From Sulfurimonas sp. (lineage in GTDB: Bacteria; Campylobacterota; Campylobacteria; Campylobacterales; Sulfurimonadaceae): DNA of 53,417 bases. The translations under genes were made by a program, and so were the position numbers. Below the pieces are notes generated by a model. That model worked only from the letters and a program-made list of their open reading frames with translations. It searched no databases and was not told where the DNA came from. Of this stretch, positions 1-53,417 are shown in pieces (position 1 is the stretch's first letter; every line of letters begins with the position of its first letter). Location: contig JALSLJ010000093.1 of NCBI GenBank assembly GCA_026988315.1, positions 1-53,417 on the forward strand. Direction: 5' to 3'.

Positions 1-120
1 GAACATGAAAGAAAAGAGTATATGCCAAATATTGAGATTGAAAAGGAAATTGAACTAGTTAGAAATATGTCCAAAGAAGCGATAGAGCAATTTAAAAATG
101 AAGTATTATCGAAAGTTTGA
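1..120 (+). CDS. 3' end of an unidentified protein (partial)
   Basis: The window opens inside a gene. Frame 1 is open from base 1 to a TGA at 118-120 and gives 39 residues rich in Glu and Lys, ending QFKNEVLSKV. The composition is amphipathic and helical, as in a coiled-coil or cytoplasmic C-terminal tail. No motif allows a family assignment and the start lies outside the window. The next gene begins more than 100 bases downstream with its own promoter, so this looks like the end of a separate transcription unit. Confidence 0.6.
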   Translation, partial: EHERKEYMPNIEIEKEIELVRNMSKEAIEQFKNEVLSKV

Positions 121-205
121 AAATATAAAACTTTTGTCAATAAATCATTTTAAATATATTTTTCTTATATATGTTTATTTAAGTTAACTTATTAACAAGA
201 GGTGA

Positions 206-238
206 TATAATTAATGCAATTTTTTATAGGAGAATAAA
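206..238 (+). promoter_or_regulatory. Promoter -10 and RBS of the large lipoprotein gene
   Basis: A perfect TATAAT lies at 206-211, followed by a Shine-Dalgarno-like TAGGAG at 228-233 placed 5 nt before an ATG at 239. The 118-base gap after the partial gene (121-238) holds nothing else clear. The RBS points to 239 as the original start, not to the TTG at 290. Confidence 0.5.
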
Positions 239-289
239 ATGAGTTATATATTTAAAACCTCTATTGTGTAATTAGCAGCAGCAATAGTA
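239..289 (+). other. Lipoprotein signal-peptide start cut by in-frame TAA
   Basis: ATG at 239 is in the same frame as the long reading frame that follows and has a good RBS. It reads MSYIFKTSIV, then TAA at 269-271, then LAAAIVLGMGGC, a textbook lipoprotein signal with the lipobox Cys just inside the open frame. A single base change (for example CAA to TAA) would explain it. As written, translation from 239 stops after 10 residues. A sequencing error, a recent null mutation or low-level readthrough cannot be told apart here. Confidence 0.7.
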
Positions 290-3200
290 TTGGGTATGGG
301 CGGCTGTAGTGATTCAGATCCAGTTGTGACAGATCCAGTTGTGACAGAGGTAAACAGTATTGGTGGAAAGGCAATCGATGGTTATTTAGTTTACGCAACA
401 GTTTGTTTAGACTTAAGTAATGATGGTTATTGTCAGATTGGTGATGAGCCTGCTACATCTACAGATGAAAATGGAACATTTTCTCTTACTTTAACAGCAG
501 AGCAAAAAGCTCATTCAGGTTATGCAACAGCACCACTTTTAGTTTATGGTGGGTATGATATAGATACAAATACGGACTTTACAGGTAAACTAAAAGCTAC
601 ATTTAATGAGTCAGCTGAGGTTAACATCACACCATTGACAACAATGGTTGAAGCAATGGTAGCATCTGGTGAAACTGAAGCTGATGCTGAAGCTGCTGTA
701 ATAGGAATGCTTGGTCTTCCAGCAGGTACAGACCTTGGAGCTGATCCTATAGTAACAGCAGAGACTGATCCAGCACTTTTAATAGCAGCATTGCAACTTC
801 AAAAGAGTTTAGAGATTTTAGCTGAGGCACTAGAAGCAGCAGGTTTGACAGAATCTCAAGATGATTTACTTGAGGGTTTATATGCTAGTTTAGCAACACA
901 ACTAGTAGCTAGCACAGACTTAGACTTAGATAGTGCTTTAGGTGCAGTTGTAGCAGCTGATGGTAATTTGACTGCTGATGCATTAGGGAGTGCTACAGCT
1001 TTAACAGGTCAGATTGAACTTATCGTTGGTACTGATGGAACTACTGACACAGCAGTTATTGGTACGCAGATTGGTGCTGTTCAAGAAGAGATTGTAGTAA
1101 ATGTAATTGATGGTAATGAAAGTATAGGCGATCAAAACTTGACTGCTGTTACTAATAAATCTTTTTCACTTTTACACGCAGAAGAGATTTTACGTATGTT
1201 AGCGCTTGGTTTAACAGATGCTGAATTTAATGCACTTGCTCTTAAGGTTAGGGCAGTTTTTATTGCTGGTGGAATGTCAGAGACTGAGTTTTTACCTGTT
1301 GAGACAGAGATAGCTTTACTTAAAGCTAGCCCTGATGCAGATGTACGAGACGTTGGTAATCGTTTTGAAGAAAAGATGATGGGCTTCGAATCTGATGCAT
1401 CAGGTTTAGAAACGCGTGTAGAGTATGAAGAAACTATAGCTGCTCTTGAAGATAATGTTAGACTACTTTTAGATACTAACAATACAGCGACTGTAGCAGA
1501 TGCAAAAACTTTTGTTACTCAAATAAGAGAGAGTGTAAATTCTTTTATTGATATAAACATAGACAATCAAGAAGATAATAATGCTACTATAGTTGGTTCT
1601 CAAGTTAGTCTTATTACAACTAAGATTCAACCAGCTGCTGATGCAATAGCTAGTGATTTTAATGCTTCAGTTGCTGCCTTAGAGAATTCAGTTACAGCAT
1701 TTGGAGATAGTTTAGAGACTAACTTCGCTGCTGTATTTGGTTCATATAATGAGCTTACAGATGTTCATACTCCAGGTTTAATTGAGACTAGACTAGATGC
1801 TATCGACTTAGCAATTGGAGATAAAAATGAAACTAGTAACTGGAGCGTAACGTCATCACTTGGTGATACTTTAGCTCATACATACAATAAAGTAAACACT
1901 ACAGTAACTGAGACTTGGACTTTTAACGGTACAACAATTAGAGCATCTTGGGAAGATTCTGAAAATGGAGGCATAAACTCGATCACTACATCTGGTGAAA
2001 TCCAATTTAGTGGAACAGGATATGATTTGAATATCACATCATTAGACTTTACAAGTGATAGGGCAGTTTTTAAAGCAAATGGTACTATTGATGGACTTAA
2101 TAACTCCAAGATGACACTTACTGCTTTGGATATATCATTTGATTTTAATGAAACTGAGGCAAATAAAGATAGTGCAAATATGCTTGATAATATTGAAGCA
2201 ACATTTGATGGTACGATAGTGTCTAGTGGTAGAACATTGGAAGGAAGTTTAGTAATTAGTGAAAGTGTAAGCGGAGATAACCAAATGATAGGTTCATATA
2301 CTGGTGCTACTGGGGAACCATCATTTGAGGGAACTCTTACTTTGGACGTGTCATTAGATGATGTTAAAACATTAATAGATGATGATCATGATGAAAACTG
2401 GCATATTGATCCAAATGCACTTTTAATGGTAACTTATGATGATGGAGTTAAATCTTTTGTTGCATCATACAACAGAGAGTATAATAGCTTTACTCAATCT
2501 TATGATTATAAACTAAATACCCAAAATGGGAATTTTTTGATATGCAATACTAGAAGTAATTATGAAGAAGAATCTTACAAACATATAGTGTCTTGTAGTG
2601 GTGGTAGTGTAGAAGCATTTTATGGTGATGAAAAAGTTATCACTTTAACAGTCAACGGAGCAGAGTATATAGTTCGTAGTGCATCGAACTACTGGAACGG
2701 TAGTGTTAGCAATATATACATAAGTAATGGCTACATCTATTCAGATATGGGTACTTTATATATAGATGTTTATGGTGACGGTGAAGGTTATACAGAAGCA
2801 ACTATTACTGATATCTCTATAAGAGATACATACAGTGTTGCAGAGATGAATGCTGACTTTAGTTTTAGCGGTGCAATTACACATGGTACAAAAGTTATTA
2901 GAGCGACTGTAGGATACCAAAGCTTAGGTAACTCTTCTGATATGACTATCATGGCAGAAAATGTAGCTATTGAAGATGGTACAAACTTTGTAAAATTTGA
3001 TAGTTTAGTGTTAACTGCTAAAAATCTTATGAATGATGATAGCAACTATAATTATTCAAATTTTGAAAACTATAGTGTGGATTATAGTTATGATGAGGGG
3101 GAAGATAAATTTAGTAATTTTACTTCTGTGTCTCTTAATAACTTTGCTGTATCTATTACAGATGAAGATAACAAAGTTTTAACATTTGATGCAGATTTAA

Positions 3201-3787
3201 CTTATACTTTATCATCAATCTCTGACTATGCTGTAACTTTCAATGGAGTTTACAGTTATGATGATACTGTGTTTACAGGTGTTGTAGATGCAGCAGGAAA
3301 TATGAATACAGAGAATATTGTATTTAGTGTATCTGGTGATGTTGAAGCAAGTGGTTTTGAGCCTTTTAGTATAGCTATTGCAGGAAGTGTAATGGGTGAG
3401 ACTATAGATGCTTATGCTTTATATACAAGAGGATTAGACTATAAGCTAGGCCTTTCATTAGTAGAAACTTATAATGAAGTTGATTATACATACACAACTG
3501 TAGTTAACCTAGCAGATAGCAATGGTGTTATGTCAGAAATCGTTAAAACATGGGCAAATATGCATGTTACTCGTATTGAGGGTGCTACATGTTATGTACA
3601 TATTGGAGATAATCATACTACTGAAGTTGAAATGTTATGTAGTGAAGTTGATACTTATAACGATTCAAGTGATACTATCATCTTAACAGATAAAGATGAT
3701 ACACAATTAGCAGATTTTGGTGAAGATGCTACTGGTAATAACTGGGAAATCAGTTATTCAGATGGAACTAGTGAAACACTGTTCTAG
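290..3787 (+). CDS. Very large surface or secreted lipoprotein, start disrupted
   Basis: The open frame of about 1165 codons runs from a TTG at 290 to the stop at 3787. Its true start is almost certainly the ATG at 239, which is separated from it by an in-frame TAA. The lipobox ends in GGC near the start of the open part. It is followed by an acidic linker, then a segment (roughly residues 20-115) with GKAIDGYLVYATVCLD and a cluster of Asp, Asn and Gly, like the repeated pre-domain of other large Campylobacterota lipoproteins. The middle (about 120-450) is Ala- and Glu-rich and helical. The rest is Ser/Thr/Asn/Tyr-rich beta structure. No enzyme motif was seen. Surface display, with export through the neighbouring type II secretion system, is an inference from context. 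The exact function is unknown. Confidence 0.6.
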   Translation: MGMGGCSDSDPVVTDPVVTEVNSIGGKAIDGYLVYATVCLDLSNDGYCQIGDEPATSTDENGTFSLTLTAEQKAHSGYATAPLLVYGGYDIDTNTDFTGKLKATFNESAEVNITPLTTMVEAMVASGETEADAEAAVIGMLGLPAGTDLGADPIVTAETDPALLIAALQLQKSLEILAEALEAAGLTESQDDLLEGLYASLATQLVASTDLDLDSALGAVVAADGNLTADALGSATALTGQIELIVGTDGTTDTAVIGTQIGAVQEEIVVNVIDGNESIGDQNLTAVTNKSFSLLHAEEILRMLALGLTDAEFNALALKVRAVFIAGGMSETEFLPVETEIALLKASPDADVRDVGNRFEEKMMGFESDASGLETRVEYEETIAALEDNVRLLLDTNNTATVADAKTFVTQIRESVNSFIDINIDNQEDNNATIVGSQVSLITTKIQPAADAIASDFNASVAALENSVTAFGDSLETNFAAVFGSYNELTDVHTPGLIETRLDAIDLAIGDKNETSNWSVTSSLGDTLAHTYNKVNTTVTETWTFNGTTIRASWEDSENGGINSITTSGEIQFSGTGYDLNITSLDFTSDRAVFKANGTIDGLNNSKMTLTALDISFDFNETEANKDSANMLDNIEATFDGTIVSSGRTLEGSLVISESVSGDNQMIGSYTGATGEPSFEGTLTLDVSLDDVKTLIDDDHDENWHIDPNALLMVTYDDGVKSFVASYNREYNSFTQSYDYKLNTQNGNFLICNTRSNYEEESYKHIVSCSGGSVEAFYGDEKVITLTVNGAEYIVRSASNYWNGSVSNIYISNGYIYSDMGTLYIDVYGDGEGYTEATITDISIRDTYSVAEMNADFSFSGAITHGTKVIRATVGYQSLGNSSDMTIMAENVAIEDGTNFVKFDSLVLTAKNLMNDDSNYNYSNFENYSVDYSYDEGEDKFSNFTSVSLNNFAVSITDEDNKVLTFDADLTYTLSSISDYAVTFNGVYSYDDTVFTGVVDAAGNMNTENIVFSVSGDVEASGFEPFSIAIAGSVMGETIDAYALYTRGLDYKLGLSLVETYNEVDYTYTTVVNLADSNGVMSEIVKTWANMHVTRIEGATCYVHIGDNHTTEVEMLCSEVDTYNDSSDTIILTDKDDTQLADFGEDATGNNWEISYSDGTSETLF
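316..345 (+). repeat. 15-bp tandem duplication in the lipoprotein linker
   Basis: AGATCCAGTTGTGAC occurs twice back to back at 316-330 and 331-345, giving DPVVT-DPVVT directly after the lipobox. It keeps the frame and lengthens the linker by five residues. Identical copies suggest a recent slippage event. Confidence 0.85.
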
Positions 3788-3803
3788 TCTTTATCGTACT
3801 TTA

Positions 3804-4916
3804 ATGCAAAAGGGGAACTTATTTTTTATAGCTCCCCTTTTTTTATTTGTAAATAATGTTAATGCTAATTATCTAAAAAATGATTTTAGAGATGATGCAA
3901 ACACTACACACACCCGAGGACTCATAGAGTTACTCTCTGACAAACTACCCCCTAACATTTTTGAAAAAGAGTGGCAAGAGATGCCTCCTCATAATAAACA
4001 AAACAATGCTTTTGGTGAAAGATACTTTGATGTTTATTATAACTTTACAGATTTTAAAATCGGAATATTAAGAGAAGAAAAATTACAAACTACAATCAAT
4101 GATGGATTTATACAAACTTGGTACTATGCAGAAAAAGATTTTATAACACTCCTTACTAAGAGTGATATAGGGAATGCTTTAGATATTACAGATATAGATG
4201 CGAGCCTAAATTACTATGAAGCTTATGGTGTATTTTTACAAAAAATCATACCTTATAAACAAAATCATTTTTTAAGCATAAAAGCAAAACTTTACTCTGC
4301 GACAGAGATACAACACTTGGATGTTAGCGGATACAACAGCAGTAGCAGGTTTGAGCTTAGTTTTGATTATTATTATGCACATAAAAATCATATATCTAAA
4401 AATCAAGACAACGACAGAGATTATAATGGATTAGGTTTTGGAGTTGATTTAGAATACATATATAATGATGATAAGTTATATATTTATGGCGGTATTTTAA
4501 ATATAGGTTCTTTTATAGAGTGGAAGAACATTACCCTGATGCATTATGATTTTGATAGCCAAACTAGATATCTTGGAGAGGATGGATATTATCACCTTAA
4601 AGCTTTTGGAAGCGGATTTTATGAATTTGATGTTGATTATAGACAAAAAATTCCTACCCAGTACAAAGCAACCCTTGACTATAGTGTAAATGAAGATTTT
4701 TCAATAGGTAGTAACTCAAATGGGTATAAAGATGTAATTTTTAATGAGCTTTATGTGACACATAACATAAACGGCAACAGATATAAGGTAGGTTATATTT
4801 TAGAGACTGATAATGCTAGTTTTGGTGCTTATTTTAAGTATATTAGCTTAGAGATTTCAAATAATTTTGGGATGAGTACAAGAAGCATACAAGCTAGTTA
4901 TCATATACAATATTGA
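3804..4916 (+). CDS. Outer-membrane beta-barrel-like protein of unknown function
   Basis: The frame is open from 3717, but the part before 3804 overlaps the preceding gene. ATG at 3804 gives a credible signal peptide (MQKG, hydrophobic FFIAPLFLFV, possible cleavage after VNANA-like residues). A slightly longer start near 3765 is also possible. No Shine-Dalgarno sequence precedes either. The mature part, about 350 residues, alternates polar and aromatic residues, is rich in Tyr, Asp and Phe, and ends in an aromatic residue (ASYHIQY), as barrel proteins do. It follows the large lipoprotein gene by 16 bases, but a terminator hairpin lies across its signal-peptide codons. I do not recognise the family. 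Confidence 0.6.
   Translation: MQKGNLFFIAPLFLFVNNVNANYLKNDFRDDANTTHTRGLIELLSDKLPPNIFEKEWQEMPPHNKQNNAFGERYFDVYYNFTDFKIGILREEKLQTTINDGFIQTWYYAEKDFITLLTKSDIGNALDITDIDASLNYYEAYGVFLQKIIPYKQNHFLSIKAKLYSATEIQHLDVSGYNSSSRFELSFDYYYAHKNHISKNQDNDRDYNGLGFGVDLEYIYNDDKLYIYGGILNIGSFIEWKNITLMHYDFDSQTRYLGEDGYYHLKAFGSGFYEFDVDYRQKIPTQYKATLDYSVNEDFSIGSNSNGYKDVIFNELYVTHNINGNRYKVGYILETDNASFGAYFKYISLEISNNFGMSTRSIQASYHIQY
3808..3844 (+). terminator. Intrinsic terminator overlapping the next gene's start
   Basis: A perfect 9-bp stem AAAAGGGGA (3808-3816) pairs with TCCCCTTTT (3833-3841), with a loop of about 16 nt and a T run to 3844. It ends the large lipoprotein gene. The hairpin lies within codons 2-14 of the following reading frame, so only readthrough transcripts would carry that gene. 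Confidence 0.75.
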
Positions 4917-4923
4917 TTTTATC

Positions 4924-4991
4924 TTTATATTTAGTCAATTAACTAAATATAAAGTTTAGTGAAGTTATAATTTAGTCAATTAACTAAAGGG
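4924..4991 (+). promoter_or_regulatory. Promoter bracketed by twin 18-bp palindromes (operators)
   Basis: TTTAGTCAATTAACTAAA occurs twice, at 4930-4947 and 4971-4988, 41 bp apart (about four helical turns). In the first copy the arms extend to 12 bp (4924-4935 with 4942-4953). A perfect TATAAT sits at 4966-4971, touching the second copy. The first copy covers the -35 zone and the second covers the expected transcription start and reaches the RBS (AAAGGG, 4986-4991). This is the layout of a repressed promoter. The repressor is unknown; the ATPase it controls could be autoregulatory. Confidence 0.7.
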
Positions 4992-4999
4992 CTTAAACT

Positions 5000-6082
5000 A
5001 TGAGATTAAATGCCGGTGGATTGAGTAAACTCGTAATTGGTCGAGAAGATGAGATAACAACTCTTCAATCATATATAAAATTTTCACAACATACAGTCAT
5101 AACAGCTCCTAGAAGATATGGAAAAACAACTTTAGCAACAAAAGTACTAGATGGGATGTCAAAAGATTACTTGATTGTGAAAGTTGATGTGTTTGAAGCT
5201 ACAAACATAGAAGAGTTATGTCACAACTATTTAAATGCTATCTATAAAAGTATCGGTATAGTTGATTTTGCTAAAACAGTCAAAGAATCAGTTTTTTCGC
5301 TTTTAGAAAAGTTTTCTTTATCTTATGAACAAGATGGAATCAAACTTGGTTATGAAATATCAAAAGAGAAAAATCTTGATGAATTAGTTAAAAAAACTTT
5401 TAATTTTTCAGAAAAATTTGCAAAACTTTTCAATAAAAAAATGATAGTTTTTTTTGATGAGTTTGGAGATATAGAAAAGTTTGGAGAAGATTTTTTAAAA
5501 AAACTAAGAAGTTATATGCAGACTCACGAGAATGTAGTTTATATATTTGCTGGTTCACAAACCTCTGTTATTAACAGCATATTTTTAAATCATAAAAATG
5601 CTTTTTTTAATTTCGCAAGTTTAATGAATATAGGTTTTTTAGAAGAAAAATCAACTATGAAGTTTTTAAAAAATCTAAAAATAGAACAAAAAGAACTAAA
5701 TGATGAGGTTATTGCAAAATTGTTAAGTATTACAAAATGTCATCCATTTTATCTTATAAAAACTATACAAGAAACATATATATCTTCACTTATAAGCAAT
5801 ACCAAAGAGATTAGAGTAGAGGATGTAGATAACGCGATACAAAAGATACTCTCCGACAATAACGCGTATTTTGAAAATATTTGGCATAAATTAAATGCTA
5901 AAAAATATAAGGGTACAATCTTTAAATCAATATGCAATAATAAAAAGCTATCGATAAATATAAATCCCTCATACAAATCTCAACTAAACAAGGAGCTCAA
6001 GATGGAAAGCTTAATTTCTGAAAATTTAAATGCAACAGACCCATTTCTTTGTATTTGGCTAAAAGGTGCACAAAATGATTAA
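5000..6082 (+). CDS. AAA-type ATPase (COG1672-like, archaeal ATPase family)
   Basis: A 360-residue cytoplasmic P-loop NTPase. The Walker A motif is APRRYGKTT at about residues 36-44, with Arg residues before the GKT as is usual in the archaeal-type ATPase family. The Walker B motif is MIVFFDEFGD at about 148-157, and a sensor-1-like strand YIFAGSQTS follows near 180. The C-terminal third is helical and could be a degenerate winged helix. No signal peptide is seen. The RBS AAAGGG lies 8 nt before ATG 5000. The gene overlaps the next one by 8 bases, so it is translated together with a secreted subtilisin propeptide and a subtilase, an odd partnership for a cytoplasmic ATPase. Members of this family are often of unknown role. 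A regulatory or DNA-binding function is only an inference. Confidence 0.8.
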   Translation: MRLNAGGLSKLVIGREDEITTLQSYIKFSQHTVITAPRRYGKTTLATKVLDGMSKDYLIVKVDVFEATNIEELCHNYLNAIYKSIGIVDFAKTVKESVFSLLEKFSLSYEQDGIKLGYEISKEKNLDELVKKTFNFSEKFAKLFNKKMIVFFDEFGDIEKFGEDFLKKLRSYMQTHENVVYIFAGSQTSVINSIFLNHKNAFFNFASLMNIGFLEEKSTMKFLKNLKIEQKELNDEVIAKLLSITKCHPFYLIKTIQETYISSLISNTKEIRVEDVDNAIQKILSDNNAYFENIWHKLNAKKYKGTIFKSICNNKKLSININPSYKSQLNKELKMESLISENLNATDPFLCIWLKGAQND

Positions 6083-6476
6083 GTATTTTTTAATAGTATT
6101 AAGTGTAAGTTCTCTTTTCTCCTCCTCAACTTATTACGAATACGGCAAAAAAGTAGAATTAACTCCTTATATACAAAACAAATCAATACAACTAAACAAA
6201 CAAGATAGAAACATCTCTTTGAGATACTATAAAAATCAAAATGATAGAGTTGTTGGTGTAGATAACACCATCATAGCAAAATGTTTACAGCAAAATGATT
6301 GTATAAGTGTAATAAATAAATACACAAATCTTAGATATAAAATTATCTCAAAAGATACATACATCATAAGTGTTGATAATCAAGAAGAGGTGTTTGATAT
6401 GAGTGTTAAACTATATGAAGAGGGATGTTTTAAGTATGCACATCCAAACTTTTATAGACAAAGAGAACTGCGGTGA
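6075..6476 (+). CDS. Exported stand-alone subtilisin propeptide-like protein
   Basis: I chose ATG 6075 because AAAAGG at 6061-6066 lies 8 nt upstream; a GTG at 6066 would also be in frame. The product has about 133 residues. It begins with a signal peptide (MIKYFLIVLSVSSLFSSS) and ends in YAHPNFYRQRELR. That ending is the typical last strand of the I9-like prodomain found in front of S8 catalytic domains, where EYA(E/H)PN comes just before the mature enzyme. Two Cys (AKCLQQNDC) may form a disulfide. The gene overlaps the subtilase gene by 4 bases (GTGA). The likely job is folding chaperone and temporary inhibitor supplied in trans. The family resemblance was judged by eye. Confidence 0.65.
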   Translation: MIKYFLIVLSVSSLFSSSTYYEYGKKVELTPYIQNKSIQLNKQDRNISLRYYKNQNDRVVGVDNTIIAKCLQQNDCISVINKYTNLRYKIISKDTYIISVDNQEEVFDMSVKLYEEGCFKYAHPNFYRQRELR

Positions 6477-7510
6477 GATTTTTTGCTCTTGTTTTTTTAG
6501 TTCTATTTTTTTTAGGATGTTCTAAAAATGACAATAGTGAAGTAAGCCAGCAGTATGATGCATACCTATGGCACCTTTTTTTTACTGATAATGACTTTTC
6601 TACATCTTACGCCATAAACAAAGATGCAAATATAAACATAAAAAAAGCTTGGGATATAACTCGGGGTAGCGGTGTAAAAGTAGCGGTGATTGATGAGAGT
6701 TTTGAGCCGACTCATGAAGATATAGCTGATAATGTAGTTTTGACATATAACGCACTTGATGAAACCACAGATGTGACAAGCACTAGCACTTCTCATGGAA
6801 ATACTTGTTCTGGTCATGTTGCTGCAATGGATAATGGGGTTGGAATTATAGGGGCAGCTCCAGAGGCAAAACTCGTTTTGATTAAGTATGGATATAGTGA
6901 TGCCGATGATATAAGAGCTTTTAATAAGGCTATGAGTGAGGGGGCAAAGGTTATAAGTTGTAGTTGGGGAACATACAATATCTCTCAAGCTTTATCGGAT
7001 AAGTTAAGGGAGGTGTATGCCGCTGGAATTACAGTTGTTTTTGCTTCAGGAAATGATGGAAAGTCTTTAGATGGAAATGATAATGATGAATCAGAATCCC
7101 CATATGTTATAGGAGTTGGTGCTAGTTGTGAGAACAATGATGTTTGTAGCTACTCAAACTATGGGGTCAATATCGACCTTTTAGCCCCAGGGGGAGATCA
7201 TCAAAGCTCCATAGGTCTTTTAGGACTCGACAACAGTGGAGATGCTGGAAAGACTAACCAGAAAAACCTCGTAAACAACAACTATAATTTTGATAGCGGA
7301 ACAAGTTACTCAACCCCACTTGTAGCAGGTGTTGTTGCCTTGATGTACAGTAAAAATCCAAATCTTACACCAAAACAAGCAAGAGATATACTCATCCAAA
7401 GTGCTCAAAAAATAGGAGATGGTGTTGATTATGATAGTGATGGTTTTAATCTCAGAAGAGCTTATGGAAAAGTAGATGCTTATGAGGCTTTACAGCTTGT
7501 GCCAAACTAG
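6473..7510 (+). CDS. Subtilase (S8) lipoprotein without its own propeptide
   Basis: A 345-residue serine protease starting at GTG 6473, coupled to the preceding gene. A lipoprotein signal runs to Cys16 (FFLGC). The catalytic triad is intact: Asp74 in VAVIDE, His108 in SHGNTCSGH and Ser278 in SGTSYSTP, with the oxyanion Asn194 in ASGND. The segment YLWHLFF (about 31-37) and NINIKKAWDIT (53-63) match the usual start of a mature S8 domain, so no room is left for an attached prodomain; that part is encoded by the upstream gene. Four Cys in the catalytic domain suggest disulfides. It is anchored by lipid in the periplasm or on the surface. Subtilase fold and activity are near certain, and the substrate is unknown. 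Confidence 0.92.
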   Translation: MRFFALVFLVLFFLGCSKNDNSEVSQQYDAYLWHLFFTDNDFSTSYAINKDANINIKKAWDITRGSGVKVAVIDESFEPTHEDIADNVVLTYNALDETTDVTSTSTSHGNTCSGHVAAMDNGVGIIGAAPEAKLVLIKYGYSDADDIRAFNKAMSEGAKVISCSWGTYNISQALSDKLREVYAAGITVVFASGNDGKSLDGNDNDESESPYVIGVGASCENNDVCSYSNYGVNIDLLAPGGDHQSSIGLLGLDNSGDAGKTNQKNLVNNNYNFDSGTSYSTPLVAGVVALMYSKNPNLTPKQARDILIQSAQKIGDGVDYDSDGFNLRRAYGKVDAYEALQLVPN

Positions 7511-7617
7511 CTTGTACAATTCTTATTTTCATAATTAATTCTTTTTTTTCAACTTTAAGAAAACAATATACTGACGCAAACAGAACATACTACCTTTTAG
7601 AGGGTTCAGTACAAGAG

Positions 7618-8469
7618 TTGCAAGGTGGCGTCAGTATAAATGTTGGTGACTTTTCTGATCCAACAATTTACGAAGTTCTAGAATCAAATGATGAAAGTTT
7701 GTATTTAAGCACTCTTTATAATGGATTGTGGTTTTGGACAACATCTAGCACTTATGTAAATTCTGTTCGGGTGTCTACGATATTTGACATCCCAAATGCT
7801 GAGCATATTATAGGGACATACAATGGTACCTATGTCGATGGTTTAGGTAGTCTTGACTATGGAACTTACAACTATTACGGTGATGGAACTCTTCAAGCTC
7901 AGTACAACACAGCAGACTATCCACAACTAGATATAGTGGCTTCAGCAGGAACAGATGGAGCGATAGAGCTTGGAGGGAGTGAGCTAAGTAAAATTAACCT
8001 TGTAGAGTATGATAGCAAAATATATGCAAGTACTTTTACTTTTGACTTAAGTATCATTGCAACTCAAGCGCAAAGTCGTATGGAAGATGTTAACGCAAGT
8101 GCAGTTCTTCCAGCAAGTGCAGTTGCTACTGTTGAGAACTTCGAGCAAGAGCTTTTAAATTCATATGAATACTATATGGATATCACTTTAACTGAGTATA
8201 AAGATAAAACAGAGAGTGAGCTTATAGACATATTTTCTAACATGAGTAGTGATTATGCTATGAGTAGCATTAGCAGAGGAGTTGATGGATATTATGACTG
8301 GTATTTCCTTGCAAATCGTTATATAAATATTAACCAATATTTTGAAGGTGAATATGGTGATGGTGAAGAACCTATGTTCGCTCCATCAAGAACACAAACT
8401 GATGAGGTGGAAAAAACACTTACAAAAAGACCATTTAGTATTGGTTTAGATGTCTCTAAAGTTTGGTAA
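7618..8469 (+). CDS. Secreted-type protein, possibly 5'-truncated, unknown function
   Basis: The frame is open from 7486 but has no ATG, GTG or TTG until TTG 7618. The codons before it read like real protein (a hydrophobic ILIFIINSFF stretch, then YTDANRTYYLLEGSVQE). The nearest Shine-Dalgarno match, AGAGGG at 7599-7604, lies 13 nt before the TTG, which is too far. The gene therefore either uses an ATT or ATA start near 7519-7531 with a signal-like N terminus, or has lost its 5' end. The product is rich in Tyr, Asp, Ser and Gly, contains an IGTYNGTYVDGLGSLDYGTY repeat-like beta segment, and lacks Cys. It overlaps the next gene by 20 bases. The family is not recognised. Confidence 0.5.
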   Translation: MQGGVSINVGDFSDPTIYEVLESNDESLYLSTLYNGLWFWTTSSTYVNSVRVSTIFDIPNAEHIIGTYNGTYVDGLGSLDYGTYNYYGDGTLQAQYNTADYPQLDIVASAGTDGAIELGGSELSKINLVEYDSKIYASTFTFDLSIIATQAQSRMEDVNASAVLPASAVATVENFEQELLNSYEYYMDITLTEYKDKTESELIDIFSNMSSDYAMSSISRGVDGYYDWYFLANRYININQYFEGEYGDGEEPMFAPSRTQTDEVEKTLTKRPFSIGLDVSKVW

Positions 8470-10849
8470 TATTGTTGCTGCTACCTTGATGGCAGTGGCA
8501 TTGAGCATCTCTGGGTGTAGTGACTCACATCCAGATAATCAGGCAAGTTTAGATAACTTGCCTGCAACACATACGCTCTATTTCAAATCCCTCTCACAAG
8601 CAAAACTCACACTACAACAAAACGATACAAATATCTCTAGTGTTATAAGTTCTGTATTTGATGAGCAAAGAGGTTCACGCTTTGAACTTTTTGTTGATGA
8701 AACCATAGAAGATGATGTAAGTTTAGAAGTAGTTGTGAGTGGTGGATATATAGGTACTGAACCATTTGAAGCAAAACTTAGAGTGAGAGTAAGTGCCAAA
8801 CAGCTTAGAGAGCAACATATAGTTATCTCGAGTTTGAGTGTGATGCAAGATATTTATGATGCAAAACATACAGATACCCTCGCATCATCCGTACTTAGAA
8901 GCAGTGTGGATGAAGATGGAGATATTGACCGTGATGATATTCTTTATTTGTCTCCAAAAAATTTACTTCCTCTCATTCAGCCAAATATATTTCAATCACT
9001 AGAAGAGAATGGTTTTGTAGATGTGATAATAAACGATGAAAATATAAGTACATTTATTCAAGAAGATAATGACAATGATGGCTTAAATAAGTTTGAAGAG
9101 ATGGTGCTTGGGGGTTTAGATAGCAAGATAGATAGCGATGATGATGGATTAAGTGATTTTGCAGAAAAAGAGCTAGGTACATGCTTGTATATGGCTGATA
9201 GTGATGGGGATGGATTAGATGACAAAAATGAAACTATACTAGGCACATCCCCAATATTAGCAGATAGTGATGGAGACTTTATAGGTGATGGGGTAGAGAT
9301 TGCTTCATCAACAAACCCAATGGTAGCAGATGAAAATAGTGATGGGATAAAAGATGGCATAGATAATGACCCACTTTTGTTTTTGCAATGGCATCTAAAG
9401 AGTGAAGGAACTGTAGTAGCAAACACAAATGGCGTAGCTACTATAATAGGCAATGATTTAGATATATTTAGAGTAAGTGCCAAAAGTTATACACTCATTA
9501 GTAAACCAAAAATTCAAGTTGTTGACACTGGGGTAGAAGCGATACACGAAGACTTGGATGTTGATATGACACTCTCTTCAAACGCCATAAATGGCACAAA
9601 TGATCCAACAGCAGTAGAGATACCCTCTTTGTTTGATAAGAGTGATCCTTTAGTGATTGGGCATGGCACTGCGGTGGCTGGAATACTTGGTGCAAAGGTA
9701 CAAAACGGTTTAGGGGTAAGGGGAGTTGTTGCGGGTGCTGTTATTGTTGGGAGTAATTGGCTTGAGAGCGGAGAGATGGATAAACTTGAAACACTTTGGT
9801 ATGCTTCAGAGGCAGCAAGATCTTGTGCGGTGAGTAACAATAGTTGGGGAGCATACTATATAGCCGATGAGAGTTTTGAGCAGATAATGGAGTTAGCTAC
9901 TACACATCTAAGAGATACAAAGGGGCGTATATTTGTTGTTCCCGCTGGTAATGAGAGAGAGGAGTTTGGAAACTCTAACCTTTCATATCTTGCAAATAAC
10001 CCTTATGTTTTTACCGTTGGAGCACTCAACCACAAAAACCAATATGCAAGTTACTCCAATAGCGGTGCTAACATCCTTATAAGTGCTTATGGGGGTGAAA
10101 AATATCTTGATGCCCCAACTATAGCTTCAACACTTTTGATGGGAAAGTCATACTATGAAAGCGAACTATATGGATTAAAAGGTGCTTTAACGGATGATGC
10201 TGATGAAAACAGAAACTATACAGTAGCTATGAATGGAACGAGTGCCGCAACACCAATGGTCTCAGGTGCAATAGTTTTAGTTCTTGATGCTTGTCCAAAT
10301 TTAACTTGGCGTGATATGAAGTACTTAGTGGCTACTACTGCTCAAAGAGTTGATATAAATGATAGCTCATGGACGCAAAACGGTGCGGGACATTGGCACA
10401 GCAATAACTATGGTTTTGGACTTATCAATCCGTATGAGATGATAGAACAATGTCGCAAGGGATATTTTGAAGCACTTAGTGAGTTAAAGGTAACTACATC
10501 TGGAACGAAGCTACTTAACATCAGTATCCCAGACACAAATCAAAGCATATCCACAAGCATAAATATAGATGAAAATCTACTTATAGAATGGGTAGGTCTA
10601 GTTTTTAAAAGTGATCATCCCTTTAGCGGTGATCTAATTATAGACTTAATCTCACCATCTGGTACTAAAAGTGAAATTATCAGTTCAAATGATATAAGGT
10701 TTGATGCCTATACAGATGGTTTTCGCTTTAGTTCTTTAGCCTTTTTGGATGAGGAATCAAAGGGTGTTTGGAGAGTTGTGGTAAGGGATGCTCAAGATGA
10801 AGACAATGGTGTTGTAGAGAGTTTAGAGTTAATTATAAGGGGGCGTTGA
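8450..10849 (+). CDS. Kexin-like subtilase lipoprotein: TSP3, S8 and P domains
   Basis: 799 residues. A lipoprotein signal ends at Cys23 (ISGC). Residues 30-190 form an unassigned beta-rich prodomain-like part. Residues about 205-305 carry Asp-rich repeats (DNDNDG, DSDDDG, DSDGDG, DSDGD, NSDG) of the thrombospondin type 3 calcium-binding kind. The S8 domain has Asp359 (VVDTG), His405 (GHGTAVAG) and Ser598 (GTSAATP), with PAGNE providing the oxyanion Asn. The last 115 residues match a proprotein convertase P/Homo-B domain (PFSGDLIIDLISPSGT, GVWRVVVRDAQDEDNG). S8 plus P domain is the kexin/furin architecture also used by secreted bacterial proteases. The position next to the type II secretion operon makes it a likely cargo. 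The start overlaps the previous gene. Confidence 0.93.
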   Translation: MSLKFGNIVAATLMAVALSISGCSDSHPDNQASLDNLPATHTLYFKSLSQAKLTLQQNDTNISSVISSVFDEQRGSRFELFVDETIEDDVSLEVVVSGGYIGTEPFEAKLRVRVSAKQLREQHIVISSLSVMQDIYDAKHTDTLASSVLRSSVDEDGDIDRDDILYLSPKNLLPLIQPNIFQSLEENGFVDVIINDENISTFIQEDNDNDGLNKFEEMVLGGLDSKIDSDDDGLSDFAEKELGTCLYMADSDGDGLDDKNETILGTSPILADSDGDFIGDGVEIASSTNPMVADENSDGIKDGIDNDPLLFLQWHLKSEGTVVANTNGVATIIGNDLDIFRVSAKSYTLISKPKIQVVDTGVEAIHEDLDVDMTLSSNAINGTNDPTAVEIPSLFDKSDPLVIGHGTAVAGILGAKVQNGLGVRGVVAGAVIVGSNWLESGEMDKLETLWYASEAARSCAVSNNSWGAYYIADESFEQIMELATTHLRDTKGRIFVVPAGNEREEFGNSNLSYLANNPYVFTVGALNHKNQYASYSNSGANILISAYGGEKYLDAPTIASTLLMGKSYYESELYGLKGALTDDADENRNYTVAMNGTSAATPMVSGAIVLVLDACPNLTWRDMKYLVATTAQRVDINDSSWTQNGAGHWHSNNYGFGLINPYEMIEQCRKGYFEALSELKVTTSGTKLLNISIPDTNQSISTSINIDENLLIEWVGLVFKSDHPFSGDLIIDLISPSGTKSEIISSNDIRFDAYTDGFRFSSLAFLDEESKGVWRVVVRDAQDEDNGVVESLELIIRGR

Positions 10850-11142
10850 TGAAAATAATACTTTTAATGATTTTAGTGATTAGTTTTCTTTTTGGAGTTG
10901 ATAAAAATCAAAACAGACACAATAGCTCTGAAGCATTCATCCAGTTAAATATAAAAAAAGTAGAAACATTTGATTTTATAGATTTTGAGAGGGAGTATTC
11001 TTTAGAGTTGCAGTACTGTGTTGGAACAAGTATCTGTTTTTTTAAGCCCTCCAAAGAGATAGATATAAAAAACACTGTAGATAAAATTAGTATTTACGGA
11101 AAAGCTAACATATATAAGCCTTATCGCTTAAAAATCTATTAG
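10849..11142 (+). CDS. Small exported protein, unknown
   Basis: The start chosen is ATG 10849, which overlaps the subtilase stop (TGATG) and has AAGGGGG just upstream; a TTG at 10846 is in frame but less likely. The product has 97 residues with a signal peptide (MKIILLMILVISFLFG). The mature part of about 80 residues is beta-prone and holds a Cys pair (YCVGTSICFF). Coupling to the large subtilase suggests a partner such as an inhibitor or chaperone. That is inference from position only; I recognise no family. Confidence 0.6.
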   Translation: MKIILLMILVISFLFGVDKNQNRHNSSEAFIQLNIKKVETFDFIDFEREYSLELQYCVGTSICFFKPSKEIDIKNTVDKISIYGKANIYKPYRLKIY

Positions 11143-11198
11143 ATAGCTAATTATCGTGTAAAAAATCATTTTGTGACCTAAAAGTAATGTTTTTTTAC

Positions 11199-11204
11199 TA
11201 TAAT
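11199..11204 (+). promoter_or_regulatory. -10 box of the type II secretion operon
   Basis: A perfect TATAAT follows a run of seven T residues, in the 93-base gap between the small exported protein gene and gspG. The RBS TAAAAGG at 11221-11227 precedes ATG 11236. No clear -35 is seen, as is usual for sigma-70 promoters in this phylum. Confidence 0.5.
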
Positions 11205-11235
11205 AAGTAATTAAAAAATCTAAAAGGTCAAAAAT

Positions 11236-11682
11236 ATGCGTAATTCAGCATTTACAAACAAATCAAAAAAAGCATTTTCTCTTATAGAACTTATGATAGT
11301 TATCGTTATATTAGGGTTGTTAGCGGCAATGGTAATGCCTAGTTTAACAGGTAAGGGTGAAGAGGCTAAGAGAAATCTAGTGTGTGTTCAGATGAAAAGT
11401 ATCTATAACGGCGCATTAGATATGTTCAAAATCAACAATAGTGTTTACCCTTCAACTGAAGAGGGACTTGAAGCACTTGTAGAAAACCCAGATCCAGAAA
11501 AATATCCTAACTACTCAACAAGTGGTTATTTTAAAGACAACAAATTACCAAAAGATTCTTGGGGCAACCAGTTTGTATATATCAACGAAGATGGCTCTGT
11601 AGATATTATCTCTTTAGGTGCCGATAGAAAAGAGGGTGGTAAAGATGAGAGTGCTGATATTAAGATGAGTGCTTGTAAATAA
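11236..11682 (+). CDS. gspG: Major pseudopilin GspG
   Basis: 148 residues, first gene of the type II secretion operon. The basic leader ends KKA, followed by FSLIELMIVIVILGLLAAMVMPSL, the prepilin N-helix with the essential Glu at +5. The C-terminal half has the GspG calcium-loop signature SLGADRKEGGKDESADI. GspG polymerises into the periplasmic pseudopilus that pushes cargo through the secretin. The leader peptidase GspO needed for processing is not in the window. The residue before the cut is Ala instead of Gly, as is common in this phylum. Confidence 0.95.
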   Translation: MRNSAFTNKSKKAFSLIELMIVIVILGLLAAMVMPSLTGKGEEAKRNLVCVQMKSIYNGALDMFKINNSVYPSTEEGLEALVENPDPEKYPNYSTSGYFKDNKLPKDSWGNQFVYINEDGSVDIISLGADRKEGGKDESADIKMSACK

Positions 11683-11692
11683 GAGACTAGGA

Positions 11693-12220
11693 ATGCGTAA
11701 AGCTTTCTCCTTAATGGAACTACTCATCGTTGTTGTGATTATGGGTGTTGTTTATAACTTAGCAGTAGGAAGTTTTCAAAAAATTGGTGAGGTAAAGACA
11801 CCATTGAGTCTCAAAAACTTAAAAAAATATCTCTCAGATTTTGAGTATGAAGAGAAAGTAAAATTTTTATGTTTAGATAGTTGCTCTCGTTGTGACATCT
11901 TTGTAGATGGTAAAAAGCAAGAGGAACTTCACGGTAAATTTGATGGCTTTTTGGACGACAGTGTAAAAATTTACAGATATGAGTATGGACTTGGAGCTAT
12001 TAGAGTTGAGCCTAAGGCTTATTTCAATGAAGAAGATGTAGAAGAAGATGTTTGTTTCTCATACTCGTTAAATAAACAAGGGATAGGTGAACAGGTGTTA
12101 GTTGAGTTTAAGGGAAGTGTTTATGATTTTTCACCATACTTTAGTAAAACATTGAAGTATGGTTCTTTGGATGATGCCGTTAATGCAAAGGAAGTGCTTG
12201 TTCAGGAAACATTTAGATGA
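11693..12220 (+). CDS. gspH: Minor pseudopilin, GspH-like
   Basis: The start chosen is ATG 11693, giving a short leader MRKA before FSLMELLIVVVIMGVV, the type IV prepilin helix with Glu at +5. A GTG at 11669, overlapping gspG, would add eight residues. The 175-residue product has a C-terminal beta domain with a CLDSCSRC Cys cluster around residues 60-70. The place between gspG and gspF and the size suit GspH, a minor pseudopilin of the pilus body near the tip. The globular part is divergent, so the letter is assigned mainly from position. Confidence 0.75.
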   Translation: MRKAFSLMELLIVVVIMGVVYNLAVGSFQKIGEVKTPLSLKNLKKYLSDFEYEEKVKFLCLDSCSRCDIFVDGKKQEELHGKFDGFLDDSVKIYRYEYGLGAIRVEPKAYFNEEDVEEDVCFSYSLNKQGIGEQVLVEFKGSVYDFSPYFSKTLKYGSLDDAVNAKEVLVQETFR

Positions 12221-13431
12221 TTTTTAAGTTTAAAGGTATTGATGCAGATGGCAAAAAGGTTTCCGATAAGATAGAAGCTACTTCAGCAGAAGAGGCAAAA
12301 AGCAAACTTAAAGCCAAAAAAGTTATCTACCAAACTTTAGATGAAGATTCACCCTCTTTTTTTGAAAACTTTGATTTTAGTAGAAAGTATAAAATCCCTC
12401 CAAAAGAGTTAGCTGGTTTATCTCGTGAACTCTCTATGTACATCCGCTCGGGTATATCCATTGTTTCTGCTCTAAAAATTGTTCAAACACATTACGAAAA
12501 AAACAAACCAATGAAACTCTTTTTAAGCACAGTGAGTACGCACTTAAATGAGGGTAAAAACTTCTACACAGCTCTTGAGACTCAAAGTGTAGTAATTTTG
12601 CCAGAGTTTTTTAAGCAGTCTATTAAAGTGAGTGAGAGTGGGGGTATCTTAGATGAGGTACTTTTAGAGCTTTCAAGATTCTTAAAAGAACAAGATAGAA
12701 TCAACAAAGAGATAAAAGGTGCTTTTGCTTACCCCTCTTTTATGATAATTATCTCTTTGCTTATGATATCTTTTATGCTTGCCTTTGTAGTTCCACAAAT
12801 AACAGGTATTTTTGAGAGTATGGATCAGGAGCTTCCTAAGCCTACTCAAGTTGTCATTGCAATGGGTGATTTTTTTAACAATAACTTTACAACTATTTTA
12901 GTTGTGATTTTTGCTTTGGTAAGTGCTTTTATGCTTTTTATGAACAAAAGCTATGGGTTTAAATACTACATACATAAGTTAATTTTAAAACTTCCTCTCT
13001 TTGGAGAGATAGCACTCAAGAGTGAGTTGGCAAGATTTTCATATATAGCATCGTTGCTGACACGCTCAGGAGTTCCTTTTGTGCAAACTATAAACCTCAG
13101 TGCAAATATTTTAAATAACTTAGTTTTAAAAGAGCTTTTTGTTGCAAGTGCTAAAAAAGTTGTAGAGGGTAAGTTGCTCTCAAATGCTCTAAATGAATCT
13201 AAAACTAAGATAGATTACGCTTTTATCCAGTCTATAGCCTTAGGGGAAGAAACCTCTCAAGTAGAGAATGTTTTAACAAATGTATCAGAGCTTTATTTTG
13301 AAGAAAATCGCGATAAAATCAGTATGCTTTTAACGCTTTTAGAACCTGCACTTATGCTTTTTGTAGGGGGAAGTATAGGTTTTATCGTTGCTGCGATGTT
13401 GCTTCCAATATTTTCCATGAGCGTTGGCTAA
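12217..13431 (+). CDS. gspF: Type II secretion inner-membrane platform protein GspF
   Basis: 404 residues, overlapping gspH by ATGA. Two T2SF/GspF repeats are visible, at about residues 65-190 and 270-395. Each has the family pattern of a cytoplasmic helical bundle followed by membrane helices; hydrophobic segments lie near 170-195, 220-240 and 375-400. The N terminus (MIFKFKGIDADGKKVSDKIEA) is the usual GspF start. It couples the GspE ATPase to pseudopilus assembly. Length is normal for the family. Confidence 0.95.
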   Translation: MIFKFKGIDADGKKVSDKIEATSAEEAKSKLKAKKVIYQTLDEDSPSFFENFDFSRKYKIPPKELAGLSRELSMYIRSGISIVSALKIVQTHYEKNKPMKLFLSTVSTHLNEGKNFYTALETQSVVILPEFFKQSIKVSESGGILDEVLLELSRFLKEQDRINKEIKGAFAYPSFMIIISLLMISFMLAFVVPQITGIFESMDQELPKPTQVVIAMGDFFNNNFTTILVVIFALVSAFMLFMNKSYGFKYYIHKLILKLPLFGEIALKSELARFSYIASLLTRSGVPFVQTINLSANILNNLVLKELFVASAKKVVEGKLLSNALNESKTKIDYAFIQSIALGEETSQVENVLTNVSELYFEENRDKISMLLTLLEPALMLFVGGSIGFIVAAMLLPIFSMSVG

Positions 13432-13432
13432 A

Positions 13433-14380
13433 ATGGTGCAAAACACACAAATGAAAAGCAGAAAAGCGATAGCCCTACTTATCACTCTATTTTTTATTAT
13501 TGCTATTACACTTGCTATTGGCATAGGGCTTAAGCAAGTCAATGAAGCAGCGTCTCATGTTCAAAGTGAAAAGCTTCTTTTACAGTCAAGCATGATATTT
13601 GATGATGTATTGGTGATGTTAAAAGGGGCAAAAGAGCTAGACTATCTCCTTGACAATAATATTTCAGGTGATGTGTTTGGTGCTTTTTTGAGTGGCTACT
13701 CAATCCCTGGCATCCCCTTAGGTGATTCTGGAATTATTATATCGCTTGAGCTTAAAAGTGCCCGTTCAAAAGTGAATATTAATACTCTCATAGACAACAA
13801 CAACAGCGTAGATGCTTTGAGAGCTTATCTCAATTACTACATGGTGAATGAAATTTATGCCGATATGCTGTTAGATAGCATGGATGGGATTCAAGCTGAT
13901 GATTCATATAGAACAGGATTGTTTTACGAAAAACCCTATCTGTATAGAGATTTTATTGTCTCATATGAGCACTTAGAAGAGATAAATGAGTTCTATATGA
14001 AAACATATCGTGATAATTATTTGAAAAATATTCATTTAAAAAATCTTTTTTATTTTAGTGAAGTAAAACAAAACTATAAAGTTGATTTAAATTGCGTAAC
14101 ACCCGAAGCTTTAGAGATGATGTTGGGTGACAAAAGCAGAATGGCAATGCTCTATCCAAACTTTGAGAGTGAAGATGACATAGATAAGTGTAGCTCTTTT
14201 GTTTGCAACAACTTAGATGAAGATGAAAAAACAATTTTGGCTCAATACGGAGCAACCTGCAATATACAGCCATATCTTGATGTGTCGGTGGAAGTGATGC
14301 AAAATGAACAAACAGCAAAGATAAATTTTGAATACGATATAAAAAATAAAAAAGGGTATAATTTTGTTTATGAAATTTAA
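13433..14380 (+). CDS. gspK: Minor pseudopilin GspK
   Basis: Several starts are possible (TTG 13424, ATG 13433, ATG 13451) and none has a good RBS. ATG 13433 lies just after the gspF stop. The N terminus KSRKAIALLITLFFIIAITLAIGIG is a prepilin helix lacking Glu at +5, which is the hallmark of GspK, the tip pseudopilin. The large globular part (about 280 residues) contains the GspK pattern of a helix-hairpin-helix-like core (SKVNINTLIDNN, VDLNCVTPEALEMML). It sits between gspF and gspL. Confidence 0.85.
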   Translation: MVQNTQMKSRKAIALLITLFFIIAITLAIGIGLKQVNEAASHVQSEKLLLQSSMIFDDVLVMLKGAKELDYLLDNNISGDVFGAFLSGYSIPGIPLGDSGIIISLELKSARSKVNINTLIDNNNSVDALRAYLNYYMVNEIYADMLLDSMDGIQADDSYRTGLFYEKPYLYRDFIVSYEHLEEINEFYMKTYRDNYLKNIHLKNLFYFSEVKQNYKVDLNCVTPEALEMMLGDKSRMAMLYPNFESEDDIDKCSSFVCNNLDEDEKTILAQYGATCNIQPYLDVSVEVMQNEQTAKINFEYDIKNKKGYNFVYEI

Positions 14381-15344
14381 CAATAAATTTAAAACAATTT
14401 TTTTAGATACAAGTGCAAATAAACTTGATAGCGAAGAGGAAAATAATGCCTCAATACTCGCTGCAACACAGGGCAGTATAAAAAAAGAAAAAGTAAATAT
14501 TATTTTATCCCCCTCTTTATACTGGGTGAAAAAACTCTCTCTCCCTGTGAAGTATGTTCGTGAGGTGAAAAAACTACTCCCATCTATCTTTGAAGATACA
14601 CTTCCAGAGGGACATTATAGCTATTATGTATATAAAAGTGGTGATGATTTTTTTGCCTTTGCATATGAAGATAAAGCTATCCTTGATGTTTTATCCATGC
14701 AGGGGATTGCAGCCTCAAATGTTGCAAATGTTTATTTTGCGCAAAGTGAATTTCAAAATCTTGAGAAGGCTGTGAAGGTTAGCGATACACAAAGTATCTA
14801 TGTAAAAGATGAGCTTGTTATTTTAGTTCCCTCTACATGGGTTCAAGAGAGCGATGATTTAGACCTCTCTGATATGAAATTTTCAAAACACAACATCACT
14901 TTGCAACAATTTGGGCATATTGTTGATAACTCTAGTTTGTATAAAATTGGTGCGATACTTGTTGTTTTGATTGTCTTAATAGCTATTGAGTATTTTATCA
15001 CTTTGAGTAAAGCGGAGCAAATTGCCCAACAAAACAGTGAATTATTTGAAAAATATAAACTAAAATCAACAATGATGCAAAACAGGTCAATGCTCAAAAA
15101 ATATAGCTACATCCATGAGAAACAAACAAAACTAAGAGAGTACATTTCATATATGCTCTCTTTGAAACTTAAAAAAGATGAAAAACTTTCACTCTTAAGC
15201 CTGAAAAATAAAACCCTTATAGTGGAATTTACAGGGGTAAAGAAAAATCAGGATGCACACATAACAAAGATACTACAATCAAAAAATATAAAATATAAGT
15301 CTAGCTACAAAAATGACACCTTGCATGTGGAGATTACATTATGA
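14364..15344 (+). CDS. gspL: Type II secretion protein GspL-like
   Basis: About 326 residues with a cytoplasmic N-terminal domain of actin-like beta character (residues 1-185), one membrane helix at about 193-212 (IGAILVVLIVLIAIEYF) and a periplasmic ferredoxin-like C-terminal part after a coiled segment. This is the GspL layout; it recruits the GspE ATPase to the inner membrane. TTG 14364 lies 9 nt after AAAGGG and is a plausible start, while ATG 14370 two codons later is further from the RBS. It overlaps gspK and gspM. Sequence similarity to classical GspL is low, so the assignment rests on topology and order. Confidence 0.75.
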   Translation: MFMKFNNKFKTIFLDTSANKLDSEEENNASILAATQGSIKKEKVNIILSPSLYWVKKLSLPVKYVREVKKLLPSIFEDTLPEGHYSYYVYKSGDDFFAFAYEDKAILDVLSMQGIAASNVANVYFAQSEFQNLEKAVKVSDTQSIYVKDELVILVPSTWVQESDDLDLSDMKFSKHNITLQQFGHIVDNSSLYKIGAILVVLIVLIAIEYFITLSKAEQIAQQNSELFEKYKLKSTMMQNRSMLKKYSYIHEKQTKLREYISYMLSLKLKKDEKLSLLSLKNKTLIVEFTGVKKNQDAHITKILQSKNIKYKSSYKNDTLHVEITL

Positions 15345-15748
15345 ATCGTATAAATCCACTCTATCTAGCACTTTTGCTCATTGTAATCTTACTTTTGGCT
15401 ATCTTTAAACTAGATAATGCAAAGGTTGAACTCGCAGATGCCCAAGAGAGTTTGATTGAGACCACAGCACTAGCAACAAATTTGAGCGGGCTTAAAGATG
15501 TATATGGCAATCAAAAAAAATCAAAAGCGGCAATACTTAAGATCTTAAAAAACTCAAGTTTAAAGCAATCTAATATCATGAAAAAAGTGAAAAAAAGTGG
15601 GATTATTATAAGCTCTAAAAGTATGGATCTCAGAGCCTTAAACTCCCTTTTGGGAAAACTGTTTAATGGTGCATACAATATAGTTGCTTTAGATGTAAAA
15701 AAATTGAGCGAGACTAAAGTCAGCCTTCATGTGGAGATTAAGTGGTGA
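15341..15748 (+). CDS. gspM: Type II secretion protein GspM-like
   Basis: 135 residues with an N-terminal membrane helix (LYLALLLIVILLLAIF) and a small periplasmic domain with a ferredoxin-like pattern (two strands, helix, two strands). This matches GspM, which partners GspL. Start ATG 15341 overlaps the gspL stop (ATGA). Similarity is weak, as is typical for this fast-evolving protein; position and topology carry the call. Confidence 0.75.
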   Translation: MNRINPLYLALLLIVILLLAIFKLDNAKVELADAQESLIETTALATNLSGLKDVYGNQKKSKAAILKILKNSSLKQSNIMKKVKKSGIIISSKSMDLRALNSLLGKLFNGAYNIVALDVKKLSETKVSLHVEIKW

Positions 15749-16275
15749 AAAAACTAATGAAATTTTTAGCATATTGTTTGTTCTTTATAATCGCACTTAT
15801 ATATTTTGCTCCAAAAATAAGTGCGTATTACTTTTTAGAATCGCAAATAAAACCATTTGGAGTTATAGTTAGCGGTGAAGATTTACGAGATAATGGTTTT
15901 TCATTAGAGATAGAGAATGCAGATATCTCGTTTAAGGCTATAGAGAGTGCGAAGATAAAAGAGATACATGTAAAAATCTATGGTGTATATAATGGGGTGA
16001 GTTTCGAAGATATAAGCCTCTCAAGCACAGTAGCATCTTTTATACCTCTTCATGTTACAAGTGCTAGTGTTACCCATACAATAATAGACCCACTAAATGT
16101 TCATGCTTTTATTGAAGGGGAATTTGGAGAGGCTGAGGCTACTTATGACATACTTGCAAATGGTGTGAAAGTTACACTAAAGCCTTCAGATATTATGCTT
16201 AAAAAATATAAAAGCACATTACGAAGCCTAAGTAAAAATGGGAATGGGGAGTATGTTTATGAAAAAACTTTCTAG
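15745..16275 (+). CDS. gspN: Type II secretion protein GspN-like
   Basis: About 176 residues. GTG 15745 overlaps the gspM stop in a GTGA arrangement; GTG 15742 is one codon longer. A membrane anchor (FLAYCLFFIIALIYFAP) is followed by a periplasmic beta-rich region (FSLEIENADISFKAIES, ISLSSTVASFIPLHV). Together with its place between gspM and gspC this suggests GspN, an accessory periplasmic component present in some systems. The protein is shorter than classical GspN (about 250), so the name is tentative. Confidence 0.6.
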   Translation: MKKLMKFLAYCLFFIIALIYFAPKISAYYFLESQIKPFGVIVSGEDLRDNGFSLEIENADISFKAIESAKIKEIHVKIYGVYNGVSFEDISLSSTVASFIPLHVTSASVTHTIIDPLNVHAFIEGEFGEAEATYDILANGVKVTLKPSDIMLKKYKSTLRSLSKNGNGEYVYEKTF

Positions 16276-17086
16276 TTCTCATATAATGAAAATTATCGCA
16301 AGATTATTGATACTTTTAGCAGTAGCAAAAGTTATCTCTCTGGGTGCATGGTGGTACTTGCCTAGTGATGGGCAAGAGTTGAGTGTCAAAAACTCTTACC
16401 AGCCAAAATATCAACGGGTTGATTTTAAAAACATGATAGATAGGGATGTTGCAGCAAACACACCTCATGCTAAAAAAGAGGAAACAACAAACTCTGGCAT
16501 CAGCATAACAAATATGATTTTAAAAGGTCTCTACGGAACAAAAACGAAGGGCTATGTAATAGTTGCTATGAAATCATCTGCTAAAAAGACATCTATTGTA
16601 GGGATAGGGGAAAAATTTAAGGGATTTACTTTAAAATCTATCAGTATAAACAGTGCTCTTTTTCAAAAGGGTGGCAAAGATTATATACTGGAGCTTGCTA
16701 AGAGTAAAAAACCAAATGCTATGAGTAAAGCAAAGAAAAAATCTACTAAAGATCGAGTAAACATTGAAGAGCCAATAGGTGTTACACGAGCAGATATTAG
16801 CCATTATGCTAAAAATCCTAAGCAAATATGGAAAGAGATATCTATCAAAGAAGTGAAAAATGGGAAAAAAATCAAAGGCTTTAGAGTAACAAAAATTGAT
16901 GCAAAATCAAAATTTGCAGCTTTAGGCTTACAAAAGGGTGACCTCATCATAAAAGCAAATAATGTTGAGCTAAAATCGTATAGAGATGCTTTAGAGATTT
17001 ATAAAAATATAGATAAGCTAGACACCATTCAAATTGTGGTGATGAGAAATAATCAAGAAACGGAGTTAGTATATGAAATCAATTAA
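16259..17086 (+). CDS. gspC: Type II secretion protein GspC with PDZ domain
   Basis: ATG 16259 is preferred because GGGGAG lies 7 nt upstream (16246-16251); upstream ATGs at 16238 and 16253 are badly spaced. The protein has about 275 residues. A membrane helix (IIARLLILLAVAKVISLGAWWYL) is followed by a periplasmic HR domain (ISITNMILKGLYGTKTKGYVIV), a Lys-rich linker, and a C-terminal PDZ domain (KIKGFRVTKIDAKSKFAALGLQ, GDLIIKANN). GspC joins the inner-membrane platform to the secretin and helps choose substrates. It sits directly before gspD, as in most type II operons. Confidence 0.9.
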   Translation: MKKLSSSHIMKIIARLLILLAVAKVISLGAWWYLPSDGQELSVKNSYQPKYQRVDFKNMIDRDVAANTPHAKKEETTNSGISITNMILKGLYGTKTKGYVIVAMKSSAKKTSIVGIGEKFKGFTLKSISINSALFQKGGKDYILELAKSKKPNAMSKAKKKSTKDRVNIEEPIGVTRADISHYAKNPKQIWKEISIKEVKNGKKIKGFRVTKIDAKSKFAALGLQKGDLIIKANNVELKSYRDALEIYKNIDKLDTIQIVVMRNNQETELVYEIN

Positions 17087-18959
17087 ATTTTTAACATCAA
17101 GTATGGGCAAGCTATTTATAATGCTTAGTTTAGTTGTTGTGATTCACGCAAGAGAAGAGGTCAACATAAACTTCTCTGACTTAGAGATCAAAGATTTTAT
17201 TCAATTAGTATCCAAAATTACAAATAAAAATATTTTAATAAACCATAAGATCAACGGAACAGTTAACTTAGTGAGCAATAGCCCCATTTATGATGATGAA
17301 CTTATAGGGATATTGGTATCTGTTTTAGAGTCTAAGGGTTTTACTTTACTTAAAAAAGGCTCGCTTTACGAGGTTGTCCGTTCAGCAGATGCAGCAAAAA
17401 ATAATGCAAAAGTTGTCAAGCAGGGTAAAAAACTTTACGGCTCTTTAATGGTGACACAATCTATCCATGTTAAAGGTGAAAATGTAGATGTGATTGCGGC
17501 AAAAATTCGTTATCTTATCTCAAAAACAGCAAAACTTATGACAATGAAAGAGAGCAATACCATACTCATCACTGATTATCCAAAAAATATAGAAACCATC
17601 AAAACTGTCATAAAAGATATAGATAGCAATAATAAAAATATTGTAAAAATAATAAAAATTAAAAACGCTGAAGCAAAAAAACTTCAAGCAAGAGTGGTAG
17701 ATATAAGCAAATCCCTCTTTAATGAAAAAGTTGTTGCACAAAAAGTTAAAATTATTTTAGATGATAATATAAACGCACTTATAGTTGTTGGTCAAAAAGA
17801 AAATGTAAATAAGGTTGCATCTTTGGTTGCTGAACTTGACTTAGAATCAAGTATAAATAAGGGTGTTCAAATATTTGAACTTAAAAACTCTGATGCAAAA
17901 TCAGTTTTGGGAAGTCTTAATGAGATAATCTCAAAACAAACCTATACAGACCCAGCCCTCAAACCAAATGTTTCAATGAGTGAAGAGATAAATGCGATTA
18001 TTGCAGTTGGTGAACCAAATATAGTAAAAGGTATCAAGATGATTATAGATGAGCTTGATAAAGAGAAATATCAGGTTTATGTTAAAGCCAAAATTATAGA
18101 GATAAATGAAGCCGATTCTCAAAAGCTTGGAATTAAATATGGATTTGATGGAGCGGCAATCAGTTCAAGTGGTGGACTTTACTCTTTTTCATCAAACTTT
18201 GGCGGTCCTGTTGTTGCGGGAACTGTTGGAGCAGCGATGGCAAGCTCGATAACAAGTAGTGGCAATGCATCTTCTGGTTTTGCCCTTGGTGCAGCTATAG
18301 ACTTTTTAGAAACAAAAGGTGCTTCAAAATCTGTTTCTAACCCATCTATCCTTTGTGTAAACAACAAAGAATCATCAATCTATGTAGGTAAAACAATCTC
18401 TGTTTCTTCAGGGGCAACTACAGGAACTGTTGGAACTACAGTATCTTACAAAAGAGAAGATGTCGGTTTAACTTTAAAGATTAAGCCACGGGTCTCTTCT
18501 GTGGATAAAGTAACACTAGATATAGAAGCTATTTTGGAAAATGTTTTGGATGATGGAAGCAATAATGCTTCAGGTCAACCAATCACTTCAAAACAAGAGG
18601 TAAAAACTCAAGCAATTCTCCGCCATGGAGAGAGCATTATTATTGGTGGGCTTGTAAAAACTTACGATATGGAATCAAAAAGCAAAATTCCATTCTTAGG
18701 TGATATACCTTGGATAGGTTCATGGCTATTTTCATCGAGTAGTACAAGCAAAGAGAAGGATAACCTTGTTGTTATTTTAACTCCATATGTGATTGATAAG
18801 AGTGAAAAACTCTCACAACTTCAAAGAGAATTAGGGACTCGCTCAAGACTTCAAAGAGAGTATAATCTTGATATTTTTGAAAAAATTGAAAAATACGGAA
18901 TGAGTGAAAGTGTTGATGTTGCAGAGGAAAAAAATGAAGATACTCAAGGTGACTACTGA
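17073..18959 (+). CDS. gspD: Type II secretion secretin GspD
   Basis: 628 residues with a signal peptide ending IHA near residue 26. The N0 domain (about 28-100: INFSDLEIKDFIQLVSKIT) is followed by N1-N3 repeats (about 130-330) and a C-terminal secretin domain. The secretin signature is clear near 535-560 (KSKIPFLGDIPWIGSWLF), preceded by GESIIIGGL. A Gly/Ser-rich gate segment lies near 360-410. It forms the outer-membrane channel for folded cargo. It overlaps gspC by 14 bases and abuts gspE (TGATG). No pilotin gene is apparent in the window. Confidence 0.96.
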   Translation: MKSIKFLTSSMGKLFIMLSLVVVIHAREEVNINFSDLEIKDFIQLVSKITNKNILINHKINGTVNLVSNSPIYDDELIGILVSVLESKGFTLLKKGSLYEVVRSADAAKNNAKVVKQGKKLYGSLMVTQSIHVKGENVDVIAAKIRYLISKTAKLMTMKESNTILITDYPKNIETIKTVIKDIDSNNKNIVKIIKIKNAEAKKLQARVVDISKSLFNEKVVAQKVKIILDDNINALIVVGQKENVNKVASLVAELDLESSINKGVQIFELKNSDAKSVLGSLNEIISKQTYTDPALKPNVSMSEEINAIIAVGEPNIVKGIKMIIDELDKEKYQVYVKAKIIEINEADSQKLGIKYGFDGAAISSSGGLYSFSSNFGGPVVAGTVGAAMASSITSSGNASSGFALGAAIDFLETKGASKSVSNPSILCVNNKESSIYVGKTISVSSGATTGTVGTTVSYKREDVGLTLKIKPRVSSVDKVTLDIEAILENVLDDGSNNASGQPITSKQEVKTQAILRHGESIIIGGLVKTYDMESKSKIPFLGDIPWIGSWLFSSSSTSKEKDNLVVILTPYVIDKSEKLSQLQRELGTRSRLQREYNLDIFEKIEKYGMSESVDVAEEKNEDTQGDY

Positions 18960-20476
18960 TGCTTTCACTAGAGCCTCTTCATAACTTAAAACTTGATATA
19001 TATGAGCCCTCAGAGGTTCCAACAGACTTAAGTGTTAAGAACTTTTTACTCTTTAGTGAGATAGATGGTGAGGTGTCTGCTCTAATGTGTGAGCAGTACT
19101 TAGTAGAAGCGAGTAACTTTTATACGAAACTAGAGAAAAAATATCCTCTTTATATGTTGGATGAAGATTCATACGACAGGCTCTATAACCGCTTTTTAGA
19201 ACTTCGTACAGACAAAGCTATCGAGACGATGCAAGAAGACTCTTCTGAGGATGGCGAAGAGGAGGAGATCTCTTTAACAGACTTTTTAAGAACCTCTTCA
19301 GATATACTAACAAGTGAAGAGTCCGCTCCAATTATCAAGTTTGTCAATGCTCTTTTTTATCAAGCTGTGAAGAAAAAAGCTTCAGATATTCATATAGAAG
19401 TTCAAGAAAAACGGGGTGAAGTACGCTTTAGAGTTGATGGGATGCTGGCAAAAAATGCAGACCTAGACAAGAAAGTGGTTAACCTTATCATCTCCCGTAT
19501 AAAAGTTATCTCAAATCTTGATATATCTGAGAAAAGAATCCCACAAGATGGACGAACACAGATAAAAATAGCTGGTGAGACACTTGACATCCGCGTATCT
19601 GTATTGCCTACATTTTATGGAGAGAGAGTTGTTATGAGACTTTTGATGCAAAGCTCTCAAATCCCACATATCAATGAGCTTGGATTTGATAGTGATCTGA
19701 TAGATGATGTAAAAAAACTGCTCCGTTCATCTCACGGTATCATTCTTGTTACTGGACCAACTGGTAGTGGTAAAACAACCTCCTTGCACTCATTTTTGCG
19801 TGAAGTTGAATCACCTGAGAAAAATCTTATAACCGTTGAGGATCCTGTTGAGTATAAATCAGAAAATATCTCTCAAATTCAAGTAAATGAAAAAGTTGGT
19901 TTAAGTTTTGCAGCTGCACTTCGCTCCATCCTAAGACAAGATCCAGACATTATAATGATAGGGGAGATTCGAGATGAAGAGACAGCAGCGATTGCTGTTC
20001 GTGCAGCACTCACTGGTCACCTTGTTTTCTCTACACTCCACACTAACTCAGCAGCAGCTACAATCTCAAGACTTGCAGATATGAATATAGAGCCGTTTTT
20101 AATATCTTCATCACTTTTAGGTATCTTGGCGCAAAGATTGGTGCGTGTTTTATGTGAGGAGTGCAAAGAGGAAGATATGATCGCAGAAGAGTTCGCAGAG
20201 GATTATAACTTAAGCAAGGATGCAAAGATATTTAAGGCTGTAGGGTGTAAAAATTGTAGTTATAGTGGTTACTCAGGTCGCCGCTCCATAGGTGAGATTT
20301 TAGTGATGAACGATATGGTAAAAGATTTGCTAAAAACTACAACGGATGAGCACACAATAAAAACGGCACTTGAAGCAGATGGACTTAAGACTATCTCTTC
20401 TCAATTAACTGTAATGCTTCTTCATGGTGAAACATCTTTAGATGAAGCGATTCGTATCGGCTTAGGGCATGCATAA
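18959..20476 (+). CDS. gspE: Type II secretion ATPase GspE
   Basis: 505 residues, cytoplasmic. An N-terminal domain is followed by the catalytic part: Walker A GPTGSGKTT at about 265-273, Asp box ITVEDPVEY, Walker B IIMIGEIRD at about 331-339 and the His box TLHTNSA. A four-Cys zinc element (CEEC near 398, CKNC near 430) is of the GspE/PilB kind. It powers pseudopilus assembly. An acidic stretch (EDSSEDGEEEE) separates the N-terminal and catalytic domains. The start overlaps the gspD stop by one base. Confidence 0.97.
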   Translation: MLSLEPLHNLKLDIYEPSEVPTDLSVKNFLLFSEIDGEVSALMCEQYLVEASNFYTKLEKKYPLYMLDEDSYDRLYNRFLELRTDKAIETMQEDSSEDGEEEEISLTDFLRTSSDILTSEESAPIIKFVNALFYQAVKKKASDIHIEVQEKRGEVRFRVDGMLAKNADLDKKVVNLIISRIKVISNLDISEKRIPQDGRTQIKIAGETLDIRVSVLPTFYGERVVMRLLMQSSQIPHINELGFDSDLIDDVKKLLRSSHGIILVTGPTGSGKTTSLHSFLREVESPEKNLITVEDPVEYKSENISQIQVNEKVGLSFAAALRSILRQDPDIIMIGEIRDEETAAIAVRAALTGHLVFSTLHTNSAAATISRLADMNIEPFLISSSLLGILAQRLVRVLCEECKEEDMIAEEFAEDYNLSKDAKIFKAVGCKNCSYSGYSGRRSIGEILVMNDMVKDLLKTTTDEHTIKTALEADGLKTISSQLTVMLLHGETSLDEAIRIGLGHA

Positions 20477-20951
20477 CAAAAAAACAAGTGTATCGAGAGC
20501 CTTTACACTTATAGAGGTGATGATAGCAGTAGTTATCATATCTGTAGTTATCCTCGCACTACTTGAGATGAAGGGTAACAGCAGTTTTATGTTTGCTAAA
20601 CATACCAACAATCTAGCAGTCAATCAATACGCATCATTTTTTATCTCAAACCCTGATTACGGCTACAACAAAGAAAAAGTTATGATGGATGATTTAGTGA
20701 GCGATTTTAAGGTTGAAGATGCCCTAAGGCGTGAGCTCAAAGAGGTTAAAGTAGAGATACTTTATCAGGAGCTTCAAAGGTTCTCAGATTTTTCAGATAC
20801 TGCTGATTCAAATGAATCAGATGAGGAAAATCAAGAGGCTACAAGTACAAATATGGCTTTAGAGATTGGCAAAACAATCTTAAAAATAGATGACAAAGCT
20901 TTTTTAAATGGCTCAGCATCCACAGCACTTGTAAGGCTGAGAATACAATGA
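20469..20951 (+). CDS. gspI: Minor pseudopilin GspI-like
   Basis: 160 residues, overlapping gspE by 8 bases. The leader ends SRA before FTLIEVMIAVVIISVVILALLEMKG, the prepilin helix with Glu at +5 followed by a GspI-like AxxEMKG. The globular part carries a strongly acidic Ser-rich insertion (DFSDTADSNESDEENQEA, about 113-130). Position before a second minor pseudopilin supports GspI, part of the I-J-K tip complex. Confidence 0.8.
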   Translation: MHNKKTSVSRAFTLIEVMIAVVIISVVILALLEMKGNSSFMFAKHTNNLAVNQYASFFISNPDYGYNKEKVMMDDLVSDFKVEDALRRELKEVKVEILYQELQRFSDFSDTADSNESDEENQEATSTNMALEIGKTILKIDDKAFLNGSASTALVRLRIQ

Positions 20952-21496
20952 AAAATCAAAGGGACGGCTTTACTTTAATTGAGTTACTTGTATCTATAAG
21001 TATCTTAAGTATAATGATGATTTTTTTATACAAAAGCTATGCATCTCTCAATATATCAAATAAATTTTACAAACAAAAAATAAGTGAAATAGAGGATGAA
21101 CAACTTAAAAAGAGAGTTATGTTTTTAGATTTTTCACTATTACTTGATAACAATAATAGTACGGTAATTATTTTTAATCAAAATAAAAAAGAGGACGCTG
21201 TTTTTTTTCAAAGTTCACACTCTATCCATAAAAGATACAATCCATATATAGCCTATATTGTAAATAACTCTAAACTTTATAGATTGGAATCACTCAAAGC
21301 TTTTAAAGTTTTTCCCATAACTCAAGAGAGTGAATTTAGTGTAGATTATCTTGGTGAAGTAAATAGTTTTAGAGTCTATTATCATCAAAAAAAGACACAA
21401 GAACTTACAAGTGAACTCTTTTTAATTCATGTTGATTTTAAAACTAAAAATGACATTTTACTCAAAGTAAAAGCTTTAAACGAGTCTATAGATTAG
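20948..21496 (+). CDS. gspJ: Minor pseudopilin GspJ-like
   Basis: 182 residues, overlapping gspI by ATGA. The leader MKNQRDG precedes FTLIELLVSISILSIMMIFLYKSY. This is the only pseudopilin here with the classical Gly before the cut. The rest is a beta-rich globular domain without Cys. As the last gene of the operon and partner of GspI and GspK it is best read as GspJ. The gene ends tail to tail with the small minus-strand gene, overlapping it by 4 bases. Confidence 0.8.
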   Translation: MKNQRDGFTLIELLVSISILSIMMIFLYKSYASLNISNKFYKQKISEIEDEQLKKRVMFLDFSLLLDNNNSTVIIFNQNKKEDAVFFQSSHSIHKRYNPYIAYIVNNSKLYRLESLKAFKVFPITQESEFSVDYLGEVNSFRVYYHQKKTQELTSELFLIHVDFKTKNDILLKVKALNESID

Positions 21497-21720
21497 TCTT
21501 GCCTATATTTAGAGATACCACATGCTTGATTTGGTGTAGGTGGATTTTCTTTTAGATAGGTCAAATCTTGAAGTGTTTGTGTTAAAACTTTTTTTTGTTG
21601 TAACATTGGAAGCATAAGGTTGTCTTTTTCATTAAGAGGGATACTCCAATCTAAAAGTATAATTTCCACCTCTTTATCTAACTCGGCTATTGCATTTTGT
21701 ATATATTTAATTGAATTCAT
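21493..21720 (-). CDS. Small conserved-looking protein, unknown
   Basis: 75 residues, no signal peptide. The N-terminal 60 residues form an amphipathic helical pair (SIKYIQNAIAELDKEVEIILL, LQQKKVLTQTLQDLTYLKE) and the tail holds one Cys. It lies between the type II operon (4-base overlap at its 3' end) and rpmI, from which it diverges. No family recognised. The sense-strand frame is short, but the composition is protein-like and the gap would otherwise be empty. Confidence 0.5.
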   Translation of the reverse strand: MNSIKYIQNAIAELDKEVEIILLDWSIPLNEKDNLMLPMLQQKKVLTQTLQDLTYLKENPPTPNQACGISKYRQD

Positions 21721-21755
21721 AAAATGATTATAGCAAAAGTATATAATATTTTGGG

Positions 21756-21798
21756 TATAATGCCATTCTCAATTTCTAACTATTGTTAGATAGAGAAT
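21756..21798 (+). promoter_or_regulatory. rpmI promoter and hairpin leader
   Basis: Perfect TATAAT at 21756-21761 puts the transcript start near 21768. A two-step hairpin follows: ATTCTC (21765-21770) with GAGAAT (21793-21798), enclosing TCTAAC (21775-21780) with GTTAGA (21785-21790). The stem is immediately upstream of the RBS (AAAGGAG). Ribosomal protein operons often use such leaders for autogenous control; that role is inferred. Confidence 0.5.
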
Positions 21799-21816
21799 TT
21801 TACAAAGGAGCAATCG

Positions 21817-22008
21817 ATGCCTAAAATGAAATCGGTAAAAGGCGCTGTAAAGCGTTTTAAGGTTAAGAAAAATGGTCAAGTTAAGCGTGGAACAGCGTTT
21901 AGAAGCCACATTTTAACAAAGCAAGATGCTGGAACTCGTCGTGAGCAAAACACTCCGAAAGTGGTTGCAAAAGCAGATGAAGCAAATATCAAGGCTATGA
22001 TTAACTAG
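21817..22008 (+). CDS. rpmI: 50S ribosomal protein L35
   Basis: 63 residues, highly basic, beginning [20 protein letters not shown] and containing the L35 signature RSHILTKQD. Length is standard. RBS AAAGGAG sits 6 nt before the ATG. It is followed by rplT after a 126-base spacer. The usual upstream partner infC is absent; the gene has its own promoter and faces an unrelated small gene. Confidence 0.97.
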
Positions 22009-22012
22009 TTGT

Positions 22013-22116
22013 CATTCCAAACTAGATTTGGAGTCTAATTAATCATAAATCTCCAATTATATAATTGGGCAAGACCACCAAAGATGTGGCACCTTGACTA
22101 CGAAAAGTAGCTAGGT
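22013..22116 (+). promoter_or_regulatory. Folded spacer between rpmI and rplT
   Basis: The 126-base gap between L35 and L20 holds four hairpins in a row. These are CCAAA-loop-TTTGG at 22017-22031, the palindrome CCAATTATATAATTGG at 22053-22068, CCAC-loop-GTGG at 22075-22089, and ACCT..CTAC GAAAA GTAG..AGGT at 22091-22116. TTGGAG (22028-22033) can instead pair with CTCCAA (22051-22056), so two exclusive folds exist. A mimic of the L20 binding site on 23S rRNA, used for autoregulation, is the natural hypothesis. Confidence 0.45.
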
Positions 22117-22134
22117 AAAGAAAAAAGGAAAGAG

Positions 22135-22494
22135 ATGCCAAGAGTAAAAACAGGTGTTGTTCGTAGAAGAAGACACAAAAAAATATTAAAATTAGCGAAA
22201 GGTTTTTATAGCGGTCGCCGTAAACACTTCCGTAAAGCCAAAGAGCAAATTGAGCGTTCATTAATGTACGCATTCCGTGACCGTAAGCAAAAAAAGCGTG
22301 AGTTCCGTAAACTATGGATTATCCGTATCAATGCAGCGGCTCGTTTAAATGGGATGAACTATTCAACTTTTATGAATGGTCTTAACAAATCTGGCATCGA
22401 GCTTGATCGTAAAATTCTTGCTGATATGGCGATGAATGATGCAGCAGCATTTAGTGCAGTTGTAGAAGCATCTAAAGCAGCACTTAGCAAATAA
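22135..22494 (+). CDS. rplT: 50S ribosomal protein L20
   Basis: 119 residues, basic, with the L20 start [22 protein letters not shown] and the signature [21 protein letters not shown]. Binds 23S rRNA early in 50S assembly and in several phyla represses its own operon. RBS AAAGGAAAG lies just before the ATG. Length and sequence are ordinary. Confidence 0.97.
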
Positions 22495-22528
22495 GCTATA
22501 ACCCATGTGGGTTTAGCTTTTGCTAAAC
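22494..22528. terminator. Terminator region between rplT and the PP2C gene
   Basis: AGCTA-t-AACCC (22494-22504) pairs with GGGTT-TAGCT (22509-22518) and is followed by a short T run, serving rplT. An overlapping GTTTAGC / GCTAAAC hairpin (22511-22517 and 22522-22528) could serve the converging minus-strand operon. Confidence 0.5.
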
Positions 22529-22538
22529 AAATTGAAGT

Positions 22539-24248
22539 TTATATTTTGTGCAAATAAAGTACAGAATTCCCCTTAGAATTATAATAAATCCCCAAAGATG
22601 ACGCACGAGAAACAAAAACACCCCTTCCATTAAATGCCCTTGAATTTCTAAATATTGTACTTAATATATGGGTATCAAATCCATCCCCCTCATCTGTTAT
22701 ATATGTAATTATGTAAGTATCTAAGTTATATTCTATTTTATTTATCGAAACGGTTATGGTTTTAGAGCAATCTTTCTCTTTTTCTAAGAGCGTATCAAAA
22801 TAGATGTCATCTTCTAGTAGTTGGTGTTTTGCTTGAGCTGTTAGACCCAAGTTTCCATGCTCGTAAGCATTCATGTATAACTCTGTAAACACCACGCTTG
22901 TATTGTAGATGAGCTTAGCATCCTGAGTAAGCTTTTCCCACTCATTAGCGTACCATTCACCAGCAAGGTCAACATCTTCAAGTGAACTCTTAAAAGTGGA
23001 AGCAGTAAGTTTCGTTTCATGAAAATTTAGTTTATTCATAAAAATGAGCGTGATATCATCCTCTTGAGTGTCTATTTTTTCAAATAGCTTTTTTTTAAAA
23101 TCTTCTCGAGTAAAGGAGTTTAGAAAATCATCTTCAATATACTCCACATACACTCCATCTCCATCTTTTATATCATTTTCAACCACTCCATCACTATAAA
23201 AAAGGAACTTTGTTATATCTTTTGTATCCACTTTTGAAATACTGAAGTTGGGGGTATATTTACTTAGCGGTGGATTATTAGATTTGATTTTTACTATCTC
23301 ATTTTTTATATTTTGCATTAATGTTACAGGCATTGCAAATTTTGCATACTCTAGCACATCAGTGTTACAATCAATAAGTATGTACTCTATAGCAATAGCC
23401 TCTTCATCAAGCAAAATAGGTTGTATATACTCAATAGATTCTGAGATTAGTCTGTTTAAATCAAAACTATTGGACTCCTGCATTTTATCTATCAAATGAT
23501 TTATATAAGAGGTGATTATCATCGTTGTTAATGAAGCGGAGAGACCCTTTCCCATCCCATCAACAATAAGGAAAAATGTTTTGTTGTTATCGAGTTTTCT
23601 TGCTGAATAAGCATCACCACTTATTGTATCAAGTGGCTGATATAAAAAATCTACTAAGAAGTGATGACCATTGCCATCACATGCTACACATTCAATCATC
23701 TGATAGTAAAAATCATTTCGCAAGATATTTAACTCTTTTTGAAATGCCAGATCCTCTTGATAATTACTATACTTATCTTTTTCCTCTAGTTCTGTTAACT
23801 TTTTATCTCTTAATTTCTCAAGATATTTATTTGCAATTAATAATTTTGAGACATAAACAACCGCTTCGATCACTTCACTAGATTGTATAGGTTTTTGTAT
23901 GAAGTTATTTACTTGAAGCTGGAGTGCTTTGACAATAACACCCATATCTTTTATGGCTGTAACTAAGATAATAGGGATGTTTTTGTCCTCTTGTCGAATC
24001 TTTTCACACATCTCTATGCCATTAAGGACAGGCATATCGTAATCACTAATTATAAGGTCTATATCATTTTCTAAGTATTTCTGGTACCCCTCTTCCCCGT
24101 TATCCGCAAAAATTATATCTTGCACTACATCTTCAAATATTGATTTATAGAGGATTTGTGTTGTTTTATTATCTTCAACACAAAGAAGTGTTAAAGATTG
24201 AACATACTCTAAAGCAGAATCATGAGTATCTATGAGGTGCTTTGGCAT
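22539..24248 (-). CDS. REC - SpoIIE/PP2C phosphatase - HATPase switch protein
   Basis: 569 residues with three modules. The N-terminal receiver domain has acidic pocket Glu25-Asp26, phosphoacceptor Asp69 in IISDYDMPVLNG and a conserved Lys in FIQKPI. A coiled linker (about 145-170) leads to a SpoIIE/RsbU-type PP2C phosphatase, with metal-binding Asp in SGDAY and VDGMGKGLSAS and later YSDGV. The C-terminal GHKL ATPase of RsbW type has N-box ELYMNAYEHGN and DEGDGFD. One protein thus holds both the phosphatase and the kinase of a partner-switching pathway, controlled by phosphorylation of REC, as in HsbR-type regulators. It abuts the chemoreceptor gene (TAATG), and the operon starts with a STAS protein, its expected substrate. 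Confidence 0.93.
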   Translation of the reverse strand: MPKHLIDTHDSALEYVQSLTLLCVEDNKTTQILYKSIFEDVVQDIIFADNGEEGYQKYLENDIDLIISDYDMPVLNGIEMCEKIRQEDKNIPIILVTAIKDMGVIVKALQLQVNNFIQKPIQSSEVIEAVVYVSKLLIANKYLEKLRDKKLTELEEKDKYSNYQEDLAFQKELNILRNDFYYQMIECVACDGNGHHFLVDFLYQPLDTISGDAYSARKLDNNKTFFLIVDGMGKGLSASLTTMIITSYINHLIDKMQESNSFDLNRLISESIEYIQPILLDEEAIAIEYILIDCNTDVLEYAKFAMPVTLMQNIKNEIVKIKSNNPPLSKYTPNFSISKVDTKDITKFLFYSDGVVENDIKDGDGVYVEYIEDDFLNSFTREDFKKKLFEKIDTQEDDITLIFMNKLNFHETKLTASTFKSSLEDVDLAGEWYANEWEKLTQDAKLIYNTSVVFTELYMNAYEHGNLGLTAQAKHQLLEDDIYFDTLLEKEKDCSKTITVSINKIEYNLDTYIITYITDEGDGFDTHILSTIFRNSRAFNGRGVFVSRASSLGIYYNSKGNSVLYLHKI

Positions 24249-26224
24249 TAGATCTTAAATTTACTCAATTCGTCTTGCAGTTTTTGTGCATCATTAGCTA
24301 ATGATACTGCAGCGTTCTCTACTTTAATTCTATGGTCATTATTTTGAGATGCAATCTCTATTATCTCATCCATGTTCTCAATAAGCTCTTTAGTTCTTGT
24401 AGCTATATAAGTACTTTGATGCATAACATCTTTAGATTTATTAGTAGTGATTGAGAGATTCTCTTTAGTCTCTTGTGATGATCTGATGAGCTCTTGTGCA
24501 GAGTTTGCAATATTTTGCATATTATCAGATGTCTCTGATGTCTCTTGTGAAATCTCAACTACATTTTGTGTTATGAGATTTACATTTGCACTTATTTCAC
24601 TCAGAGATTTTTGTGTACGCTCTGCAAGCTTTCTCACTTCATCGGCAACAACAGCAAAGCCACGACCATGTTCACCTGCTCTTGCTGCTTCTATAGCTGC
24701 ATTAAGTGCTAGTAAGTTTGTTTGATCGGCAATATCTGAGATTATTGCTAAAACATCTTTTATATTTTTTGCTTGTTCTGTTAGGGATGCAACTTTCTGA
24801 ACTAAATCTTGTTGATTCTCACTCCCCTCCTCTATAGATCCAACTACGGAGTCAAGCTTAGCAACAAACTCATCTAAAACATTAAAGGTTTTATGTAAAT
24901 CCTCCGTTACAGTTATAGAAGCTTCCTCTACAGCATCTAATCTCTCTCCAACTTCACCAACAAGGGCATTAATATTGGTCATTTTATCATCTGCAATTGC
25001 ACCGTTTGAAGCAAGTTTTTCAACAACATCATTGAGATTTTGAGTCTCAAACGCTGTTGCCTCAGACACCCCTTTTGCTTTAAAAACAGTTTCTTTAAAG
25101 GCTATTATCATCACATGGATAGCACGAGAGATTTGTGATATTTCATCTTTGCCCTCAACGACAATATCGCAAGTGAGATCAAGATTGGATGATACGCAGT
25201 CTATTTTCTCTAAAGAGCTTTGAACACTTTTATTGACCCCTTTGCTTATTGTAAGTATGATTATGAATATCAATATAGCGAAAATAGAATAGCTTAGCAA
25301 AGTTATAATCATGCTTAATTTAGAATCTGACTCAACTTGAGCAAGTATTGCATCATTTTGAAGTGCGAGCTCATCATCAACTTTTTTGAGCAGGTTGATT
25401 TTTTTCGTGATTGTTTTAAACCAAAAGACACTATCAATTCCAAAATTTCCAGTAATTGAATTTTTTCTTGCGATATCACGCATTCTGTTTACTTCATCTA
25501 CAGCACTAGAATTCATCTGTTGTTTGTAAAAATCTTTTGAAGCATCAGTTGCCATAGCTTTATAAGAGTCTAAGTAACTATTTTGCTCTACAACAAGTGT
25601 TATCCACTTTGCAAACATCCCCTCTCCAAATTTATCAGCTCCAAAAGTAGCACTTAAAACGGCGCGCTCTATCCCCGCACGCTCTTTTGATTTTAAAAAG
25701 TTAGTGTAAGAATCCAGCGCCTTTACCAGCTCAGGAGTCTCGGCGAGCTTTGCGGTTAAAGCAACTATATTTAAGATGTTTGTATTCATTTTAGTATAGT
25801 ATGCCACTTCATCTTTGACGCTAATATTTAAAGCATCTACTTTTGAGCGGATTGTGTTGATTTGATCCATTGTTGCTGTAAATGCTAAAATCTCCTCTTT
25901 TAATTCATTTGAAAAAGAGTTTAAATCCAATGTAGATATGTAAGCGACAAGCTCTGAATTTCTATTGTTAGTTAAAACTCTTTGTTTTGGAAGAATATCT
26001 GAAAACTTTTTCCCTTTACTTCCTATAAAACCAGCACTTGCCCCTCTCTCTTTTTGTGTTTCATGGATAAGCAAACTTAGCTTTTGGCTTAAAATATTTA
26101 GCTCTTTGACCTGCTCAATATGGGCTCTTTCATTAAGAGCTTTATTTACAGAGAGCCCTACAATAACTAAGGCAAATCCAATAACCATTGCCATAATGAG
26201 GTTAAGTTTATTTTTAATACTCAC
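24248..26224 (-). CDS. NIT-domain methyl-accepting chemotaxis protein
   Basis: 658 residues. A membrane helix at 7-26 and another near 300-322 bracket a periplasmic all-helical NIT domain with its signature [19 protein letters not shown] (about 51-69), known from nitrate/nitrite sensors. HAMP follows, then a cytoplasmic helical hairpin with the conserved tip [40 protein letters not shown] near 500-540. No C-terminal methylation-enzyme tether is seen. The GTG start overlaps the STAS gene stop (GTGA). Probable ligand nitrate or nitrite, fitting a denitrifying lifestyle. Its place between the STAS and PP2C genes suggests it feeds a partner switch in addition to, or instead of, the flagellar motor. 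Confidence 0.92.
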
Positions 26225-26514
26225 AATGAAACCTTTTTCACTTTAAATACAGAGCTAAGGTTAAGGTCATCGAGCAACTCTATGAGTTGTTGATTGCCTG
26301 CATTTATTTGTAAATTTATGCCATCTTTTAATACCAGCTTATTAAAATATCCAATCACTGAAGATGTGATCGAGAGGGAGTCAACTATATGTAAAACAAC
26401 ACTCTTATGCTGAGAAACAATACTATCTATAGTATTTTTTAATTTTTGAAAATCACTCACACTTTTAATGTTGCCAGTTATCGTGAGAGTATTTGATGAC
26501 ACTGATATATCCAT
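26221..26514 (-). CDS. STAS-domain anti-sigma-factor antagonist-like protein
   Basis: 97 residues forming a single STAS fold: strand LTITGNI, helix, strand SVVLHIVDS, then [14 protein letters not shown]. Ser51 (or Ser52) in ITSSVIG occupies the place of the phosphorylated Ser of SpoIIAA-type antagonists. RBS GGAG precedes ATG 26514. First gene of the operon STAS, NIT chemoreceptor, REC-PP2C-HATPase; the last protein carries both the kinase and phosphatase expected to act on this one. The downstream target is not in the window. The 67-base gap to the rarA end must contain the promoter. Confidence 0.85.
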
Positions 26515-26581
26515 AATAAAACTCCATTCATTTTAGTCTAAATTTATAATATCTAAATTTTACTAAATAATCATAATCCTA

Positions 26582-27763
26582 TCACAACTTAATAATATTT
26601 TCTTGCCATTCTTTCATTTTTTTCTCATATCCTATCTCTTTTAGCTCTACAAATTTAAGTGGTTTCGAGAGATAATTTTGTTTAACATAGCCACCAAAAT
26701 CGTGTGGGTAAAGGTAGTTTTTATTTTGCTGTGTGATATTTTCAGGGATATCAAGCATAACCCCATCATTTACCGCTTGTAAGGCTGAGTTGATTGCAAG
26801 ATATGAGGTGTTTGATTTTGGTGAAGCACAGAGATAGATGACAGCTTGGGCTAAAATGATTCTAGCTTCAGGGTAGCCAATCTTTGAAACACTTGTCATG
26901 GTAGAGGTGCAAAGAGTAAGTGCTTGGGGGTTGGCATTGCCTATATCTTCACTTGCTAAAATCACTAGTCGCCTTGCAATAAAATCAGCACTCTCTCCAC
27001 CATCTATAAGACGAGCTAGATAGTAGATACTTGCATCCATATCTGAGCCACGGATAGACTTAATCATAGCACTTACCAAATCATAATGAACACCCGCCTC
27101 ACTACTTCCCGTACTCAAAGCATTTGGACGAAGAGATTTGAGAAGCTCAAGTGTTATGTGCTTGTCGATATTGGAACTGAATTCTAAAAGTTTCAGTAAA
27201 GACCTAGCATCACCACCACTACTAAGAACTAAATACTCTCTTGCCTCATCATCATAGCTTAGATTAGCATAGATTAATGCTCTATCGCAAAGCTTATAAA
27301 GTGCTTCATTCTTAATTGTATTAAGCTCAAAAAGCATGGAGCGGGAACGGATAGCCGATGTAAGTGAAAAGAAAGGGTTTTCTGTAGAAGCTCCGATAAT
27401 TAAAACGGAGTTGTTTTCCATAACAGGAAGTAAAACCTCTTGCTGGTTTTTTGCTAAACGGTGAACTTCATCTATAAAAAGAAGGGGTTTTTGCAGAGTA
27501 TTTTTATACTGCTCAAATATCTTTCTAAGTTGTTCTATCTTTATAGAAGTTGCATTAAACTCATAAAAAGGCAAATCCATAGTTTTTGCGATTATTCTCG
27601 CAAGAGAGGTTTTCCCACATCCAGCAGGGCCATAAAAAAAACTATGACCTAAAACACCTTTTTCACAGAGAACTCTTAGGGGAGAGTTCTTTGCACTTAA
27701 GTGTTCTTGACCAACTATCTCATCAAAATTTTTTGGTCGTAGGAGCTGCGTGAAATCTGACAA
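26582..27763 (-). CDS. rarA: Replication-associated recombination protein RarA (MgsA)
   Basis: 393 residues, clamp-loader-like AAA+ ATPase acting at stalled forks. N-terminal RPKNFDEIVGQEHL, Walker A GPAGCGKTS (about 45-53), Walker B LLFIDEVHR, sensor 1 IGASTENP, Arg finger SRSMLF, and the C-terminal RarA tetramerisation domain with YLARLIDGGESADFIARRL, ASEDIGNANPQAL and YLYPHDFGGYVKQNYL. Length a little shorter than E. coli RarA. It lies 2 bases after yjbQ in a three-gene operon with an RNA-modifying enzyme. Confidence 0.96.
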   Translation of the reverse strand: MSDFTQLLRPKNFDEIVGQEHLSAKNSPLRVLCEKGVLGHSFFYGPAGCGKTSLARIIAKTMDLPFYEFNATSIKIEQLRKIFEQYKNTLQKPLLFIDEVHRLAKNQQEVLLPVMENNSVLIIGASTENPFFSLTSAIRSRSMLFELNTIKNEALYKLCDRALIYANLSYDDEAREYLVLSSGGDARSLLKLLEFSSNIDKHITLELLKSLRPNALSTGSSEAGVHYDLVSAMIKSIRGSDMDASIYYLARLIDGGESADFIARRLVILASEDIGNANPQALTLCTSTMTSVSKIGYPEARIILAQAVIYLCASPKSNTSYLAINSALQAVNDGVMLDIPENITQQNKNYLYPHDFGGYVKQNYLSKPLKFVELKEIGYEKKMKEWQENIIKL

Positions 27764-27765
27764 GT

Positions 27766-28164
27766 TTACCCAGCTATCACTTTAATCATGACCTCTCTCT
27801 CTTGTCTTGGTCCATCAAACTCACCAAAAAATATACCCTGCCATCTACCAAAGATAGGCTTTGCATTGACAACAGGGATGCTTACAGAATTACCCATGCG
27901 AGAGCTTTTTAGATGTGCTGCTGCATTGTCTCCAGAGTGGAGATAGTGAGCATCATTTGGTGCTACACGGTTAAGTGCATTTAACAAGTCGCGGCGAAGA
28001 GCAGGGTCTTGGTTTTCAAACATAAAAATACTTGAAGTTGTGTGTGGAGTAAAAACTACACAAATTCCATCTTTTATACCTGAAGTGATTACCGCTTCAC
28101 TCACCTCTTTGCTTATATCCATTAGCTGCGTCTTATGACTTGTTGGGAACCTCATTGTTTTCAT
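27766..28164 (-). CDS. YjbQ/UPF0047 family protein
   Basis: 132 residues matching the UPF0047 family along its length: FTPHTTSSIFMFENQDP, HSGDNAAAHLKSSRMGNSVSIPV and GRWQGIFFGEFDGPRQRE-like ending, with the conserved His and Asp cluster. Members show weak thiamine phosphate synthase activity in some species, but the physiological role is unsettled. Overlaps the rluB-type gene by 4 bases and precedes rarA. Confidence 0.92.
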   Translation of the reverse strand: MKTMRFPTSHKTQLMDISKEVSEAVITSGIKDGICVVFTPHTTSSIFMFENQDPALRRDLLNALNRVAPNDAHYLHSGDNAAAHLKSSRMGNSVSIPVVNAKPIFGRWQGIFFGEFDGPRQEREVMIKVIAG

Positions 28165-28949
28165 CGTTTTTCTCCTCTTTCTCTAGCTTTTTTCTCTGTT
28201 TCTTTTAAAAATGTAAAAAGTGCAGAATACTCACTTCTGCTTAAAAATCTTGTTTTACCAGTTGGTAGATTATTGAGTTCAACCTCTGCGAAACTTATCC
28301 GTTTAAGATCAGCTACATCCGTTCCAAAATGGGCAAAAAACCTTCTGATTTCACGGTTTTTCCCCTCAGAGATTGCTATCTTTAGTATAGAATAATTATG
28401 CTCATTTTTTTGGATTTTATAGCCTAAAAAAGGTGCAAATGTCATGCTTGTAACATCACTAAGCTCATGCCCACCAGCAGTTGCATCTGCAAGCTCAAGC
28501 CCATTCATCATAGCGTCTTCCATAGCTTGCGTTATTTCACCCTTTATTTTTACCTTGTAAATTCTCTCTAATCCTGAGTTCATAAGTGCAGTTGCAACTT
28601 TTGAAGCATCGGTTAAAAGTAAAACACCCTCTGTGGCATAGTCAAGTCTTCCAACTGGGATAAAATGTTTGTACTTTCTATCTAGTGAATCATATATGGT
28701 TTTTCTACCTCTAGGGTCACTCTTAGTTACAAGCTCACCCTTTGGTTTGTTGTAAACTATAACAGTATATTTATCTCGAGGTGCAACTTTTTTTCCACTT
28801 ATCCAAACATCTGCTTCTTTTTCATCAACTTGTGTTGCAGGATTCTCTTGAATCTCTCCATCTACTCGAACATAACCATCTTGTATAGCTTTGTCAGCTT
28901 CTCGACGAGAATAACTTGTATGATGTGCAATAAATTTGTTTAAACGCAT
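28161..28949 (-). CDS. rluB: 23S rRNA pseudouridine synthase, RluB/RsuA family
   Basis: 262 residues. N-terminal S4 RNA-binding domain (MRLNKFIAHHTSYSRREADK..), then the RsuA/RluB catalytic core with the nucleophile Asp103 in VGRLDYATEGVLLLT, KIKGEITQ and the ISEGKNREIRRFF motif. Modifies large-subunit rRNA most likely; RluB versus RsuA specificity is not decided by eye. First gene of an operon with yjbQ and rarA. Confidence 0.9.
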   Translation of the reverse strand: MRLNKFIAHHTSYSRREADKAIQDGYVRVDGEIQENPATQVDEKEADVWISGKKVAPRDKYTVIVYNKPKGELVTKSDPRGRKTIYDSLDRKYKHFIPVGRLDYATEGVLLLTDASKVATALMNSGLERIYKVKIKGEITQAMEDAMMNGLELADATAGGHELSDVTSMTFAPFLGYKIQKNEHNYSILKIAISEGKNREIRRFFAHFGTDVADLKRISFAEVELNNLPTGKTRFLSRSEYSALFTFLKETEKKARERGEKR

Positions 28950-29031
28950 CTGAAATGAGCCTTATTTGGTTTTGCTTGTTTTGTATTTTTATTTATCATT
29001 GTGTGATTATACCCTTTTTATCTTCATAAGC

Positions 29032-29047
29032 TATAATTTTGTATAGG
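29032..29047 (+). promoter_or_regulatory. nnr promoter -10 and RBS
   Basis: TATAAT at 29032-29037, followed by AGGAG at 29044-29048 and ATG 29056. With TATAAT 18 nt before the ATG the leader is only about 11 nt. It lies in the 106-base gap between divergent rluB and nnr. Confidence 0.45.
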
Positions 29048-29055
29048 AGTTTGTA

Positions 29056-30447
29056 ATGCAAAAGCTGTTTGATGAAGTTAACTTTCTGGATAAAAGATGT
29101 TATGACGAGTTTGGTTTAAGTGAAGATATTTTGATGGAGCATGCTTCTACAGGGATGGCGGAGTATATTCGAGAGAACTTTGCTTTTGGTTCTCGTATCA
29201 TTATCGCTTGTGGCAGTGGAAATAACGGTGCAGATGGAATTGCTTGTGCAAGATTACTTCATGGCGAGTATGATGTTAGTATATTTTATGTAAAAAAACC
29301 AAAATCTCCTATGGCACTATTGCAGGATAAAAGGGCAAAAAGCATAGGTGTTTTTGAGTGCTTGGAGCTTAGAGAGTGCGATGTTTTAGTGGATGCTGTA
29401 GTTGGCACAGGCTTTAAGGGCGAGTTTGATGAGACGCTCAAAACAATTATGAAAAAACTTAATGCACTAGAAGCATTTAAAATAGCCTGCGACATCCCCT
29501 CTGGATTACAGTCACATGGGGAGTGTGCCAAAGAGTGTTTTAGAGCAGATATATCTCTCACTATGGGGGCTTTAAAAAAGGGTATGTATCTTGATGAAGC
29601 AAAAGAGTTTGTAGGTAAAATAAAAGTTCTTGACTTAGGAGTTTGTAGAACTATTTATGAAAGACAAAGCTCTTGGAATCTACTCGACTTAAGTGACTTA
29701 AAGCTTCCATATCGAGAGAAGAAAAACATCCATAAAGGAAGTTTTGGGCATTTAGCTGTAGCGTGTGGAAGCAAGAAAGGGGCAAGTATCATCAGTGCAC
29801 AGAGTGCTTTTAGATTTGGTGTTGGTCTAGTAACGCTTATTGGTTTTGAAGATATAGAGATACCGTGTGAGATTATGTACTCACATAATTTGCCAAATAA
29901 CACTACTGCTTTAGCGTTGGGGATGGGTCTAGGTGATGAGTTTTCAAACTTAGAACTGGAACAGTTTTTAGACAACAACCTTCCCCTTGTTGCTGATGCC
30001 GATATTTTTGCAATGGGTATTTTAAGCACCATTTTAGAGAGAGAAAATCTTGTAATAACCCCACATCCAAAAGAGTTTGTTTCTCTTTTAAAACAAACAA
30101 ATATTGCAGAGATTAATGTCGAGATTTTGCAAAAAAATCGCTTTAAGTATGTGGAGGAGTTTTGTAGAAAATTTCCTAAGGCAACCCTACTTTTAAAAGG
30201 GGCAAATGTTATCATCGCAAAAGATGGAGAATTTTTTATAAATCCACATGGCACATCCGCTCTATCTAAAGGTGGTAGTGGGGATGTTTTAAGTGGCTTA
30301 GTAGGCTCGCTTTTAGCTCAAGGGTACGCACCTTTGGAGTCAGCAATTCACGCCTCTTTAGCCCATACAAAACTTGTTTTAGCCTTTGATGGTGCCAGTT
30401 TTTCACTTACGCCAACTGATTTGATTCTTGGAATAAATCAATTATAA
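29056..30447 (+). CDS. nnr: Bifunctional NAD(P)H-hydrate epimerase/dehydratase
   Basis: 463 residues. The N-terminal YjeF_N epimerase half (1-205) has ACGSGNNGADGIACARLL and the SGLQSHG loop. The C-terminal ribokinase-like dehydratase half (225-463) has GSFGHLAVACGS, VITPHPKEF, LLKGANVIIAKDG, and the active-site GGSGDVLSG near 406-414. It repairs hydrated NADH and NADPH. Residues match the family; nothing unusual. Confidence 0.95.
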   Translation: MQKLFDEVNFLDKRCYDEFGLSEDILMEHASTGMAEYIRENFAFGSRIIIACGSGNNGADGIACARLLHGEYDVSIFYVKKPKSPMALLQDKRAKSIGVFECLELRECDVLVDAVVGTGFKGEFDETLKTIMKKLNALEAFKIACDIPSGLQSHGECAKECFRADISLTMGALKKGMYLDEAKEFVGKIKVLDLGVCRTIYERQSSWNLLDLSDLKLPYREKKNIHKGSFGHLAVACGSKKGASIISAQSAFRFGVGLVTLIGFEDIEIPCEIMYSHNLPNNTTALALGMGLGDEFSNLELEQFLDNNLPLVADADIFAMGILSTILERENLVITPHPKEFVSLLKQTNIAEINVEILQKNRFKYVEEFCRKFPKATLLLKGANVIIAKDGEFFINPHGTSALSKGGSGDVLSGLVGSLLAQGYAPLESAIHASLAHTKLVLAFDGASFSLTPTDLILGINQL

Positions 30448-30468
30448 AATTTACTTCAAAAATTTTAT
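30444..30468 (+). terminator. Weak AT-only hairpin after nnr
   Basis: ATAAAATTT (30444-30452) pairs with AAATTTTAT (30460-30468) across a 7-nt loop at the nnr stop codon. There is no GC pair and no long T run, so at best a weak terminator. Confidence 0.3.
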
Positions 30469-30479
30469 ATATAAAGTTA

Positions 30480-30521
30480 TATAATACTCGTAACTGTACT
30501 GCACTTTAGTTGATTAGGAGG
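30480..30521 (+). promoter_or_regulatory. Promoter and strong RBS of the diguanylate cyclase gene
   Basis: TATAAT at 30480-30485 and a near-perfect Shine-Dalgarno AGGAGG at 30516-30521. The RBS spacing favours ATG 30527 over the ATG directly before it at 30524. Confidence 0.5.
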
Positions 30522-30526
30522 AGATG

Positions 30527-31909
30527 ATGAAAAATTCATTTAATCAAGAGATGAGAAGAAGATTTGTACTTATCTATATAGCGACTATCTCTATCATTAT
30601 CATAATTGCTACTCTTCAATACATCAACTTAGTTGAAAATGAAATAAATTTTCAAAAAAAGGAAATTTTAAAGAAAACACCATATTTCATCCAGACAAAT
30701 GATGTCAAATTTGTAAGCAAAACAGATATACTGAGTGCCTCCTTATTAGAAAAGTCGATACCCTTGCGTATAATCAAACAAGGCAAGGTGCACATACTAT
30801 TTTACACCCCAAAAGATAATTATTATAGATTTTTAATTAGGCCTATAGTAGCAATCTCTTGCATTATTCTTTTTATCTATTTTGTATTGAACCGAGTTCT
30901 TAAAAAATGGCTTTTTAGGTTAAGGGAGTTTAAAAAGTTTCTCTACAGTTATTTAGAAAATTCTATTATAGATGAGAGGCTCTTCATGAGGATTAAACAG
31001 AGCGATGATGAGATTTACAAATTAAGTGTTGATGCAAAAAAACTGATGGATGATAGCCTTAAAATATCAAAAAAACAGAAAAATTTTATAAAAATACTTG
31101 AAGAGCTTAATGAGGTTGTACTTGTTATATCTAATGAGTTTGATGTGTTAGAGTACAATAAACCTTGGTTAGAGTTTGAACAAAAAAGCAGTAACTTTTT
31201 AGATTATCTCAATGAGGCAAATATAGAAAAATTAGAGATAGCATTAAGTGATTTACAAAATTCCAAAATTCCAAATATTATATTTGTAGATACCCTACAC
31301 AAAGAAGAGAGCTATTTTGAAATTAAAATCATCCATACAAAGAGTGCTTTTGGTGTCATTATAAGAGATGTTAGTAGTATATATAAAAAGCATCAAGAGA
31401 CAAAACATATGGCACTCCATGATTCTTTAACAAATTTACCAAACAGAATGCTTTTTCTTGATAGGTTAAGCACAGAGATTAAAAAATCAAAACGCGAAGA
31501 TAGAATCTTTGCGGTATTGTTTTTCGATTTAGATAAATTTAAAGAGGTAAATGATAAGTATGGGCATGAAGCAGGAGACTTGGTCTTGGTAGAGTTTAGT
31601 AAAAGAGTATCTGGGCATTTAAGGGCTTCAGACACACTAGCAAGATTGGGTGGTGATGAATTTGTTGGGATTATATCAGATATTACCCATATCAGTGAAA
31701 TAGATTTAGTTGTAGAGAAAATTCACACCACTTTAGAACAAGCAGTTGTATATAATAACCACTCTATCTATATAAACACATCAATCGGCGTTAGTATATA
31801 TCCAGATAATGGTGTAAATGTTGATGTGTTAATGTTAAAAGCTGATAATGCGATGTATAGGTGTAAAAAAAATAGTGAGAAGTATTGTAAATATAATGAG
31901 GAATTATAG
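30527..31909 (+). CDS. Membrane diguanylate cyclase with PAS domain
   Basis: About 460 residues. Two membrane helices (about 14-32 and 105-124) enclose a short periplasmic sensor of some 70 residues. A coiled region and a PAS-like segment (about 190-290) follow, then a GGDEF domain. The catalytic motif LGGDEFVGI is intact near residue 375, and the inhibitory site RASD stands five residues before it, so product feedback is expected. HDSLTNLPNR starts the domain. Makes cyclic di-GMP. The HD-GYP phosphodiesterase at 34653-36155 is a candidate opponent. Transcribed alone. Confidence 0.93.
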   Translation: MKNSFNQEMRRRFVLIYIATISIIIIIATLQYINLVENEINFQKKEILKKTPYFIQTNDVKFVSKTDILSASLLEKSIPLRIIKQGKVHILFYTPKDNYYRFLIRPIVAISCIILFIYFVLNRVLKKWLFRLREFKKFLYSYLENSIIDERLFMRIKQSDDEIYKLSVDAKKLMDDSLKISKKQKNFIKILEELNEVVLVISNEFDVLEYNKPWLEFEQKSSNFLDYLNEANIEKLEIALSDLQNSKIPNIIFVDTLHKEESYFEIKIIHTKSAFGVIIRDVSSIYKKHQETKHMALHDSLTNLPNRMLFLDRLSTEIKKSKREDRIFAVLFFDLDKFKEVNDKYGHEAGDLVLVEFSKRVSGHLRASDTLARLGGDEFVGIISDITHISEIDLVVEKIHTTLEQAVVYNNHSIYINTSIGVSIYPDNGVNVDVLMLKADNAMYRCKKNSEKYCKYNEEL

Positions 31910-32009
31910 CGTTTTCATAAGAATTATAATTTATAAAATAATTTGAGGTAAAGTATAAGATTGCTTATGTTATAAATCAAAATAATTATTATAAACATAG
32001 GAATGCTTA

Positions 32010-32789
32010 ATGGATAACATGTTAAAAATTGGAAAATATGAGTTAGGTTCTCGTCTTATAGTTGGAAGTGGAAAATATGATTCATTTGAAACTACAAAAG
32101 AAGCAACACTTGCATCTGGAAGTGAACTTATCACTGTTGCGGTTCGTCGTTTAAATATCACTGACCCAGATAAAGAAAATCTAAGAGATACTTTCGCTGG
32201 AACAAATGTAAAGTTTTTACCTAACTCTGCTGGATGTGTAACAGCTGAAGAGGCTATCACCACTTTTAGACTTACTCGTGAAGCTACGGGGATCGATCTT
32301 ATAAAGCTTGAGGTTATTGGTGATACGCAAAAAACTCTCTACCCAGATGTTTTAGAGACTATCAAAGCGTGTGAAGTTTTAGCAAAAGATGGTTTTACTA
32401 TCATGGCATACACTTCAGATGATCCGATTATGGCAAAGCGTTTAGAAGATGCAGGTGCTCATGCTATCATGCCCCTTGCTGCTCCTATTGGAAGTGGTCT
32501 TGGTATTCAAAATCCATATAATATTGTTTTTATTCGTGAAGCTGTAAGTGTTCCTGTAATCGTGGATGCTGGGATCGGATGTGCAAGTGACGCCGCATAT
32601 GCGATGGAGCTAGGTGCTGCGGGAGTACTTACAAATACTGCTATCGCTCAAGCACAAAACCCAATGATAATGGCTGAGGCTATGAAACACGCAATTATCT
32701 CTGGTCGCATGTCTTACCTAGCTGGAAGAATCCCTAAACGCCCTTATGCAACTGCATCTTCACCAGTTGATGGGATGATTCAGTTTTAA
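32010..32789 (+). CDS. thiG: Thiazole synthase ThiG
   Basis: 259 residues, TIM-barrel enzyme that makes the thiazole phosphate moiety of thiamine. Motifs: [14 protein letters not shown], catalytic Lys99 in [30 protein letters not shown] and [12 protein letters not shown]. Stands alone here: no thiS, thiH, thiF or thiO nearby. No TPP riboswitch elements were found in the 100-base leader. Starts further in (MLKIG) are possible. Confidence 0.96.
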
Positions 32790-32797
32790 ATCAAACG

Positions 32798-32832
32798 AGC
32801 GTCACCAATTTTTACAATGGTGACGCTTCCTT
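32798..32832 (+). terminator. Strong hairpin terminator after thiG
   Basis: AGCGTCACCA (32798-32807) pairs perfectly with TGGTGACGCT (32818-32827) around a 10-nt loop ATTTTTACAA. The following T run is short (TTCCTT). One of the most GC-rich and stable hairpins in the window. Confidence 0.75.
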
Positions 32833-32845
32833 ACGCTTGTTAAAT

Positions 32846-32880
32846 TATAATCACTTATACTCTTTGATATAATGCCAAAA
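32846..32880 (+). promoter_or_regulatory. Two -10 boxes before the ABC exporter, one leaderless
   Basis: TATAAT occurs at 32846-32851 and again at 32868-32873. The second is only 6 nt before ATG 32880, so transcription would begin at or next to the A of the ATG. There is no Shine-Dalgarno sequence ahead of this ATG. This suggests a leaderless mRNA. Confidence 0.45.
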
Positions 32881-34649
32881 TGAATAATGAACCCATAACA
32901 CTCAGATCTATCTTTAAGCTCATTTTAGAAAAAAAACCTGCTCTTATTTATGGGCAAATTATAACTCTCATCGCCATTCTTGTAAGTGTACCTATTCCAC
33001 TTATGCTTCCTGTGATGGTAGATGAAGTTCTCTTAGATAAGCCTTCACATTTTGTCAATGCAATTGACTTCATAATTGGTGAAACTACTGCTATTTACTA
33101 TATTGCCATCGTTACTATTGGGGTGATATTTTTAAGATTTATCTACTACTTTTTTGGAGTAATCATAACACGCGTTTTTACAAAAATATCAAAACATGTA
33201 ACTTTTATGATTCGTAAAAGGCTTATAGAGCACCTTAAAATTGCTTCGATGAATGAGTATGAAACATTGGGAAGTGGAGCAATCACCTCTAACCTTATAA
33301 CAGATGTCAACACACTCGATAACTTTATCATAACAAGTGTTAGTAAGTTTGTGTCATCTGTTTTAACTCTTGTGGCTGTTGGGATTGTTATGATTATGAT
33401 AGATCCTATTTTAGGAATTTTGATACTTATTATCCAACCTCTCATAATGCTTATGAGTAAAAAAATGTCTAAAATTGTGGGCAGATTAAAAAAGGAAGAA
33501 AATGAAGCGATAGAGAAGTTTCAAGAGAATGTTGGGGAAACCTTAGAGCTTTATGGACAAATAAAAGCATCCAACAAAGAAAACTATTTTTTCTCTAAAG
33601 CTGTCAATCATGCAAAAAAAGTTCAAGTAACTTCAAACGAATACGGCTTTAAAAGCGTTGCTTACGAGAGACTCTCTTACACCATATTTTTAGTAATGTT
33701 TGAGCTTTTGCGTGCATCTGGTCTTGTTTTAGTTGCTTATAGTGACCTTAGCATAGGGATGATGTTTGCTATGTTTGGCTATATCTGGTTTATTATGACA
33801 CCTGTTCAAGATATACTTTCTATGCAGTATTCTTACGCATCAGCGATGGCTGCACTAAAGAGAATCAACAAAATTTTAACCCTAAAGATAGAAGATAGCG
33901 GAACAAAAACTTTAGATGACATAGATGTAGATATATCACTTATAGATTTAAACTTTTCATACACAAAAGAGAAAGAGATACTTAAAAATATAACACTAGA
34001 TATAAAAGCTGGTTCTAAAATAGCTCTCATCGGAGCAAGTGGCAGTGGGAAAACCACACTAGCTCAAGTTATTTCAGGATTTTATGCAAAAAGTAGTGGA
34101 ACCCTTGCATATAACGGCATAAATATAGAAGATTTAGATAAAAGCTCTTTAAGGCAAAAAGTGTTTTTAGTTCTTCAAATGCCCATACTCTTTAACTCCA
34201 CACTTAGGTTTAACATCACTATGGGAGATGAGAATATCTCAGATGAAGAGATACACAAAGCTCTTAAAATAGCACAACTCACCTCAATGATACAAAACAT
34301 GCAAGAGGGACTTGACACCATAGTTGGTCGTCATGGTATTCGCCTCTCAGGTGGACAAAGACAAAGACTCTCTATAGCTAGAATGATTATAGCAAACCCT
34401 AGTGTAGTTATCTTTGATGAATCAACATCCGCACTCGATGTACACACTGAGGCAAAATTACATACAGCACTAACACCACTGCTAACAAACAAAACAGTTA
34501 TAACAATAGCTCACAGACTCAGTACAGTTAAAAATGCTGATATTATCTATGTTTTAGAAGATGGTAAAATTGTACAACGGGGAACTCACGAAGAGCTAGA
34601 AGATGAAGAGGGTCACTATATGGAGTTTATTAAAAATCAGTTGATTTAA
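32880..34649 (+). CDS. ABC exporter, fused permease and ATPase (MsbA-like)
   Basis: 589 residues. Six membrane helices lie in the first 320 residues (ABC transporter type I exporter domain), followed by a nucleotide-binding domain. Walker A GASGSGKTT is near 384-392, signature LSGGQRQRLS near 489, Walker B VVIFDESTSALD near 508 and the H-loop AHRLST near 544. Half-transporter that works as a dimer. Substrate could be lipid, peptide or drug; there is no partner gene to say which. The last 79 bases are copied at 37764-37842. Confidence 0.92.
   Translation: MNNEPITLRSIFKLILEKKPALIYGQIITLIAILVSVPIPLMLPVMVDEVLLDKPSHFVNAIDFIIGETTAIYYIAIVTIGVIFLRFIYYFFGVIITRVFTKISKHVTFMIRKRLIEHLKIASMNEYETLGSGAITSNLITDVNTLDNFIITSVSKFVSSVLTLVAVGIVMIMIDPILGILILIIQPLIMLMSKKMSKIVGRLKKEENEAIEKFQENVGETLELYGQIKASNKENYFFSKAVNHAKKVQVTSNEYGFKSVAYERLSYTIFLVMFELLRASGLVLVAYSDLSIGMMFAMFGYIWFIMTPVQDILSMQYSYASAMAALKRINKILTLKIEDSGTKTLDDIDVDISLIDLNFSYTKEKEILKNITLDIKAGSKIALIGASGSGKTTLAQVISGFYAKSSGTLAYNGINIEDLDKSSLRQKVFLVLQMPILFNSTLRFNITMGDENISDEEIHKALKIAQLTSMIQNMQEGLDTIVGRHGIRLSGGQRQRLSIARMIIANPSVVIFDESTSALDVHTEAKLHTALTPLLTNKTVITIAHRLSTVKNADIIYVLEDGKIVQRGTHEELEDEEGHYMEFIKNQLI
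34571..34649 (+). repeat. 79-bp direct repeat, copy 1 (end of ABC exporter gene)
   Basis: The final 79 bases of the exporter gene, including its stop, recur at 37764-37842 in the same orientation with two mismatches (C to A at the eighth base, C to T in the GGTCACT stretch). The two copies border the porin, PBP-like and HD-GYP operon. Confidence 0.93.
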
Positions 34650-34652
34650 TCT

Positions 34653-36155
34653 CTATGTATCTTTAAATGTATCTCTTATCTTTAAAAACTGATCCAAATT
34701 TTCAAAAAATAGATCAACTAGTTTTGGATCAAAATGTTGTGCTCTTTGTTCCTTAAAAAGGTTAAATATACGCTCATCATCCCAAGCCTTTTTATAAACC
34801 CTATCAGATCCCAATGCATCAAAAACATCCGCAAGTGCTGTAATACGCCCGTATATATGTATCTCTTCTCCAGCTAACTTTCGAGGATAACCTGTTCCAT
34901 CCCATTTTTCATGATGCTCATAAGCAACTGTTGCTGCTGCTAACAATAGCGGCCTATTGGAAGCTTTAAGCATCTCATACCCTATCTGTGCGTGGGTATC
35001 CATAATTTTACGCTCATCATCATTAAACCTGCCTGGCTTGTTAAGCACAGCATCAGGAATAGCAATCTTTCCAATATCGTGCATTGGTGATGCTTGCTTT
35101 AACATCTCCGCCTCATCTTCACTCAAGCCATAAAACAAGGCTAAAAGCTTTGAGTATTCTGCAACGCGTTTTACATGGTTTCCTGTCTCTTTTGAGCGAC
35201 TCTCACCAATCGCTCCCATAGTAAAAACAACCTCTTTTTGTGTTTCTTCAATCTCTTTGTTTAGGAGTTCGTTCTCTTTGAGTGCTTTAACAATACCGCT
35301 AAGCATCTGTTTAAAAGCTTGGGCAAGTTTGGCAATCTCATCTTTTCCTTGAACTTCAATATTTTTAGAATAGTCTTTTGTTTTTGTTATCTCTTCAACA
35401 TTATGTGAAAGCTCAAGTATGGGTCTTATGAGCTTATTAATAAGAATAAAAGCACTCCACCCTATGATGATAGCACCAAGCAAGAGAGCAAGAATAAAAA
35501 GTTTTTCATAATGGGCTAGTTCATTTAAAAAATCTTCTTGATTTTTTTCTAAAACAATCTCAATCTTATCATCAAATGCAAGAGCTTTTCTCACAACTAT
35601 GAAATGCTCAAAACTAGATGATTTAAAAAGAGGCTTTCCATCATCTACAATATAATAAATCTGCCCATCATTGTTATCAAAAAATTTCGTGAAGTTTTTT
35701 AGTGAAAATTCTAATTCCAATAAAGCGATTTTTTCATTGTTTATATTTGAGATAATATCTACACTATAAAATGGTTCTTTATCTATTTTTTGAAAAATCT
35801 TTTCACTATTGCTTGAAGCGATAATGGAATCATTTTTGTCAACTACATAAAAATCACCAAGGAGTTCTAACTCTACCTTCTTTTGCTCCAATAGATTTGA
35901 GATTCTACGATCAACATCTAGTGAATAGATGTCATTCATAACATCAAGGGCACCTATAAACTGCATATCTCTTTTTATATTTTCTAAATACTGCTGGATC
36001 TGCTCTACATTGAGTGAAAGTTGCGTTTGCATCTCATGCAGAGTGTTGTCGTAATACCTTTGACGCAAAGTATTTCCAAAATAGCTCATTAAAAAAGCAT
36101 AAGGTACTATACTTACAAGTAAAATCAATGCGATTATTTTAATTCTAAAACTCAT
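34653..36155 (-). CDS. Membrane HD-GYP cyclic di-GMP phosphodiesterase
   Basis: 500 residues. Membrane helices at about 7-24 and 222-243 enclose a roughly 200-residue periplasmic sensor (Cache-like). HAMP follows (about 245-295), then a coiled linker and the HD-GYP domain with HDIGKIAIPD near 357 and HHEKWDGTGYP near 412, all key residues present. Predicted to break down cyclic di-GMP. It is the last gene of an operon with a porin-like protein and a phosphate-binding-like protein, overlapping the latter by 11 bases. A soluble periplasmic protein made from the same mRNA may be its signal partner. Confidence 0.93.
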   Translation of the reverse strand: MSFRIKIIALILLVSIVPYAFLMSYFGNTLRQRYYDNTLHEMQTQLSLNVEQIQQYLENIKRDMQFIGALDVMNDIYSLDVDRRISNLLEQKKVELELLGDFYVVDKNDSIIASSNSEKIFQKIDKEPFYSVDIISNINNEKIALLELEFSLKNFTKFFDNNDGQIYYIVDDGKPLFKSSSFEHFIVVRKALAFDDKIEIVLEKNQEDFLNELAHYEKLFILALLLGAIIIGWSAFILINKLIRPILELSHNVEEITKTKDYSKNIEVQGKDEIAKLAQAFKQMLSGIVKALKENELLNKEIEETQKEVVFTMGAIGESRSKETGNHVKRVAEYSKLLALFYGLSEDEAEMLKQASPMHDIGKIAIPDAVLNKPGRFNDDERKIMDTHAQIGYEMLKASNRPLLLAAATVAYEHHEKWDGTGYPRKLAGEEIHIYGRITALADVFDALGSDRVYKKAWDDERIFNLFKEQRAQHFDPKLVDLFFENLDQFLKIRDTFKDT

Positions 36156-36552
36156 AAAGCACTTTCACCGTTGCGTCTATTTCACTTTTTGGCACATATC
36201 CAAGTGCCCCTTCAACATTTTTGACAAAAAGCTGTATGGATTTACTTGATGCCTGCACTATAGGTGGACGAACCCCTTGAAAATGCATCTTTGTCCAGTA
36301 CTTAGTGAGTCTATGTCTAGGCATTTTTAAAAACATCTTCTCAAAAACATCTCTTTGCTTTGATGTTGCAGAAGCATTTACGGGCACCACTTTCACACCT
36401 TTAACAAACTGTCTTTTCATCAAAAATATATCTTTTGTTTGTTTGGCATTTAAACTATCAAGTTGAAAGTTTTTATCTGCAACTATTGCAAATTCAGCAC
36501 CAAAAAGTGTTATAGATGAAAATATAATTGTAAGTATAATTTTATTTTTCAT
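36145..36552 (-). CDS. Small periplasmic PstS-like binding protein
   Basis: About 135 residues with a signal peptide (KIILTIIFSSITLFGAEFA). The mature part has the first lobe pattern of the PBP-like (phosphate ABC transporter substrate-binding-like) family: FAIVADKNFQLDSLNAKQTKDIFLMKRQFVKG and VVPVNASATSKQRDVFEKMFL, ending GALGYVPKSEIDATVKVL. Only about 115 mature residues, so it is a half-size version without the two-lobe cleft of PstS. ATG 36552 overlaps the porin stop. The set porin, small PBP-like protein and cyclic di-GMP enzyme suggests periplasmic sensing. No ABC permease is present. Confidence 0.8.
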   Translation of the reverse strand: MKNKIILTIIFSSITLFGAEFAIVADKNFQLDSLNAKQTKDIFLMKRQFVKGVKVVPVNASATSKQRDVFEKMFLKMPRHRLTKYWTKMHFQGVRPPIVQASSKSIQLFVKNVEGALGYVPKSEIDATVKVLYEF

Positions 36553-37547
36553 CAAAACAACACCGATAACGAGAGTAGTGCTTTGTTAGCATTTTTATCA
36601 TCATGAAACTGATACTCCCCCTTGATTGAAAAAGCATAAACTGGGCGGTAGCTATAACCAAGTAGTGCAATATGTTCATCTGCTAACTCACCTAGCTGTG
36701 TATCTTTAAAGTATTCATATCTCCCAACTAGTACGTGTTGTTCTGTGAAGTTATACATCCCTTGAAGGTACCCGCCTAGTTGATACTCCGTTCTATCCGT
36801 TTGTGTGTTGTCAATATTTGTATAACCCCACTCTGTTTGTATTAAAAAAGGATACCAATCATATTTTGCATTTACCTGCAATAAGCCAACATTTTTTCTA
36901 ATCTCTTTTGTTTCAAAATAAGCAAGACTTCCACCAAAACTAAATGCATCATCTGCAAAATACTCAATGGAACTTCCAACAAAAAGATTGTTTTTTATAT
37001 TTATATAGTCTTCATCTATATCATCTGTTGCCTGAATAAATAGATTGTATTTTAGATCACTCTCTTCACTTGTGTATCCATACGATTCAACCCCCGTAAC
37101 AAACTTTGGGAACATTCTATAACTAAAGAGCGGATTGGAAGATGTATCTCTAAGTACATTGATTGGTACAAGGTTCCAGTATCCTATGGGGGTGATAAAC
37201 TTACCAGCTCTAAAATTAACACTGTTTGAGTAGTCATAGTTCATATATGCTCTTTCATAATGAAAAGTTGTATTTTTTTGAGAGGTATCGGATAAAAAGT
37301 CCTTCTCATAAAAAGGTGCTGCTTCAAACTCTACAAAATATGAGAAAGCTTTAGGTAGTTTTCCATACATCAAGAAAGCAACATCATCCAATCTTGCTTT
37401 ATCAACATTCTCACCATTTGCGTAGTCTATGGAAAAATATCCACCTATATTTATATACTCATGAACTACATACCCTTGTCCAAGCTCATATTTTTGTGCA
37501 TTTAGGGACACTAAAAATATCAATAACCATATATACAAAAACCTCAA
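36552..37547 (-). CDS. Porin-like outer-membrane beta barrel
   Basis: 331 residues. A signal peptide (LYIWLLIFLVSLNA) precedes a beta-rich barrel with alternating strands and a C-terminal Phe (LLSLSVLF), the outer-membrane sorting signal. The pattern FVEFEAAPFYEKD, NFRAGKFITPIGYWN resembles phosphate-selective (O/P-type) and related porins. First gene of a three-gene operon with a PBP-like protein and an HD-GYP enzyme. Could be a pore for an anion sensed by the operon; specificity unknown. Confidence 0.82.
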   Translation of the reverse strand: MRFLYIWLLIFLVSLNAQKYELGQGYVVHEYINIGGYFSIDYANGENVDKARLDDVAFLMYGKLPKAFSYFVEFEAAPFYEKDFLSDTSQKNTTFHYERAYMNYDYSNSVNFRAGKFITPIGYWNLVPINVLRDTSSNPLFSYRMFPKFVTGVESYGYTSEESDLKYNLFIQATDDIDEDYINIKNNLFVGSSIEYFADDAFSFGGSLAYFETKEIRKNVGLLQVNAKYDWYPFLIQTEWGYTNIDNTQTDRTEYQLGGYLQGMYNFTEQHVLVGRYEYFKDTQLGELADEHIALLGYSYRPVYAFSIKGEYQFHDDKNANKALLSLSVLF

Positions 37548-37631
37548 TTTTCAACCCTTTTAAATACCAATATCTATAATTTTACAAAAATTTTCATATT
37601 ATATACTAAATTTTACAAACTAATTAAAATG

Positions 37632-37763
37632 CTATCCCTTTTGCCGCCTAAAAATAAACTTACTCCCCTCCCCTAGACTGAAGCTCTCTCATCTTAACAC
37701 AAAATACCCTTCTTTTAAAGTTGCAGTTATTTGTGCTTCTGGCATAGAATACTTTATAGGATA
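37632..37763 (-). pseudogene. Decayed histidine kinase C-terminal fragment
   Basis: Read on the minus strand this gap gives PIKYSMPEAQITATLKEGYF, then VLR, a TGA stop, and a tail ending GEGSKFIFRRQKG before TAG. The first part matches the N-box/ATP-lid region of the intact kinase next door (AIKYSMPDTRITLILKEGFF), and the tail resembles a kinase C-terminus. The G1 and G2 boxes between them are deleted. It directly abuts the copied exporter tail at 37764. The 275-base gap 37548-37822 holds this and that copy; no gene is intact. The homology is by eye. Confidence 0.75.
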
Positions 37764-37842
37764 TGTACAAAGGGGAACTCACGAAGAGCTAGAAGATGAA
37801 GAGGGTTACTATATGGAGTTTATTAAAAATCAGTTGATTTAA
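37764..37842 (+). repeat. 79-bp direct repeat, copy 2 (exporter tail fragment)
   Basis: Matches 34571-34649 at 77 of 79 positions. Here it has no gene of its own: it runs into the 3' end of the histidine kinase on the opposite strand, supplying antisense the last codons of that kinase (FKSTDF and stop at 37823-37825). Confidence 0.93.
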
Positions 37843-38962
37843 AATCTTTCCACCGCAATTCAAAACAACTTCCAACATCCAACTCGCTTTTCACCTCTAT
37901 AGCTATACTAAACTCATCGCATATCTGCTTCACTATACTCAGTCCCACCCCAAAGCCACCGGCAACACTAGAGCCTCTTTCATAAAGTTCAAATATATCC
38001 TCTAGCTTTTCCTTTGGGATGCCAACTCCCTCATCTTGGATACTAAAGAATCCCTCTTTTAAAATAAGTGTTATCCTTGTATCTGGCATGGAATATTTAA
38101 TAGCATTTGAGATTAAATTTGAAAAAAGCAAGCTAGCTTTATCTTCTAAAATTATCAAATTTGCATCTTTTATATCCGTATTTATATGTATGTTTTTTGC
38201 ATTTAAAAGCTCTTCATAATACTCTATAGTCTGTACCAATATGGGTTGTATATCTATCTGTTTTGCTTTTAGAGTTTGAGTGTTAAAGTTTAGATAGGTT
38301 AGTGACTGATAGATGGTGTAGAGTTGTTTTGTACTTATAGATATATTTGTCAGTATTTTTTCATCATATACCCCTTTTTGTAAAGCTCTTTGTGAACTCA
38401 TTTTAAGTGCTGTTATAGGGGTGTTTAACTCATGTGAAATATCTTGAACAAAGTTCTCAATCTGTATAACTTTTTGACGAATTGGTCTCATAAAAAGCTT
38501 TGAGAGTGCATACGATATAACAACTATCAGAAAAAAAACCACTAGCATAATCACTAAAACATTATTTTTTAGTTTCTTAAGACTTTTATGATACTCATCG
38601 GTTTTGACCACTACATATTCTATTTCTAAATGTTGTCTTGGGGAAGATGAGATTAACACCTTGTGAGAGTTTTCCTCAAAATACTTTTCTTTATAAACTT
38701 GAGTATCCTTAGTTGGTATAAGCATATATTCGTAATTTTTTGGTGCTTCAGGGAGTGCTAATGCCTCTTGATGCATATGAGCATTTATGATTAAAGATGA
38801 AATCTTATCTGCTAAATGTTCCATTTTGTAATAAGTATTGCTCTCTAAAGAGTTTTTTTGCGCACTATAATACCAGTACCCAGAGAGCAAAATAAAAAAC
38901 AAAGATGAGCCTAAATAAAGAGCTAAAAAAGAGTAAAATGATTTTTTTTCTAAATCATTCAA
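37823..38962 (-). CDS. Sensor histidine kinase
   Basis: 379 residues. Membrane helices at about 12-32 and 134-152 bracket a periplasmic sensor of about 100 residues. The dimerisation domain has His177 in DISHELNTPITALK. The ATPase domain has N-box NLISNAIKYS, G1 DEGVGI and G2 GGFGVGLSIV. Overlaps its response regulator gene by 8 bases. The extreme C terminus is read antisense from the duplicated exporter tail. Last gene of the operon proton ATPase, APC permease, regulator, kinase. Signal unknown; pH, potassium or metal stress would fit the operon. Confidence 0.93.
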   Translation of the reverse strand: MNDLEKKSFYSFLALYLGSSLFFILLSGYWYYSAQKNSLESNTYYKMEHLADKISSLIINAHMHQEALALPEAPKNYEYMLIPTKDTQVYKEKYFEENSHKVLISSSPRQHLEIEYVVVKTDEYHKSLKKLKNNVLVIMLVVFFLIVVISYALSKLFMRPIRQKVIQIENFVQDISHELNTPITALKMSSQRALQKGVYDEKILTNISISTKQLYTIYQSLTYLNFNTQTLKAKQIDIQPILVQTIEYYEELLNAKNIHINTDIKDANLIILEDKASLLFSNLISNAIKYSMPDTRITLILKEGFFSIQDEGVGIPKEKLEDIFELYERGSSVAGGFGVGLSIVKQICDEFSIAIEVKSELDVGSCFELRWKDFKSTDF

Positions 38963-39602
38963 ACCTATACCCCTCCCCTCTGATATTTATAATATGCTCT
39001 TTTCCAACATGCTTCCTAAGCTCTTTTATAAGAGTTCTCACCGCATCCCCAGATGGCATCTCATCATACTCCCATAAATTTTGCAACATCTCATCCACAC
39101 TTATAACTCTATGACGATTTTTATAGAGATAATGAAGCACCAAGCTTTCTTTGTTGCTTAATTTTTGAATCTTAGTAGCTGTTTTTAAAATATTGTTTTG
39201 AGTATCAAACTCTATAGTTTTAGTGAGTTGCACTAAAGAACTAAGCCCAAAATGCCTTTTGATATTTTCTATGCGTTGAGCCAACTCTTCTAAATCAAAA
39301 GGTTTTTTTATAAAATCGTTTGCACCTGATTCAAAGGCAACTTTTAGGTGCTGTGTATCATGAAAAGCGGTTATAAATATAGTTGGCGTTTCATCTCTAA
39401 AACTCCTGAGCTCCTTTAGGAGTGATATACCGTCACCATCAGGAACATTGATATCAAAGATATATAAATCAAAGGAGTTCTCTTCACTAAGTGTCAAAGC
39501 TTTCTTCATACTATAAGTATGGATTACACTATATTGCTCCTGCAAAAAATCGACCAATATATCTGCTAGAACCGTATCATCTTCAAGGAGTAAAATTTTC
39601 AT
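38955..39602 (-). CDS. OmpR-family response regulator
   Basis: 215 residues. Receiver domain with acidic Glu7-Asp8-Asp9, phosphoacceptor Asp50 in YIFDINVPDGDG, Thr in FITAF and Lys in FIKKPFD. The C-terminal OmpR/PhoB winged helix has LSNKESLVLHYLYKNRHRVIS and DAVRTLIKELRKHVG, ending IRGEGYRFE. Proteins of this type bind direct repeats with 10-11 bp spacing. Two such sites (CTCACA repeats, 11 bp apart) lie before the efflux genes at 43577-43593 and 47691-47707, making this the nearest candidate regulator for them. That link is inference. Confidence 0.94.
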   Translation of the reverse strand: MKILLLEDDTVLADILVDFLQEQYSVIHTYSMKKALTLSEENSFDLYIFDINVPDGDGISLLKELRSFRDETPTIFITAFHDTQHLKVAFESGANDFIKKPFDLEELAQRIENIKRHFGLSSLVQLTKTIEFDTQNNILKTATKIQKLSNKESLVLHYLYKNRHRVISVDEMLQNLWEYDEMPSGDAVRTLIKELRKHVGKEHIINIRGEGYRFE

Positions 39603-39614
39603 AAAAAATTATAT

Positions 39615-40916
39615 CTAAGAATTCATTAAAGGTATAGTTTGTTTAGAGATAACTCTCGATGTAAAGTGTCGCAAAAGGTACTCAATCATAAATGCCACAG
39701 CAAATGTACCTATAAGATAGTAAGCAATCTCTGGCATCTTTTCATAAGTTGAGTAGAGTGTTAATCCTGCCACCCCAAACATAGCAAATATAGCTATAAC
39801 AATGAGTACTCTATTGGCTCCTGTTTCTTTAACAAGCTTTAAATGACCAAGATGTGTAACCCCCTGAACAATAAGCATAACTATAGCCGCGACAGTAGTG
39901 ATTTGGGCAAGATTAAAAAAAAGTATCATCGGGATGATAAGTATTGCACTAATAATTAGTCCCTCAAAAGAGTTGTAAACACTATGCTCATATACTTTAG
40001 GTAAATCTCCATCTTTTGCCATGGTATAGCCAATATCTGCAACAGCATAGAGTGTTGCATTGATTGCTGAAGCCGTTGCTAACAGTGCAGTTATTGCCAT
40101 TATCTTAAATCCCAACTCTCCAAAAAGTGGTTTTGCAGCTTCAGCTAAAGCATAATCTTTACTTTTGATTATTGTTTCTAAAGGTAGATTACCTAAAACT
40201 GCAACACTTGTTAAAATATATAAAACTGCAACAAAAAACAATGCTATAAACATAGCCTTCATCATAGTTGTTTCTGGATTTTTCATATCTTCAACCGTAT
40301 TAGTAATAACACTAAACCCCTGATAGGCAAAAAATGTTATACCAATGGCAAAAACCATGCCACTCACGGGTGGCATGCTGCTTAGATTTAAAAGCTCAGG
40401 TTTTATTGTAAAAAAAGCAGCTATTGCAAAAAATATTAAAACTGATAATTTTATAATCACTATAAAATTCTCTGATTTAGCTACAACAGAAGCACCAATG
40501 AGATTAATTAATGTAAAAAAAAGCACAATTCCAACTGCAAAAAGATTTATCCAAAATATATCGCCATCTTGCATAAAAGTTGCACTATAAGTTCCAAAAG
40601 ATTTTGCTACGGCTGCTACAGCTATGAGCTGTGAGAGATAAAACACAACACCCATAGAGCCAGAAAAAATATTTTCTCCAAAACCTTGAACCAAATACTC
40701 TACTATTCCACCGCGAGATTGGTAGCGTACTGCAAGTTTTGCCAATGAATAACCACTTAAAAGTGCAATGAGCCCTCCAAAAACGAATGAGAGCCAAACA
40801 ATATTTCCAGCCATAGCACCAGCTTGACCAATAACAATAAATATTCCAGCACCAACCATAGAGCCAATCCCCAAAAAAACTGCACTCCAAAGTCCAAACG
40901 CTTTTTTATTTTCCAA
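39615..40916 (-). CDS. APC-superfamily permease
   Basis: 433 residues with about 12 membrane helices. The N terminus WSAVFLGIGSMVGAGIFIVIGQAGA is the substrate-binding GxxxGAGIF motif of the amino acid-polyamine-organocation family, and FAYQGFSVITNTVEDMKNPETT is the helix 6-7 region of the same family. Amino acids are the usual substrate, but some relatives move potassium or metals. It lies 10 bases after a P3A proton ATPase gene, suggesting the pump's proton gradient may drive it. Confidence 0.85.
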   Translation of the reverse strand: MENKKAFGLWSAVFLGIGSMVGAGIFIVIGQAGAMAGNIVWLSFVFGGLIALLSGYSLAKLAVRYQSRGGIVEYLVQGFGENIFSGSMGVVFYLSQLIAVAAVAKSFGTYSATFMQDGDIFWINLFAVGIVLFFTLINLIGASVVAKSENFIVIIKLSVLIFFAIAAFFTIKPELLNLSSMPPVSGMVFAIGITFFAYQGFSVITNTVEDMKNPETTMMKAMFIALFFVAVLYILTSVAVLGNLPLETIIKSKDYALAEAAKPLFGELGFKIMAITALLATASAINATLYAVADIGYTMAKDGDLPKVYEHSVYNSFEGLIISAILIIPMILFFNLAQITTVAAIVMLIVQGVTHLGHLKLVKETGANRVLIVIAIFAMFGVAGLTLYSTYEKMPEIAYYLIGTFAVAFMIEYLLRHFTSRVISKQTIPLMNS

Positions 40917-40926
40917 TAAATTATCC

Positions 40927-43485
40927 TTATTTCAACTTTTTTCTATAAAAATTTATCACTATTTTTTTCACAATATCATTAAATAAAAACCATACAAATG
41001 CGTAAAGCCATATCAAACCAGCCCACTCCCAACCGATGGGAGTCATCAACCCAAATCCATAAACACCCACAAGAGTTCCAGCTATAGCACTTAGTAATGA
41101 TGCTGTCCATAATGGGGCTGATGGAAATGGTTGTTTAAAAAACCAATCATCTGTTCTTGTGTTAAAGATAGTCCCATGACCTGCTACAACTAACTTTACA
41201 AAAAAGAGACTCTGAACAACATCTAATGGCAATTTAAGATAATGCATCACAATAAAAAATACACCAAAAGAGGAAAGCACACCTGCAATACCAAGCCAAC
41301 TAGAGAGAACTAAAATCTCTTTCATATCCCATCTTACTGGTTCATCTTGTACCTTAGTGTTGTCATATGCTATTGCTAGAATTGGCAAATCGTTTAAAAG
41401 AGCTAAAACTATAATCATTATAGCCGTTACAGGATAAAAATTAAACACTACAATTGCTAAACTCATAAAAATAACAATACGAATCGTCTCAGCTATACGG
41501 TAAATAGTGTAACTTTTCATCCTCTCAAATGTGATACGAGCTTGCTCAATAGCATCTACGATAACACTTAAGCCTGGAGCCATAAGCACTATATCTGCTG
41601 CTGCACGAGCAGCATCTGTTGCACCACTAACAGCGATTCCACAATCAGCCTTTTTAAGTGCTGGTGCATCATTTACTCCATCTCCTGTCATACCTATGAT
41701 ATGCCCTGCTTTTTGCAACTCATCTACTATATAATATTTATCTTCTGGAAATACTTGTGCAAAACCATCTGCACTCTCTATCATCTTAATAATTTGAGAT
41801 TCATGTCTTTTCACGCTCCCTCTCTCTATTGGGTGTAGATGTATCTCATTTTTAACATCATTTATGATAGAGTCTATCAAGCTTTGCACCTCTTGCTCAT
41901 CTAAGTGAAGATAGAGTGCTTTTAGCATCGCCTTTGATAGTATTTTTGATAGATAAATATACTCACTATTATCTTCACCTTTAATATCTTGGATATTTTC
42001 AAATCGTTCTCCGATATCTAAAAGAGAAGCAATATATTTTGCAACAGCGATATTATCACCCGTTACCATTTTTACAGATATTGATTTTTTTCGTGCCTCC
42101 TCAATCGCGACTCTTGAATCATCACGAGGTGGGTCAAAAAGTGCTATTAAGCCAACAAATTGAAATGTCGATGCATCTCCATTTTTATGTGCTACTCCAA
42201 GTGTTCTAAAACCTTTGTTTGCATAATCTGTTATCTCTTTTTCTATACTTTTAGTTAGCTCTTTAGAGAGACCACAAAGTGCTACAATAACTTGCGGTGC
42301 ACCTTTTGTAGCACTTAAAAGTTCTTCATCTTTCATATATGTAGCTTCTGTTCTCTTACCTACAGGGTCAAAAGGGATAAAATTATCTAAATAAAGTTCT
42401 TTAAGACTTTTTTCTAAATTATGCTGATTTATATATTCAAAAATTGGCTTTTCTATAGGGTCAAGATTTCCAGCCTTACTCGCTAGTGCAGCATAATAAA
42501 AAAGTTCTTCCTCTTTATATCCACCCATCACAAAAGGTTTAGATAAGCTCATCTCATTTTTTGTAAGTGTTCCTGTTTTATCTGAACAAAGTATATCCAT
42601 ACCAGCAAGCTCTTCTATGGCAGAGAGTCTGCTTACTATAGCCTCTTTAGAAGCAAGAACGCGTGCCCCTACTGCCATAGTAACTGTCAAAACTGCGGGC
42701 ATCGCAACAGGGATAGCAGAGATAGTAAGAACCAAAGAAAAAATAACTAACTCACTCATTGACTCATTCCGTTGATACCCAACAAAAAGGATGATAGCAA
42801 TCATAAAAAGGGTTAAAGCAATTAAAAAATTACCTACTTGCATCACCATCTTTTGAAAATGGCTCTTTTGTTCATGCTCTGCTTTTGCAACAAGCCCAAC
42901 AGTCTTGCCAAAAAATGTATTGGTTCCAGTTCCTGTGACAACACCAAGCATTTCACCCTGTTTGATAATTGCATTTGAGTACAGCTCATCGCCACTTTTT
43001 TTGGTTACAAGCATAGACTCACCCGTAAGTGCAGATTGATCTACCATCAAAAATTGCTTAGTATCTTGTAACTTTACATCTGCGGGAACTACATCCCCAA
43101 TCTTTACTTTAATCAAATCACCTACTACCAGTTCTCTAGCTAAAATCTGTATAAATTCACCATCTCGTTTAACAATAGCAAAACGAGCCAATTTTTCTTT
43201 CAAAACAGCAATCGCACTAAGTGCTTTAGACTCTTGATAAAAATCTACAAAGGCATTTACAAAAAGTAAAATTAAAATAATAATTAAATCTTCGTAATGT
43301 TCAACATATGCAGAGAGTATAGCGGCTACTTCAATCATCCATGGTATTGGACCCCAAAATCTCCTAAAAAGTCGTAAAAGCCAACTATCTTCTTTTGCCT
43401 TAATCTCGTTAAAGCCATCTTTTTTTAGTTGTATTTGTGCCTCTTGTGTTGTTAATCCACTACTGTTTTTTATATTTTGCATCAT
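40927..43485 (-). CDS. P3A-type plasma-membrane proton ATPase
   Basis: About 852 residues; ATG 43485 chosen because AGG lies 5 nt upstream, with GTG 43491 the longer alternative. Motifs: TGES in the actuator domain, PVAMPAVLTVTMAVGA in helix M4, phosphorylation site DKTGTLTKNE near 304, MVTGDN, PEDKYYIVDELQ and TGDGVNDAPAL. SGATDAARAAADIVL and LLNDLPILAIAYDN contain the M6 Asp typical of proton pumps of fungi, plants and some bacteria. About 60 extra residues (YIYLSKILSKAML to QIIKMIESADG) sit between MVTGDN and PEDKY. Heads an operon with an APC permease and a two-component system. Likely role is proton export or pH homeostasis. Confidence 0.9.
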   Translation of the reverse strand: MMQNIKNSSGLTTQEAQIQLKKDGFNEIKAKEDSWLLRLFRRFWGPIPWMIEVAAILSAYVEHYEDLIIILILLFVNAFVDFYQESKALSAIAVLKEKLARFAIVKRDGEFIQILARELVVGDLIKVKIGDVVPADVKLQDTKQFLMVDQSALTGESMLVTKKSGDELYSNAIIKQGEMLGVVTGTGTNTFFGKTVGLVAKAEHEQKSHFQKMVMQVGNFLIALTLFMIAIILFVGYQRNESMSELVIFSLVLTISAIPVAMPAVLTVTMAVGARVLASKEAIVSRLSAIEELAGMDILCSDKTGTLTKNEMSLSKPFVMGGYKEEELFYYAALASKAGNLDPIEKPIFEYINQHNLEKSLKELYLDNFIPFDPVGKRTEATYMKDEELLSATKGAPQVIVALCGLSKELTKSIEKEITDYANKGFRTLGVAHKNGDASTFQFVGLIALFDPPRDDSRVAIEEARKKSISVKMVTGDNIAVAKYIASLLDIGERFENIQDIKGEDNSEYIYLSKILSKAMLKALYLHLDEQEVQSLIDSIINDVKNEIHLHPIERGSVKRHESQIIKMIESADGFAQVFPEDKYYIVDELQKAGHIIGMTGDGVNDAPALKKADCGIAVSGATDAARAAADIVLMAPGLSVIVDAIEQARITFERMKSYTIYRIAETIRIVIFMSLAIVVFNFYPVTAIMIIVLALLNDLPILAIAYDNTKVQDEPVRWDMKEILVLSSWLGIAGVLSSFGVFFIVMHYLKLPLDVVQSLFFVKLVVAGHGTIFNTRTDDWFFKQPFPSAPLWTASLLSAIAGTLVGVYGFGLMTPIGWEWAGLIWLYAFVWFLFNDIVKKIVINFYRKKLK

Positions 43486-43562
43486 AAACACCTATTTAAT
43501 CTATCGTTATTTATGGTCTCTTACTTATAAGTTTAGCTAAATGTTTTGGATAATACTCTTCA

Positions 43563-43608
43563 CTCACATCAAACTCCTCACAAACCCCTCACATAGTTCA
43601 AGTAAAAT
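43563..43608 (+). promoter_or_regulatory. Efflux promoter with CTCACA direct repeats
   Basis: CTCACA occurs at 43563-43568, 43577-43582 and 43588-43593. The last two are 11 bp apart, the spacing used by OmpR/PhoB regulators. A -10-like TAAAAT follows after 9 nt (43603-43608). The same arrangement precedes cusA at 47691-47722. The repeat covers the -35 zone, as expected for an activator site. Confidence 0.6.
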
Positions 43609-43635
43609 CACTGAAACAAAACACAAGGACACAAA

Positions 43636-44016
43636 ATGAAATCATTGGTAAAAATATTACTAATCGCTATACTAGGGGCGAGTTTATTGCAGGCGGCTGC
43701 TTTTGAAAAAGAGGCAAAAACAAGAGCTACAAAGGTTGTTCTTAGTTCTGAGAAACCCTTAAGCACTGGTCACAACACTCTCAACATAACAGTAGCGGGT
43801 GATAAGTTTAAAGGTGCAGATGTAAGCATAAAAATATTTATGCCAGCGATGCCTGGGATGCCATACATGGAAACAATTGCGGATGCTAAAAGTCTTGGTA
43901 ATGGAAAATATGAGGCTAAAGTAAACCTTGCAATGGGTGGAACATGGCAGGTGCATATCTTTATAGTTCCAAAAAATGGTAAAAAAATCAGAGCTAAAAC
44001 CTCTATAAATATATAA
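43636..44016 (+). CDS. Periplasmic YtkA/FixH-like protein of the efflux operon
   Basis: 126 residues. Signal peptide (LVKILLIAILGASLLQAAA) and an immunoglobulin-like domain with FMPAMPGMPYMETIADA and GKYEAKVNLAMGGTWQVHIFI, the YtkA-like (FixH-related) pattern. The Met cluster (five Met in 20 residues) could bind copper or silver. Heads the TolC-like and CusB-like genes with 7-11 base spacing. RBS AAGGA precedes ATG 43636. Such proteins occur beside CusCBA-type pumps in this phylum and may hand metal to the adaptor. Confidence 0.85.
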   Translation: MKSLVKILLIAILGASLLQAAAFEKEAKTRATKVVLSSEKPLSTGHNTLNITVAGDKFKGADVSIKIFMPAMPGMPYMETIADAKSLGNGKYEAKVNLAMGGTWQVHIFIVPKNGKKIRAKTSINI

Positions 44017-44026
44017 AGGATTTATG

Positions 44027-45244
44027 ATGCCCCGCTTATTTGCCAAAAGAATATTAAAACTACAGATTCTCCTGTTTTTACCTCTGGCACTCAGTGGGGC
44101 ATCATTAGATTCTCTTATACAAAATGCAAAAGAGTCACATACATCTCTGCAAGTTATAAAACAAAAACTCAGTGCAATTTCTGATGAATATGAACTTAGT
44201 AAAAACTTCTCAAACCCTGAACTATCAATTAGTATTAGCGATATACAACTTGGTGACCCAATAGATCGCTCACTTGAACCTATGCAATTTAGCTCCGTAA
44301 ATTTTAAGCAAAAAATCCCTTACTTTGGAAAAAGAGATGCCTTGTCAAAAAAAGTAGATGCAAAAAAAGAGAGTATAGTGTTTAATTTAGAAGATGCAAA
44401 GATAAAGCTAAGTAAAGCTATTACAATCAAAGCTTATGAAATTTGGCAGATTGAAGAACAGCTACGCATCACAGATGAGTACATAGAACTCACCAAGCAA
44501 AACATAGAGCTATTTACCGCCTACAACAACTCGGATGCAAACTCACACATGAGCATTATGGGTGCAGAACTTTCCCTCTCTCAACTTCAAATAAAAAAAA
44601 GTGATCTGAAAGGCTTAAAAAATGGTTTATATAAACAGATAAGCTACCTGAGTGCTATGGATGCTACAAGCATTGAGCTAGATTCTCAAATGGCTAAACC
44701 TAAAGATATAAAAACATATATCAACTCTTATGAGCAAAACAGCTTATACAAGTTAAAACTAGCAAAAGTAAAAGAGGCTCATGCGGAGGTTACAATACAA
44801 AAACTGCAAAGCTACTCTGACCCAGTTGTGCAAGTTGGTTATTATTATCGTGAGAGCTTTGAGGACTATCTAAATATAGGTGTTGGATTTTCACTCCCTA
44901 TTTATGGTTCTGAGAACTCTAAGCAAGAGATTTCACGAAAGATGGAACTTTCTCAAAAGAGTCAAGCGAATGATTATAAGAATCTATTGACTTCACAAAT
45001 TTATACTTTATATGCAAAGCTTCAAAATTCATATGAGGTTTATAACATCATACATCAAGAGAGCCTGCCACAGATTCAGCATATGTTTGATTTAAGTAGC
45101 AGTGCTATAAAAAACGGTGCTGAACTTTTTTTATATATAGATATGCTTGAGAGAAAACTCTCTCTTGATGAACAAAGTATAAAAGCACAAGCCTCATACC
45201 ACAAAACACTTGCGTCATTAGATGCACTCATAGGAGATATATAA
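44027..45244 (+). CDS. cusC: TolC-family outer-membrane efflux protein (CusC/CzcC-like)
   Basis: About 405 residues; ATG 44027 is 6 nt after AAAGGA, while ATG 44024 is closer than usual. A signal peptide (LQILLFLPLALSGA) precedes two repeats of long helices and barrel strands (FSNPELSISISDIQ, FKQKIPYFGK, DPVVQVGYYYRE, VGFSLPIYG), the OEP/TolC layout with the PLYG-like turn. Forms the outer-membrane duct of a tripartite metal pump. Overlaps the next gene by one base. Confidence 0.9.
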   Translation: MPRLFAKRILKLQILLFLPLALSGASLDSLIQNAKESHTSLQVIKQKLSAISDEYELSKNFSNPELSISISDIQLGDPIDRSLEPMQFSSVNFKQKIPYFGKRDALSKKVDAKKESIVFNLEDAKIKLSKAITIKAYEIWQIEEQLRITDEYIELTKQNIELFTAYNNSDANSHMSIMGAELSLSQLQIKKSDLKGLKNGLYKQISYLSAMDATSIELDSQMAKPKDIKTYINSYEQNSLYKLKLAKVKEAHAEVTIQKLQSYSDPVVQVGYYYRESFEDYLNIGVGFSLPIYGSENSKQEISRKMELSQKSQANDYKNLLTSQIYTLYAKLQNSYEVYNIIHQESLPQIQHMFDLSSSAIKNGAELFLYIDMLERKLSLDEQSIKAQASYHKTLASLDALIGDI

Positions 45245-46332
45245 TGAAATTTACAATAAATACAGTAGACTTCGGAAGTGAGGCTTTAGCCTCGCCTGAT
45301 TGCGGGACTAAAGTCCCACTTCCAATAGGTTATGCAAGAAGTCTAGTAATGTTTTTACTACTTTTTACAAGTTTCTTGGATGCTAAAGAGGCAACAGTTG
45401 AGCAACTCTTTAATGTTGTGACCATACAAGTAAAAGAGGTTTCGTATGCAAAAACTATGAAAAGCTATGGCTTCATCAAGGTAGATGATTCAAGAGTTTA
45501 CGATGTAACTCCCAGATTTGGGGGTTATGTAGATGTTCTTTACGGGGATAAGATGTATCAAAGGATAAAAAAAGGGGCGATTCTTGCAAAAGTATATTCT
45601 CCAGAGGTACTTAAAGCAAAAGATGACTACCTTAACACTATGCGTTTTACCAAGAAAAATCCAAACAAAGAGATGCTTCAAAGTTCAAAAACAAAACTAG
45701 AACTCTTAAATATTTCACAATCAGAGATAGACACACTCACTCAAACAGGTAAAAGTTCTTACTACACAAGTATCGTCTCTCCAGCAGATGGCTATATATT
45801 TGAAAAGCATCTTAACAACAACTCAGCATTTAACAAAAAAAACAAGCTTTTTAAAATTGTAAATTTGGATAAGGTTTGGGTGGAGGTTAAAATTCACCAA
45901 GACCAATTATCTTTACTTAAAGATGTAAAAGAGTTCTCTCTCACAACCTCATCATACACACAAAGCTTTGGGGCAAAGAGGATGCAACTGTATCCAGAAC
46001 TTGATGAGAAACAAGAGAGCTTCACCCTAAGACTAGAACTTGAAAATAAAAAACATCTTCTCAAACCAGGGATGTACACAAAGGTTGTGATGCGCTCAAA
46101 TAAACAAAGGTACTTAACTCTTCCAAATACCGCAGTTATCAGAAAAAATGGAACATTTTATGTCTTTATAGTTGGGGAGTATGAGGGTGAGTATGAGCCC
46201 CTAGAGGTTGAAGTTGAAGTTCTTAACCCTGATACATATAACATCTTAAGTGGTTTAGAGGTTGGTGATGAAGTGGTTAACAATGCCCTCTTTATGATGG
46301 ATAGCGATGCACAGATCAATGGTCTGTATTAA
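45244..46332 (+). CDS. cusB: CusB-like periplasmic adaptor with REP insertion in its 5' end
   Basis: 362 residues. AGGAG 7 nt upstream fixes ATG 45244. The N terminus is odd: about 33 residues, including a segment encoded by a REP-like palindrome (residues about 11-27), precede the membrane/signal helix (SLVMFLLLFTSFLDA). The mature part is a membrane-fusion protein: barrel-sandwich strands (VTPRFGGYVDVLY, IVSPADGYIFE), a short helical hairpin, beta-barrel (VWVEVKIHQDQLSLL) and a membrane-proximal domain (LPNTAVIRKNGTFYVFI, GLEVGDEVV). Links CusA to the TolC-like channel. An ATG further in (MFLLLFTSF) would skip the insert but lacks an RBS. Confidence 0.9.
   Translation: MKFTINTVDFGSEALASPDCGTKVPLPIGYARSLVMFLLLFTSFLDAKEATVEQLFNVVTIQVKEVSYAKTMKSYGFIKVDDSRVYDVTPRFGGYVDVLYGDKMYQRIKKGAILAKVYSPEVLKAKDDYLNTMRFTKKNPNKEMLQSSKTKLELLNISQSEIDTLTQTGKSSYYTSIVSPADGYIFEKHLNNNSAFNKKNKLFKIVNLDKVWVEVKIHQDQLSLLKDVKEFSLTTSSYTQSFGAKRMQLYPELDEKQESFTLRLELENKKHLLKPGMYTKVVMRSNKQRYLTLPNTAVIRKNGTFYVFIVGEYEGEYEPLEVEVEVLNPDTYNILSGLEVGDEVVNNALFMMDSDAQINGLY
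45274..45323. repeat. REP/BIME-like double palindrome inside cusB
   Basis: A 50-bp element framed by GGAAGTG (45274-45280) and CACTTCC (45317-45323). Inside are two 14-bp palindromes, GAGGCTTTAGCCTC (45280-45293) and GGGACTAAAGTCCC (45304-45317), separated by a 10-nt linker. Its GC content is well above the surroundings. The form is that of REP/BIME elements moved by RAYT transposases. No second copy or RAYT gene is in the window. It is translated in frame. Confidence 0.85.
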
Positions 46333-46344
46333 AGGGTAAGTAAT
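46332..46344 (+). repeat. 13-bp direct repeat bordering the inserted gene pair (left)
   Basis: AAGGGTAAGTAAT, starting at the cusB stop, is identical to 47738-47750, the RBS and start of cusA. The two copies enclose the DUF4325 and GHKL genes. The left copy keeps what looks like the former cusA RBS and start but leads into a stop. Confidence 0.8.
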
Positions 46345-46400
46345 ATGTAACTTTATATCTATAAATATAAAATAATTCAACTAAACTCCATCTTTTTATT

Positions 46401-46457
46401 TCTATTTAGATATATTTAGATATATTTAAGTGTATTTAAAGCTATTAAGATACACTT
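46401..46457 (+). repeat. Phased 10-bp repeats and inverted repeat before DUF4325 gene
   Basis: Four tandem 10-mers with consensus TATATTTAGA fill 46401-46440 (TCTATTTAGA, TATATTTAGA, TATATTTAAG, TGTATTTAAA). An inverted repeat AAGTGTAT (46428-46435) with ATACACTT (46450-46457) overlaps the last of them. Repeats phased at one helical turn may bend DNA or bind a regulator cooperatively. RBS AAAGGGG lies further down before ATG 46483. The 150-base gap holds nothing else clear. Confidence 0.7.
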
Positions 46458-46482
46458 TCAAAAAATATTCAAAGGGGCAAGA

Positions 46483-46785
46483 ATGGCAATAGTTATAAAC
46501 ATTAAAAATGAAACTGGCGGTTTTGAATTTCTTGGCTCAAGAGGTGCTGGAGAAATAATTAGAAAAAAAATGAAAAAAGAGTTAGATAAAAAAAACGACA
46601 TTACTCTGGATTTTAATGGCATCGAACAAGTAACTCAATCTTTTATTGATGAATTTTTTGGAATATTTATAAGGGCTTTTGGTATAGAATATATAAGAGG
46701 AAAAGTCAGACTCGTGAATGAAACTCAAGGCATTAAAGATACTATAAATTTTGTTATTAAATACTCTAAAGAAAGGACTGCTTAA
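46483..46785 (+). CDS. STAS-like DUF4325 protein
   Basis: 100 residues, cytoplasmic. The motif ITLDFNGIEQVTQSFIDEFFGIF is the diagnostic core of DUF4325 (STAS-like), in which a strand and helix carry TQSF(I/A)DE. Such proteins are nearly always found beside GHKL ATPases, as here. The gene converges with the ATPase gene; both stop codons fall in the same TTAA (46782-46785). The pair is inserted between cusB and cusA. Possible role is antagonist or target of the ATPase in a partner switch. Biological function unknown. Confidence 0.85.
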   Translation: MAIVINIKNETGGFEFLGSRGAGEIIRKKMKKELDKKNDITLDFNGIEQVTQSFIDEFFGIFIRAFGIEYIRGKVRLVNETQGIKDTINFVIKYSKERTA

Positions 46786-47618
46786 AAGTAGTCCTCATCT
46801 TCATCATCAATAATTTCACTCCATAAGTAGTTTCTTTTAAAATAATCCATATCATAGTCTATATTAGCTTCAAAAAATTCAAAAGAAACAACAACCCCTT
46901 TCCATGGATGAGATAATATTTTTGTTTCAAAATTTCCATTTTCATATCTAATCAAGGTGTCATTTGAAATAATTACAAATTTTCCACCTGTCATCTTTAG
47001 TATTTCAAACATAGCATATAAACCAAATCCCGCATTTTTTTCTTGTTGGTACATTTTTTGAACCGTTGATGTAACACCTTTTTCTAGTGCTTTTTTAATT
47101 GCTTCTTCTTCATTATTTATATCGCTAAAATTCAATTTCATATTTTTCAAAAAAGCAACACCTCTATCAACTACAACAAATTGAACTTTTTTGTTTCTTG
47201 GATAATATTGAGTCATAACATATCCACCAACCTCTGAATGTGAATGATCTGCAACATTATTCATTAATTCCAAAAATAAATATTGTAAATAATCCCGTAG
47301 ATCCCTAAGATCAACTTCTTTTAAATCAGTAAAGTTTTTTAGCATTATTGATGTTAAATGACTTGATATTTTTTCCAAACCGTTCCTATCATATATTCGC
47401 TCTACTGGACTATATGTTTTACCTTTTTGAAATGTGTATTCAATCATATTTTTAAAATAATCATTTTCTATAAAAATCTTTATCTGTTCTTCATTTTGGT
47501 ATGCTCTTGTCATTGCAATAAAAATAGGTTCTACCCACGACATCCCATTGAATTGGTCATTCTTTGACTTAAAAAGATATAAATAGTCTTCAATATTTGA
47601 TATAGTAATATTTCCCAT
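46782..47618 (-). CDS. GHKL-type ATPase paired with DUF4325
   Basis: About 278 residues; ATG 47618 has AAAGGA 8 nt upstream, whereas the longer start at 47636 has no RBS. The first 115 residues are an unassigned helical domain. The C-terminal HATPase has N-box YLFLELMNNVADHSHSE, G1 VVVDRGVAF and G2 NAGFGLYAMFEIL followed by GGKFVIIS. There is no His phosphoacceptor domain, so it is not a classical kinase; RsbW-like or standalone ATPase is likely. A TATAAT on this strand at 47645-47650 gives it its own promoter. The acidic tail (DDEDEDYF) is notable. Confidence 0.85.
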   Translation of the reverse strand: MGNITISNIEDYLYLFKSKNDQFNGMSWVEPIFIAMTRAYQNEEQIKIFIENDYFKNMIEYTFQKGKTYSPVERIYDRNGLEKISSHLTSIMLKNFTDLKEVDLRDLRDYLQYLFLELMNNVADHSHSEVGGYVMTQYYPRNKKVQFVVVDRGVAFLKNMKLNFSDINNEEEAIKKALEKGVTSTVQKMYQQEKNAGFGLYAMFEILKMTGGKFVIISNDTLIRYENGNFETKILSHPWKGVVVSFEFFEANIDYDMDYFKRNYLWSEIIDDEDEDYF

Positions 47619-47690
47619 TCCTGCAATCCTTTTCATTTAAAATAATTATACTTTAAATTTCTTCACCCTCTATTATCAATACTTAATCTG

Positions 47691-47722
47691 CTCACAAAGC
47701 TCTCACAAACAATAGCTATTAT
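47691..47722 (+). promoter_or_regulatory. cusA promoter with CTCACA direct repeat
   Basis: CTCACA at 47691-47696 and 47702-47707, 11 bp apart, then 9 nt, then TATTAT at 47717-47722. Element, period and distance equal those before the YtkA-like gene (43577-43608). It lets cusA be expressed with cusCB although two foreign genes lie between. Confidence 0.6.
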
Positions 47723-47737
47723 TTTATTATCTAATCG

Positions 47738-47750
47738 AAGGGTAAGTAAT
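47738..47750 (+). repeat. 13-bp direct repeat bordering the inserted gene pair (right)
   Basis: AAGGGTAAGTAAT, identical to 46332-46344. Here it forms the cusA RBS (AAGGG) and the first two bases of its start codon (ATG 47749). Confidence 0.8.
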
Positions 47751-50700
47751 GATAGAAAAAATAATAAGTTTTAGTGTAAAAAACAAATTTTTAGTCCTTA
47801 TGGCATCACTCTTTTTAGTTTTTGGCTCTTATTGGTCTATGAAAAACACACCTCTCGATGCTATCCCTGACCTTTCTCCTCCTCAGGTTATAGTGCAGCT
47901 TAACTGGGCTGGACAATCTCCTGAAATCATTGAAGATCAAGGAACATACCCTCTTGTTTCTCAGTTTTTAGCTATAGCAAACATAGAAACTGTTCGTGGA
48001 TTTTCAACTTATGAAAATGCTCTTATATACATCATCTTCAAAGAGGGAACAGACCTTTACTGGGCTAGAAGTCGTGTTTTAGAGCAACTCGCTTCCATGG
48101 GGTCTGGGCTTCCTAAAGATATGGAAGTAAACTTAGGTCCTGATGCTAGTGGTGTTGGTTGGGTGTATGAGTATGCACTCACTTCACAAACAAAAAATCT
48201 CAGTGAGCTGAGAACTCTGCAAGATTACTACTATAAATATGCCTTACTTGGTGTTGATGGGGTAAGTGAAGTCGCATCCATCGGTGGATTTATCCCTACA
48301 TATCAAGTAACTCTAAAAAATGATACTTTGGTTCGCTACAACCTGAGCGTACAGGATGTTGCAAAGGTTTTAAAAGCAAACAATAATGACACAGGTGGAC
48401 GAATCGTAATTCAAAACGGTTATGAGTGGATGGTTCAAGCACAAGGCTACATTAAAAACCTAGATGAGATCCGCTCTTTAGTTGTAACAACAAGGGCTAA
48501 CATACCCATAACGCTAGGCGATATAGGAAGGGTGGAGTTAGTTCCTGCTGCGAGGCGTGGCATGGCAGACCTCAACGGTGAGGGTGAAGTTGTTGGCGGG
48601 ATTGTTATGGTTCGTTATGGCGAGGATGTGTATGCAACCATCAAACGGATAGAGAAAAAAATGTCTGAGCTTAGTGTTGATGGTGTTGATGTTGTTGTGA
48701 CTTATAACCGTTCTGAGCTAATCGAAAAAGCTGTAAATACCCTTAAAACAACACTTATAGAAGAGAGTGTCATAGTTATCATTATCATTGCACTGTTTTT
48801 GATGCATCTTCGCTCATCCATTATAGTGCTTATTATTTTACCTCTCACCATTGGTGCCACATTTTTACTCATGAAACTCTTTGGGATTGATTCTAACATC
48901 ATGAGTCTTGGGGGTATTGCCATCGCCATAGGTGCTATGGTGGATGCTACCATAGTGATGATAGAAAATGCCCATAAAACTATCGTAAAAAGGGAAGAAA
49001 AAAAGGGCGAAGCACTCACAAAAGCTGAAAGATTTGAGGCGATTACAAGCTCTTCAAAAGTTGTGGGGCGACCTATCTTTTTTGCACTCTCTTTAGTTGT
49101 TGTATCTTTTTTACCTATCTTTGCACTTTCAGGTCAAGAGGGGCTTCTTTTTTCACCTCTAGCATTTACAAAAACATTTGCGATGATGGCAGGAGCTATA
49201 CTTTCCATCACTCTAGTTCCTGTTTTAATGCTCTACTTTGTCAAGGGGAAAATTTTAAGTGAGACAAAAAATCCGCTCAACCGCTTCTTTATTTGGCTGT
49301 ATCATCCCGTCATTGTTTATGGATTAAAACTAAAATATCTAGTTATTGTTTTAGTCCTTGCCTCTCTTTGGTTTATGTATCCAGTCTATAAAGGGCTAAA
49401 ATGGGAGTTTATGCCTCCACTCAATGAGCAAAGTGTTATGTATATGCCAGTTACTCCTTATGGGATAAGCGTTGATCAAAGCAAGATGATAACGCAAAAA
49501 ACAGATGCAATCATAAAAAGCTTCCCTGAGGTTGCGATGGTTTTTGGAAAAGGGGGAAGAGCAAATTCTGCGACTGATCCTGCTCCACTAGGGATGATAG
49601 AGACCATCATAACCTTTAAACCTCAAGAGGAGTGGCGTGAGGGGATGACTCACGAGAAGCTTATGAATGAGCTTGAAGATGCTCTTCAAATCCCTGGACT
49701 TGTAAACTCATGGACCTATCCAATTAGAGGTCGTATAGATATGCTCCTGAGTGGCATCCGAACCCCACTTGGCATAAAACTTTACGGAACAGATGCTGAG
49801 GGGCTTCAAGAGTATGGAAAAAAAATAGAAGATATTTTAAGACCATTCGAGAAAACTATGTCTGTTTTTGCAGATCAAGCAAGTGCTGGGTACTATCTTG
49901 ATATAAAACTCAATGAAGAATCACTTGCGAGATATAACATCACCAAAGATTACATCTTGTCGTATGTCTCAACTGCGATTGGCGGGATGAAAGTATCTAC
50001 TATGTATAAAGGCTTAGAGCGTTACCCTATCGCTTTGCGTTTTGAAGAGGAAGAGAGAAGAGGTTTAGAGTCTATAAAAGAGATTATGATAAAAACCTCT
50101 CTTGGTTTTGTTCCACTGAGAACTTTTGCAGATGTAGCTTATAGAGAGAGTGCTTCAGTTATAAAAAGTGAGATGGCATCCCCTGTTACCTTTATATATA
50201 TAACACCACAAACAGGAGTGAGTGCAACTGAGTATAAAGAGGAAGCTAAAAAACTTCTAGCAAATCTAAACTTACCAGCTGGTTTTTACATAGAGTGGGC
50301 TGGACAAAGTGAGTATCTTGATTCTGCAATGGCTAAGATAGTTTGGATTGTTCCAAGTGTGTTAGTTGTTATACTTATACTTATCTACTTTGCACTCAAA
50401 GAGATGGTTCCAACACTTATAGTGTTTTTCACTCTCCCTTTTGCACTGCTAGGTGGACTTTTATATATAGACTTTTTAAACTTTAACATGAGCATAGCTG
50501 TTATTGTAGGCTTTTTAGCCCTCCTTGGAGTAGCTGCTGAAACCGCTATTGTGATGATTGTGTATCTACAAGAAGCAGTAGATGAAGCGAAAGAGAAGTA
50601 TAAAGAAAAATTTAATATAAATAAACTTAACGACGCTATCTACGAGGGAGCAGTTGCAAGAGTGAGACCAAAGCTGATGACTGTATTTGCCATACTTGCA

Positions 50701-50859
50701 GGGCTCTTACCCATCATGTTTACCCACGGGGTTGGAAGTGAAGTTATGCAACGCATAGCTGCACCAATGCTAGGAGGAGTTGTGAGTTCGGCTGTTTTAA
50801 GCCTTGTTATTATTCCTATACTTTTTGAGATATATGCGAAAGCTCAACTAAAGAGGTAA
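47749..50859 (+). CDS. cusA: Heavy-metal RND efflux pump, CusA/CzcA-like
   Basis: 1036 residues, full length for HME-type RND pumps, with 12 membrane helices. Features: N-terminal helix then PLDAIPDLSPPQVIV, GPDASGVGWVYEYAL, the M4 segment SLGGIAIAIGAMVDATIVMIENAHK with its proton-relay acidic residues, NSATDPAPLGMIETIITFKP, RIDMLLSGIRTPLGIKLYG and STAIGGMKV. Met residues in the last three segments may be the three-Met copper/silver site of CusA, so monovalent metal is the favoured substrate; this needs alignment. Driven by proton influx, it works with the CusB-like and TolC-like proteins encoded before the insertion. Confidence 0.93.
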   Translation: MIEKIISFSVKNKFLVLMASLFLVFGSYWSMKNTPLDAIPDLSPPQVIVQLNWAGQSPEIIEDQGTYPLVSQFLAIANIETVRGFSTYENALIYIIFKEGTDLYWARSRVLEQLASMGSGLPKDMEVNLGPDASGVGWVYEYALTSQTKNLSELRTLQDYYYKYALLGVDGVSEVASIGGFIPTYQVTLKNDTLVRYNLSVQDVAKVLKANNNDTGGRIVIQNGYEWMVQAQGYIKNLDEIRSLVVTTRANIPITLGDIGRVELVPAARRGMADLNGEGEVVGGIVMVRYGEDVYATIKRIEKKMSELSVDGVDVVVTYNRSELIEKAVNTLKTTLIEESVIVIIIIALFLMHLRSSIIVLIILPLTIGATFLLMKLFGIDSNIMSLGGIAIAIGAMVDATIVMIENAHKTIVKREEKKGEALTKAERFEAITSSSKVVGRPIFFALSLVVVSFLPIFALSGQEGLLFSPLAFTKTFAMMAGAILSITLVPVLMLYFVKGKILSETKNPLNRFFIWLYHPVIVYGLKLKYLVIVLVLASLWFMYPVYKGLKWEFMPPLNEQSVMYMPVTPYGISVDQSKMITQKTDAIIKSFPEVAMVFGKGGRANSATDPAPLGMIETIITFKPQEEWREGMTHEKLMNELEDALQIPGLVNSWTYPIRGRIDMLLSGIRTPLGIKLYGTDAEGLQEYGKKIEDILRPFEKTMSVFADQASAGYYLDIKLNEESLARYNITKDYILSYVSTAIGGMKVSTMYKGLERYPIALRFEEEERRGLESIKEIMIKTSLGFVPLRTFADVAYRESASVIKSEMASPVTFIYITPQTGVSATEYKEEAKKLLANLNLPAGFYIEWAGQSEYLDSAMAKIVWIVPSVLVVILILIYFALKEMVPTLIVFFTLPFALLGGLLYIDFLNFNMSIAVIVGFLALLGVAAETAIVMIVYLQEAVDEAKEKYKEKFNINKLNDAIYEGAVARVRPKLMTVFAILAGLLPIMFTHGVGSEVMQRIAAPMLGGVVSSAVLSLVIIPILFEIYAKAQLKR

Positions 50860-50870
50860 ATAACTGTCCT

Positions 50871-50894
50871 ACATCCCAACAGGGATGTTTTTTT
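50871..50894 (+). terminator. Intrinsic terminator after cusA
   Basis: CATCCC (50872-50877), loop AACA, GGGATG (50882-50887), then seven T to 50894. Classical rho-independent terminator 13 bases past the cusA stop. Confidence 0.9.
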
Positions 50895-50933
50895 GATAAA
50901 AAGTGCTTTTTTGACATTAAAATAACCTTTATA

Positions 50934-51242
50934 TCAGTTAAAATTTGATTCTCCGTATTCTTGGATGACAGCATCCCCGCGGATAATTTCAATAGACCCT
51001 ACATCATGAACAGAAGAGATCTCTTCTAAAAAATAAGCGCGTTTCTCCATAATTCCCGCTTTCATATGCGAAGTGAGTCCAGCTTGAATTATCTCTGCTA
51101 TTGAAATCACCTTATTTTCAACAACAAACTGAAAAAAACTTCTATAGCTCAGTGTGATTATTGCGATAATGACCAGCATTGAGAGGAGAAAAACTTGAAT
51201 GAGTCTAGTTAAAGTTATATTTTTTATACTCTTTTTTTTCAT
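50934..51242 (-). pseudogene. Truncated membrane sensor (N-terminal part only)
   Basis: 102 residues: basic start, membrane helix (about 15-35, LIQVFLLSMLVIIAIITLSY), then a periplasmic segment with LTSHMKAGIMEKRAYFLEEIS and GSIEIIRGDAVIQEYG. This segment is the first part of a sensor domain normally followed by a second helix and an output domain (chemoreceptor, GGDEF, HD-GYP or kinase). Here a TGA ends it after the first third of such a protein, and the 40 bases up to the cusA terminator show no continuation. Probably a gene remnant; a stand-alone membrane peptide cannot be excluded. Confidence 0.55.
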
Positions 51243-51320
51243 TAATATCCAATAAATTTATTCTTATGTAGTATAAAAATATTTACTAAAAAGGAAGCTG
51301 AAATTTATCAATTATAAAAT

Positions 51321-53300
51321 TTACAAACTACCTTTTTCTTGCAAAGTATCATGATAAAAATTTACAATTTCCATTAGATGAGATGTAAGAAGAGTATCTA
51401 CTTTTTTAAAATCATCTATATTTCGCTCAAATTTTTCATGATTAAAATAATCAAACAGATAGCTCAAGATATACTTTAGGTAGATGTCCAATACTCGGCT
51501 TAACTCATACTTTTGCATATACTCGGATGTGCAAAGTGTTGCACTTAACTCTTTTAGTTCATCAAGGGATTTGTGAAGTTTTAATTTTTTTGACTCTTTG
51601 TATTGTAAAAGAGTGCTTTGCATAAGTTTTGCATGGTGTAACTTATCTCTGAGCGCGTTTAATTCAACATCCAACAAGCCAACACTAGAGTTCTCTGAAC
51701 ATATCTCAAAGAGATAACTCTTTATATCTTTGCTCCCTTGATTAAGAGCTATATCTTCCGCTTTTTCAGGGGTGGCTTGAATAAATTTGGCACCATCATT
51801 TAGATTATAAACTTTTTGTGTGTCATCTTTTAAAAGATTTGTTGCATTGTTGATAGCGTTTATAGAGATTTTAAAATTTGGAGTCGTTAAAACACTCTCA
51901 CGAAAATTACCCTCGACATGAAAAAGGCTCTCTTTAAAGCTGATGATAGACGCTTCCGAATCATCATTTACTTTCAGCGTTTTAGCATACTCATGTGAAG
52001 CAGAGTGTGTTTTTCCACTCTCTTGGTCAATAGCTAAATCTAAACCTAAAAGATAGATACTCTTAGCCTTTAACCTAAGTAAGAGTTGGTATGTTAAAGA
52101 GCCTACACATGGTGCTGATGGCTTGAGAGAACCCTCTTTATAGTGTGTGCCACTCTCAAGAAAAAAGAGCTGTTTTTTCTCAAACATTGTGACAACATCT
52201 TTTGGTATCCTCGAAGAGTATATCAAGATTGCATCTTTTATAAACTCTAAAGATTTTAGTTTGTCAAAATGAATTTTTGCTGTATCAAAAGCATCAATAT
52301 GAGTGATAATACTTGGAACTATCCCCTCTTCCTCGAGAATACTTAGAGTTGCAGAGAGGGCAACTATTGTAAATTTATCATAATTCTCTTTTAGCCAAAT
52401 CATATTTTTTTCCAAAGATGGACCCGCAGCTACTAGTAAAAATGGTTTTGCATCAAACTCTTTGGTATCAAAACACAAACTCTTATTCAAAAATTTATAA
52501 TCTTCAAAGAGATACTCAAGAGGCATTAAGTATTGAGTTAAAAGTGTATTATAAAAGAAGAGCAAATGAGACTGAGAACTTATAGCTATTTGAAACTGTT
52601 TTATTTTCTCGTCTGCATGACTTAAAATATGAAAATATTTTATATAATGGTTGTAGTAGTACTGTGTTTGTAAAAAAAGTGTTGCAGATTTATGAAAAGC
52701 CTCATTCTCCTCAAATACCGAAAAAATAAGCGTTGCGCTAGATGCTAAATCTTTATAGTTTGTACAAAACAAAGACAATCTAAAGAGCTCTAAGTCATCT
52801 TCAATAATTAAATATACCTTTGCGTTTATCTTTTCGTGAATTAAAGATATATGCAAACCAAGACCTGAGCCAAAAAATATATATTTATATAAAGTTTTAA
52901 GAGTTTTTACATCCTCTTCAACCGCATGTATAATAGGGGCAAAGCCACTCATATGATGCTCAAACGGTTCATAATTCTTATATTTTTCTAGTGCATCACT
53001 TGCTATCTCATATGTATGAAAACCTTGAAAAAGATTATCATCCAGATTATAATCAACACTTTTAGAAGCTAATTTAGCATGAGATATGCTCTTTTTATCA
53101 TATAAAAAATTCCCACTAGACTTCTCTAAAACATCAAAGCCATCATTTTCATAAACCAACTCATATCTCTCTTGATAATGCTCTTGCTCTACTGCGTTCT
53201 CTAAAGCGACAAGTTTTGAAAATAGCTCTGGATGCTCAGTTTGCAAGTATGCGATATTTTCATTAAAGTTTTTTGTGAGTGTTTTGTTAATATCTGGCAT
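51321..53300 (-). CDS. Maf/PseE-type flagellin glycosyltransferase (MAF, DUF115)
   Basis: 659 residues. The central domain has FLLVAAGPSLEKNMIWL near 285-300, the DUF115/MAF nucleotide-sugar motif, with ITHIDAFDTA, ESGTHYKEGSLKPSAPCVGSLTYQLLLRL and IYLLGLDLAI following. These are the hallmarks of motility accessory factors, which attach pseudaminic or legionaminic acid to flagellin in Campylobacter, Helicobacter and relatives. The length is normal. Upstream bases to the window end (53301-53417) hold no recognisable gene. Implies a glycosylated flagellum. Confidence 0.88.
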   Translation of the reverse strand: MPDINKTLTKNFNENIAYLQTEHPELFSKLVALENAVEQEHYQERYELVYENDGFDVLEKSSGNFLYDKKSISHAKLASKSVDYNLDDNLFQGFHTYEIASDALEKYKNYEPFEHHMSGFAPIIHAVEEDVKTLKTLYKYIFFGSGLGLHISLIHEKINAKVYLIIEDDLELFRLSLFCTNYKDLASSATLIFSVFEENEAFHKSATLFLQTQYYYNHYIKYFHILSHADEKIKQFQIAISSQSHLLFFYNTLLTQYLMPLEYLFEDYKFLNKSLCFDTKEFDAKPFLLVAAGPSLEKNMIWLKENYDKFTIVALSATLSILEEEGIVPSIITHIDAFDTAKIHFDKLKSLEFIKDAILIYSSRIPKDVVTMFEKKQLFFLESGTHYKEGSLKPSAPCVGSLTYQLLLRLKAKSIYLLGLDLAIDQESGKTHSASHEYAKTLKVNDDSEASIISFKESLFHVEGNFRESVLTTPNFKISINAINNATNLLKDDTQKVYNLNDGAKFIQATPEKAEDIALNQGSKDIKSYLFEICSENSSVGLLDVELNALRDKLHHAKLMQSTLLQYKESKKLKLHKSLDELKELSATLCTSEYMQKYELSRVLDIYLKYILSYLFDYFNHEKFERNIDDFKKVDTLLTSHLMEIVNFYHDTLQEKGSL

Positions 53301-53417
53301 TTATTTCACTTTTGAGTATGGATTTTGCTTTTATCATTCATCTAGTACAAAAAGGTAGCAAAAATAGTGCCATCAATTTTGTAATAAGCTAAAAAGATAA
53401 TAGAATTTGTCGATATA

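Follow-up and report, generated by a model that had tools for sequence, protein, structure and literature searches.

We analyzed a 53,417-nucleotide stretch of Sulfurimonas sp. DNA (the window, meaning that whole stretch), in which a copper-efflux operon encodes a YtkA/CrdA-like protein, a TolC-like outer-membrane protein, a CusB-like adaptor, and a CusA pump (Table 1). This order matches crdA-crdB-czcB-czcA of the Helicobacter pylori copper operon with CrdRS (PMC12319023, PMC9927306), but unlike crdAB-czcBA of that species, the operon here is interrupted ahead of the pump gene. The interruption holds a tail-to-tail gene pair, with stop codons overlapping by 4 bp, and a second promoter of the copper-operon type facing cusA. 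A CrdR binding motif was not found in the literature, which just mentions a 21-nt sequence near crdA bound by CrdR. The 5' end of cusB carries an in-frame, REP-like palindromic repeat of ~53 bp (45271-45325), copies of which, 80-96% identical, occur in many congeners and elsewhere in the genome; at this place, cusB of the nearest relative (genome G030) has an ordinary short signal peptide start. On the reverse strand, a 102-aa ORF (50934-51242) resembles a truncated membrane sensor and has no Pfam match.

Table 1. Features of the interrupted copper-efflux operon, in window coordinates
Feature	Positions	Strand	Basis or remark
cus/crd operon promoter box CTCACAAACCCCTCACA, direct repeat with 11-bp period	43577..43593	+	Upstream of the crdA/YtkA-like gene
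YtkA-like (CrdA-like) protein, operon gene 1	43636..44016	+	Pfam YtkA 3e-20
Outer-membrane efflux protein (TolC/CrdB-like)	44024..45244	+	Pfam OEP 3.9e-23
cusB-like adaptor	45244..46332	+	Pfam HlyD_D23 1.7e-49; NCBIfam CusB model 5e-33, below cut-off
Left copy of the duplicated cusB/cusA junction, AAGGGTAAGTAAT	46332..46344	+	Repeat search, G030 comparison, whole-genome count
Inserted segment, 1,393 bp	46345..47737	.	Comparison with the empty junctions of G030 and other congeners
DUF4325 STAS-like protein, 100 aa	46483..46785	+	Pfam DUF4325 E 3.7e-13; predicted STAS-type fold
GHKL kinase-like protein, 284 aa; SpoIIAB-like domain at residues 72-258	46782..47636	-	Motifs and predicted fold
Second cus-type promoter box CTCACAAAGCTCTCACA, ascribed to cusA	47691..47707	+	Inside the insert; sequence and conserved spacing
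Sigma-70-like hexamers CTCACA-17-TATTAT, overlapping the second box	47702..47730	+	Consensus scan; weak alone
Right copy of AAGGGTAAGTAAT	47738..47750	+	Holds the cusA ribosome-binding site and start codon bases 1-2
cusA, CusA/CzcA-type RND pump	47749..50859	+	TIGR00914 982 bits

The 13-bp sequence AAGGGTAAGTAAT occurs in 2 exact copies, one on each side of the insert, and nowhere else in the 2,189,493-base (2.19 Mb) genome; the first base of the left copy is the final A of the cusB stop codon. In G030, the sister of the window sequence in the cusA tree (support 99/94), cusB and cusA are separated by 10 bp and joined through a single near-copy, AAGGATAAGTAAT, with the junction from the cusB stop to the cusA start reading CTAAAGGATAAGTAATG. 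In the window, the left copy agrees with the G030 junction on the cusB side and the right copy on the cusA side. This sets the limits of the insert and leaves a 13-bp piece of the junction at each of its ends. Since ~15 separate 13-bp stretches are repeated within 2 kb of each other in this AT-rich window, such a repeat is not rare by itself, and the duplication is carried by the comparative evidence. Judged from the aligned junctions, the 13-bp repeat is the duplicated ancestral cusB/cusA junction, which, as the comparison shows, has taken in a segment of 1,393 bp. A preliminary description of this DNA had claimed the flanking 13-bp repeat, 2 convergent genes unrelated to efflux, and an insertion into the operon with duplication of the target, and all of these held, with G030 supplying the relative in which cusB is joined directly to cusA. 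Searches among relatives for the pair at the same junction without the repeat, and throughout the genome for further copies of the 13-mer, found neither.

That description had missed the second promoter box before cusA as well as the recurrent use of the junction by cargo in the genus. The strict form of the box (CTCACA-N5-CTCACA) is present at 2 sites genome-wide, ahead of operon gene 1 and within the insert ahead of cusA, and a looser form adds 1 further site. We surveyed the junction in 45 congeners with both cusB and cusA placed, many of them draft or metagenome-assembled genomes. The box lay 56-60 bp before cusA in 13/13 cargo-bearing junctions (gaps of at least 258 bp) and in 0/27 junctions with gaps of 2-27 bp (G030 and 26 other congeners). 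Two 65-bp junctions had the box and no cargo, and 3 junctions of 87-125 bp lacked the box, so that it was found in 2/32 gaps below 250 bp. The link between box and cargo is strong in counts (uncorrected Fisher p 1.4e-9), but its freedom from shared ancestry is not proven by the test corrected for relatedness, in which 4 independent pairs were concordant, 0 discordant, and 1 tied (sign test p 0.125).

On the cusA tree, cargo changed state at least 5 times along well-supported branches. The cargoes included DsbA-like (G025), GNAT (G167, G067), ATG22/MFS transporter, cytosine methylase, YafQ, HipA, and transposase genes, and no cargo was present at the operon's tolC-cusB junction in any of the ~37 genomes where it was readable. 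By these gene contents, the cusB/cusA junction has repeatedly received cargo within the genus and is filled by different foreign genes. The second promoter could keep the cut-off cusA expressed, and its position and its sharing with operon gene 1 suggest copper control. That unrelated cargo can split an operon again and again while its distal gene retains a promoter of the same type is relevant to how accessory genes come to occupy sites where they are tolerated. A copy of the window's own ytkA promoter was considered as the source of the promoter in the insert and set aside, with best matches scattered over the ytkA and cusA promoters of other species and no clear source among them. At G153, G072, and G032 (loci L021, L120, L121), the junctions of 87-125 bp, which lack the cus box, contain a short repeat of another kind. 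In Sulfurospirillum-type loci (L147-L162), the cus promoter box marks a sharp boundary, with the adjoining upstream sequence differing between genomes.

Both a staggered-end insertion and a homology-guided recombination from a cargo-promoter-cusA donor fit these data. A transposase acting in trans on a nonautonomous transposon would account for the exact 13-bp duplication as a target-site duplication, yet the insert has no transposase, conserved ends or terminal inverted repeats are absent across 18 relatives, the unit is single copy in the genome, and the repeat is absent around other cargoes of the same slot, so that we consider this origin unlikely. For the same lack of a transposase, terminal inverted repeats, and shared ends, we rejected an identification of the segment as a transposon or insertion sequence. 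The junction repeat was seen in the window alone, the other cargo junctions having matches of 7-9 bp, a size expected by chance. Homology-facilitated illegitimate recombination, in which an incoming stretch of pair, cus promoter, ribosome-binding site, and cusA recombined within cusA at its right end and was joined through microhomology at its left end, is a tentative possibility, somewhat ahead of the transposon. It would explain the promoter, the repeated ribosome-binding site, and the missing transposase together, and the cargo-promoter-cusA arrangement it draws on exists in other congeners; with the same tentativeness, the repeat would then be 1 recipient and 1 donor ribosome-binding site. 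Against it, sliding identity over the first 1 kb of cusA gave no donor-like stretch, and cargo-bearing species do not consistently displace G030 as the closest in cusA.

The plus-strand gene encodes a DUF4325 protein whose predicted model has a STAS-type fold with Z of 6-7.6, where several unrelated folds score 5-6. Its sequence profile has VapS (9z7o, E 7e-5) as the sole significant sequence match in the PDB. Ser53, with which helix 52-66 all but begins and which is shared by all 16 copies paired with a kinase, is proposed as the phospho-acceptor, with Thr/Ser51 kept as the alternative because VapS Ser48 is shifted by 1 column in the profile alignment, falling one position before Ser53. Orphan DUF4325 genes beside phage/integrase-type genes at 2 loci (L131, L132) have Ala in place of Ser53, and no kinase homologue was detected in either genome, 1 of which is 83% complete. 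The substitution in kinase-less genomes fits Ser53 as the kinase target and offers a natural control; the 2 Ser-to-Ala copies are from one family and may reflect a single event.

The minus-strand gene product is assigned to GHKL below Pfam cut-offs by sequence and is SpoIIAB-like by predicted fold (Z 12.5, rmsd 2.5, 129 residues), well above gyrase-type matches. The ATP-binding motifs are invariant (N-box E123/N126/N127, D157-x-G159, and N201AG203-x-G205L), so the predicted model has both the SpoIIAB-like GHKL fold and the intact ATP motifs of a partner-switching kinase. The GHKL sequence profile gave no meaningful match to solved structures. The N-terminal residues 1-70 received no domain assignment: a search for a STAS domain there by profile comparison gave nothing, and the structural matches listed span residues 68-262 only.

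In CapKS and VapKSC, a GHKL kinase acts on its STAS partner by phosphorylating a conserved Ser, and ssDNA activates the kinase or has been proposed to do so (Chambers et al. 2026, PMC13373217). Like VapK-VapS, the pair combines a GHKL kinase with a small STAS protein whose STAS domain has a conserved Ser/Thr. In contrast, VapKSC has a VapC PIN toxin in a 3-gene operon, VapK an N-terminal STAS domain, and VapS a long C-terminal tail, whereas the pair here is convergent, with no third gene between the repeats and no VapC beside the pair in the relatives inspected, and its STAS protein lacks such a tail. CapK-CapS is likewise a kinase/STAS pair next to immune genes, as at some relatives' loci, and 88/443 capKS adjoin restriction-modification systems (PMC13373217). 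However, CapS consists of STAS with a C-terminal winged HTH, for which the single predicted STAS-type domain of the 100-aa protein leaves no room. CapK is HTH-STAS-GHKL; the 284-aa protein has its GHKL fold at residues 72-258 and gave no HTH family match in Pfam. CapK-CapS sits immediately upstream of an immune operon, whereas the neighbors here are cusB and cusA. With SpoIIAB-SpoIIAA and RsbW-RsbV, the pair shares predicted folds (STAS antagonists Z ~6) and a Ser starting the second STAS helix, but identity is 6-20% and a sigma factor partner is absent here. Since VapC and the DNA-binding domain of CapS are both missing, the pair is a variant of the VapK-VapS/CapK-CapS kind and not a member. 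The closest characterized kinase/STAS switches, described only in 2026, have a repressor domain or toxin output, and a conserved version with neither raises the testable question of what the STAS protein binds.

Relatives of the pair were patchy, being identified in 15/299 Campylobacterales genomes, with the kinase present in 9/149 nearest relatives. Nearly all of the Campylobacterales relatives were convergent, often with the same 4-bp overlap, the exceptions being a co-directional pair (L135), a VapK-like co-directional operon (L137), and the orphan STAS genes. The L137 operon encodes a VapK-like protein (341 aa) and a DUF4325 protein (112 aa) and is cut by the contig end. A check of other locations and of defence islands found the relatives at unrelated sites, several beside restriction, Thoeris, or GmrSD-type genes. 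The pair lies between hsdS and hsdR at 3 Sulfurovum-type loci (L058, L062, L065), and 1 more adjoins an hsdS-like ORF by inspection. Other copies lie beside ThsB/TIR (Thoeris) genes (L063), near GmrSD/HEPN/methyltransferase genes (L059), next to tyrosine integrases (L045, L128), and near tRNA-Val (L043). A ~1.34-kb unit is 92.9% identical in DNA over 1,338 bp at 2 unrelated loci (L068, L069), and it is because of such occurrence at unrelated sites that we use the word mobile, no mobility gene being visible. Of the "mobile signalling or defence module" proposed in the preliminary description, the inserted signalling module stands and the self-mobile unit does not; the defence link applies at the hsd, ThsB/TIR, and GmrSD/HEPN loci of some relatives and not here, where no defence gene touches the pair. 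A clean empty site for L069, of Sulfurospirillum type, was sought without success, as the pair is inside a 3.3-kb stretch missing from L170 and no precise duplication is readable. Beside that pair (L069, 9316-9364) is a dispersed short repeat with many copies in the same genus.

By sequence homology and predicted fold, the 2-gene module is probably a protein kinase with its switch protein, related to the phage-defence regulators described in 2026. The GHKL protein would bind ATP and phosphorylate its STAS-like partner, with Ser53 as the likeliest site, thereby changing what that partner binds; to judge from VapK/CapK, DNA damage or phage infection may trigger the switch. Because the GHKL gene is oriented opposite to the operon, its insertion would be tolerable only through cusA having gained its own cus-type promoter, a solution that appears to recur wherever cargo occupies the junction across the genus. 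We consider this explanation as a whole, an inserted partner-switching phospho-switch with a cus-type promoter of its own for cusA, reasonably likely.

A role of the pair in its own right as a VapKSC-like system for anti-phage defence or as a toxin-antitoxin, in the cus operon by chance, agrees with the type I RM, ThsB/TIR, and GmrSD/HEPN neighbors at other sites, with VapS being the one significant PDB match, and with the PADLOC DrmA profile, which has weak partial matches to short adjacent stretches of both proteins (E 2e-5 and 8e-7). We find it doubtful, however, as VapC or another effector is absent from the unit at all loci read, the STAS protein is small and single-domain, and this operon has no adjacent defence gene. 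Selection of the pair for its position as a regulator of the copper pump is very improbable: in 2 Sulfurospirillum-type genomes a related pair is directly upstream of the cus operon promoter (L046, L068), with GHKL divergent to ytkA, but gene order upstream is generally variable in that group, only 2/16 have the pair, and most relatives occur well away from cus genes. A wider form of the favored phospho-switch reading, which we offer as speculation and think quite unlikely, is that an effector-less GHKL/STAS switch travels in Campylobacterales as a compact tail-to-tail cassette coupling a stress or phage signal to its neighbors (hsdR, Thoeris, and here cusA), with the cusB/cusA junction serving as an insulated docking slot that the second, metal-responsive promoter renders permissive.

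Viral contigs yielded no relatives of the pair, and plasmids and phages only ~30% identical GHKL domains. Phage PHROG 5816 matches both proteins over separate stretches, a pattern that suggests a fusion, and a Bacteroides phage has GHKL followed by DUF4325.
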